This document shows, piece after piece, positions 1-36,333 of a stretch of DNA of 36,333 nt. Under the pieces are notes generated by a model. That model saw only the letters and a list, made by a program, of their open reading frames with translations, was not told where the DNA came from and searched no databases. The DNA comes from a virus, in the IMG/VR virus record IMGVR_UViG_3300020191_000034, positions 1-36,333 of that record; one strand, 5' to 3'. How positions within the stretch are numbered: the stretch's first letter is position 1; each line of letters opens with the position of its first letter. A program made the translations under genes and the position numbers.

Positions 1-820
1 CAGACAGCAACCGAAGGACATTTGCAATGTCCTTGCTATCGAAGCCATAGGCTTCGACTTGCGAAGCAAGCTGCTCAACTACTGCTTCAGCAGTAGGCTG
101 GTTCTTGCTGCCAGCCTTCGGCTTCTGTTCAGCCTTCGGCTGCTCTGGCTTTGTATCAGCCTTCGGCTGGTCTTCGACCTGGTCGGTTGCCTGATCCTTC
201 GGATCAGAAGCAGCAGGCTGCTCATCAGTCGTAGACTGATTGCCATCAGCCTCTGGCTGAACTGGCGGCTTAGGCTCTTCCAGAGCCTTGACGAGCTTCG
301 CTCTGGTTTTGTCAGTCAGCGGAGCTGAATCGATGAAGTCCTGACCCTCTGGGTCAAGTTCGACTACCTCTACGAGGTAGCGCTTCAAGCCACCAACAAG
401 CCCTGTAGGGCTTGTGGCATCACAGCGGAAGAACACTTTCTTGTTCTTCCGGCTTCTGGCTTTCCGATTGACATCCCTTCCTCTATCGAGGAAGCCGTTA
501 CGGTGTTCCTCCGGAACAGCACCGATCAAAAGCATCTTCGATGCTTCTGGCATGGCATTGGCTTTGCCAAACCGAAGCACTAGTGCTTCCCAGATGGCAG
601 TTCCTTTCAGGAACACCCCCCAATCGTTCTCACTGAAGTGAGAACGCAGCTTGACCATGAACTCCGACGCATCGAAGATGCGTTCCTGATCATCGACGGG
701 CTGCTTCGCAGCCTTAGTCACTTCGTTACCGAAGTGATCCAGTGCCTCACCGAAGGTGTGGTCGGTTTCGCCGATTTTCCCGAAGGGAAGGTTGAGGATT
801 TGTGCTGATGTCTTCGACAT
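1..820 (-). CDS. Hypothetical protein encoded inside a dense hairpin array (3' end outside window)
   Basis: I do not recognise this protein. Translation from the ATG at 820 stays open for 273 codons to the window edge, so the C-terminus is missing. GGAG lies 7 nt before this ATG; an in-frame ATG at 832 is less well placed. Residues 1 to about 165 look globular with mixed charge (LPFGKIGETDHTFGEALDHF near the start; a basic patch RKARSRKNKK near 130-140). Residues about 185-250 form a low-complexity Pro/Gln/Lys/Glu/Ala linker with repeated QPKA units. The visible end (VEAYGFDSKDIANVLRLL) looks like a small helical domain. That plan resembles DNA-binding or SSB-like phage proteins, but this is inference. 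The striking feature is the DNA: about 33 perfect short hairpins cover roughly 63% of the gene without breaking the frame. Confidence 0.8.
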   Translation of the reverse strand, partial: MSKTSAQILNLPFGKIGETDHTFGEALDHFGNEVTKAAKQPVDDQERIFDASEFMVKLRSHFSENDWGVFLKGTAIWEALVLRFGKANAMPEASKMLLIGAVPEEHRNGFLDRGRDVNRKARSRKNKKVFFRCDATSPTGLVGGLKRYLVEVVELDPEGQDFIDSAPLTDKTRAKLVKALEEPKPPVQPEADGNQSTTDEQPAASDPKDQATDQVEDQPKADTKPEQPKAEQKPKAGSKNQPTAEAVVEQLASQVEAYGFDSKDIANVLRLLS

Positions 821-821
821 T

Positions 822-834
822 CGATTCTCCATCG
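822..834 (-). promoter_or_regulatory. Ribosome-binding site held in a hairpin loop
   Basis: On the minus strand the Shine-Dalgarno GGAG sits in the loop of CGAT-GGAGA-ATCG, immediately upstream of the ATG at 820. That ATG is itself the first arm of the next hairpin (808-820, ATGTC-GAA-GACAT). The arrangement could expose the SD while sequestering the start codon. It also decides the start: 820 is preferred over the in-frame ATG at 832. Confidence 0.5.
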
Positions 835-854
835 GTTGGTGGACCGGGGTAAGT

Positions 855-900
855 CCTTCATCTAAACCCCCTCACTTCGTGATGGGGGGTTTAGTGAAGG
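855..900. terminator. Long compound hairpin in the leader of the leftward gene
   Basis: An outer 6-bp stem (855-860 with 895-900) encloses a 9-bp stem TAAACCCCC (863-871) with GGGGGTTTA (885-893). This encloses an apical TCAC-TTC-GTGA hairpin (872-882). It is much longer than its neighbours and resembles a terminator or attenuator, but neither strand has a clean following T-run. Leftward transcripts would cross it about 35 nt before the start codon at 820, so it could be a leader attenuator or stability element. Confidence 0.45.
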
Positions 901-1085
901 CCTAAGTTTTCGAGGGGTGGGGTGTTTCAGACCCTCTGGGTCTGGTCATTGGAAGCCTTCCAACCAACAGCCCCTTCTTAGGGGCTGAAGTTTGCTGACA
1001 GGATGCTCCATCCCAGCAACCAATCCGCTGCTCAGAATCAGAGATTCTGGTCATCGATGGGTGTCAACTGATCTATGATCAGAGG

Positions 1086-1297
1086 GATGGCAGCTCGGAT
1101 GATCGTGATTTCAACGGGTTAAGCGGTCCGTGGTGACGTGATCGCATAATGCGGCGCTCACCATGCGGCTTCGGGCGCGGAAACGCGCAGGCGCGAGGCT
1201 GGCCGGGCATGGGCCACCGCCCCTCCCAGCGTTACGTATCATGGATTCCCCCACAGATCGTGGATTTAAGGTGGAAACCACTACGTCTATATATAGT
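1086..1297. other. Non-coding interval with GC-rich patch between hairpin array and tRNA
   Basis: I see no convincing gene here. The first part is ordinary in composition. From about 1140 to 1240 the DNA becomes strongly GC-rich, unlike the roughly 50% GC of the rest. It contains small hairpins at 1143-1153 (CGCA-TAA-TGCG), 1175-1188 (GCGCG-GAAA-CGCGC) and 1271-1281 (GTGG-AAA-CCAC). A 43-codon leftward frame beginning at an ATG near 1253 exists but has no supporting features. The patch could be flanking DNA that came in with the tRNA gene, or the tail of the hairpin array. Confidence 0.45.
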
Positions 1298-1374
1298 TGG
1301 CCCTTCGGACAGGACTCGAACCTGTAACCTACGGTTTAGAAGACCGTTGCTCTATCCAGTTGAGCTACCGAAGG
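1298..1374 (-). tRNA. tRNA-Arg (anticodon UCU), CCA encoded
   Basis: Read leftward, this folds as a complete cloverleaf. The acceptor stem is CCTTCGG with CCGAAGG. The D-stem is GCTC/GAGC. The anticodon stem is ACGGT/ACCGT with loop CTTCTAA (anticodon TCT). The T-arm is ACAGG-TTCGAGT-CCTGT, the discriminator base is G, and the 3' CCA is in the DNA at 1300-1298. It reads AGA and, by wobble, AGG arginine codons, which are frequent in the late genes here, so it may supplement the host pool. It lies at the divergence point between the leftward array gene and the rightward late block. Confidence 0.96.
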
Positions 1375-1399
1375 GTTGCATCTAATCGTTTACAATACA

Positions 1400-1427
1400 T
1401 TGACACAAGATTCTAGGCGAGTATAAC
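1400..1427 (+). promoter_or_regulatory. sigma70-like promoter for the rightward late block (distal)
   Basis: TTGACA (1400-1405), a 16-bp spacer and TATAAC (1422-1427). Transcription would start near 1433-1435, inside the CTACATAAG arm of the leader inverted repeats. It lies just outside the tRNA and faces away from it. Confidence 0.6.
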
Positions 1428-1600
1428 TTACTACATAAGTAAATGAGACAGTTAGACTGTTAATTACCTACTTATGAAAGAAAGCACCTAGATGGGGCAT
1501 ATGCTTATGTAGCATTACCTCATAATGGTCACGCTAAAGACTATCCCCCTTGTAAATTTCTGTAATGACCACCCGTTAACGGCTACACCGTTACTGTAGT
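1426..1600 (+). promoter_or_regulatory. Palindrome-rich leader with mutually exclusive pairings
   Basis: CATAAGTA (1434-1441) pairs with TACTTATG (1469-1476) around an inner hairpin ACAGT-TAG-ACTGT (1448-1460). The overlapping CTACATAAG (1431-1439) pairs perfectly with CTTATGTAG (1504-1512). The two pairings share 1434-1439, so only one can form at a time. Further elements are ACTTA-CTACA-TAAGT (1426-1440), GCATATGC (1497-1504), TGGTCA (1526-1531) with TGACCA (1566-1571), CCGTTAACGG (1573-1582) and CTACA-N7-TGTAG (1583-1599). No gene is seen in 1375-1619. The segment could be an RNA leader switch or a set of operators. Confidence 0.5.
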
Positions 1601-1612
1601 GGCTTAATACTA

Positions 1613-1641
1613 TTGACAAATGAAGAAAAATAGAGTATACC
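1613..1641 (+). promoter_or_regulatory. sigma70-like promoter overlapping the first gene's start
   Basis: TTGACA (1613-1618), a 17-bp spacer and TATACC (1636-1641). It shares the 12-mer ACTATTGACAAA and a near-identical TATA(C/A)CTAT, at the same distance, with the capsid promoter at 12301-12336. This suggests one phage promoter class. The predicted ATG at 1620 lies in its spacer, so transcripts from it cannot include that start. Confidence 0.6.
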
Positions 1642-1814
1642 TATCCGTACTTGAAGACTTTTATCGTAAAGCCCACAAGGCTGACACTAATTTGAACTAT
1701 CCGCATTCGGATGTGTTCTATGTCCGTGCAAAGATACGCGAAGACACAGGTGTTGAGTACAGCCTAGATCACGTAGAGCGATCAATGATCGCCGAGGGCT
1801 GGAAAGAACCCTAA
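1620..1814 (+). CDS. Small hypothetical protein (64 aa), first gene of the late block
   Basis: I do not recognise this protein. It is 64 aa, with mixed charge and aromatic residues (FYRKAHKADTNLNYPHSDVFYVRAKIREDTGVEYSLDHVERSMIAEGW, given here only as its general character: helix, loop, helix), and looks like a compact folded domain. The ATG at 1620 has no Shine-Dalgarno sequence and sits between the -35 and -10 of a strong promoter. Full-length protein could therefore only come from a longer transcript, such as one from 1400-1427. No other in-frame ATG occurs before residue 56. The next gene begins directly after its stop. The reading frame is plausible; the start is doubtful. Confidence 0.55.
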   Translation: MKKNRVYLSVLEDFYRKAHKADTNLNYPHSDVFYVRAKIREDTGVEYSLDHVERSMIAEGWKEP

Positions 1815-2018
1815 TTGATTAGCTTTAAGGCCGTTCTGGTCGTCTGCAACTTCTTCGATCCAAGCGATTGTGTGGAATTCCGTGACCGTCTTGGTCCGTA
1901 TACCGAAGAACAAGTCTGCGTAGCACGTATTTATCAAATGAAAGACGACATCCTTGAGATGTGGCCGAACCTACAGGCGCATCTTGGTTATAGGTGCGAA
2001 GAGGTCGAAGGCACATGA
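1815..2018 (+). CDS. Small hypothetical protein (67 aa), possible paralogue of the 3003-3194 product
   Basis: The frame begins with TTG immediately after the previous stop, so the start is tentative. The protein opens with a hydrophobic strand (FKAVLVVCNFF), continues with a short charged segment (VEFRDRLGPYTEEQVCVARI), then a helix, and ends YRCEEVEG. The plan is a beta strand, then a Cys-containing helix, then a second strand with Cys. It resembles the gene at 3003-3194 (VFLLYVFV, MYFRDLNDCVWYAQKL, ITSYCLPRW). Small proteins of this type recur in marine phages, as far as I recall, without known function. The end overlaps the start of the next gene at 2015 by 4 nt. Confidence 0.6.
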   Translation: MISFKAVLVVCNFFDPSDCVEFRDRLGPYTEEQVCVARIYQMKDDILEMWPNLQAHLGYRCEEVEGT

Positions 2019-2290
2019 CTGTTGAAAAGGCGGGTGAGAAGTTCTCTGGCTACAACAAACCAAAACGAACCCCCAATCATCCTAAGAAATCTCATGCCGT
2101 ACTAGCCAAAGAAGGCGACAAGGTACGGCTTATCCGTTTTGGCCAGCAAGGTGTGCGCGGTGCTGGCAAGAATCCAAAGTCTAAGAAAGATAAGGCTCGA
2201 AAGAAGTCTTACTACGCAAGGCACAACGCACAGGGCAAACCGACCTCCAAGATGTCGGCAAAATACTGGTCACATAAGGTGAAATGGTAA
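2015..2290 (+). CDS. Conserved-type basic phage protein (91 aa)
   Basis: The ATG at 2015 is chosen because GAAGG sits 3-4 nt upstream; an open frame further upstream (from 1994) overlaps the previous gene and lacks an SD. The product is very basic and glycine-containing: FSGYNKPKRTPNHPKKSHAV, then VRLIRFGQQGVRGAG, a Lys/Arg-rich middle, and the closing SAKYWSHKVKW. I recall similar short proteins in many marine phages and some large algal viruses, with no established function. The charge suggests binding to nucleic acid or packaging into the virion, which is inference. Confidence 0.75.
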   Translation: MTVEKAGEKFSGYNKPKRTPNHPKKSHAVLAKEGDKVRLIRFGQQGVRGAGKNPKSKKDKARKKSYYARHNAQGKPTSKMSAKYWSHKVKW

Positions 2291-2652
2291 TGGCTAAACC
2301 TAAGAGCTTGAACGCAGCGATCTCAGAAAAGGCAATGAACCTGCTCGACACAATGAGTGCCTCTGCAGCGCAGAAAGCCATGAAGTCTGACTTCAATTCA
2401 TACAAACAGAAGACTGGCAGTTTTCATAAGTTTGATGAGAGGCATGCGATGAACACAGAAACGACAACCAAGAAGCCCAAGACCAAGATGATGGGCGGCG
2501 GATACAGCAAGAAACGCCCTGCGATGATGAAGGGCGGCATGGCTAACGGTAAGAAGCACATGTATGCGGCTGGCGGCTCTGTGATGGACAGCCTTACACC
2601 TGGCCAGAAGAAGATGGTCATGGCTATGGCCAAGGACAACGGGAAATCCTAA
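2290..2652 (+). CDS. Met/Gly/Lys-rich small protein (120 aa)
   Basis: The start is the ATG at 2290, which overlaps the previous stop as TAATG and is served by GGTGA about 8 nt upstream. An in-frame ATG at 2284 is too close to that SD. Residues 1-50 look helical (SEKAMNLLDTMSASAAQKAM). Residues about 65-100 are a Met/Gly/Lys-rich tract with the motifs MMGGGYSKKRP, MMKGGMANGKK and YAAGGSV. The end (SLTPGQKKMVMAMAKDNGK) is a short helix. GG-M-K tracts of this kind occur in small late proteins of marine phages. Function is unknown. Confidence 0.7.
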   Translation: MAKPKSLNAAISEKAMNLLDTMSASAAQKAMKSDFNSYKQKTGSFHKFDERHAMNTETTTKKPKTKMMGGGYSKKRPAMMKGGMANGKKHMYAAGGSVMDSLTPGQKKMVMAMAKDNGKS

Positions 2653-2840
2653 TGGCTGCGGGTATTCATTACTTCCGTGATGGCACGCCCTACAAGGGCG
2701 AAATCCACAAGCACAAAGACGGGACGATTATGACTGGTAAAAAGATGACCAGTTCGTCTCGTAAGGTGTTTCACTTTAAGGACTTGTCTGATGCCGCAAA
2801 AAAGAAAAGCCGCGCCAAAAAAGGCAAAGGCAAAAAGTAG
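2652..2840 (+). CDS. Small basic protein (62 aa)
   Basis: The start codon overlaps the previous stop (TAATG). The product reads GIHYFRDGTPYKGEIHKHKD, then TGKKMTSSSRKVFHFKDLS, and ends in a Lys-rich tail (AKKKSRAKKGKGKK). The first part looks like beta hairpins rich in His and Gly. I recall similar late proteins in marine phages, with unknown function. Its last 50 nt are also the start of the next gene in another frame, so the Lys-rich tail is dual-coding. Confidence 0.72.
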   Translation: MAAGIHYFRDGTPYKGEIHKHKDGTIMTGKKMTSSSRKVFHFKDLSDAAKKKSRAKKGKGKK

Positions 2841-3003
2841 GGTCAATGAAGCTGGTAATTACACCAAGCCGACTATGCGTAAAAACCTCTTCAACAAAAT
2901 CAAAGCTGGCAGTAAGGGCGGTAAGCCCGGTCAGTGGTCGGCCAGAAAAGCACAGATGCTGGCACAGCAGTACAAGAAAGCCGGGGGCGGCTACAAGGAC
3001 TGA
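2791..3003 (+). CDS. Small basic protein with NEAGNYTKPTMRKNLF motif (70 aa)
   Basis: It starts inside the previous gene (50-nt overlap, different frame). After a Lys/Ala-rich N-terminus it carries SRVNEAGNYTKPTMRKNLFN, KAGSKGGKPGQWSARKAQML and AGGGYKD. This conserved-looking signature I recall from small proteins of marine phages and algal viruses. No function is known to me. It ends with TGATG, overlapping the next start. The strong motif makes this a real gene despite the overlap. Confidence 0.78.
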   Translation: MPQKRKAAPKKAKAKSRVNEAGNYTKPTMRKNLFNKIKAGSKGGKPGQWSARKAQMLAQQYKKAGGGYKD

Positions 3004-3194
3004 TGGTTCACGTCTTCCTGCTCTACGTTTTCGTGGGTATGGGCGAAAGCAAGAAGCTGGTCAGCGACAACATGTACTTCCGCGATCTGAATGATTGCGT
3101 TTGGTACGCGCAGAAACTGCACAAACAAGGTGAACTAATCACCTCGTACTGCCTTCCTCGCTGGGTCAAAGAGGACGATCAATACATTTATTAA
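3003..3194 (+). CDS. Small hypothetical protein (63 aa)
   Basis: The ATG at 3003 overlaps the previous stop (TGATG); an open frame further upstream is only the shadow of the previous gene. The N-terminal hydrophobic segment VHVFLLYVFVGMG could be a beta strand or a short membrane segment. It is followed by MYFRDLNDCVWYAQKLHKQ and ITSYCLPRWVKEDDQ. It shares layout and the central Cys with the product of 1815-2018, so the two may be old paralogues. It is followed 12 nt later by a strong SD for the next gene. Confidence 0.65.
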   Translation: MVHVFLLYVFVGMGESKKLVSDNMYFRDLNDCVWYAQKLHKQGELITSYCLPRWVKEDDQYIY

Positions 3195-3206
3195 GGAGAG
3201 ACGTGG

Positions 3207-3662
3207 ATGCTTGCCGAGCTTGCAGCCGCAAACGCCGCCTTTTCGGTGATCAAGCAAACCGTTGCACACGGCAAAGAACTGGCCACAGCCGGTAAAGCCA
3301 TCAACGATTTGGTGTTCGCTAAAGAGGAATTAAGGCGACGTAGCGAGAAGAAGAAAAACAGTCTGTTCAGCAGGTCACAGGACTCTTCCGAATTCGACGA
3401 GTTCATGGCCCTCGAACAGATCAATAAGAACGAAGCCGAGCTTCGCTCAATGATGCAGATATATGGACGAGCCGGTCTGTGGAACGACTGGCAGAAGTTT
3501 CAAGCTGAAGCACGGAAGTCACGCCAAACACAAGAGAAGCTTAAAGCACGGAAGCGCAAAGAGCTTATGGAAGTACTGATTTGGTCTGTAGTTGGTCTGT
3601 TGATTCTATCGGCAGCGGGGGGACTGTTCTACTGGGCGCTATTGAGTAAAGGCGTAATTTAA
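3207..3662 (+). CDS. Membrane-anchored late protein with long N-terminal helical region (151 aa)
   Basis: A good SD (AAGGAG) precedes the ATG. Residues 1-115 are mostly helical: AELAAANAAFSVIKQTVAHG, AKEELRRRSEKKK, EFDEFMALEQINKNEAEL and the motif GRAGLWNDWQKFQAEARKS. Residues about 124-146 form one transmembrane helix (LIWSVVGLLILSAAGGLFYW) near the C-terminus, so it is probably a tail-anchored membrane protein. I recall relatives in marine podophages just upstream of lysis genes. A role in lysis or membrane remodelling is possible from position alone. Confidence 0.75.
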   Translation: MLAELAAANAAFSVIKQTVAHGKELATAGKAINDLVFAKEELRRRSEKKKNSLFSRSQDSSEFDEFMALEQINKNEAELRSMMQIYGRAGLWNDWQKFQAEARKSRQTQEKLKARKRKELMEVLIWSVVGLLILSAAGGLFYWALLSKGVI

Positions 3663-3922
3663 TGGCGAAGAAAAAGTCCCAGAAAAGCCTGACGGCTTGG
3701 ACAAAACAGAAGTGGAGAACCAAGAGTGGAAAGCCTTCTACACAAGGTTCAAAGGCTACGGGTGAACGCTACCTTCCGGAGAAGGCAATTAAAGCACTGT
3801 CTGCGGCGGAGTATGCACGGACTTCGAAGAAGAAGCGCGAGGATACTGCGAAAGGCAAGCAGCACTCTAAGCAGCCTAAGAAGGTCGCTAAGAAAACTCG
3901 TTCCTATAGGAAGAAATCCTGA
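3662..3922 (+). CDS. Small highly basic protein, DUF5872-like (86 aa)
   Basis: It starts at the TAATG overlap with the previous stop and ends at TGATG with the holin. It is extremely Lys-rich. Motifs in order are KSLTAWTKQKWRTKSGKPS, TGERYLPEKAIKALSAAEYA, TSKKKREDTAKGKQ and KKVAKKTRSYRKK. This pattern fits my recollection of the DUF5872 family found in phages and algal viruses; the DUF number is from memory and uncertain. Function is unknown. It may bind nucleic acid. Confidence 0.72.
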   Translation: MAKKKSQKSLTAWTKQKWRTKSGKPSTQGSKATGERYLPEKAIKALSAAEYARTSKKKREDTAKGKQHSKQPKKVAKKTRSYRKKS

Positions 3923-4302
3923 TGCTTAATCTATTGATTGGCCCTGTAGCAGAACTGGCTGGTACATGGCTGAAAGGCCGCGTAGAACGCGGCGCGGCGA
4001 AGACAGAAGCTGAAGTTGCCAAGAAGAAGGCAGAGGCTGTCGTCTATCAGCGCAAAGCTAACGCCGAAATCGACTGGGACTTGGAAGCGATCAAAGGCGC
4101 TTCTACTTCGTGGAAAGACGAATGGCTTACCATTCTGTTCAGTATCCCCATGATCCTAGCCTTCATTCCCGGCATGGAAGGGATTGTAGCGCACGGTTTC
4201 GAGCAGCTTTCTCAAGCCCCCGATTGGTATTTTTATAGCCTTGGAATAATCGTAAGCGCGAGCTTCGGGTTTCGCGGCGCAGCTAAGTTCTTCAAGAAAT
4301 AA
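3922..4302 (+). CDS. Holin, three-transmembrane GTA type (126 aa)
   Basis: The ATG overlaps the previous stop (TGATG). The N-terminal 65 residues are an amphipathic, charged helix (TEAEVAKKKAEAVVYQRKAN). They are followed by SWKDEWLTILFSIPMILAFI, a first membrane helix at about 69-85, and by a second at about 105-122 (WYFYSLGIIVSASFGFRG). The SWKDEW-xx-I and GIIVSASFG-RG signatures match my recollection of the three-TM holins linked to gene transfer agents and marine phages. Such holins form membrane lesions that release the lysozyme. The position two genes upstream of a T4-type lysozyme supports the call. Confidence 0.8.
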   Translation: MLNLLIGPVAELAGTWLKGRVERGAAKTEAEVAKKKAEAVVYQRKANAEIDWDLEAIKGASTSWKDEWLTILFSIPMILAFIPGMEGIVAHGFEQLSQAPDWYFYSLGIIVSASFGFRGAAKFFKK

Positions 4303-4374
4303 TGTACTTCATGTGGGACATGCACAGCAGAACAACCCTCGACCAAGCGGAAGTAAATCGTGGCAGAGCTAACA

Positions 4375-4563
4375 ATGGAACGCTTCCTCAAGTGGAAGAT
4401 ACTACCCCGTCTAATGATGATGATGATGACGCTTATGTCGTGGCGCGTAGTGGAATGGTTTATGACCCTGCCCGACCCCACCAACGCCCAAGCTGGTCTA
4501 GTTAGCGTTGTAACAGGCGCTATGACAGGTGCGTTTGCTGTATGGCTGGGACACGAAAAGTAG
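4375..4563 (+). CDS. Small two-segment membrane protein of the lysis cassette (62 aa)
   Basis: The ATG at 4375 is preferred over a GTG at 4360 in the same frame. The product begins MERFLKWKILPRL and has a membrane segment with five consecutive Met residues, encoded by (ATG)5 at 4414-4428. It ends LPDPTNAQAGLVSVVTGAMTGAFAVWLGHEK, with a second membrane segment. I recall the motif LPDPT-xx-QAGLVS-x-x-GA-TGAFAVWLGHE from small proteins beside lysozymes in marine podophages. It may be a holin partner or antiholin. The 72-nt gap before it contains only weak alternative frames. Confidence 0.75.
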   Translation: MERFLKWKILPRLMMMMMTLMSWRVVEWFMTLPDPTNAQAGLVSVVTGAMTGAFAVWLGHEK

Positions 4564-4659
4564 ATGGAGTGGTGGGAAGTCTGGCTTGTCGTAATGATCA
4601 CAACAAATACCGCGGTCAATTGCGCTAGATGGTATTTGGATAGGAAGAACAAGAAATGA
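4564..4659 (+). CDS. Very small single-span membrane protein (31 aa)
   Basis: ATG at 4564 directly follows the previous stop, and the frame ends at TGA 4657-4659, giving an ATGA overlap with the lysozyme start at 4656. The product MEWWEVWLVVMITTNTAVNC followed by ARWYLDRKNKK has one hydrophobic helix and a basic C-terminal tail, so it should sit in the membrane with the tail in the cytoplasm. The gapless fit between two lysis genes argues that it is real. It may modulate the holin (antiholin, pinholin-like or signal-anchor role). It is too short to have obvious homologues. Confidence 0.62.
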   Translation: MEWWEVWLVVMITTNTAVNCARWYLDRKNKK

Positions 4660-5147
4660 AATACAGCCGAGAAGCCTTTGTAGAAGCCCTCGTAGAACAC
4701 GAAGGATATCGACAGTTTGTTTACAAGGACACGCTGGGCATCGACACAGTGGGCATTGGTAGAAACCTAGAAGATCGGGGGATTACCAAAGAAGAGCTAG
4801 ATCACCTTGATATCCCAAACATCAAAGCCGTTTACGAACATGGGTTAGAATATGCTGATGCCGTTTATCTCGCATGCAATGACATTGAGATCGTGGAAGA
4901 GGAATTACTACGGCATCACGCCTGCATCGAAGACCTCTCTGCCACCCGGCAAATGGTACTTATGGATATGGCATTTAATATGGGTGTGCCGCGGCTACTC
5001 AAATTCAAGAAAATGTGGGCGGCTATCCATGCCGGAGAGTTCGAGACAGCCTCAGTCGAGATGTTGGATTCGAGATGGGCAGTGCAAGTGGGAAAAAGAT
5101 CACAGAAGGCGGCTCTTAGAATGCGAATAGGGGAAGAGAATGCCTAG
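4656..5147 (+). CDS. Endolysin, T4-type lysozyme (glycoside hydrolase 24), 163 aa
   Basis: It cleaves the beta-1,4 bond between MurNAc and GlcNAc in peptidoglycan. The catalytic layout of T4 lysozyme is visible: E16 in VEHEGYRQ, D25 in YKDTLG and T31 in IDTVGIG, with spacings close to T4 (E11, D20, T26). The length matches the family. The C-terminal half has the expected helices (MVLMDMAFNMG, then LKFKKMWAAIHAGEFETA and SRWAVQVGKRS). There is no signal peptide, so it needs the holin. Its start overlaps the 31-aa gene (ATGA) and its end overlaps the next gene by 8 nt. Confidence 0.95.
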   Translation: MKYSREAFVEALVEHEGYRQFVYKDTLGIDTVGIGRNLEDRGITKEELDHLDIPNIKAVYEHGLEYADAVYLACNDIEIVEEELLRHHACIEDLSATRQMVLMDMAFNMGVPRLLKFKKMWAAIHAGEFETASVEMLDSRWAVQVGKRSQKAALRMRIGEENA

Positions 5148-5508
5148 ACAGCTTACAGAAAGACAGCAGTCGTTCTTAGCTTGTTTGTTCGAGGAAGCTG
5201 CTGGAGACATGCGGACAGCCATGCGGTTAGCTGGCTACTCAGACAACACCACCATTGCTGAAGTTACGAATTCCCTAAAAGAAGAACTGATGGAGCATAC
5301 GCAAACCTTCTTAGCTAGGAACGCCCCTCGTGCCGCTATGGCTATGGTAGGCGTTGTAGATGACCCAACTGCACTGGGTAATCGCGACAGGCTAGCAGCA
5401 GCAAATCAGATACTGGACCGCACAGGTCTTGTCAAAACAGAGAAGGTAGCAGTGGAAGCGAGTGGCGGGGTAATCCTGCTGCCGCCTAAAAGAGATGCGG
5501 AAGACTAA
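5140..5508 (+). CDS. Terminase small subunit-like protein (122 aa)
   Basis: The N-terminal RQLTERQQSFLACLFEEAAG, DMRTAMRLAGYSD and TTIAEVTNSLKEEL have the helix-turn-helix layout of small terminases that follow replicating DNA to the packaging start. The second part is helical (AAMAMVGVVDDPTALGNRDR, LAAANQILDRTGLVK), as in the oligomerisation region. It ends VILLPPKRDAED. It overlaps the lysozyme by 8 nt and the next gene by 14 nt, and lies close upstream of terL. The next gene may share or replace this role. Confidence 0.75.
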   Translation: MPRQLTERQQSFLACLFEEAAGDMRTAMRLAGYSDNTTIAEVTNSLKEELMEHTQTFLARNAPRAAMAMVGVVDDPTALGNRDRLAAANQILDRTGLVKTEKVAVEASGGVILLPPKRDAED

Positions 5509-5908
5509 ACTACCTCGATACAAGCTGCCGCAGCCAACGGATGTAAAAGGCGATGATGGAGAATATATCGCTGTACCTCGGATCGCTCGAACTATTCCGT
5601 ATGGTTACAAGCAGAGTGAAGAAGATCCAGACATTCTTGAGCCGGTAGTACTTGAGTTAGCTGCACTAGAAATAGCCAAAGACTACATCAAACAATATTC
5701 GTACAGGCAGGTAGCAGATTGGCTGTACTCAAAGACAGGTCGATACATATCACACACTGGATTACGTAAGCGGCTACTGAATGACCGATCTAGAAAAAGC
5801 CAAGCAGCAACTCTTAGGAAGTGGGCCGAGTACGCGGAAAAAGCAATCGCCAAAGCGGAAACCCTCGAAAAAGGCCGCATCGGTTCAAAAGAAAAAAGCA
5901 CCGCCTAG
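5495..5908 (+). CDS. Helix-turn-helix protein overlapping terL (137 aa)
   Basis: The core PRIARTIPYGYKQSEED, then LELAALEIAKDYIKQYSYRQ and VADWLYSKTGRYISHTGLRK resembles a recombinase-type or small-terminase-type helix-turn-helix: RTIPYGY followed by an S-xx-VA-WL turn and SHTGLRKRL as recognition helix. I recall equivalents just upstream of the large terminase in many marine phages. It probably binds DNA near the packaging site or assists TerL. Its last 128 nt overlap the first codons of terL in another frame. Confidence 0.75.
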   Translation: MRKTKLPRYKLPQPTDVKGDDGEYIAVPRIARTIPYGYKQSEEDPDILEPVVLELAALEIAKDYIKQYSYRQVADWLYSKTGRYISHTGLRKRLLNDRSRKSQAATLRKWAEYAEKAIAKAETLEKGRIGSKEKSTA

Positions 5909-7331
5909 ACCTGCAGCACCTGTCGAAGAAGTTCCTGTAGAAGAACAGAACGTAATCTTCGCACCTAACGATGGCCCACAAACCGAGTTTCTAGCAGCCG
6001 GTGAACGGGAATGCCTTTATGGCGGGGCTGCTGGCGGCGGAAAAAGCTACGCGATGTTGGTTGATCCACTTCGCTACATGACACACTCGCAGTTCAGTGG
6101 GCTGCTTCTTCGTAAGACAACCGAGGAACTGCGAGAACTGATTTGGAAAAGCCAAGAGCTGTATCCAAAAGTTTATCCGGGCATCAAATGGTCCGAAAGA
6201 AAAATGCAGTGGACTGCGCCATCTGGAGCGAGGCTGTGGCTGTCTTACCTCGATAGAGACGAAGACGTGCTTCGCTATCAGGGTCTTAGCTTTAGCTGGA
6301 TAGGCATGGACGAGTTAACGCAATGGCATACGCCATTCGCATGGAACTATCTCCGCTCTCGTCTACGTTCTACTGCCGCTGACCTTCCTGTTTACATGAG
6401 GGCCACCACAAACCCAGGAGGCGCTGGGCATGCTTGGGTCAAGAAGATGTTCATTGACCCAGCAGTATTCGGAGAAGCCTTCGATGCTACTGACATCGAG
6501 ACAGGCGAGACACTCCGATATCCGGTAGGACACTCAAAGGAAGGTCAGTCTTTATTCAAACGGCGTTTCATACCAGCAAGACTGGCAGACAACCCGTACC
6601 TATCTGACGCTGGCGACTACGAGGCAAACTTGCTGTCGCTGCCAGAGCAACAAAGAAGACAGTTACTAGAAGGCAGTTGGGATATCGCAGAAGGCGCAGC
6701 CTTCACTGAATGGGACAGAAACGTACACGTTGTTGACCCATACGATATTCCAAAGACATGGGTAAAGTTCAGGGCGTGTGATTACGGATATGGAAGTTAT
6801 TCTGCTGTACTTTGGTTTGCAATTACTCCTGACGAGCAACTGGTCGTGTATCGCGAGTTGTATGTATCAAAGGTACTTGCAGCGGACCTAGCAGACATGG
6901 TCCTCGAACTTGAGGAAGACGACGGAAACATAAGGTACGGCGTTCTCGATAGTAGCTGCTGGCATAAGCGCGGAGACACTGGCCCTAGCCTAGCAGAGCA
7001 GATGATTAGCCGGGGCTGTCGTTGGCGACCTTCAGATAGAAGCGCCGGTTCACGAGTAGCAGGTAAGAACGAACTGCACCGTAGGCTGAAGGTAGACGAC
7101 GAAACATTCGAGCCGCAGATCGTATTCTTCAATAGCTGTCGCAACTTGATATCGCAGCTTCCGATTATTCCACTGGATAAGAAGAACCCAGAGGACATTG
7201 ACACTAAAGCCGAGGATCACCTGTACGACGCCCTACGCTACGGCATCATGACCAGACCTCGCTTCAGTGTATTCGGCGATAACATGCCACCCCCAAACTA
7301 CCGGCCTATAGATCGCGTGTTTGGCTACTAA
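5781..7331 (+). CDS. terL: Terminase large subunit (516 aa)
   Basis: This is the ATPase-nuclease that cuts and pumps DNA into the prohead through the portal. Walker A GGAAGGGKS is at residues 81-89, Walker B FSWIGMDE at 171-178 and the coupling motif ATTNPGG at 208-214. The RNase H-like nuclease has D334 (RACDYGYGS), D390 (YGVLDSS) and the D479/D483 motif (AEDHLYDALRYG). The first about 55 residues are Lys/Pro-rich and disordered-looking; they overlap the upstream gene in another frame. The start at 5781 is the only ATG that keeps this extension. The next gene follows after 9 nt with an AAGGA SD. Confidence 0.97.
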   Translation: MTDLEKAKQQLLGSGPSTRKKQSPKRKPSKKAASVQKKKAPPRPAAPVEEVPVEEQNVIFAPNDGPQTEFLAAGERECLYGGAAGGGKSYAMLVDPLRYMTHSQFSGLLLRKTTEELRELIWKSQELYPKVYPGIKWSERKMQWTAPSGARLWLSYLDRDEDVLRYQGLSFSWIGMDELTQWHTPFAWNYLRSRLRSTAADLPVYMRATTNPGGAGHAWVKKMFIDPAVFGEAFDATDIETGETLRYPVGHSKEGQSLFKRRFIPARLADNPYLSDAGDYEANLLSLPEQQRRQLLEGSWDIAEGAAFTEWDRNVHVVDPYDIPKTWVKFRACDYGYGSYSAVLWFAITPDEQLVVYRELYVSKVLAADLADMVLELEEDDGNIRYGVLDSSCWHKRGDTGPSLAEQMISRGCRWRPSDRSAGSRVAGKNELHRRLKVDDETFEPQIVFFNSCRNLISQLPIIPLDKKNPEDIDTKAEDHLYDALRYGIMTRPRFSVFGDNMPPPNYRPIDRVFGY

Positions 7332-7340
7332 GGAAAAAAC

Positions 7341-9470
7341 ATGGAAGAAGATGACATCATTCCAGAGACTGACGAAACTGTAGTCCTCGAAGATACACCT
7401 GAAGAGGACGAAGGTGATGTTACTGTTCGTGCCATTCTCGAAACAATTCGAGGAAAGTGGACGAAAGCATCGGATGCACGGATCAATGACGAAAAGCGTT
7501 GGTTGAGCGCTTATCAGAATTACCGTGGTATGTACTCTGACGACATGTCATTCACAGAAGCTGAAAAGTCTCGTGTGTTTGTGAAGGTGACTAAGACAAA
7601 GGTACTGGCTGCATACGGTCAGATCACCGATGTGTTGTTTGCCAATAACTCGTTCCCACTCAGCATCGAGCCTACCGAACTTCCAGAAAAAGTTGCTGAA
7701 GCTGTACACTTCGATAGCCAGCAGCAACAACAACAACCCCCCTCTTCTCCATATGGCTTTCCGGGCGACGGACAAGGCCTTCAGCCGGGTGATACACTCA
7801 ATACCCTTATGGATCGTTTAGGGCCACTCAGCGACCCTCTGAGCGAGATTGAAGGGGTAAAGGAAGGCGCAGGAGCTACTCCATCTTCAGCCACATTCTA
7901 CCCAGCTATGTTGGCTGCAAAGAAGATGGAGAAGAAGATCAAAGACCAGCTAGAAGAAAGCAGTGCAAGTAAGCATCTTCGTAGCTCTGCCTTCGAGATG
8001 GCTTTGTTTGGTACGGGCATTATGAAAGGCCCGTTTGCTGTAGAGAAAGAATATGCGAACTGGAACGACGACGGTGAGTACGATCCGAACTTCAAGCTTG
8101 TACCGCAAGTAAGTCACGTTTCGCTTTGGGACTTCTACCCAGATCCAGACGCCACGAATATGGACGATGCTAACTACGTTTTCCAAAGACATCGTCTGAA
8201 CCGTAGCCAGCTTCGTGAACTAAAAAAGCGTCCGCACTTCCGCCCTGATGCAATCGATATGTGCATCGAGATGGGTGAGAACTTTACCCGCGAATACTGG
8301 GAAGACACGCTACGCGACTATCAGCAGTATCAGGATGTAGAGCGTTTCGAAGTTCTGGAATACTGGGGCTGCTTTGATAAGTACTATCTGGAAGACAACG
8401 GAATAGAACTGCCCGAAGGATTGCAGGATGCAGACGAGATCCATGCTAATGCATGGGTGTGCAACAACAAACTAATCCGCTTGGTTCTAAATCCATTCAA
8501 GCCTATGCGCATTCCTTATATGGCTGTGCCGTATGAGATGAACCCATACAGCTTCTTTGGTGTGGGTTTGGCAGAGAACATGGAAGATACGCAGATGCTG
8601 ATGAACGGCTTCATGCGTATGGCAGTGGATAACGCTGTTCTGTCGGGCAACCTGCTTATCGAGATTGATGAAACGAACCTAGTTCCGGGTCAGGATATGG
8701 CTATCTACCCCGGCAAGGTGTTTCGCCGTCAAGCAGGCGCACCTGGGCAAGCAATCTTTGGGACAAAGTTTCCGAATGTTGCTGGTGAAAATATGCAGTT
8801 GTTTGATAAAGCACGACAGCTTGCTGATGAAAGCACAGGCTTCCCTTCCTTTGCACATGGTCAAACCGGCGTTACGGGCGTAGGCCGTACAGCATCGGGC
8901 ATATCGATGCTGATGAACGCCGCCAGCGGTAGCATCAAGACTGTCATCAAGAACATCGATGATTATCTGCTGCGACCACTGGGCGAAGGTTTGTTCCAGT
9001 TTAATATGCAGTTTGACTTCGACCCCGAAACTAACGGTGATCTCGAAGTTAAAGCGCGTGGCACAGAAAGCCTGATGGCTAACGAGGTCCGTAGCCAGCG
9101 TCTCATGCAGTTCCTGCAAATCACTAGCAATCAGATGCTAGCTCCGTTTGCAAAGACTTCGTACATCATTCGAGAGATTGCAAAGTCGCTGGAACTCGAT
9201 CCAGAAAAAGTCACCAACAATATGGAAGAAGCCATGCGTCAGGCACAGCTTCTTGCACAGACGGGTGGCATTCAAGCAATGGCCGAGCAGCAGGCAGCAC
9301 CGGCTGGGGCAAACCCAGCAGATCCAACAGGTACTGGCGGCGGCACAATCGGAACTGGCGTAGCACCTGCGCCGGGTGAGCCGGGATTCACAGGAAATAA
9401 TGGACCGCAAAATACTCAACAGCCTGAAGCCGCAGGTCAACAACAACCGCCAATGGCAGGCATTCAATAA
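7341..9470 (+). CDS. Portal protein (709 aa)
   Basis: It forms the dodecameric ring at the capsid vertex through which DNA passes. Position directly after terL and the domain layout support the call: an acidic N-terminus, the helical body (KASDARINDEKRWLSAYQNY; KVTKTKVLAAYGQITDVLFA), the middle barrel region (PQVSHVSLWDFYPDPDATN) and the late LADESTGFPSFAHGQTG / RTASGISMLMNAASG segment typical of podovirus portals. The length is large but usual for this group. The C-terminal 100 residues are Gln/Gly/Pro-rich and contain the start of a nested gene in another frame. Residues about 120-150 carry a poly-Gln insertion. Confidence 0.92.
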   Translation: MEEDDIIPETDETVVLEDTPEEDEGDVTVRAILETIRGKWTKASDARINDEKRWLSAYQNYRGMYSDDMSFTEAEKSRVFVKVTKTKVLAAYGQITDVLFANNSFPLSIEPTELPEKVAEAVHFDSQQQQQQPPSSPYGFPGDGQGLQPGDTLNTLMDRLGPLSDPLSEIEGVKEGAGATPSSATFYPAMLAAKKMEKKIKDQLEESSASKHLRSSAFEMALFGTGIMKGPFAVEKEYANWNDDGEYDPNFKLVPQVSHVSLWDFYPDPDATNMDDANYVFQRHRLNRSQLRELKKRPHFRPDAIDMCIEMGENFTREYWEDTLRDYQQYQDVERFEVLEYWGCFDKYYLEDNGIELPEGLQDADEIHANAWVCNNKLIRLVLNPFKPMRIPYMAVPYEMNPYSFFGVGLAENMEDTQMLMNGFMRMAVDNAVLSGNLLIEIDETNLVPGQDMAIYPGKVFRRQAGAPGQAIFGTKFPNVAGENMQLFDKARQLADESTGFPSFAHGQTGVTGVGRTASGISMLMNAASGSIKTVIKNIDDYLLRPLGEGLFQFNMQFDFDPETNGDLEVKARGTESLMANEVRSQRLMQFLQITSNQMLAPFAKTSYIIREIAKSLELDPEKVTNNMEEAMRQAQLLAQTGGIQAMAEQQAAPAGANPADPTGTGGGTIGTGVAPAPGEPGFTGNNGPQNTQQPEAAGQQQPPMAGIQ

Positions 9471-9618
9471 TTACGTAGATGAACTTGTTGCTCAACATCA
9501 CAGAACATTAGAGCAGCAAACAAACCCTACAGACATTTACCGCACCCAAGGTGCAATCACCGCGTTGAAGCGTATGAAAATGCTTCGAGAAGAGGTTAAT
9601 GCTGATGATGGAATATAG
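9400..9618 (+). CDS. Small helical protein nested at the portal 3' end (72 aa)
   Basis: The ATG at 9400 has AGGA 5-6 nt upstream; an in-frame GTG at 9376 is less likely. The product (MDRKILNSLKPQVNNNRQW; FNNYVDELVAQHHRTLEQQ; IYRTQGAITALKRMKMLREE) is predicted all-helical. The first 71 nt overlap the portal gene, and the last 20 nt overlap the next gene. I recall a small helical protein in this place in related marine podophages. It may be a head-assembly cofactor, but that is only positional inference. Confidence 0.72.
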   Translation: MDRKILNSLKPQVNNNRQWQAFNNYVDELVAQHHRTLEQQTNPTDIYRTQGAITALKRMKMLREEVNADDGI

Positions 9619-11350
9619 AGAAGGTGGACTGAAAGATCAGGGCGGTTCTGTTGACCCTGTTTCAGGCAATGAAGTGCCACCCGGCGCACTGAAAGAAGAA
9701 GTGCGAGATGACATCGATGCACGACTTAGCGAGGGCGAGTTTGTATTTCCGGCAGATGTTGTTCGATACATAGGCTTAGAAAAGCTAATGATGATGCGGC
9801 AGCAGGCTAAAGTTGGTTTGTCTCGAATGGAAGACATGGGCCAGATGAGCAACGCCGATGAAGCGATAATGGAAGACGACGTACCCGCTGACGTATTTGA
9901 TATGCCAGACGATATGGATGTCCCCGCTGTTATGATTGCCGAACTAGAGATGGCCGAGGGCGGCGACGTAAAAGGCGAAAAAAGATATAAATCATTCCGC
10001 GAGTTGATGGGTACAGATGGCGATAAAGCGGAAATCGTTACTTATGTAAATGATGCAGGTCGTAAGATTATTATAATGCACATCAATGGTGCTCCTGTAT
10101 CTCAAGTGCCTGAAGGCTTCTACCCAGAAGGTTCTGATCCTACTGATGATCCGGCAGTTCCTGATCCTGCCCCAACTGCTCCGCAGCAGCCGGGAGTGCA
10201 GCAGCCGCAAGTACAGCAAGAAGACGATGATCCTGATCCGGACACACCTAGCGCAACTATTGTGACGGGCGGGTTTATATCCAATGGTCGCATTGTGGGC
10301 GGAACTACGTGGGGTATTAGCTACGAGTTTGACGGCAGAGTTAATCTAAAGAACTCAGAATACGGCGAGATTCAGCTAACGGCTGAAGAAGCAAAAAGCC
10401 TTGATCTCGGCAGTAAAGGAATTGGGGGTTTCTTCTCGGCCCTTACCCCTGACGGAGTTAAGAAAAGCAAAGAAAGAACGGCTTCGTTAAATAGTGGATC
10501 AGCCGCAGATCCCGGCTCAGGTAATGCAATACACAAAGCTTTGGTAGAAAGAGCAGGTCTGCAGCAAAAAGGTAAAGAGTTTGTTGAAGGCGGCTCTCCT
10601 GAGATGGGCCTTAAAGACAGCATCAAATCTATTTTTGGAGATGGTCCACGCAACGAACTTCAAGATGCTTTAGCTCAAGCGCTAGGCAAAACATCGAACA
10701 TGTTTACCGAAGCCGATTATGCAATCATAGGATTGGCGCTGCAGGGTGGTGTTCAAACCCACACAACCGGCTTGGGCAATGTTGACACTACTAAGATAGA
10801 CGCAGTTCAAACGCTTCTAAATCAAATAGAAGGAAGCGGTGTGCAGCGGTTTATGCAGGATGACGATCCGGGTGATGCTGGAGGTGGTGCAGGTGTTACG
10901 GGTTCTGGCCTAGATATGACGCCCCCAACAGCACAAGCTCCAGATGGCCCAGATGGTCCGGGATTCAATACACCTATATTCGGAACACAACCACCTCCAA
11001 CAGGTCCGGGTGGCGATCAACCTTTGCCTACTGTGCCGCAGCCGAATGTCGATCCAAGACCGACTAATCAGTACAACCCCGATCCGGATGACGATACAAC
11101 GCCGACAGCGCCACCAAGCTACGCTAATCTTTCTGGTATGTCTCTTAGCCGTGCGCCGGGTGCTGATATGGGGGATCTTTATGAATTTGATGACCGAAGA
11201 CCAGTAAGTGATCCAAGGCCTACCAATCAGTACTCATTCTCGTCATCACCATCGATGTCTACACCAACAAATTTTGAACGGACCAGCACACCTTTTAATG
11301 CAGGTGGGCTGGGTACGAAGAAGCGAAAGGGATTGGCTTCAAGAAAATAA
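9599..11350 (+). CDS. Large acidic virion or assembly protein (583 aa)
   Basis: Three ATGs (9599, 9605, 9608) lie close together at the start. The N-terminal region holds a motif I recall from many marine phages: DARLSEGEFVFPADVVRYIG, LEKLMMMRQQAKVGLSRMED, MGQM. An acidic stretch follows (MEDDVPADVFDMPDDMDVP), then a folded-looking section at about 120-165, two Pro/Asp/Gln-rich linkers (about 180-215 and 430-560), and a basic tail. It sits between portal and scaffold, so a head or neck role is likely. No enzyme motif is visible. The repeated phrase DPRPTNQY occurs twice near the C-terminus. Confidence 0.72.
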   Translation: MLMMEYREGGLKDQGGSVDPVSGNEVPPGALKEEVRDDIDARLSEGEFVFPADVVRYIGLEKLMMMRQQAKVGLSRMEDMGQMSNADEAIMEDDVPADVFDMPDDMDVPAVMIAELEMAEGGDVKGEKRYKSFRELMGTDGDKAEIVTYVNDAGRKIIIMHINGAPVSQVPEGFYPEGSDPTDDPAVPDPAPTAPQQPGVQQPQVQQEDDDPDPDTPSATIVTGGFISNGRIVGGTTWGISYEFDGRVNLKNSEYGEIQLTAEEAKSLDLGSKGIGGFFSALTPDGVKKSKERTASLNSGSAADPGSGNAIHKALVERAGLQQKGKEFVEGGSPEMGLKDSIKSIFGDGPRNELQDALAQALGKTSNMFTEADYAIIGLALQGGVQTHTTGLGNVDTTKIDAVQTLLNQIEGSGVQRFMQDDDPGDAGGGAGVTGSGLDMTPPTAQAPDGPDGPGFNTPIFGTQPPPTGPGGDQPLPTVPQPNVDPRPTNQYNPDPDDDTTPTAPPSYANLSGMSLSRAPGADMGDLYEFDDRRPVSDPRPTNQYSFSSSPSMSTPTNFERTSTPFNAGGLGTKKRKGLASRK

Positions 11351-11356
11351 TCCCAC

Positions 11357-11400
11357 AATTGGCAACCTATCCCCCTGCACTGGCTACGGTAGCCCCAATT
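11357..11400 (+). promoter_or_regulatory. Nested hairpin between the acidic protein and scaffold genes
   Basis: AATTGG (11357-11362) pairs with CCAATT (11395-11400), enclosing GGCTA-CGG-TAGCC (11382-11394). It lies in the 62-nt gap and ends 4 nt before the CGGAG Shine-Dalgarno of the scaffold gene. It may modulate scaffold translation or protect a processed 5' end. Confidence 0.4.
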
Positions 11401-11412
11401 ACGGAGTAAGAC

Positions 11413-12288
11413 ATGGCAGAGATCGCCATTAAAGAAGAAAAGAAAGTAAAGGTACGTCCTATGATGTACCGGAACACCAAGACCGTCGAAGACGAAGAGC
11501 GCGAACTGGCAGAGATGGAAGCGCAACTCGCAGGCGAAGAGCAGGCAGAAGCAGAAGCTAAAGAACAGGAAATCGCTGAACATGATGCGAACCTGACTGC
11601 TGAAGAAAAAACCTTCAAGAAGCGGTACGGTGATCTTCGCCGTCATTCGCAAAAGCAGAAGGAAGACTTCGAGAAAGAACTAGCTGACATCAAATCACAG
11701 CTAGCTCAAGCAGCACAGCAGTCTATTCAACTGCCCAAGACCGAAGCAGAGATTGACGCTTGGTCAAAAGAATACCCTGATGTTGCAGCTATTGTTGAAA
11801 CCATTGCCACTAAGAAGGCACGGGAACAACAGACACATCTTGAAGAGCGGATGAAACAAATTGATGAGATGCAGAATGCTGCAACTCGCGATAAAGCAGA
11901 AGCACAGCTTCTCAACATTCATCCGGATTTTGAACAGATTAGGGATGACGATGCATTCCATGACTGGGCAGAAGAACAGCCCAAGTGGGTGCAGCAAGCA
12001 CTGTACGAGAACGAAGCTGACGCAAGGTCTGCTGCTCGTGCCATCGATCTTTACAAGGCTGACATGGGTCTTACCAAAGCAGGTAAGAAAAAAGGCAGGC
12101 CTTCTAATTCAGATCGTGACGCTGCTATGGATGTATCGGTTCGATCAAACGTACAGATGCCCAAAGACAAAGGTACGATCTTAGAATCAGAGGTCGCTGC
12201 CATGTCAGACAAGCAATACGAAAAGATGGCGGATGAAATCAGTCAAGCAATGGAAGAAGGCAGATTCATCTACGACGTCTCAGGTTAA
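11413..12288 (+). CDS. Capsid scaffolding protein (291 aa)
   Basis: It lies immediately before the major capsid gene, the usual place for scaffold. It is highly charged and mostly helical or coiled-coil (EDEERELAEMEAQLAGEEQA; KKRYGDLRRHSQKQKEDFEK; TKKAREQQTHLEERMKQIDE). Residues 170-200 contain DFEQIRDDDAFHDWAEEQPKW, a motif I recall from scaffolds of marine podophages. The C-terminus is a helix-rich segment (YEKMADEISQAMEEGRF) expected to contact coat protein. SD CGGAG lies 7-8 nt upstream. No protease motif is seen. Confidence 0.87.
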   Translation: MAEIAIKEEKKVKVRPMMYRNTKTVEDEERELAEMEAQLAGEEQAEAEAKEQEIAEHDANLTAEEKTFKKRYGDLRRHSQKQKEDFEKELADIKSQLAQAAQQSIQLPKTEAEIDAWSKEYPDVAAIVETIATKKAREQQTHLEERMKQIDEMQNAATRDKAEAQLLNIHPDFEQIRDDDAFHDWAEEQPKWVQQALYENEADARSAARAIDLYKADMGLTKAGKKKGRPSNSDRDAAMDVSVRSNVQMPKDKGTILESEVAAMSDKQYEKMADEISQAMEEGRFIYDVSG

Positions 12289-12304
12289 TAGTGATTTAAA
12301 ACTA

Positions 12305-12333
12305 TTGACAAAAACCCATTCGTAGTATATAAC
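12305..12333 (+). promoter_or_regulatory. sigma70-like promoter of the capsid gene
   Basis: TTGACA (12305-12310), a 17-bp spacer and TATAAC (12328-12333), within the context ACTATTGACAAA and TATAACTAT. Both elements match the promoter at 1613-1641. Transcription should start near 12340, leaving a leader of about 230 nt before the capsid ATG at 12573. Confidence 0.75.
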
Positions 12334-12346
12334 TATGGATATTAAT

Positions 12347-12365
12347 GGGGCAGTTTGTCTGCCCC
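12347..12365 (+). promoter_or_regulatory. 5' hairpin of the capsid mRNA
   Basis: GGGGCAG-TTTGT-CTGCCCC is a perfect 7-bp GC-rich stem just downstream of the expected transcription start. 5' hairpins of this kind protect phage mRNAs from decay. It is followed only by GTTTG, so it is a weak candidate terminator for readthrough from upstream. The rest of the leader (12366-12572) contains a 12-bp palindrome ATTTCCGGAAAT (12393-12404) and no gene that I can support. Confidence 0.55.
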
Positions 12366-12572
12366 GTTTGCCCCCACTCTTTGTGGCTACGCATTTCCGG
12401 AAATCGTTTTAAGAAACCACACTTCATTCAGAACACTCTATGCAGTCAGCCCCTTGGCCAAAGGTAACCTGACAACGCTAAGACCTCTGAACGCACTGGG
12501 GATTTCTTGCAGGACAGTGTCAATTCTGGCTCTGCCCTTTCGTGTAACTTTTCTTTGGATTGGAGAAATCTA

Positions 12573-13649
12573 ATGGCTGCAGGTACAAAAATTTCCGCAA
12601 CCACCTCCGGTCTTTCTGGACAGTTTACCAACGGCAATTTCTCGCCGATCATTTTCAGCAAGAAAGCGCAGGTAGCGTTCCGTAAGACCTCAATTGTCGA
12701 AGACATCACTAACAATGATTACTTCGGTGAAATCGCCAACATCGGCGACTCAGTTCGGATCATCAAAGAGCCGGACATCACTGTAAACGCGTACACTCGT
12801 GGTACGGACATCTCTCAGCAAGCTCTGACTGATGCCGATTTCACGATGATCATCGACATGGCGAACTACTTCTCGTTCAAGCTTGATGATCTGGAAGATG
12901 CCATCACCCATGTAAACTTCATGGAACTGGCAACTGATCGTGCGGCTTACAAAATCCGCGACAGCTACGACGCAGACGTACTCCAGTACCTCTGTGGTTA
13001 CTCTGCCGTGGGTACTCGTAACACCACTGTTAAAGGCACTAAAGCCGACTCTAACGCGGGTTCAGACGAACTTCTTGCAGCTAACAAGCTGGACATCACC
13101 GACTTCGGTGGTTCAGACCTTGGCGTTGCTGGTGAAGTAACTGCTGTTCCGCTCGTAACTGGCGGTGGTACTTCTGGTAAGACAGATCCCCTCGAAGCAC
13201 TCAACCGCATGAAGCGCGTCATGGATCAGGGCGATGTCCCTGCTGAAGGTCGCTGGATGGTGGTTGACCCAATCTTTGTCGAGAAGCTGATGGACTCCGG
13301 TTCTAAGCTGATCAACAACGATTTCGCTGGTGGTCAAGATGCTGGTGACGCAATGCGTAATGGTCGTATGGCCGGTACGCTCCGCGGCTTCCGCATGTAC
13401 GTTTCAAATAACCTGCCAACAGTTGGTACAGGTCCGGGTACGGTTCTGGCAACTGGTTCGGAGACGAACTTTGGTGTGGTTGTTGCTGGTCATGACGCTT
13501 CTGTGGCAACTGCCCAGAAGATCAACAAGACCGAAACATACCGTGACCCAGACTCGTTCTCAGACATCGTTCGCGGCCTACACATGTATGGTGCGAAGAT
13601 TCTGCGTCCAGAAGCTCTGGTTACGCTTAACTACAACTTGGGCGAGTAA
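12573..13649 (+). CDS. Major capsid protein (358 aa)
   Basis: The start is the ATG at 12573 behind a clear SD (GGAG, 8 nt spacing); the frame is open further upstream to an ATG at 12507, which has no SD. The sequence is of HK97-fold type: an N-terminal arm (SGQFTNGNFSPIIFSKKAQV; FRKTSIVEDITNNDYFGEI), the E-loop and P-domain region (YTRGTDISQQALTDADFTMI), a helical spine (TDRAAYKIRDSYDADVLQYL), and the A-domain end (GRWMVVDPIFVEKLMDSGSK; GFRMYVSNNLP; SDIVRGLHMYGAKILRPEAL). There is no separate decoration gene next to it. It has its own promoter and 3' hairpin. Confidence 0.94.
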   Translation: MAAGTKISATTSGLSGQFTNGNFSPIIFSKKAQVAFRKTSIVEDITNNDYFGEIANIGDSVRIIKEPDITVNAYTRGTDISQQALTDADFTMIIDMANYFSFKLDDLEDAITHVNFMELATDRAAYKIRDSYDADVLQYLCGYSAVGTRNTTVKGTKADSNAGSDELLAANKLDITDFGGSDLGVAGEVTAVPLVTGGGTSGKTDPLEALNRMKRVMDQGDVPAEGRWMVVDPIFVEKLMDSGSKLINNDFAGGQDAGDAMRNGRMAGTLRGFRMYVSNNLPTVGTGPGTVLATGSETNFGVVVAGHDASVATAQKINKTETYRDPDSFSDIVRGLHMYGAKILRPEALVTLNYNLGE

Positions 13650-13658
13650 TCGTTCTAC

Positions 13659-13690
13659 GGGAGGGGCAGTTCACGCTGCCTCTCCCATTT
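13659..13690 (+). terminator. Hairpin after the capsid gene, likely partial terminator
   Basis: GGGAGGGGCAG (13659-13669) pairs with CTGCCTCTCCC (13676-13686) over 11 positions (one G-U in RNA) around a 6-nt loop, followed by ATTTCTG. The short T-run suggests incomplete termination, with some readthrough into the connector gene whose start is 18 nt after the stem. Confidence 0.65.
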
Positions 13691-13703
13691 CTGTAGGTGC
13701 GTG

Positions 13704-14414
13704 ATGGCTACATTTCTTGACATGACTAACGAGGTGCTTCGTCGTATTAACGAAGTGCCTATTGCTGAATCTGACTTCAGCACCACGCGCAATATTCAAG
13801 GTCTTGCGAAAGACGCTGTAAATAATTCAATTAGACACATTCTTCAGTCTGCGCAGCAGTGGCCTTTTACTGTCACTGTTTATGAACAAGTTCTTGTTGC
13901 AGGCACACGGGAGTATAACTTCCCGGCTGATCTTTCAGTGATCGATTATGAAAGCTTTTATACGCAGCCCAGCACGTCACTTAATACCAGTGGTGGTGCG
14001 TTGGGTCAGATGGATCACGATCAGTATCAAAGATATTACCGCGCTGCTGATGATCAGAGGCAGTCTGGCGAGTATGCAGAACCGACTCACGTTTATAAGA
14101 CGCAGCAGAATAAGTTCGGTCTGACGCCCACGCCCGATAAGGCGTACACCGTCGAATATAAATACTGGTCATTCCCCGCTGATCTCAGCAATGCAACTGA
14201 CACACCCGTTATTCCCGACAGGTTCAAGCATATCATCATCGAGGGTGCGATGGTGTTCTTGATGCGCTTCCGTTCCAACGAACAAGCCGCAGCCATGCAC
14301 GAGAAGAAGTTTGAAGATGGCATCAATATGATGCGCCGACTTCTTCAGCAGCCCGTATCACAGGTCACTTCGACTGTTGTGAACAAGAACACTAGCTACA
14401 TCGTCAATGTGTAA
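13704..14414 (+). CDS. Head-to-tail connector / tail adaptor protein (236 aa)
   Basis: The ATG at 13704 is chosen over the adjacent GTG at 13701; AGGTG precedes it. The content is typical of the adaptor (gp4/gp11-like) that follows the capsid gene in podophages: FLDMTNEVLRRINEVPIAES, VNNSIRHILQSAQQWPFTV, then ADLSVIDYESFY, and a late helix HIIIEGAMVFLMRFRSNEQA ending in TSYIVNV. The family docks on the portal and links it to the tail tube. It ends with an overlap of the next start (TAATG). Confidence 0.82.
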   Translation: MATFLDMTNEVLRRINEVPIAESDFSTTRNIQGLAKDAVNNSIRHILQSAQQWPFTVTVYEQVLVAGTREYNFPADLSVIDYESFYTQPSTSLNTSGGALGQMDHDQYQRYYRAADDQRQSGEYAEPTHVYKTQQNKFGLTPTPDKAYTVEYKYWSFPADLSNATDTPVIPDRFKHIIIEGAMVFLMRFRSNEQAAAMHEKKFEDGINMMRRLLQQPVSQVTSTVVNKNTSYIVNV

Positions 14415-15958
14415 TGCCAGATCAGCTTCAGACATTCAAAGTATCTTGCAGAGGCGGTCTAGACACTAACCGTGATGTGCTCGCACAAGCAGAGCAAGCA
14501 CCAGGAAGTGCAGTTCGCCTAATCAATTACGAGCCAGCGCTTGTTGGTGGTTATCAGCGTATCAATGGTTTTACCCACAATTACGGTACGCTTACAGGCA
14601 CAGGCAATGTTCTTGGCCTAGTTGTAATGGACGGGATAGGAATTGTTGGTGCTAGACGGCCTTCTAGCGGCGGCAACTTTCTATATAAATGGAACGGTTC
14701 ATCGTGGGACACGATCAATACAGTCGCTAGACCAATTACATCGGCTGTTAAGAAGGTTCGCTTTACCAAATACCGCTGGACTGGGCCTACCCTTGTAGGG
14801 TGCGACGGCGAAGACTTCGCATTTAAGTATCATATTAATAGTGGCGGCACGGCTAGTTACGCAGAGATCAGTACATCCCCTGCTCCAGCCAAGCCCAAGT
14901 TTGCCGCCGCATTTAAAAATAGACTGTTCTTAGCAGGCAATAGTGGCGAGGAGTCGCTGCTTTATTACTCTGCATCTAACGATGATACAGATTTTACGAC
15001 AGCCAGCGGTGGTGGGGCTATTAACGTAGGCTTTGAAATCAATGCCATTAAGCCATTTCGTGACGCTCTCTACATTTTCGGTCGGACAAATATCAAGAAA
15101 CTGACTGGGTCTACGACCAGTAACTTTGTTGTTCAGCCTGTAACCGAAGACATTGGTTGTGTAGCTGGCGATAGTGTTATCGAGATTGCAGGCGATCTTC
15201 TCTTTCTTGGACCAGACGGTATTCGCCCCATTGCAGGTACAGACAAGATTGGTGACGTCCAGCTTGAGACAATCTCTAAGCGTATTCAGAACCTAGTCAA
15301 AGGCAACATCGAAAACTTTGATCTAGAAAACTTCACTTCAGTAGTGATCAGAGGCAAGTCCCAGTTTCGTTACTTTTTTGATGAAGATTCTGAATCAGGA
15401 ATTATCGGTGGTCTGAGAGAGCAGCCGCAAGGCGGTATTAGTATGGAGTTCTCAACGCTGTTGGGAGTTCCTGTTACAGCGGCAGATAGCGGGTACATCG
15501 GTAAAGTCGAGACGATTGTACACGGCGATGAAAACGGAAAAGTATACGATCATGATTTAGGAAACACCCAAGATGGCACAAATATCGTGTCGGTGTTTCA
15601 GACCCCATTTATCGATTTTGGGGATACAGAGTTGCGGAAGAACCTTCACGTAGTCGCGGTTTTTCTGGATACGGTAGCAGCCACAGACATTACGTTCTCC
15701 CTGCTCTACGACTACGAAGACACAAACACGTTCAACCCCGCCAACTTTAATATTGTTGATCCGGGTACAGCCGCGACTTTCAACGAAAGTTTGTTCGACA
15801 GTACGGCTGAATATGACGGAACGCCCTCACCAGTTATCCGAAAGTACGTTTCAGGTTCAGGTCGATCTGTATCCCTTAGATTTGTGACGACTGAAGATCA
15901 GGCTGCACACGCTATTCAAGGGTTCGTGATTACTTTCGGTGTAGGAGATAAGAGGTAA
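14414..15958 (+). CDS. Tail tubular / nozzle protein (514 aa)
   Basis: It is translationally coupled to the adaptor gene. The content is beta-rich: RLINYEPALVGGYQRINGF, then repeated blades such as VLGLVVMDGIGIVGAR, AAFKNRLFLAGNSGEES, IKPFRDALYIFGRTNIKKLT and VTEDIGCVAGDSVIEIAGDL with LLFLGPDGIRP. This beta-propeller-like pattern is that of the podovirus nozzle (P22 gp10 / T7 gp12-like) proteins. The C-terminal 120 residues form a separate beta domain. It ends in a TAATG overlap with the long fibre gene. Confidence 0.78.
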   Translation: MPDQLQTFKVSCRGGLDTNRDVLAQAEQAPGSAVRLINYEPALVGGYQRINGFTHNYGTLTGTGNVLGLVVMDGIGIVGARRPSSGGNFLYKWNGSSWDTINTVARPITSAVKKVRFTKYRWTGPTLVGCDGEDFAFKYHINSGGTASYAEISTSPAPAKPKFAAAFKNRLFLAGNSGEESLLYYSASNDDTDFTTASGGGAINVGFEINAIKPFRDALYIFGRTNIKKLTGSTTSNFVVQPVTEDIGCVAGDSVIEIAGDLLFLGPDGIRPIAGTDKIGDVQLETISKRIQNLVKGNIENFDLENFTSVVIRGKSQFRYFFDEDSESGIIGGLREQPQGGISMEFSTLLGVPVTAADSGYIGKVETIVHGDENGKVYDHDLGNTQDGTNIVSVFQTPFIDFGDTELRKNLHVVAVFLDTVAATDITFSLLYDYEDTNTFNPANFNIVDPGTAATFNESLFDSTAEYDGTPSPVIRKYVSGSGRSVSLRFVTTEDQAAHAIQGFVITFGVGDKR

Positions 15959-18900
15959 TGGCAGGTTACACCAGACAAAGTTCAGCAGATATTACGGCTG
16001 GCGCAACCGTCAGGGCAGCGCCTATCAATTCTGAGTTGAACCAAGTCGTAGATGCATTCAGCAATACTACTGGACACAAGCACGATGGATCTACCGCTGA
16101 AGGTCCGGTCATCGGTTTGATAGGTGATGCGGGAGAAACTGCACCTAACAATAAGGTTGTTATAGACACAACCAACAACGAGATTGAATTCTACGTTGAG
16201 GTAAGCAGCAATCCAGTTGAACAGGTAATCATCAAAGATGGTGTTATCGAACCTACTACAGACGATGACATCGATCTGGGTTCTACCACTAAGCAATTCA
16301 AAGACCTTCATCTAGATGGCACTGCTAATATTGATAGTCTGGTTGCAGATACAGCAGACATCAACGGTGGCACAATCGATGGTGTGACTATAGGCGGCTC
16401 ATCTGCCGGTGCTGTAACAGCCAGCAGCCTTGTAGCAACTACTGCCGACATCAATGCAGGTACGATTGACGGCACAGACATCGGCGGCAGTTCACGCGCT
16501 GGTGCAGACTTTACGAATCTTACAGCCAATGGAACAATCAGTTTTAGTGGCGGCACTGTCAGTAATCTTGGCACTGTTACCACTGCTGACATTAATGGTG
16601 GGACTATTGATGGCGTAACCATCGGTACGAATTCTGCTGTTACTGATCTGCGCGTCGACAATCTGAAGCTTGACGCAAATACAATCTCCGCAACAAATAC
16701 AGACGGAAGCATTACAATAACGCCAGCCGGTACAGGCTCGGTGGTAATTGGTGCTGCCGATATCAATGGTGGCGCTATCGATGGGACAGCTATCGGTGCA
16801 GCTTCCGCTTCTACTGGTGCATTTACTACGCTGACAACATCCGGTCAGGCCACTCTTACTTCGGCTGACATCAACGGTGGTACAGCCGATAATATGGTTA
16901 TTGGTGGTTCTACTCGTGCGGCAGGTAGCTTTACTACCCTGAGTGCAAATGCGGGTATTACAGGCGACTTAACAGGTAATGTGACTGGCAATCTGACAGG
17001 CAACATTACAGGTGATATTACCGGCGATGTGACAGGTGATCTTACGGGTAATGTTACTGCTTCGTCAGGAACTACCACGCTAAACAACCTGACCGTAAAC
17101 GGAACTGCCAACTTTACAGCTACCGCTCTGACCAACGTAGTAGATCCAACAAATGCGCAGGACGCAGCAACCAAGAACTACGTGGATACAGAGCTAGCTA
17201 GCCTCGTAGATTCAGCACCTGGCGCACTCGATACACTCAACGAACTTGCTGCCGCGATTGGCGACGACGCTAACTTCAGCACTACGATCACCAACAGCAT
17301 AGCCACCAAACTGCCACTAGCCGGTGGTACGATGACTGGTGCTATTGCGATGGGCAGCAGCAAGATCACAGGTCTTGGAACACCTACTGCTGGCACAGAT
17401 GCTTCTACCAAGGCATATGCAGACACTATGCTGCCACTTGCTGGTGGCACTATGACCGGCGGCATAGTGATGGGAAGCAACACCATCACTGGTCTTCCTA
17501 CGCCCAGCGCTTCAAGCGAAGTAGCAACTAAAGGTTACGTTGATACAACCAACGCAAGTAATACGGCGGCGGCTTCATCAGCTACCGCTGCGGCAACTAG
17601 CGAAACCAACGCTGCAACAAGCGCTACAAATGCGGCGACTTCTGAAACAAATGCTGCATCAAGCGCCACTTCTGCTGCCGCTGCATACGACCTATTCGAT
17701 GATCGTTTCCTTGGGGCAAAGAGTTCAGCTCCGACAGTCGATAATGACGGTGATGCTCTCGTAATTGGCAGTCTCTACTTTGATTCGACCACAGACACTA
17801 TGAAGGTCTACGGATCGGGCGGCTGGGTTGCTGCTGGATCAACAGTCAACGGGACATCCCAACGACAGACATACGCTGTCGGGACAAACGAAGGTACGTA
17901 CACAGGCTCAACCACCGTATTCCCGATTGCTTACGATGCAGGATTTATTGATGTCTATCACAACGGTATTAAACTCAACCCAGACAGCGACTTCACAGCT
18001 ACCAATGGTACAAGCGTCACTCTCGCGACCGCCGCAGCAAGTGGCGATATCGTGGACATGGTTGCCTATGGTACATTTCAACTTGCCAGCTTCAGTGTCG
18101 GTGACGCTAACAACGTCGATCTAACAGGGCATCTGACAGGTCATGTACTGACCTATAACGGTACAAACTATGTCCCGTCAGATCAGGGACGGACTGTACA
18201 TCTTGGTGGTGACGGTTCTAGTGACGGTGTGAGCGTCTCTGACGGTGCTATCTCGATGCGGACGGGTACAGGTAGCCCCGCATACATCGATATGTATTGC
18301 GAGGTAAGCAACGCCCACAAAGTTACAATCAAAGCCCCTGCCCATGCCGACTACTCTGGTAATGTAAACTTTACTCTGCCCGGATCAAACGGAACAAACG
18401 GTCAGTTCTTACAGACTGACGGTTCAGGCAATCTTACTTATGCAACGGTGGCGCAGCCATCTAATGCCACTACAGGTTCTGCTGGCCTGATGTCTGCTGC
18501 AGACAAAACAAAGATGGACGGCATCGAGGCTTCTGCCACTGCTGATCAGACAGCAGCCGAAATCAGGACGCTGGTCGAGAGTGCATCGGACAGCAATGTC
18601 TTCACTGACGCCGACCACACCAAACTGAACGCTATCGAGGCATCAGCAGATGTGACTGACACTGCAAACGTGACAGCCGCTGGTGCGCTGATGGACAGTG
18701 AGGTGACTAACCTTGCGCAAGTCAAAGCGTTTGATTCGTCAGACTATGCTACGGCTGCACAAGGTTCAACAGCCGACAGTGCTATGCAGAACCTTACGGA
18801 CGATAGCAGTCCGCAGCTTGCTGCCAACCTTGACACTAACGGCAACGCCATACTTTTCGGATCTTCAAAGTGGAGCATCGAACTCGACACTGGCGATAAC

Positions 18901-18999
18901 GACCTGCTGTTTAAATACAACGGCACGACGGTCTTCAAACTGGCATCGAATGGTGCAGTTACTAGCGCAAACAACGTCACAGCTTTCGGGTCACCATAA
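15958..18999 (+). CDS. Long repetitive tail fibre (1013 aa)
   Basis: The N-terminal 110 residues resemble the fibre domain that attaches to the tail (TAGATVRAAPINSELNQVVD; TGHKHDG). A shaft follows with repeats of A-DINGGTIDG-V/T-IGGSS (from about residue 133), eight (I/L/V)TG(D/N) tetrapeptides (about 334-365) and two LPLAGGTMTG units (about 452 and 492). An Ala/Thr/Asn trimeric coiled-coil-like tract lies at about 530-575. Later parts include DADHTKLNAIEASADVTD repeats and the end SSKWSIELDTGDNDLLFKYN. The same ending occurs in the fibre at 20564-21448. It is probably a trimeric stalk that carries the adhesin encoded next. Confidence 0.88.
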   Translation: MAGYTRQSSADITAGATVRAAPINSELNQVVDAFSNTTGHKHDGSTAEGPVIGLIGDAGETAPNNKVVIDTTNNEIEFYVEVSSNPVEQVIIKDGVIEPTTDDDIDLGSTTKQFKDLHLDGTANIDSLVADTADINGGTIDGVTIGGSSAGAVTASSLVATTADINAGTIDGTDIGGSSRAGADFTNLTANGTISFSGGTVSNLGTVTTADINGGTIDGVTIGTNSAVTDLRVDNLKLDANTISATNTDGSITITPAGTGSVVIGAADINGGAIDGTAIGAASASTGAFTTLTTSGQATLTSADINGGTADNMVIGGSTRAAGSFTTLSANAGITGDLTGNVTGNLTGNITGDITGDVTGDLTGNVTASSGTTTLNNLTVNGTANFTATALTNVVDPTNAQDAATKNYVDTELASLVDSAPGALDTLNELAAAIGDDANFSTTITNSIATKLPLAGGTMTGAIAMGSSKITGLGTPTAGTDASTKAYADTMLPLAGGTMTGGIVMGSNTITGLPTPSASSEVATKGYVDTTNASNTAAASSATAAATSETNAATSATNAATSETNAASSATSAAAAYDLFDDRFLGAKSSAPTVDNDGDALVIGSLYFDSTTDTMKVYGSGGWVAAGSTVNGTSQRQTYAVGTNEGTYTGSTTVFPIAYDAGFIDVYHNGIKLNPDSDFTATNGTSVTLATAAASGDIVDMVAYGTFQLASFSVGDANNVDLTGHLTGHVLTYNGTNYVPSDQGRTVHLGGDGSSDGVSVSDGAISMRTGTGSPAYIDMYCEVSNAHKVTIKAPAHADYSGNVNFTLPGSNGTNGQFLQTDGSGNLTYATVAQPSNATTGSAGLMSAADKTKMDGIEASATADQTAAEIRTLVESASDSNVFTDADHTKLNAIEASADVTDTANVTAAGALMDSEVTNLAQVKAFDSSDYATAAQGSTADSAMQNLTDDSSPQLAANLDTNGNAILFGSSKWSIELDTGDNDLLFKYNGTTVFKLASNGAVTSANNVTAFGSP
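16957..17052 (+). repeat. Eight tandem 12-bp repeats encoding (I/L/V)TG(D/N)
   Basis: Eight adjacent 12-nt units encode ITGD, LTGN, VTGN, LTGN, ITGD, ITGD, VTGD and LTGN. Third positions vary between units, so it is a maintained protein repeat, not a recent slippage product. It lies in the fibre shaft. Confidence 0.85.
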
Positions 19000-20195
19000 T
19001 GGCAATTGCAGCATCAGGCGCAGTAAGTCTTGCCGACTTTCGGACTGAATTTGTAGGTGGCTCATCTGCAATTTCAATCGGCGACCTGTATCGTGGTGGC
19101 AGCCACATACGCGCTAAAGCTGGCAACAACACCGCCACCAACCTCGCAGCATCAGTACCAACCAGCGGCGCAATCGACTTCGACGACTTCTACTCGCAAG
19201 CCAAAGGCTTTCGTAAGACGTACAGCAGCGGTGCAACCAACCAAGACGCATCGGCTGTCTTTGGCTCGGATTACGGTGTCGACTATCCCAAAGAAATCGT
19301 CATCAACAGCGGTGTCGAACTCGGTGCAACCAGTACATCACAAGAAGCACTCCAGATCGACAGTGGTCTATCCGGTGGTCTGACCATTACCAACAACGGC
19401 ACACTTTCTGGTGCTGGCGGTTCAGCGAATGGCGGCACGGGTGGTGATGCTTTCGAAGCGAATGTGTCCTGCACTTTAATCAACAACGGCACGATTAGAG
19501 CCGGTGGTGGCGGGGGAGGTGCTGGCGGCAGCGGTGGCACTGGTGGCACGGGCGGTCAAGGCACTTACTCCACCAGTGGCTGGAGTTCGTGGAGTTCATA
19601 TCAATACACTGGCGGTGGTGCTAGTGATCGAAGTGTTCAGCAGTACACAAATCGGGCGTGGTACTGGGATGGTTATCTAGCCAACACTTCAACTGGTACT
19701 ACTTCAATTACTAATGGCGGGAATGAGTATCAGATCGGTACAGTGCAAGCAGTAATACCAGCTTATCCCATCTACCTTTACTCAATTCGTCGCAGAACAC
19801 CCGTCAGTAATACTTATTACACAAACGGTGGCTCAGGCGGTTCGGGCGGCTCTGGTGGAAATGGCGGTGTAGGCCAAGGATACGGACAATCTGCTGCATC
19901 AGGAAGCGGTGGTTCATCTGGCTCTGGCGGTTCTGGTGGTGGCACAAACGCCGGGTCAGGCGGCACTGGCGGCTCTGGAGGAACAGGCGGATCTGGCGGC
20001 GGCTATGGTGCGTCCGGTTCAACGGGCAACACAGGCTCTACAGGCAACACAGGCGGTAACGGCAACCACAGTAACGGTTCAGGTGGCTCTGGTGGCTCTG
20101 GCGGTTCGGGCGGTGGTTCTGCTGGTAATTATATTCGTGGCTTTTCTAATGTCACTCTTACGCAAAACGGTACTGTGCAGGGAGGCACAGCATAA
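18999..20195 (+). CDS. Glycine-rich tail fibre adhesin A (398 aa)
   Basis: This is the likely receptor-binding tip. Residues 1-70 are an attachment domain (SLADFRTEFVGGSS; YRGGSHIRAKAGNN). Residues 70-170 are conserved with the second copy (GFRKTYSSGATNQDASAVFG; SGVELGATSTSQEALQIDSG). Residues about 189-275 are a Tyr/Trp/Ser/Thr-rich section unlike the paralogue. Residues about 277-375 are Gly/Ser/Thr/Asn triplets, consistent with a polyglycine-II bundle as known for the T4-like S16 gp38 adhesin. The end is NVTLTQNGTVQGGTA. The variable section is the candidate host-range loop. Confidence 0.83.
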   Translation: MAIAASGAVSLADFRTEFVGGSSAISIGDLYRGGSHIRAKAGNNTATNLAASVPTSGAIDFDDFYSQAKGFRKTYSSGATNQDASAVFGSDYGVDYPKEIVINSGVELGATSTSQEALQIDSGLSGGLTITNNGTLSGAGGSANGGTGGDAFEANVSCTLINNGTIRAGGGGGGAGGSGGTGGTGGQGTYSTSGWSSWSSYQYTGGGASDRSVQQYTNRAWYWDGYLANTSTGTTSITNGGNEYQIGTVQAVIPAYPIYLYSIRRRTPVSNTYYTNGGSGGSGGSGGNGGVGQGYGQSAASGSGGSSGSGGSGGGTNAGSGGTGGSGGTGGSGGGYGASGSTGNTGSTGNTGGNGNHSNGSGGSGGSGGSGGGSAGNYIRGFSNVTLTQNGTVQGGTA

Positions 20196-20560
20196 TGGAA
20201 TATAGTATCCCAGAAATTAATAATGGCTTGGCTAAGGTCGTATTTCCAGATGATACATGGACGTACATCCCTTTGACCGCAGACATGACGGAAGCGGACC
20301 TCGATGACATGGTTCATCGTATGACGCCCCCGCACCTTCTTAGTGGAACAGCACCATCTTTCTTATCTGCCGGTGCAACGAGAACGGCTGCAGAGAAACC
20401 AGCAGAAGAATATGTCGATCCACGTCCTGAGTATTTGCAGAAGCGGGAAGAAGCCTACGGATCGGTTGCGACACAGATCGAATTTATAACAGAGAACGGA
20501 CTTGATGCTTGGGTGGCAAAGGTCGCTCAGATTAAGACCGACAATCCCAAGCCGGAGTAA
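20195..20560 (+). CDS. Small tail-fibre-associated protein (121 aa)
   Basis: The ATG overlaps the adhesin stop (TAATG). The N-terminal half is beta-like (EYSIPEINNGLAKVVFPDD; TWTYIPLTADMTEADLDDMV), and residues about 70-121 are helical (RPEYLQKREEAYGSVATQIE; WVAKVAQIKTDNPKPE). The ending resembles the Y-xx-x-R-xx-Y-xxxxxQ...W-xxI...P pattern of small proteins beside phage fibre genes that may act as fibre assembly factors. It lies only between adhesin A and the second fibre and has no second copy. Confidence 0.65.
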   Translation: MEYSIPEINNGLAKVVFPDDTWTYIPLTADMTEADLDDMVHRMTPPHLLSGTAPSFLSAGATRTAAEKPAEEYVDPRPEYLQKREEAYGSVATQIEFITENGLDAWVAKVAQIKTDNPKPE

Positions 20561-20563
20561 GCC

Positions 20564-21448
20564 ATGACACGCACTCGCAATATGTCAGACCTGTTGGATA
20601 GCAGCGGCGACGTTAAGTCGGGTGCGCTTGACAACGTACCTGCTTCAGACAATGCATCGGCTCTTACATCAGGCACACTGCCTGACGGAAGATTTCCGGC
20701 TACATTGCCAGCCGCATCAGGCGCAAACCTTACAGCATTGAATGCAACCAACGTAGCGTCCGGAACTCTGGCTGCAGCACGTCTGCCTGCAGAGATTGTC
20801 TCTAGCGACAGCACACCGCAGCTTGGTGGCGATCTTGATGTCAACGGCAACAGCGTTGTTTCTGCATCTGATGGAAACATTGCTATCACGCCAAACGGCA
20901 CAGGCTCTGTTGTAATCGACGGACTGTCACATCCACAAGCAGACGGAAGTGCCGGTCAGTTCATGAAGACAGACGGCAGCGGTCAACTTAGCTTCGCGAC
21001 AGTAGACCTTACTGCAATCAACATACTTACGGATACAAGCCCTCAGCTAGGTGGGAACTTAGATGTCAATGGAAATAGTATTGTTTCTGCTTCCAATGGT
21101 AATATTGCTATCACTCCAAATGGCTCTGGCTCTGTTGTTATTGATGGGTTGAGCCATCCCCAAGCTGATGGTTCTGCGGGCCAGTTCATGAAGACAGACG
21201 GCAGCGGTCAACTCAGCTTTGCTACTGTCGATCTCACAGCGATTAACATAGTCACCGATACAACACCGCAACTTGGCGGAACACTCGATACAAATGGTCA
21301 GGCAATCCAGTTTGGTTCGAGCAAGTGGACTATCGAGCTTTCAGGAAACAATCTTCTTTTCAAGTACAACGGCACAGCCAAGATCAAGTTCGCGGATGAT
21401 GGCGAGATCGTGACTGTGGACGACGTAACAGCATTCGGAGCAATCTAA
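20564..21448 (+). CDS. Short tail fibre, second module (294 aa)
   Basis: The SD GGAG lies 7 nt before the ATG. The N-terminus (MSDLLDSSGDVKSGALDNVP) continues with the shaft motif SGTLPDGRFPATLPAASG. Two about 71-residue repeats follow at about 85-220 (PQLGG-x-LDVNGNS; GNIAITPNG-GSVVIDGLSHP; GSAGQFMKTDGSGQLSFATV). A third partial unit ends SSKWTIELSGNNLLFKYNGT and TVDDVTAFG, matching the end of the 1013-aa fibre. It probably holds adhesin B, encoded next. The two repeats share a 32-nt identical stretch (20957-20988 and 21182-21213) although flanking codons differ. Confidence 0.82.
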   Translation: MTRTRNMSDLLDSSGDVKSGALDNVPASDNASALTSGTLPDGRFPATLPAASGANLTALNATNVASGTLAAARLPAEIVSSDSTPQLGGDLDVNGNSVVSASDGNIAITPNGTGSVVIDGLSHPQADGSAGQFMKTDGSGQLSFATVDLTAINILTDTSPQLGGNLDVNGNSIVSASNGNIAITPNGSGSVVIDGLSHPQADGSAGQFMKTDGSGQLSFATVDLTAINIVTDTTPQLGGTLDTNGQAIQFGSSKWTIELSGNNLLFKYNGTAKIKFADDGEIVTVDDVTAFGAI

Positions 21449-22642
21449 ATGCCTATAGGCAGTGGAACAGTAAGGATGTCAGAAATTCGTACAGAGTGGG
21501 GACGCTCTGGAACGATTAAGATGTCTGAAATGTACAGGGGTGGTAGCCATGTCCTCGCAAAAGCAGGCAACAATGGTTCTACTAATCTTGCTGCCTCTGT
21601 TCCTACCTCTGGTGCTATTCGCTTTGTTGACTTTCGTGATACTGCAAAAGGCTTTCGTAAAACCTATAGCAGTGGCGCAACCAACCAGGATGCGTCATCC
21701 GTGTTTGGATCAGACTACGGTGTTAACTACCCAAAAGAGATCGTAGTAAACAGCGGCGTAGAACTGGGTGCAACCAGTACATCACAAGAAGCACTGCAGA
21801 TAGACAGTGGTTTGGCTGGTGGATTGACGATTACCAACAACGGCACATTGAGTGGCGCTGGCGGTGCTGCTGGTAGCGCAGGCGGCGATGCTTTCCAAGC
21901 TGACGTTGCCTGTACTCTCATCAACAATGGTACAATCCGTGCTGGTGGCGGAGGCGGTGGCTCTGGAGGATCGGGTGGCTCTGGCGGCACGGGTGGCCAA
22001 GGATCGACCAGCTCTACTTCTTTAGGTAACAGATCATCCCCCGGCACAACGGGGCAGCACCATTACTACCGCAATATTTATTACGGTCACTACCAAATTA
22101 GATGGCAAGGCTCTGGTTTGAGAACAGGCACGCAAGGCGGTCAAGCCGTCCCGTGGGATAGTGGTGGTTATCGTTACAATTCTGGCTTTTCGGTTTGGTT
22201 AAATGCTGGTGGTGGCGATTACTACTACGATCTTTACAGAGATCAATTCATCACAAATTACACCTATTATAATGGCGGCGCTGGTGGCTCTGGCGGTTCA
22301 GGTGGTTCTGGTGGTGTAGGTCAAGGTTATGGCCAATCTGCTACGTCAGGCTCTTCTGGTAGTGGCGGTTCTGGTGGCTCTGGAGGTGGCACGAATGCCG
22401 GTTCTGGTGGCACGGGCGGAACTGGCGGAAGTGGTGGTGCTGGAGGTGGCTACGGTGCGTCTGGTTCATCAGGAAATACTGGTTCAACAGGAAACACTGG
22501 TGGCAACGGCAACCATACCAATGGTTCTGGCGGCTCTGGCGGCAGCGGTGGGTCTAGTGGTGCAGCAGCAGGAAAATACATCCGCGGTTTAAGCAATGTA
22601 ACCTTGACCCAAAACGGAACTGTCCAAGGCGGGACTGCTTAA
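21449..22642 (+). CDS. Glycine-rich tail fibre adhesin B (397 aa)
   Basis: This is a paralogue of adhesin A. Residues about 68-165 match nearly residue for residue (GFRKTYSSGATNQDASSVFG), as do the Gly-rich bundle (about 277-375) and the last 20 residues. The N-terminal 30 residues differ (GTVRMSEIRTEWGRSGTIKM). The central section at about 186-274 is unrelated: it is His/Tyr/Arg-rich (QHHYYRNIYYGHYQIRWQ; GGDYYYDLYRDQFITNYTYY). It is probably the second receptor-binding tip, with a different ligand. The ATG starts immediately after the previous stop. Confidence 0.83.
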   Translation: MPIGSGTVRMSEIRTEWGRSGTIKMSEMYRGGSHVLAKAGNNGSTNLAASVPTSGAIRFVDFRDTAKGFRKTYSSGATNQDASSVFGSDYGVNYPKEIVVNSGVELGATSTSQEALQIDSGLAGGLTITNNGTLSGAGGAAGSAGGDAFQADVACTLINNGTIRAGGGGGGSGGSGGSGGTGGQGSTSSTSLGNRSSPGTTGQHHYYRNIYYGHYQIRWQGSGLRTGTQGGQAVPWDSGGYRYNSGFSVWLNAGGGDYYYDLYRDQFITNYTYYNGGAGGSGGSGGSGGVGQGYGQSATSGSSGSGGSGGSGGGTNAGSGGTGGTGGSGGAGGGYGASGSSGNTGSTGNTGGNGNHTNGSGGSGGSGGSSGAAAGKYIRGLSNVTLTQNGTVQGGTA

Positions 22643-22866
22643 TGGAAATGGCATTGATCATAGACACTCTTGTTGGCCTTGTTATTGGCGGCTTGGCATA
22701 CTTTCTTTCAAGCCAAGCAAAAGAACTTAAGCGAGTAGAAGTTCTTCTTTCACGTACAAGGGAAGACTACGCGACTCGTAATGATTTGCGGGATGATATG
22801 TCTCGTTTAGTTGACGCTCTACATAGAGTCGAGGACAAGCTCGACCGCGCACTGAGCAAGGAGTAG
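22642..22866 (+). CDS. Small membrane protein with coiled coil (74 aa)
   Basis: The ATG overlaps the adhesin B stop (TAATG); a second ATG is at 22648. Residues 4-22 form one transmembrane helix (LIIDTLVGLVIGGLAYFLS). The rest is a charged coiled coil (LKRVEVLLSRTREDYATRND; RDDMSRLVDALHRVEDKLDR). The plan suits a membrane-anchored virion or lysis accessory protein. It lies between fibre and ejection-type genes, far from the lysis cassette. I cannot assign a function. Confidence 0.68.
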   Translation: MEMALIIDTLVGLVIGGLAYFLSSQAKELKRVEVLLSRTREDYATRNDLRDDMSRLVDALHRVEDKLDRALSKE

Positions 22867-22869
22867 ATT

Positions 22870-24819
22870 ATGGCTCGAACAGAATTTAGCGGCTTTGATG
22901 ATGGCGACCTTCGCAAAATCGCCAACAGATTAGGCTTCAGTTCGTCTGCGCCTCTATCTCAATTGGCTAGCTTCTTGTCAGAGAACCCCGCAAAAGCAAG
23001 ACAGTTTATGAAAGTGCAGAACGCAGCCGTAAAAAAGATGGCTGTTGGCGGAAATGTTACTAGGAAGAAAACAGATACAGATCCTCTAGCGCAGCAGTAT
23101 GGTCAGGGTTTCAGCGACCCAGACATGGCAGGCATTCAAAACATCTCAGCAGGAAGACTTACATCGGCAGGTGACTTCATCACCGAAGATGCAAGACTGC
23201 AAGCAACTGCTATCGATGGAACAGATGAGAGCCAATACATAGGTCCGACAGCCGGACAGGCTGCAGCGACCACCCCTGCTGCCACAGTTACGCAGGGTAC
23301 GGCTACGACAGCAGCAGCCCCAACAACGATGACTGCCAATACGGTAGATAACGTAGCCCAGAGTGCAGACAATCTTGCTTCAACTCTTTCTCAAAACACT
23401 GCAGCGCAAGGCACAGTAGGTGATAATTCACTGTTGACTGCGGCTACACAAACCCCAGCTACAACCGCACTTGCAGGACAGCAAGCCCAACAGATAAATC
23501 AAGCACAACAAATCACCGCTCCCACTAGAACGCTTCAGGAAGGCGAGACTTTTTCTGGGGCAGTAGATATGACTGCAGCCAACACAATGGCTGACCAGAC
23601 AGCTTCTACAGCCGCTACAGCCACGCCTACGCAGCAAGCTACGGTACAGGGTCAACTGTCAAACTTGATGCAGGACTTCGAGGGTGGTCAAACCCCGGCG
23701 TGGGCTGCGGGGGCTATGCGCCGTGCAGAGGATACTTTAGCGGCCCGTGGCCTTGGCGCTTCGACTATAGCAGGACAAGCGATCATCCAAGCAGCTATGG
23801 AATCAGCTATGCCTATCGCTCAGGCAGATGCTCAAACGATTGCTGGTTTTGAGATCAAGAATCTGTCGAACAGGCAGCAGTCTGCAATGATGGCAGCACA
23901 GCAACGTGCGCAGTTCCTGCAGCTAGATTTCAATCAGGACTTTCAAGCGCGTGTGGCTAATGCTGCTAGGATTGCCGATGTCGCCAATAGAAACTTCTCA
24001 GCAGAGCAGCAGGTGGCACTGGAGAATGCACGACTAGCGCAGACGGTTGATATCCAGAATATGAATGCAAGGCAGGCCATTACGATGGCACAAGTTGCTC
24101 AGATGTCTACGCTGGAACGGCAGAACCTTACAAACCAACAGGCAGCAGCAGTGCAGAATGCACAGGCCTTCCTGCAGACCGACATGACTAATCTGTCGTA
24201 TGAACAGCAGACGGCGCAGATAAACAGTCAAGCTCGTATTCAGAGCATGTTTAGCGACACTGCAGCAACCAACGCTGCCCGTCAGTTCAACGCCACTAGC
24301 TCCAATCAGACTGACCAGTTCTTCGCTAACCTTGATGCATCTGTATCGCAGTTTAACGCCACACAATCTAACTCGATGTCGCAATACAATGCAGGTCAGA
24401 CCAACGCTATATCGCAGTTCAATACACAGCTAAAAAATCAAAGAGAGCAGTTCAACGCACAGAACCGCCTTGTAGTTGATCAAGCTAACGCACAGTGGCG
24501 CAGACAGATTGCTACGGCTGACACAGCAGCGGTGAACTTTGCCAATCAGTTTAATGCTGAAGCACTGCTGGATGCATCTACCACTGCATACAACGACCTA
24601 TGGCAGTACAACCGTGATCTTCTGGAGTGGGCTTGGACATCGTCAGAGAACGATAAGTCGCGCATGACAGAGATGGCTATCTCAGAGATTAACGCAAAGA
24701 CCCGGACGGATCTCGCCAAGATGGCGCAGGACCAGTCTAACAGTGAAGCCATCGGCGGTTTCATCTTCGACATTGTCAAGCCGGGCATATCCGACTTCGT
24801 CGGCGGATTGTTTGGATAG
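22870..24819 (+). CDS. Gln/Asn/Ala-rich virion protein, probable ejection protein (649 aa)
   Basis: Residues 1-60 are a small domain (EFSGFDDGDLRKIANRLGFS). Residues about 100-260 are Thr/Ala/Gln-rich and disordered-looking. From about 260 to 620 it is a long helical region with Gln/Asn repeats (PAWAAGAMRRAEDTLAARGL; then motifs such as RQFNATSSNQTDQFFANLD, SQFNATQSNSMSQYNAGQTN). The last 25 residues are an amphipathic, membrane-like end (GGFIFDIVKPGISDFVGGLF). Long soluble helices with an amphipathic tail fit proteins that leave the capsid and cross the host envelope. It could instead be a tail-needle component. Confidence 0.7.
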   Translation: MARTEFSGFDDGDLRKIANRLGFSSSAPLSQLASFLSENPAKARQFMKVQNAAVKKMAVGGNVTRKKTDTDPLAQQYGQGFSDPDMAGIQNISAGRLTSAGDFITEDARLQATAIDGTDESQYIGPTAGQAAATTPAATVTQGTATTAAAPTTMTANTVDNVAQSADNLASTLSQNTAAQGTVGDNSLLTAATQTPATTALAGQQAQQINQAQQITAPTRTLQEGETFSGAVDMTAANTMADQTASTAATATPTQQATVQGQLSNLMQDFEGGQTPAWAAGAMRRAEDTLAARGLGASTIAGQAIIQAAMESAMPIAQADAQTIAGFEIKNLSNRQQSAMMAAQQRAQFLQLDFNQDFQARVANAARIADVANRNFSAEQQVALENARLAQTVDIQNMNARQAITMAQVAQMSTLERQNLTNQQAAAVQNAQAFLQTDMTNLSYEQQTAQINSQARIQSMFSDTAATNAARQFNATSSNQTDQFFANLDASVSQFNATQSNSMSQYNAGQTNAISQFNTQLKNQREQFNAQNRLVVDQANAQWRRQIATADTAAVNFANQFNAEALLDASTTAYNDLWQYNRDLLEWAWTSSENDKSRMTEMAISEINAKTRTDLAKMAQDQSNSEAIGGFIFDIVKPGISDFVGGLFG

Positions 24820-24828
24820 GGATTAAAG

Positions 24829-25071
24829 ATGTCTAACGATACAGCAAGCAAAGCTTACATTGAGATAATGCGGCTAGTGAACGAGCAAGATGCTCAATCG
24901 GGTCGGTTCAAAGCCGATGTTCAGGATCGCATGCTTGGCATGATGCGGCGGCAAGCTAACGCCCCTGAAAAGCCAGCACCATCTCAAGCTATGGGCGCGA
25001 CACAGGATCAGAAAAGCTACATAGCCAACTATGTGCGCACTATCCAGCAGATGTACGGAGATGCTCAATGA
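24829..25071 (+). CDS. Small hypothetical late protein (80 aa)
   Basis: Soluble and helix-rich (ASKAYIEIMRLVNEQDAQSG; FKADVQDRMLGMMRRQ; QKSYIANYVRTIQQMYGD). It lies 9 nt after the previous gene, and its stop overlaps the next start (ATGA at 25068-25071), so the two are translationally coupled. I do not recognise it. Its position among virion genes suggests a minor structural or assembly role. Confidence 0.7.
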   Translation: MSNDTASKAYIEIMRLVNEQDAQSGRFKADVQDRMLGMMRRQANAPEKPAPSQAMGATQDQKSYIANYVRTIQQMYGDAQ

Positions 25072-25583
25072 GAAGTCCTGAAAACCCCCTTCTCGATGGC
25101 CCTATACCCGGACAATCTTTAACGACTGAACCGGGCAATCGTCCGTGGGAAAATCCACCAAAGATGTCGACGCTCGAAGAAGCCGTAGACTTCTACATGA
25201 AGCGTCTGTCTGACCCAGAGATGATGAACAGGATGCTGGACATCCTTGAAGAAACTGAACTGCCTATCACTGCGCTTGTCGAAGTGATGACAATGGGTGG
25301 TGTTATGCAGGGTCTTCACAGCGTAGACATCAGCGTCATGATCAGCCCGATCCTTGTAGAGTTTATCAAAGGCGCAGCCGACAAAGCGGGAATTGAATAC
25401 ACGCTTGGCACTGAAACAGAAGGCCAACATAGCCCAGAGTTGCTTCGCTCTGTAATTACAGAGATGCGAGACAAGCCGCCTGTGGAAGCGGTAGATGATC
25501 CGTTTTTATCGGATGCAGCCCCTGCCCCAGAACCTGAAGAAGAGCCAGTGGTTGAAAGCCTCATGGCAAGACGGAGTGCATAG
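25068..25583 (+). CDS. Conserved-type structural protein with NPLLDGPIPGQSLT motif (171 aa)
   Basis: Start ATGA overlaps the previous stop. It begins SPENPLLDGPIPGQSLTTEP and GNRPWENPPKMSTLEEAVDF, continues YMKRLSDPEMMNRMLDILEE, and has the hydrophobic helix-rich LVEVMTMGGVMQGLHSVDIS and MISPILVEFIKGAADKAGI. I recall this pattern (N-P-L...PGQSLT...PWENPP) from a virion-associated protein in many marine podo- and myophages, with unknown role. The acidic Pro-rich C-terminus (PAPEPEEEPVVESLMARR) looks disordered. Confidence 0.75.
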   Translation: MRSPENPLLDGPIPGQSLTTEPGNRPWENPPKMSTLEEAVDFYMKRLSDPEMMNRMLDILEETELPITALVEVMTMGGVMQGLHSVDISVMISPILVEFIKGAADKAGIEYTLGTETEGQHSPELLRSVITEMRDKPPVEAVDDPFLSDAAPAPEPEEEPVVESLMARRSA

Positions 25584-25585
25584 AT

Positions 25586-27469
25586 ATGGCATTTAGTATA
25601 GCAGCAGGACTTGCCGGGTTTTCCAAGCGGGGCATGCAGTTCAATGATGAGCAGCGTCAGCTTACAAACGACAACATCAAGACAGCCGTTAATCTGGTGG
25701 CTACGGATGCACTTGAGCAACGCCGAGCTAGAAAAACAGTAAGAACTCAATACGTGGATACAGCAGAAAAGCTGAGTTCATTGGGGCTTAACGGTGCGCA
25801 GATAGAAGCTGCCTATGCAAGATATGGCAATGATGCAGGCACAACCATAGGGAGTGAACTGAAAGCACATACAATTGCTTGGCAAGATCAGCAAAGACGT
25901 GATGGTAAGCCCACAGAGTGGACTAAGAACGATACAATTGACTGGCTGAATAAAACTATTGCTGTACCAGAAGGTGCAGTCAGCAGACCTATTGACGTGC
26001 AAGCAGCGGCTTATGTCGATACTCGCATGCCGCAGACAACTGCTGACTTCGGTGCGCTTGCACAGAGTATTGTTGCTGGCTCTGGTGAAATCACTATGCG
26101 TCCGTCAGACAAACGCGCTGATGCTATTCGCAATCAAATGCTGTCGTCTTTCCAAGCAGCTTCTGGTGGTATTGAAGAGACGCAGCCAGGTGCAGTGTTC
26201 AACGCCTCTGGTGCGACAGTAAACATGCAACCTAATGCAATCGATGCGCTCGATTTCAGGACGAAATCAGCTACGACAGAGACAGCAGAAAATCAGTCAA
26301 CGATTACAGGTGCTGAAGCTAAATATGCGGATGTAAAGGGCGGACTTCAGATTGAAGCCCTCACCACACGAAATCTTCTCGACAAAGACAATTTAGCTTT
26401 CTTGAAAGAACAGCAACCCCTACTGCTCGAACAGCTTGAAGCGCGGATCGAGGGGCTGAACTTGGACAACGCTCTGGCCGAAGCCACTCAAGCAGATAAC
26501 ATTGAAAAATCATCACTTGCGGTTGCTCTAGATAGATTGCGCGAGGACGCAATGGGTCTAGATATCCAACTCAAAGAACTGAAGCTTGAACAAGACCCAC
26601 AACTGTTTGAGAAGCAGATGGAGCAGCTTGGCCTTAATATCACCGCTGCTACATACGACAACATGATGAAGAAGGTAGACGCAAGCACTGCAGGCATTCG
26701 TGCTAGCCTCGCTCTTCAGCTACAGCGTATCCAAGTCGAACAGGGCAGTCTTCGTACTACACTTCTGGGTGAGCAGATCGAAGGCGAACAGAACAAGAAT
26801 GCTCTGGCGGGTGTTAATTCAGAAATTCTTGATCAGCGTCTGGCACTGCTTAAAGAGCAGGTCGCTGATGCACGGACGCCAGCCACGTTCCAAGCTGCAA
26901 TCCTTGAGATTGATGGTGCGTTGCAGGATGTCGATCCATCTGATCCTGAATACGATCAGCTTATAGAATCAAAAGACAACGTCCTTGCTTCACTGGCCAT
27001 GTACACAGATGCCACCACTAAGGATAGAGCAAGCACTGATCCTAAATTCCCTTCACTGACATCTAATTACAATACCACTTTGAAAGCCAAGCTGAATGCG
27101 AAGGGCTTGGACGGAAAGATTAAGTATCTGAAAGATGAAGTGACAGGTGCTGTAACACCTACATGGGAAGGCACTGACGACGCTAGGGTGGCATTCACAA
27201 CTGTAGTCGAAAGACACAGAGCAACTTACGCCAATGCTATTCGAGGATTTGAGCAAGGTCCGGAGGCTATTGCAGCTCTCGGTCTAACCTTCGACCGGAT
27301 TCCTGTGAATGACGTGTATGTTGGATCGCCTAGTGGTAGCGGCGGTGCTCAAACTGTCATATCCCCACTTACAAGGTCGCAGCTTGGAACAGTCTACATG
27401 ATGCCTGATGGTACGCTGGTTCAAGTAATAGAAAAAGACGGTAAGCCCCATCTTGATACAATCGATTAA
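25586..27469 (+). CDS. Probable internal virion / ejection protein (627 aa)
   Basis: It begins AFSIAAGLAGFSKRGMQFND, with a short hydrophobic start, then long helices (DDA-type segments such as TDALEQRRARKTVRTQYVD; LEQLEARIEGLNLDNALAEA; LKEQVADARTPATFQAAILE). Residues about 480-627 look like a smaller folded domain (VYVGSPSGSGGAQTVISPLT; GTVYMMPDGTLVQVIEKDGK). No lytic transglycosylase or peptidase motif is visible. With the 1128-aa and 927-aa products it makes a set comparable with the three core proteins of T7-like podophages, although I see no sequence resemblance to them. Confidence 0.72.
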   Translation: MAFSIAAGLAGFSKRGMQFNDEQRQLTNDNIKTAVNLVATDALEQRRARKTVRTQYVDTAEKLSSLGLNGAQIEAAYARYGNDAGTTIGSELKAHTIAWQDQQRRDGKPTEWTKNDTIDWLNKTIAVPEGAVSRPIDVQAAAYVDTRMPQTTADFGALAQSIVAGSGEITMRPSDKRADAIRNQMLSSFQAASGGIEETQPGAVFNASGATVNMQPNAIDALDFRTKSATTETAENQSTITGAEAKYADVKGGLQIEALTTRNLLDKDNLAFLKEQQPLLLEQLEARIEGLNLDNALAEATQADNIEKSSLAVALDRLREDAMGLDIQLKELKLEQDPQLFEKQMEQLGLNITAATYDNMMKKVDASTAGIRASLALQLQRIQVEQGSLRTTLLGEQIEGEQNKNALAGVNSEILDQRLALLKEQVADARTPATFQAAILEIDGALQDVDPSDPEYDQLIESKDNVLASLAMYTDATTKDRASTDPKFPSLTSNYNTTLKAKLNAKGLDGKIKYLKDEVTGAVTPTWEGTDDARVAFTTVVERHRATYANAIRGFEQGPEAIAALGLTFDRIPVNDVYVGSPSGSGGAQTVISPLTRSQLGTVYMMPDGTLVQVIEKDGKPHLDTID

Positions 27470-27478
27470 GGCAGATTC

Positions 27479-30400
27479 ATGGCTATAATTTATACTCAAG
27501 AAGACGGGTTTGCCGATGATGATACTAATGCTGCTATACCGACTCGTCGCACTAGACCTACACCAGATGACATTACCGTTGATGGGTTGGCTTCTAATGA
27601 AGGCTACCTAAACAACGTCCGTGCCTACATGTCTGACAGGCTTGGCGATAAGGGAAAGCAGCAGGATGATGAAGAAAACGAAGATTACGTAGAACGGTTT
27701 TTGACCCACATGCGGTCATTTGAAAACCGCTCCATAGAGCTTACTGGTCAGATCGACTACATGCGCAAGGCAAACGCAGATCAGCGCAAGAAGTTTTTAA
27801 ACGCATACACCTTGTACAACCAGCTTCCCGGCTTCATGAGTGAAGGTGGCGGTGGCGTGGGCAGCGCTATTGCTGACTATGCGTATTACAATATAGCTGA
27901 TCCTGTTAATATCGCCGGTCTTGGTGTTGGCAGTATTGCTGCCAAGCAACTGGCAAAGCAGGGTGTAAAAGGACTGATGCTGGGTATGGCCAGATACGGT
28001 GCTGTTCCGTTTTTGACGGACGGCACTATTGGTGCTGGCATGGACTTAGGTCTGCAAAAGGTAGAGAAAGAAACAGGCATTCGCGACGAATACGATTTTG
28101 GTCGTACCGGCATAGCATTTGGTGCTTCTGGAGCAGGCAGTGCAGCGGCGCAGGGCATTGGGCTTGGTTTATCAAAGGGGGTAAACTCGGTCTTTGGTAG
28201 AGACTTAGCGGATGAAGGAACAGAAGCCCTGCTCGATGCTAATGCGGATCGCGCACTAGCTCGTAACGATGGCAACAGAACACCTGAACAAGTAGCCATT
28301 GATTCACTCGATCCAGATCCAGTCCGTACAGCGCGTGTAAAAGCATCTCCGAATACGCCAGACGCACCCTTTGATGCGCCTCGTGGCAGGGCTATTTTGG
28401 ATAGGATGGCCGGTGAATCGGGTGACATGATAAGCCCAGAACTAAGACTGGATATCAACAGATATGTTTATGATTTCCTCAATGAAATGCTTGAGGACTT
28501 GCCAAACAAAGAACTCGCTCTTCAGCTACGAACCCCCTCTGGTGAGCGAGTAGCCGATGAGCAGATTTCAGATACAGTATTCCGTGTATTGCAAAACGAG
28601 GATCTTGTAGGTCGGTTGGACGAAGACGCTCTGAGTGGTGCTCTAGCAAGAAACGGCGTATCTGCTGAAGAGTTTGCACAGATATACCGTGTAACTGTAG
28701 GCGATGCTGCTCGACAGATGAACGCCGCTAGCCAGTTTGCAAAGAAACTCGCCAGAGCCGGTGTTCTTGATAGGACACGTACAGATGCACTTACAGCTTA
28801 CCTGACCGATAAGAAACCTGTCGGCATAATTCAAAGGGGCGTTCAAGCCTTCGCCAATCCCACCGGAACAGCAATGACGCTGGATAGAAACCGGCGAGGT
28901 CTTCTGGTTTCACAGATTCCTACACTAATCCGAAATGTTGGAACTACTGGCATTAGAGGAACTATGGATGCGGCTGCAGACATTATCGATGCAGCAGGTT
29001 TTTACGCTATTCGTAAAGCGCAGAAGGCACTAGGTCAGGACGTACCTGATTATAGTCTTGGTTCTGCCTTGTCAGATGCATTTGGCATGGTGCGCAATCT
29101 CAACGATCAGGGCTTTAGTAAAGATGTTGTAGCAGCAACGCTCGGCAGCAACCCAAAGCTACTACAACAGATATCTAGAAGCCTGACAGATATCGGAGAT
29201 GGTGAACTAGCTGCCCCTGTGCGACTGTTGAATTACTTCAACATGACACACGACGGCCTTGTTAGACGAGCCATATATACGTCTGCTCTTGAAAAGCAGC
29301 TTAGACGGCAGACCGGCCTGAGCATTGCAGAGACAATAGCTAAAAAGGGCAAAGTTCCGCTGGAGTTCCAGCAGAAGGCAGTTAGAGAAGCATTAGAGTT
29401 TACGTTTGCTGACATGCCTACTGGCCCTTGGCAAAGTCGCTTTGTTCAATTGGTAGAGCGAATGCCGTTCATTGGCACGAGTGTCTTTACCTTCCCTCGA
29501 TTTACTGTATCTGCCCTAAACTTTACAGCTAACTATGTTCTTGGTGGCAAGGCAGGCAAAGGCGTTTACAAACTTGCTAGAGGCGCTGCCACTGGCAATG
29601 AAAAGTTTTTGAATGAAGGCATGACCGATGTGTCCAAAGGCATAATCGGAACATACATGCTGTTTGAATCGGTAGCACATCGGGCTGCAAACCAAGATGT
29701 GAAGTGGTTCGAGTACAGAGACGAAGAAGGTAAGATAGGCGATCTACGGCCCTTCTTCCCCTTAGCCCCCTACCTTCTGGTTGCAGACATACTCGTTAAA
29801 TACCCCAGACTACTGGGAGTAGATGTCCCCGATGTACCCGTAGAAAAAAGTCTGCTCAGGTCTGCTAGAAGAGGTCTTGGCAACCTTACCAACAATACCA
29901 TTGGAGACTCCGATTTCCGTGAAGACGTGGGTGAAATGGGTACAGGCAAGAGTCTGCCTACCCGTGACATTGTTGAAGGCTTATTAGGAACTAGGCTGGC
30001 GGGAACGCAGCTTTACATCATTGATGGCTTGTTCAAGGCAGCACAAACAGAAGGTGAACTTGGCGGAACAGCCAGCAAAGACTCAATTGGAAATCAAAAG
30101 TTGGCTGAATTAGCAGGCAACTTCTTTGGTGAATTGTTTGGTGGGCCACTTAACGTCAACTTTGTAACCGGATTAGTACGAGATATTGTTCGCACTTTTG
30201 ATAGCGAAGAAGCCATTGTGCGCGACATGAGAGGACAGCGTGGAAACACTACAGGCGGTCGTTTTGCCGACTCCTTCGTGACAGCGGCTACACGCGGCAT
30301 TCCTTACATGAATCAAGATAGACCGCCTTTGGAGAGCGCAACAAGACCCGGCAACCTTACGTATCAAAGTCCTCTAGTTACTACCTTTACAGGTATTAGA

Positions 30401-30865
30401 AAGACAGAAGCTCGTACTGGCTTAGAAGACGAAATTGTAAGACTTGGTATTACCTACAACGAAATCAATCCATCTACAGGTGACGCAGAAGCAAACCGGC
30501 TGCTGACTAAAGAACTCGGAATAGTAGCGCCTGACTTAGTGAATATATCTAGTGGTTCGTATCAGAACATGACTGATGCTGAAAAGAAAAATTACATAAT
30601 CGACACGTATGCCACAGCCCGAAGTATTGCTCGTGAAATAGCAATCGGAAAAAGCTCTATGGATACGGAAACTGTCACCGACGAAACAGGTAAGGAAAGA
30701 CAGTTTTCTGTATTTGACAGGCAGCAATGGGGCGCAACCCCTCAAAGAATTAGAACTGTAGTCAACCAATATTACATAAAAAATTTCGGGGCTACCGTTG
30801 AACAGCTAGGTGCATACCGTGCTGGCAATGCGTATGCCAAAGCCGAAAGAGGCAAGTTTAAGTAA
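27479..30865 (+). CDS. Very large probable internal virion / ejection protein (1128 aa)
   Basis: Soluble N-terminus, then a Gly/Ala-rich, membrane-like section at about 120-245 (GVGSAIADYAYYNIADPVNI; GSIAAKQLAKQGVKGLMLGM; GIAFGASGAGSAAAQGIGLG). This suggests several short membrane-active helices. The middle and C-terminal parts are mixed alpha. RFVQLVERMPFIGTSVFTFP and RFTVSALNFTANYVLGGKAG form a second hydrophobic stretch near 660-700. Such a layout fits an ejected channel component. No catalytic motif was found. It overlaps the next start by TAATG. Confidence 0.72.
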   Translation: MAIIYTQEDGFADDDTNAAIPTRRTRPTPDDITVDGLASNEGYLNNVRAYMSDRLGDKGKQQDDEENEDYVERFLTHMRSFENRSIELTGQIDYMRKANADQRKKFLNAYTLYNQLPGFMSEGGGGVGSAIADYAYYNIADPVNIAGLGVGSIAAKQLAKQGVKGLMLGMARYGAVPFLTDGTIGAGMDLGLQKVEKETGIRDEYDFGRTGIAFGASGAGSAAAQGIGLGLSKGVNSVFGRDLADEGTEALLDANADRALARNDGNRTPEQVAIDSLDPDPVRTARVKASPNTPDAPFDAPRGRAILDRMAGESGDMISPELRLDINRYVYDFLNEMLEDLPNKELALQLRTPSGERVADEQISDTVFRVLQNEDLVGRLDEDALSGALARNGVSAEEFAQIYRVTVGDAARQMNAASQFAKKLARAGVLDRTRTDALTAYLTDKKPVGIIQRGVQAFANPTGTAMTLDRNRRGLLVSQIPTLIRNVGTTGIRGTMDAAADIIDAAGFYAIRKAQKALGQDVPDYSLGSALSDAFGMVRNLNDQGFSKDVVAATLGSNPKLLQQISRSLTDIGDGELAAPVRLLNYFNMTHDGLVRRAIYTSALEKQLRRQTGLSIAETIAKKGKVPLEFQQKAVREALEFTFADMPTGPWQSRFVQLVERMPFIGTSVFTFPRFTVSALNFTANYVLGGKAGKGVYKLARGAATGNEKFLNEGMTDVSKGIIGTYMLFESVAHRAANQDVKWFEYRDEEGKIGDLRPFFPLAPYLLVADILVKYPRLLGVDVPDVPVEKSLLRSARRGLGNLTNNTIGDSDFREDVGEMGTGKSLPTRDIVEGLLGTRLAGTQLYIIDGLFKAAQTEGELGGTASKDSIGNQKLAELAGNFFGELFGGPLNVNFVTGLVRDIVRTFDSEEAIVRDMRGQRGNTTGGRFADSFVTAATRGIPYMNQDRPPLESATRPGNLTYQSPLVTTFTGIRKTEARTGLEDEIVRLGITYNEINPSTGDAEANRLLTKELGIVAPDLVNISSGSYQNMTDAEKKNYIIDTYATARSIAREIAIGKSSMDTETVTDETGKERQFSVFDRQQWGATPQRIRTVVNQYYIKNFGATVEQLGAYRAGNAYAKAERGKFK

Positions 30866-33648
30866 TGGCCGCAAAAGATATGTACATAGATCAAATCATG
30901 AATGAAGCACTGGGCAAGCAAAAGCCTAGTCTTGATGTCGATGCATTGATGGATGAGCAAGAGCAGGTTGATAGCATGGTCAGCCAGTACGACACTGGCT
31001 ACAGACCATCTAGCAACGAGCAGTTTGCTGCCGGTGCAAAGCAGTTCGCACTGGATAGCGCAGACCTTGCTGTCGCTATGCTGGGTGGATCTGGCATAGC
31101 TGAAGCAGTTGGTGCAGGCGTAGAGAACCCTGTAAGCGCACTGACGACAGGCGAAGAAGTAAAGCCCATACCGTCCCTTGCTGAAGACGTAAAAGAAGGC
31201 AGGACACTCGATACTACACTGAAGACCGTAGGTGTTGCTGGTGATGCTCTGCAGCTTGGTGGTGCATACCTAGCTGCTACAGGCGCAGGAGCTATTCCAG
31301 GTGGCATCATGTTCGGTGCTGGAACAGGCCTGAAGTTCGGTTCAAAAGCCGTGTCTAAGTACGGTGATCAGATACAGGATGGACTGCGTAAACTGTTCGA
31401 CCTTGATCCAGAGGCGGCTGAGAGGGCTGCAGAGCGTGTAGATAAGTTTGCAGACGACGATAAGCCTGTCGGTGCAGCTATCAGCATGATCAGTGCTGAG
31501 ACTAAGAAGACACGCAAAGCAACAGCCGCACCTTCTTTGGTTACGCAACCTAATCGCGTCAAGATAGATGTAGAACCCGACGAAGCAGGTCTGTACAGCC
31601 GCCTAGATGCGTCTCTCGAAAATGCTCCGGAAAAAGCTAATAGTAGACAGTGGCTGAAGTTTTTCCGTGATCAGGGCATTCGTACTGACGAGTTATCGCT
31701 ACGCCTTCCTGAGATAAACGATGACGTAAGCAACACTTTCTCGCTTGAAGAAATACAGACGATGCTTCGAGAGCGTCCTATTACGATCCGGGACAGAGAG
31801 CTTTCTTACAATCCGAATTCGGCTGTGCAGCCTTTTTATGACGTAGACGGTACAGGCGACCTTACCCTGCGTCCGGGAACAGGAAGTAACTTTGCAGCAG
31901 CTAGGCTGGGTGATGTGGCAGGAACACCTCAGTACGGTGGTTTTTCACTTGTCATACCGGATAAAAAAGGAAGGGTGACAACAGGAGAAATTGCAAGAGG
32001 TGATGCTGAAACTTTCAATTACCGTGAATTCCCCGTTCAAGTCACGAGCAATGTAAGACGTGGTGTAAGCCAAGAACTTACCGAAGACCAAGCTAGGTTA
32101 ATCGATGAAACAGAGCTTGCGATGGCTGATGCCGGAGTACCTCTGGGGGAACTTGATGAAGACATCATGAATGTAGTGCGAATGAAGCACACGGAATTGG
32201 TTGACAAAGGGCTGGGCTTTGAGGACGCAGATGAATTTTACGAGAAGTGGGCCGAACACCATTTCTACGATTACATCGTTGAGTACGCACAGGGCGATGC
32301 CATGCTTTTCATGGAAATGACAACGTCAGCCCCGCAGATTGCCGGAATCATAGCTGACATTGAGCTTCAAGGTGGTGGGGATATCTTCGCACGTAAATTC
32401 AGGGATGCTGTTGAAGAACTGGGAGTGCTGCCCACTCAATCAGCAAATATGCTGAAGACGCTTACGTCCTCTGTGCCTTTGCATAGAAACGCTATGGGCG
32501 AAATGGAAGCGGCTATCCGCAGCAGGGCAGTAGCTAAAGGTCAGAATGATCAAAGTATCATTAACCAGCTAGATCGTAGTGAACCGTCTGAAGTCTACGA
32601 CAGATATCTCGAAGCGCTGCAGGGAGACATTTCTAATTTCGATTACGTAGCTCGACATTTTGAGGGCGTGGATACAGGCAGCAATTTTGCTGAGAATACG
32701 GTTGCCCACTATCGCACTACTGACAGGGTCAAAGGTGATAAGAAGTATCTGCTAGTTGAAGAAGTACAGTCAGACGCCTTCGGTTCGGACAAAGCAGACA
32801 TGCCTATGGACTTGCCCGGAAGGGATAATAACTATCAACGCATGGTTCTAGCTCTGGCTACTAGAAGGGCTGTCATGGAAGGCTATGATGGGATTGCGTT
32901 TGCCAACGCAGATCAAGTCCGCAACGTCAATGGCAGAGCGGTGTTTACGCAATATGAGAATATTGACGTGACTACGCGGACAGGGGAGAAGGCGACATCA
33001 TTTATAGAGAATTCCACACAAGATGATTTTTTCCGTAGCAACATAAATCCCAACGAATTTACACAAGCGGACTACGACACTGCTGATTTAAAGATCGGAC
33101 CAAATGCGGATACAAGAGATCGCCTTATTGAAGTCCAGAGGGCTTTCGTCAGAAGAACGCTAGCGCAGGGTGATGTCAAAGTTGTAAAGCTACGCAAAAC
33201 AGGTAGTGGAGAATCACCTCACTATGCTCTGTTCGATAGAGACGGTCTATTTATTGGATCAAGTGATCGCAATATCTTTGAAACAGCTAATGAAATTCAG
33301 CAGGGTAATGATGGCGCTAGAAGAGCGAGTACAACGCAGGTTTTTGGTGGCGCTGTAGGCGGCGAAATTATGGCCAACAAACGTCTGAAGATGGATGCTT
33401 CATTTGACTTCGGCGCTATCAATGATGGGTACACAGATGTGTATGATCGTGCCATGCCGAAACGGGTAGATGAATTCTTGAGAGCGTTGGGCGATCCCGT
33501 CAAGAAGGCTACAATCGAGCTTGATGACGCAGATGGTAAGAACATGGCTATAGAGTTCACAGACGAGTTCAAAGATCTTGTAGAGGGCAAAGGTGTACCT
33601 ATGATGCGCAAAGGTGGACTTGCACAAAAGAAAGCCCCCCGGCAGTAA
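30865..33648 (+). CDS. Large virion protein with an EVQSD-type domain (927 aa)
   Basis: Residues about 55-180 have Gly/Ala-rich hydrophobic helices (AVAMLGGSGIAEAVGAGVEN; GVAGDALQLGGAYLAATGAG). Residues about 610-800 carry a domain I recall from giant phage and mobile-element polyproteins: HYRTTDRVKGDKKYLLVEEV, then EEVQSDAFGSDK, QRMVLALATRRAVMEGYDGI and AFANADQVRNVNG. Known versions read L-x-EE-x-QSD-x-H...GYD-x-x-A...G. The function of that domain is not established to my knowledge. It occurs beside toxin-like enzymes. As the last late gene it is probably ejected with the DNA. Its stop codon lies in the loop of the hairpin that ends the block. Confidence 0.72.
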   Translation: MAAKDMYIDQIMNEALGKQKPSLDVDALMDEQEQVDSMVSQYDTGYRPSSNEQFAAGAKQFALDSADLAVAMLGGSGIAEAVGAGVENPVSALTTGEEVKPIPSLAEDVKEGRTLDTTLKTVGVAGDALQLGGAYLAATGAGAIPGGIMFGAGTGLKFGSKAVSKYGDQIQDGLRKLFDLDPEAAERAAERVDKFADDDKPVGAAISMISAETKKTRKATAAPSLVTQPNRVKIDVEPDEAGLYSRLDASLENAPEKANSRQWLKFFRDQGIRTDELSLRLPEINDDVSNTFSLEEIQTMLRERPITIRDRELSYNPNSAVQPFYDVDGTGDLTLRPGTGSNFAAARLGDVAGTPQYGGFSLVIPDKKGRVTTGEIARGDAETFNYREFPVQVTSNVRRGVSQELTEDQARLIDETELAMADAGVPLGELDEDIMNVVRMKHTELVDKGLGFEDADEFYEKWAEHHFYDYIVEYAQGDAMLFMEMTTSAPQIAGIIADIELQGGGDIFARKFRDAVEELGVLPTQSANMLKTLTSSVPLHRNAMGEMEAAIRSRAVAKGQNDQSIINQLDRSEPSEVYDRYLEALQGDISNFDYVARHFEGVDTGSNFAENTVAHYRTTDRVKGDKKYLLVEEVQSDAFGSDKADMPMDLPGRDNNYQRMVLALATRRAVMEGYDGIAFANADQVRNVNGRAVFTQYENIDVTTRTGEKATSFIENSTQDDFFRSNINPNEFTQADYDTADLKIGPNADTRDRLIEVQRAFVRRTLAQGDVKVVKLRKTGSGESPHYALFDRDGLFIGSSDRNIFETANEIQQGNDGARRASTTQVFGGAVGGEIMANKRLKMDASFDFGAINDGYTDVYDRAMPKRVDEFLRALGDPVKKATIELDDADGKNMAIEFTDEFKDLVEGKGVPMMRKGGLAQKKAPRQ

Positions 33649-33670
33649 GGAGAAGAACCTGCCGAGGGGC
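33623..33670 (-). terminator. Intrinsic terminator of the leftward operon, possibly bidirectional
   Basis: GCCCCCCGGCAG (33634-33645) pairs with CTGCCGAGGGGC (33659-33670), 11 of 12 positions, around a 13-nt loop containing the TAA of the 927-aa gene. Read leftward, the stem is followed by TTTCTTTTG, a good terminator tail for the mazG-like gene. Read rightward no T-run follows, so it may only block convergent transcription or protect the late mRNA 3' end. Confidence 0.75.
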
Positions 33671-33698
33671 TAAGAAGCCAGCAGTAGTCGAGGACACC

Positions 33699-34109
33699 CT
33701 ACCGCTTGTCACCGCTTCCGTGCAGAACACCCCGCTGCTGGCGATCTGCTAATTTAGAAAGATTGGAATCTGCAATCTGGGCGAGGTCAAACCCCAGATC
33801 ATTCGCTAGCACTGCACAATACCAGAGGCAGTCACCAATCTCCGCAGCGATATCACGTTTCATTTGGTCAGAGGTGTTACGATCTCTGACTATTTTTTTG
33901 ACCTTATCAGCGACTTCACCAGCCTCGCCTGCTAACCCCAGAGCGGGGTAAATTATTGCGTATTCCTTCGGGAATATGGCTGTCTTCAGTGCCTTCTGTT
34001 GGTACTCGTTGATATCCATCTTGATCTTTGCCCTCGATCTCTGTGCATAAAAGTCCGCGACATGCTCCTCTAGCGTGTCTAAAACCTTGCTTTGATTATC
34101 GTTGTTCAT
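33699..34109 (-). CDS. MazG-like nucleotide pyrophosphohydrolase (136 aa)
   Basis: It hydrolyses (d)NTPs to NMP and pyrophosphate; phage versions are thought to adjust nucleotide pools or alarmone levels during infection. The all-alpha NTP-PPase motif is clear: PALGLAGEAGEVADKVKKIV with E62 and E65, and AAEIGDCLWYCAVLANDLG with E90 and D93, the four metal ligands. Homologues often begin near the internal Met at residue 31 (MDINEYQQKALKTAI), so the first 30 residues may be an extension or a mis-set start; no strong SD marks either. It is the last gene before the terminator. Confidence 0.9.
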   Translation of the reverse strand: MNNDNQSKVLDTLEEHVADFYAQRSRAKIKMDINEYQQKALKTAIFPKEYAIIYPALGLAGEAGEVADKVKKIVRDRNTSDQMKRDIAAEIGDCLWYCAVLANDLGFDLAQIADSNLSKLADRQQRGVLHGSGDKR

Positions 34110-34138
34110 GACGTAAATCCATTAGTCAAAAGTATAAA

Positions 34139-34660
34139 TTAACTAGCTTGCATAATCAAGTCGGGGAATACTTTATTAAAGGGTATTAATTCATGTTGTT
34201 CAGCAGCATAGCAGGGTTTCTTGAACACGCCGTGATGCCCCCATCGAGCTTCTTTGTACAGGTCTGATGCGTACATACATCCTGCCACCCTGTACTGGCC
34301 ACGCCTGCCAATCATCAGCACAAACAAATCGACCGCCTGGTTTTCCTTCATAGAAAACAAGCGGCCATTTGTATGCTTCGTGCTTTTAACGTCGATACAT
34401 AGATCGCCGTAGACTACGTCACCTTTATCTGTTCCGTTGGCTGCGGATCTTATACCTATTTCAAACACTTGATCTGGGTACACACCAAAGTATTTGCACA
34501 GAGCAAGCTCTGACATCACGCCTTCTATATCCGGATCAAGTACAGAAGCCTTTGGTAGGTCTGTCTTCTTTAGCTTGTTCTTTCGCGAGTTAGCATACCG
34601 CGCTCTTGCAAGCGCTGTAGCTATCTTCTTTTCGGAATCATCCAGTGTCAGTTGAAGCAT
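34139..34660 (-). CDS. PD-(D/E)XK nuclease-like protein (173 aa)
   Basis: The order E51 (GVMSELALCKYFG), D81 (TDKGDVVYG) and D90-V-K92 (LCIDVKSTKH) matches the PD-(D/E)XK nuclease core: helix with Glu, Asp on a strand, then D-x-K. The length suits a single-domain enzyme. Phage proteins of this kind act as recombination, debranching or host-DNA-degrading nucleases. The specific substrate cannot be read here. Its ATG lies 23 nt inside the upstream gene, so the two are coupled. A moderate SD (AGAGA) is 9-10 nt upstream. Confidence 0.72.
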   Translation of the reverse strand: MLQLTLDDSEKKIATALARARYANSRKNKLKKTDLPKASVLDPDIEGVMSELALCKYFGVYPDQVFEIGIRSAANGTDKGDVVYGDLCIDVKSTKHTNGRLFSMKENQAVDLFVLMIGRRGQYRVAGCMYASDLYKEARWGHHGVFKKPCYAAEQHELIPFNKVFPDLIMQAS

Positions 34661-34862
34661 CGGCTAACGTCTCTTTCAAGAGTGATGTAAAGCCGGATTC
34701 GGTGACATTGAGGCGATCCAAAACAGCGATTGCTCGCTTCTTCTCCGTCTGGATTTCCTGTAGCTGGCTGATTAAATAAAGCTGCCTACCATTCATTTCT
34801 GACAGGGGGTAATTGACGCCATCGACGACAATTGCCCCCTCTTCTACCTGCTTGCTTTGCAT
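34638..34862 (-). CDS. Small helical protein in the nrdJ operon (74 aa)
   Basis: The ATG at 34862 has a textbook GGAG 6 nt upstream. In-frame starts at 34874 (ATG) and 34880 (TTG, overlapping the nrdJ stop) lack one. The product is VEEGAIVVDGVNYPLSEMNG, a short beta strand pair, followed by helices QLYLISQLQEIQTEKKRAIA and VLDRLNVTESGFTSLL. The V-x-G-x-x-Y-x-L...QL...L-Q pattern resembles small DUF6447-type phage proteins, from memory only. It lies between nrdJ and the nuclease gene. Confidence 0.7.
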   Translation of the reverse strand: MQSKQVEEGAIVVDGVNYPLSEMNGRQLYLISQLQEIQTEKKRAIAVLDRLNVTESGFTSLLKETLADASTDTG

Positions 34863-34876
34863 TGTTTGCTCCATAG

Positions 34877-36333
34877 TCAACTAGCAATATCCACCACTTC
34901 ACAAACACCCGCTGTACAGGACAGTTCCTGTGATCCAGTCGTGTTATCTTCTGCTTCGTAGTTTTTCAGTAAACCCCAATCGATCTGGGGTGGCATCTGT
35001 GACAGCATCTGCTTGTATTCTTCAGCACTGCAGTCTTGATACGGCGCTTGCTGATAGGTGTGATCAGAGTGTGGCAGGAAGCTGATGCCTGAGCAGTAGT
35101 CAAAGTTCTTCCATACCCATGCCCCTACATCCATCCACTCCCCTTCACGGACAGAGATTGTCACGGAAGGTTTGTGTTCACACCAGTCACGTGCGTAGAT
35201 CATCCACATCTCAAGCTGCTCGATTGCAGTCATAGCGTTGCGGTCTACGCAATTTGTAGGTGCAGACATAGGAAAGCTAAACACAGTAGTCTGATCTGGC
35301 TTCATGACATCCGGCTCATTCGGAATGCCTTGATCGACCATGAATTGCGTCAGTGGATCTTTGTTGTCCCCACGCACTGTGCGAATGTAATTGCTGCTGT
35401 GCCTTGCGTGAATGCCGCTAGCGCTATCGACCAACTGTGACACAGTACCTGACGGCTTCACACATGTGACAGCAGTGGACTGCGGTATTCCCAGTCTTTG
35501 CGCAAGCTGCTTATTAGTATGAACAGCGATACTGCGCAGGTCTTCCAGTATGTGGCCAATGTTCATGCCAAACTGCGCTGACCTGCCCGACAGTATTTCA
35601 TTATCCATAATCCCTGTCAGAGACACACCCAGCAGCCGCTCTTCTTCAGTGTTGTTCGACCAGATTTTACGGACGTACTTGAAGTTGGTAAGCGTTGACT
35701 GCCATGTCCCAAGGATAGTGGCCAAACGAACCTTACGAGCAAGCGTCTGATGTGTATCAGTCTCGCGTACTACAATCTCTGTAAGGTTACATAGCTGATA
35801 CGGACGCAGTATTATTTCAGAGCACGGGTTTGTTCCGAAGTCGTGGTCTACGTCACGGCGACCATTCTCGACAGCCTTGTTCTTTGCTGCTTGTCTGTTG
35901 AATATGCCCCGCTCACCTGACTTGCTTTCTACAAGCGAAAGCCACTCACGCATGAATGTTTCCATGTCCGGCTTGTATTTGTAGGTGGCAGAGTTGTTTG
36001 CCAAAGAACGCTGGCCTTCGTTCTCCCACCATGCACCTGACTTGGCATGGCGCATCTGGTCATCGTTAAGATTGGACAGGCTGATCAGTGCAGAGCGACG
36101 TACACCCCCTACTACAACCACCTCGCCTGTCTTGCAGGCAATGTCATGACATTCGATGGGATAAAGACGACGGCCTGCTGCCCGTTCAAACAACCTTGTT
36201 GTGAATTCGAACAGTTCGTTCAGGGGCTGAGGGCCACTAGAACGGCCACCAAAGGTCTTCAGACGCTCACCAGCAGCCCTTAGCGCAGACAAGTCCCATG
36301 TAGGCACTTTGCCGTCATACAGCAGCGTGATGA
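34877..36333 (-). CDS. nrdJ: Class II (adenosylcobalamin-dependent) ribonucleotide reductase, C-terminal part
   Basis: It reduces ribonucleotides to deoxyribonucleotides using coenzyme B12. The 5' end is outside the window: the frame is open to 36333, and the codon at 36307, which could pass as a start, is GTG inside the conserved VPTWDLSALRAAGERLKTFG. Visible motifs are GGVRRSALISL, the radical-site NPCSEI (Cys codon 35824-35822) and KPSGTVSQL. A C-terminal pair of cysteines spaced CTAGVC fits the redox CX4C of monomeric class II enzymes such as Lactobacillus RTPR. No intein or break is visible. It leads the leftward operon in this window. Confidence 0.95.
   Translation of the reverse strand, partial: ITLLYDGKVPTWDLSALRAAGERLKTFGGRSSGPQPLNELFEFTTRLFERAAGRRLYPIECHDIACKTGEVVVVGGVRRSALISLSNLNDDQMRHAKSGAWWENEGQRSLANNSATYKYKPDMETFMREWLSLVESKSGERGIFNRQAAKNKAVENGRRDVDHDFGTNPCSEIILRPYQLCNLTEIVVRETDTHQTLARKVRLATILGTWQSTLTNFKYVRKIWSNNTEEERLLGVSLTGIMDNEILSGRSAQFGMNIGHILEDLRSIAVHTNKQLAQRLGIPQSTAVTCVKPSGTVSQLVDSASGIHARHSSNYIRTVRGDNKDPLTQFMVDQGIPNEPDVMKPDQTTVFSFPMSAPTNCVDRNAMTAIEQLEMWMIYARDWCEHKPSVTISVREGEWMDVGAWVWKNFDYCSGISFLPHSDHTYQQAPYQDCSAEEYKQMLSQMPPQIDWGLLKNYEAEDNTTGSQELSCTAGVCEVVDIAS

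Follow-up and report, generated by a model that had tools for sequence, protein, structure and literature searches.

Organization of the left end of the contig

The window analyzed in this study is a 36,333-base virus contig (positions 1–36,333 of IMG/VR record IMGVR_UViG_3300020191_000034). Its best matches over positions 2045–8000 were Puniceispirillum phage HMO-2011 and the Roseobacter CRP phages, with homologous terminase, portal, and other late genes in the same order as in HMO-2011, and the contig is therefore an HMO-2011-type marine phage. The first early gene lies on the minus strand at its left end (832..2; P0001, 277 amino acids) and is the counterpart of HMO-2011 gp74 and CRP-1 gp01. 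The gene is cut by the contig end, the homologous protein of L002 (an IMG/VR contig with the same protein; loci compared in this study are denoted by L numbers, with L003 being HMO-2011) having 303 amino acids. A longer stem-loop of the 5' leader type, read directly from the sequence and thus putative, is located just before the start codon (855..900, minus strand), with comparable leader stem-loops being apparent at the same place in HMO-2011, L059, L094, and L176. A tRNA-Arg (TCT) gene is situated in the intergenic hub (1298..1374, minus strand) and is a bystander rather than a part of the array described below. It was also present in L001 (a second IMG/VR contig with the same protein), L002, and the homologous locus L012, but was not detected in the stretches of HMO-2011, CRP-1, and CRP-345 that were searched; it is possibly an attachment-site relic or a phage tRNA. 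The other side of the hub is marked by the first genes of the divergent late operon (1620..2290, plus strand), which are homologues of HMO-2011 gp71 and gp69 and where hairpin density is at background.

We detected 34 nonoverlapping perfect hairpins (stem of ≥5 bp, loop of 3–5 nt) between positions 14 and 1082, 25 with 3-nt and 9 with 4-nt loops and with stems of 5–9 bp, whereas the rest of the contig contained about 3 per kb. Twenty-eight of these hairpins lie in the coding part (14..820, minus strand) and six upstream of the gene (928..1082, minus strand), the latter being conserved with loop and arm changes in L001 and L002. Synonymous-codon shuffles of the gene yielded 6.3 ± 2.1 hairpins (maximum of 15 in 500 shuffles), and dinucleotide shuffles yielded a mean of 2.6 (maximum of 9). 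Six other genes of the contig were close to their shuffles, and the gene ranked first among the 22 open reading frames of ≥150 amino acids in the window (z = 20.5, compared with 3.8 for the next).

The observation of a dense hairpin array made in the first-pass annotation was thus confirmed, with some corrections. The count of about 40 hairpins given there matches the 41 obtained when stems of 4 bp are included, but the claimed coverage of roughly 63% of the coding part was a little high, with stems of ≥5 bp covering 55% of positions 1–820 and 37% of 821–1082. The gene had been described as intact, which it is not, and loops of 2 nt belong to the set as well. Loops do fall in several codon phases as had been claimed, with 43, 11, and 58 in the three phases over nine homologous genes.

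Searches of Pfam and PHROG returned no family for the encoded protein, and searches of solved structures and folds gave no informative match, with no PDB hit and a single viral fold hit (S4S2E1, 205 amino acids) whose length suggests HMO-2011 gp74. No homologue was found in bacterial or archaeal genomes with one query protein. The protein is predicted to be helical, with a linker and a COOH-terminal helical pair (pLDDT of 72.5), contains a conserved basic RRRR motif, and resembles nothing solved; no DNA-binding fold was recognized. The linker includes a repeated PKAE-type segment (130–169, minus strand), in which the repeated codons CAGCCGAAGGCTG are themselves hairpins, and the same repeat is present in L001 and L002. 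Only two short families of direct repeats were found in the window, mostly this PKAE-coding repeat. In an Rfam search of positions 1–2400, only the tRNA reached the gathering score.

Occurrence of the array in related phages

L001 and L002 were found to carry the same array. HMO-2011 possesses an array in and around gp74 with other arms, and a scan with a neighboring conserved gene yielded 80 loci, several with arrays, with CRP-1 and CRP-345 carrying it at their first early gene. These genes form a family composed of HMO-2011 gp74, CRP-1 gp01, CRP-345 gp01, L046, L033, and L059, which the window-type protein matches only weakly (E value of 4e-4 in a profile HMM search). A scan with the family alignment yielded 80 more loci. 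Excess over synonymous shuffles was apparent in nine genes and in all 64 distinct homologues tested (mostly from the family scan, with two from a scan with L059), each of which exceeded the maximum of 60 synonymous shuffles, with 866 hairpins in total against 170 expected. Given that these homologues share ancestry, they do not represent 64 independent events; rather, the trait has been kept while the arms changed. The family gene was the top outlier in HMO-2011, CRP-1, CRP-345, and the window, whereas no gene stood out in CRP-207. CRP-207, CRP-603, and CRP-738 showed neither the array nor the family gene, so that the two are found and missing together in the genomes compared.

One further locus, L079, resembled an array by count but is a tail-fiber gene and not a homologous site. 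It remained in the small set of 13 arrays used for loop lengths and core stem positions, where it contributes 10 of 346 hairpins and which also includes a near-duplicate (L058), but it was not included in the 64-gene count, the comparison of relatives, the density profile, or the unique-hairpin and alignment analyses. Hairpin peaks in HTVC115P lie in AT-rich DNA.

Geometry and distribution of the hairpins

Over the 13 arrays, hairpins with stems of ≥6 bp had loops of 2 nt in 61 cases (3.8 expected), 3 nt in 135, and 4 nt in 46, against about 4 expected for each, whereas loops of 5 nt or longer fell toward chance and were nearly absent. Among 219 unique 6-bp triloop hairpins, the closing pair was C-G in 150, T-A in 52, G-C in 10, and A-T in 7, and was thus pyrimidine-purine in 202. 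GNA loops were present on one strand or the other in 93 of the 219 hairpins, with 71 (GNA) on the sense strand and 22 (TNC) on the other. Among unique in-gene hairpins, GAA loops numbered 38 and TTC loops 6, but the strand bias outside genes was weak once identical hairpins were merged (18 versus 9).

Hairpin density was profiled over 73 loci. It was 0.05 per 100 nt on the late-operon side beyond –1100, peaked at 1.96 at –300 to –200, dipped to 0.27 over the promoter and leader just before the gene, was about 1.5 through the gene, and then fell slowly to about 0.25 by 3 kb into the early operon, fading over 3–4 kb. In CRP-1, the counts per kilobase from the gene start were 14, 7, 6, 5, and 0. 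Within single phages, one palindrome recurred two to four times (L093 at 429–442 and 1059–1072; L059 at 4575, 5508, 6292, and 7077; L003 at 8878 and 9808; GTCCAAYGTTGGAC, TGACGAAACTTCGTCA, and AGTCCGACAGCGGACT), possibly corresponding to an operator or regulator site among the sequence-free hairpins.

Promoter positions were inferred from consensus matches rather than from mapped starts. L176 contains TTGACA-18-TATTAT at –118, and HMO-2011 contains a perfect divergent sigma-70 consensus promoter (TTGACA-17-TATAAT, with TG before the –10 element) near –800 (L003 8397–8369, minus strand) that points into the late operon; the window itself has no consensus promoter. The density peak at –300 to –200 therefore lies upstream of the likely early promoter near –120 and between it and a divergent late promoter. 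A strong intrinsic terminator directly after the early gene in L059 (near 6091–6107) and L176 (3738–3757) suggests a separate short transcript for this gene. Iteron-like repeats of the ACATTTAAAGTG type were present in AT-rich DNA upstream of the arrays (L094 at 2150–2280, L101 at 2066–2165, and L003 at 8219–8346), followed by a C-rich sense-strand tract and a shared GTGGTTAACACT box. A GC-skew minimum was also detected at the hub, but it is present in array-less CRP-207 and CRP-738 as well and follows the direction of transcription.

Covariation and pairing rules of the stems

To examine whether the arms change in concert, we aligned 47 homologues. The named structure had 308 cells changed on both sides, compared with 132 ± 10.5 in shuffles and 48–103 in slid versions, and 79% of cells were paired, compared with 29–44% when slid, although the slid comparison is biased in favor of the structure because it was derived from these sequences. 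Hairpin sites were kept in 29–47 of the 47 homologues at many positions. In the closest pairs of relatives, single mismatches outnumbered matched double changes by about 31 to 5, and compensatory transversions were also observed.

Wobble pairs did not appear to be accepted. At core stem positions, Watson-Crick pairs numbered 234 whereas G-T pairs remained at 2–8, the chance level, and unique hairpins gave the same picture. In the alignment, G-T was depleted relative to shuffles (234 versus 327) in the same manner as were A-C (299 versus 365) and other mismatches (645 versus 850), and pairs broken between relatives were G-T no more often than A-C. Given that A-T pairs are common in the stems (707 of 1314), a change from A-U to G-U in RNA would cost little and should be seen. 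In otherwise intact helices, however, a single G-T was twice as frequent as a single A-C (32 versus 16), so that some wobble tolerance is not excluded. The excess of predicted folding was equal on both strands and usually larger with DNA parameters, with the RNA folding excess also being strong (z of –3 to –9).

Large late proteins

Given the similarity of the hairpins to promoters of the phage N4 virion RNA polymerase, we looked for such an enzyme. The two largest late proteins of the window (1128 and 927 amino acids), as well as the HMO-2011, CRP-345, and CRP-1 counterparts of one of them, showed no T7/N4-type polymerase motifs B or C; a PF00940 search returned no match, but it also returned none in its controls and so does not count as evidence. 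The 1128-residue protein (27479–30865, plus strand) is shared by array phages, and blastp found no homologue in array-less CRP-207, CRP-603, and CRP-738, although these have a protein of similar size in a similar place. Only two near-identical relatives of this protein were retrieved, too few for a useful alignment.

Discussion

We have identified a conserved array of minihairpins laid over the first early gene, and over the early side of the divergent promoter hub, of HMO-2011-type phages. Our analysis shows the excess of hairpins, its location, its conservation in diverged phages, the covariation of the arms, the Watson-Crick–only stems, the loops of 2–4 nt with a pyrimidine-purine closing pair, and the sense-strand bias of GNA loops. 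That the molecule that folds is DNA is, in contrast, an inference, based on the lack of wobble pairs beyond chance, the equal folding of both strands, the presence of hairpins upstream of the likely early promoter, and the enrichment of 2-nt loops, which are more natural for DNA than for RNA. N4 promoter hairpins extrude at physiological supercoiling only with a C-G closing pair and a G..A loop (PMC4496689), and the same geometry recurs here dozens of times. We therefore propose that, when the hub is unwound, either by gyrase supercoiling after entry or as a displaced or lagging-template strand when replication starts, the sense strand would snap into dozens of unusually stable minihairpins, a view with which the density gradient into the early operon would fit. 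With less support, we infer that the hairpins may serve as a dense platform of structural sites for an as yet unidentified phage or host replication or early-transcription protein, for example in primase or helicase loading or in keeping SSB or nucleases off the strand, close to a putative replication origin for which the only signs are indirect, namely the GC-skew minimum and the iteron-like repeats. In this view, the first early gene has evolved to carry protein and array at once. The explanation as a whole is tentative and rests on sequence alone: we consider a function at the DNA level about as likely as not, and a role in replication within that reading less likely than not.

The interpretation offered in the first-pass annotation was partly supported. 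What repeats is indeed structure and not sequence, protein sequence is not the cause, other genes lack the array, relatives show compensatory arm changes, and the proposed likeness to N4 promoter hairpins holds for geometry. Neither of the outcomes that had been set beforehand as contradicting it was observed, in that synonymous shuffles did not reproduce the count and no homologue tested lacked the excess. Of the roles suggested there, a structured replication origin fits the position but is not shown, whereas mRNA protection is not supported, given the lack of wobble tolerance, the equal folding of both strands, and the hairpins upstream of the likely promoter, and expansion of one palindromic element is not supported either, the arms being different from each other with only short local repeats.

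The main alternative is a mutational origin, in which the hub is often single-stranded and template switching by DNA polymerase on transient hairpins keeps turning imperfect inverted repeats into perfect ones, so that the array would be a scar of how this DNA is copied rather than a selected device. Template switching has been proposed to create and maintain perfect stems (PMC8794818), and it would explain the Watson-Crick–only stems, their presence in coding and noncoding DNA alike, the gradient away from the hub, and the compensatory changes, including transversions. However, the excess of single over double changes in the closest pairs is as expected for stepwise mutation plus compensation, template switching can invert loops and yet loop orientation is biased, sites stay put in diverged homologues, and sister phages with the same replication genes lack arrays. 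We therefore regard this origin as unlikely, although it remains the strongest rival. Less likely still is an mRNA structure, in which the early transcript is saturated with hairpins for stability, translation pacing, or nuclease protection. The sense-strand bias of purine-rich loops and the strong predicted RNA folding are consistent with this notion, but the behavior of G-T pairs, the equal folding of the antisense strand, the enriched 2-nt loops, and the density peak upstream of the likely promoter argue against it. A binding array for the protein that the gene itself encodes is similarly doubtful: the joint presence and absence of gene family and array and the RRRR motif of the predicted helical protein are in favor, but the window-type protein matches the family only weakly and yet has the densest array, and no DNA-binding fold was recognized. 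Finally, despite the shared hairpin class, the position at the start of the early region, and the 1128-residue protein of array phages, a set of true N4-like promoters for a virion-packaged RNA polymerase is very unlikely, given that the copies share no sequence around them, number about 30 per kb and lie mostly inside a coding gene, that polymerase motifs B and C are absent from the large late proteins checked, and that ordinary sigma-70-like promoters are present in some relatives.

HMO-2011-type phages are described as dominant and broadly distributed in the ocean (PMC9038755). We found no paper that mentions HMO-2011 together with hairpins in a literature search that did not cover subscription journals, the main paper on this phage group does not mention hairpins, inverted repeats, palindromes, or RNA polymerase, and wider searches gave nothing relevant. 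It is possible, although far from established, that the array represents a new kind of genetic element: a sequence-independent array of DNA minihairpins, defined by geometry only (a perfect Watson-Crick stem of 5–9 bp, a loop of 2–4 nt, and a pyrimidine-purine closing pair), selected over several kilobases of a phage early region and written through a protein-coding gene, that folds in unwound DNA to start or protect early replication or transcription. If the array works in DNA, it would be the first case known to us in which the coding sequence of a gene is shaped over its whole length by the need to form dozens of DNA hairpins, and it would point to an unknown way to start replication or transcription. 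If it comes from template switching, it would be an extreme case of this mutational process acting on one locus. Cultured hosts and phages exist (HMO-2011, CRP-1, and CRP-345), so that both readings are testable.

The array can be compared with several known systems. The N4 virion RNA polymerase promoters share with it short perfect stems (5–7 bp in N4), 3-nt GNA loops, a loop-closing C-G pair, and a location at the start of the early region, as well as hairpins that extrude at physiological supercoiling (PMC4496689), but N4 has three sites with a conserved sequence (–17 to +1) at promoters, whereas arms and flanks differ among the copies described here, which lie mostly inside a gene and for which no matching polymerase was found. 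Hairpin initiation sites on single-stranded DNA, such as the priming or primosome sites of G4 and phiX174, plasmid ssi sites, and mitochondrial OriL, are likewise hairpins in an exposed strand near an origin, but they are single or few, sequence-specific, and usually noncoding, rather than a dense, sequence-free array through a coding gene. REP/BIME elements and other palindromic repeat families (PMC3733652) also comprise many small palindromes, but REPs are sequence families, whereas the present hairpins share no sequence and run through a coding gene. Stems created and maintained by template switching (PMC8794818) show perfect pairing and compensatory changes, but have been described for individual RNA stems and not for a lineage-wide dense array with a loop and closing-pair rule. 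The lambda O gene, with the origin inside its coding sequence, similarly represents a cis-acting DNA element embedded in an early phage gene, but lambda has sequence repeats (iterons) that are bound as duplex, whereas only structure is conserved in the array of HMO-2011-type phages.
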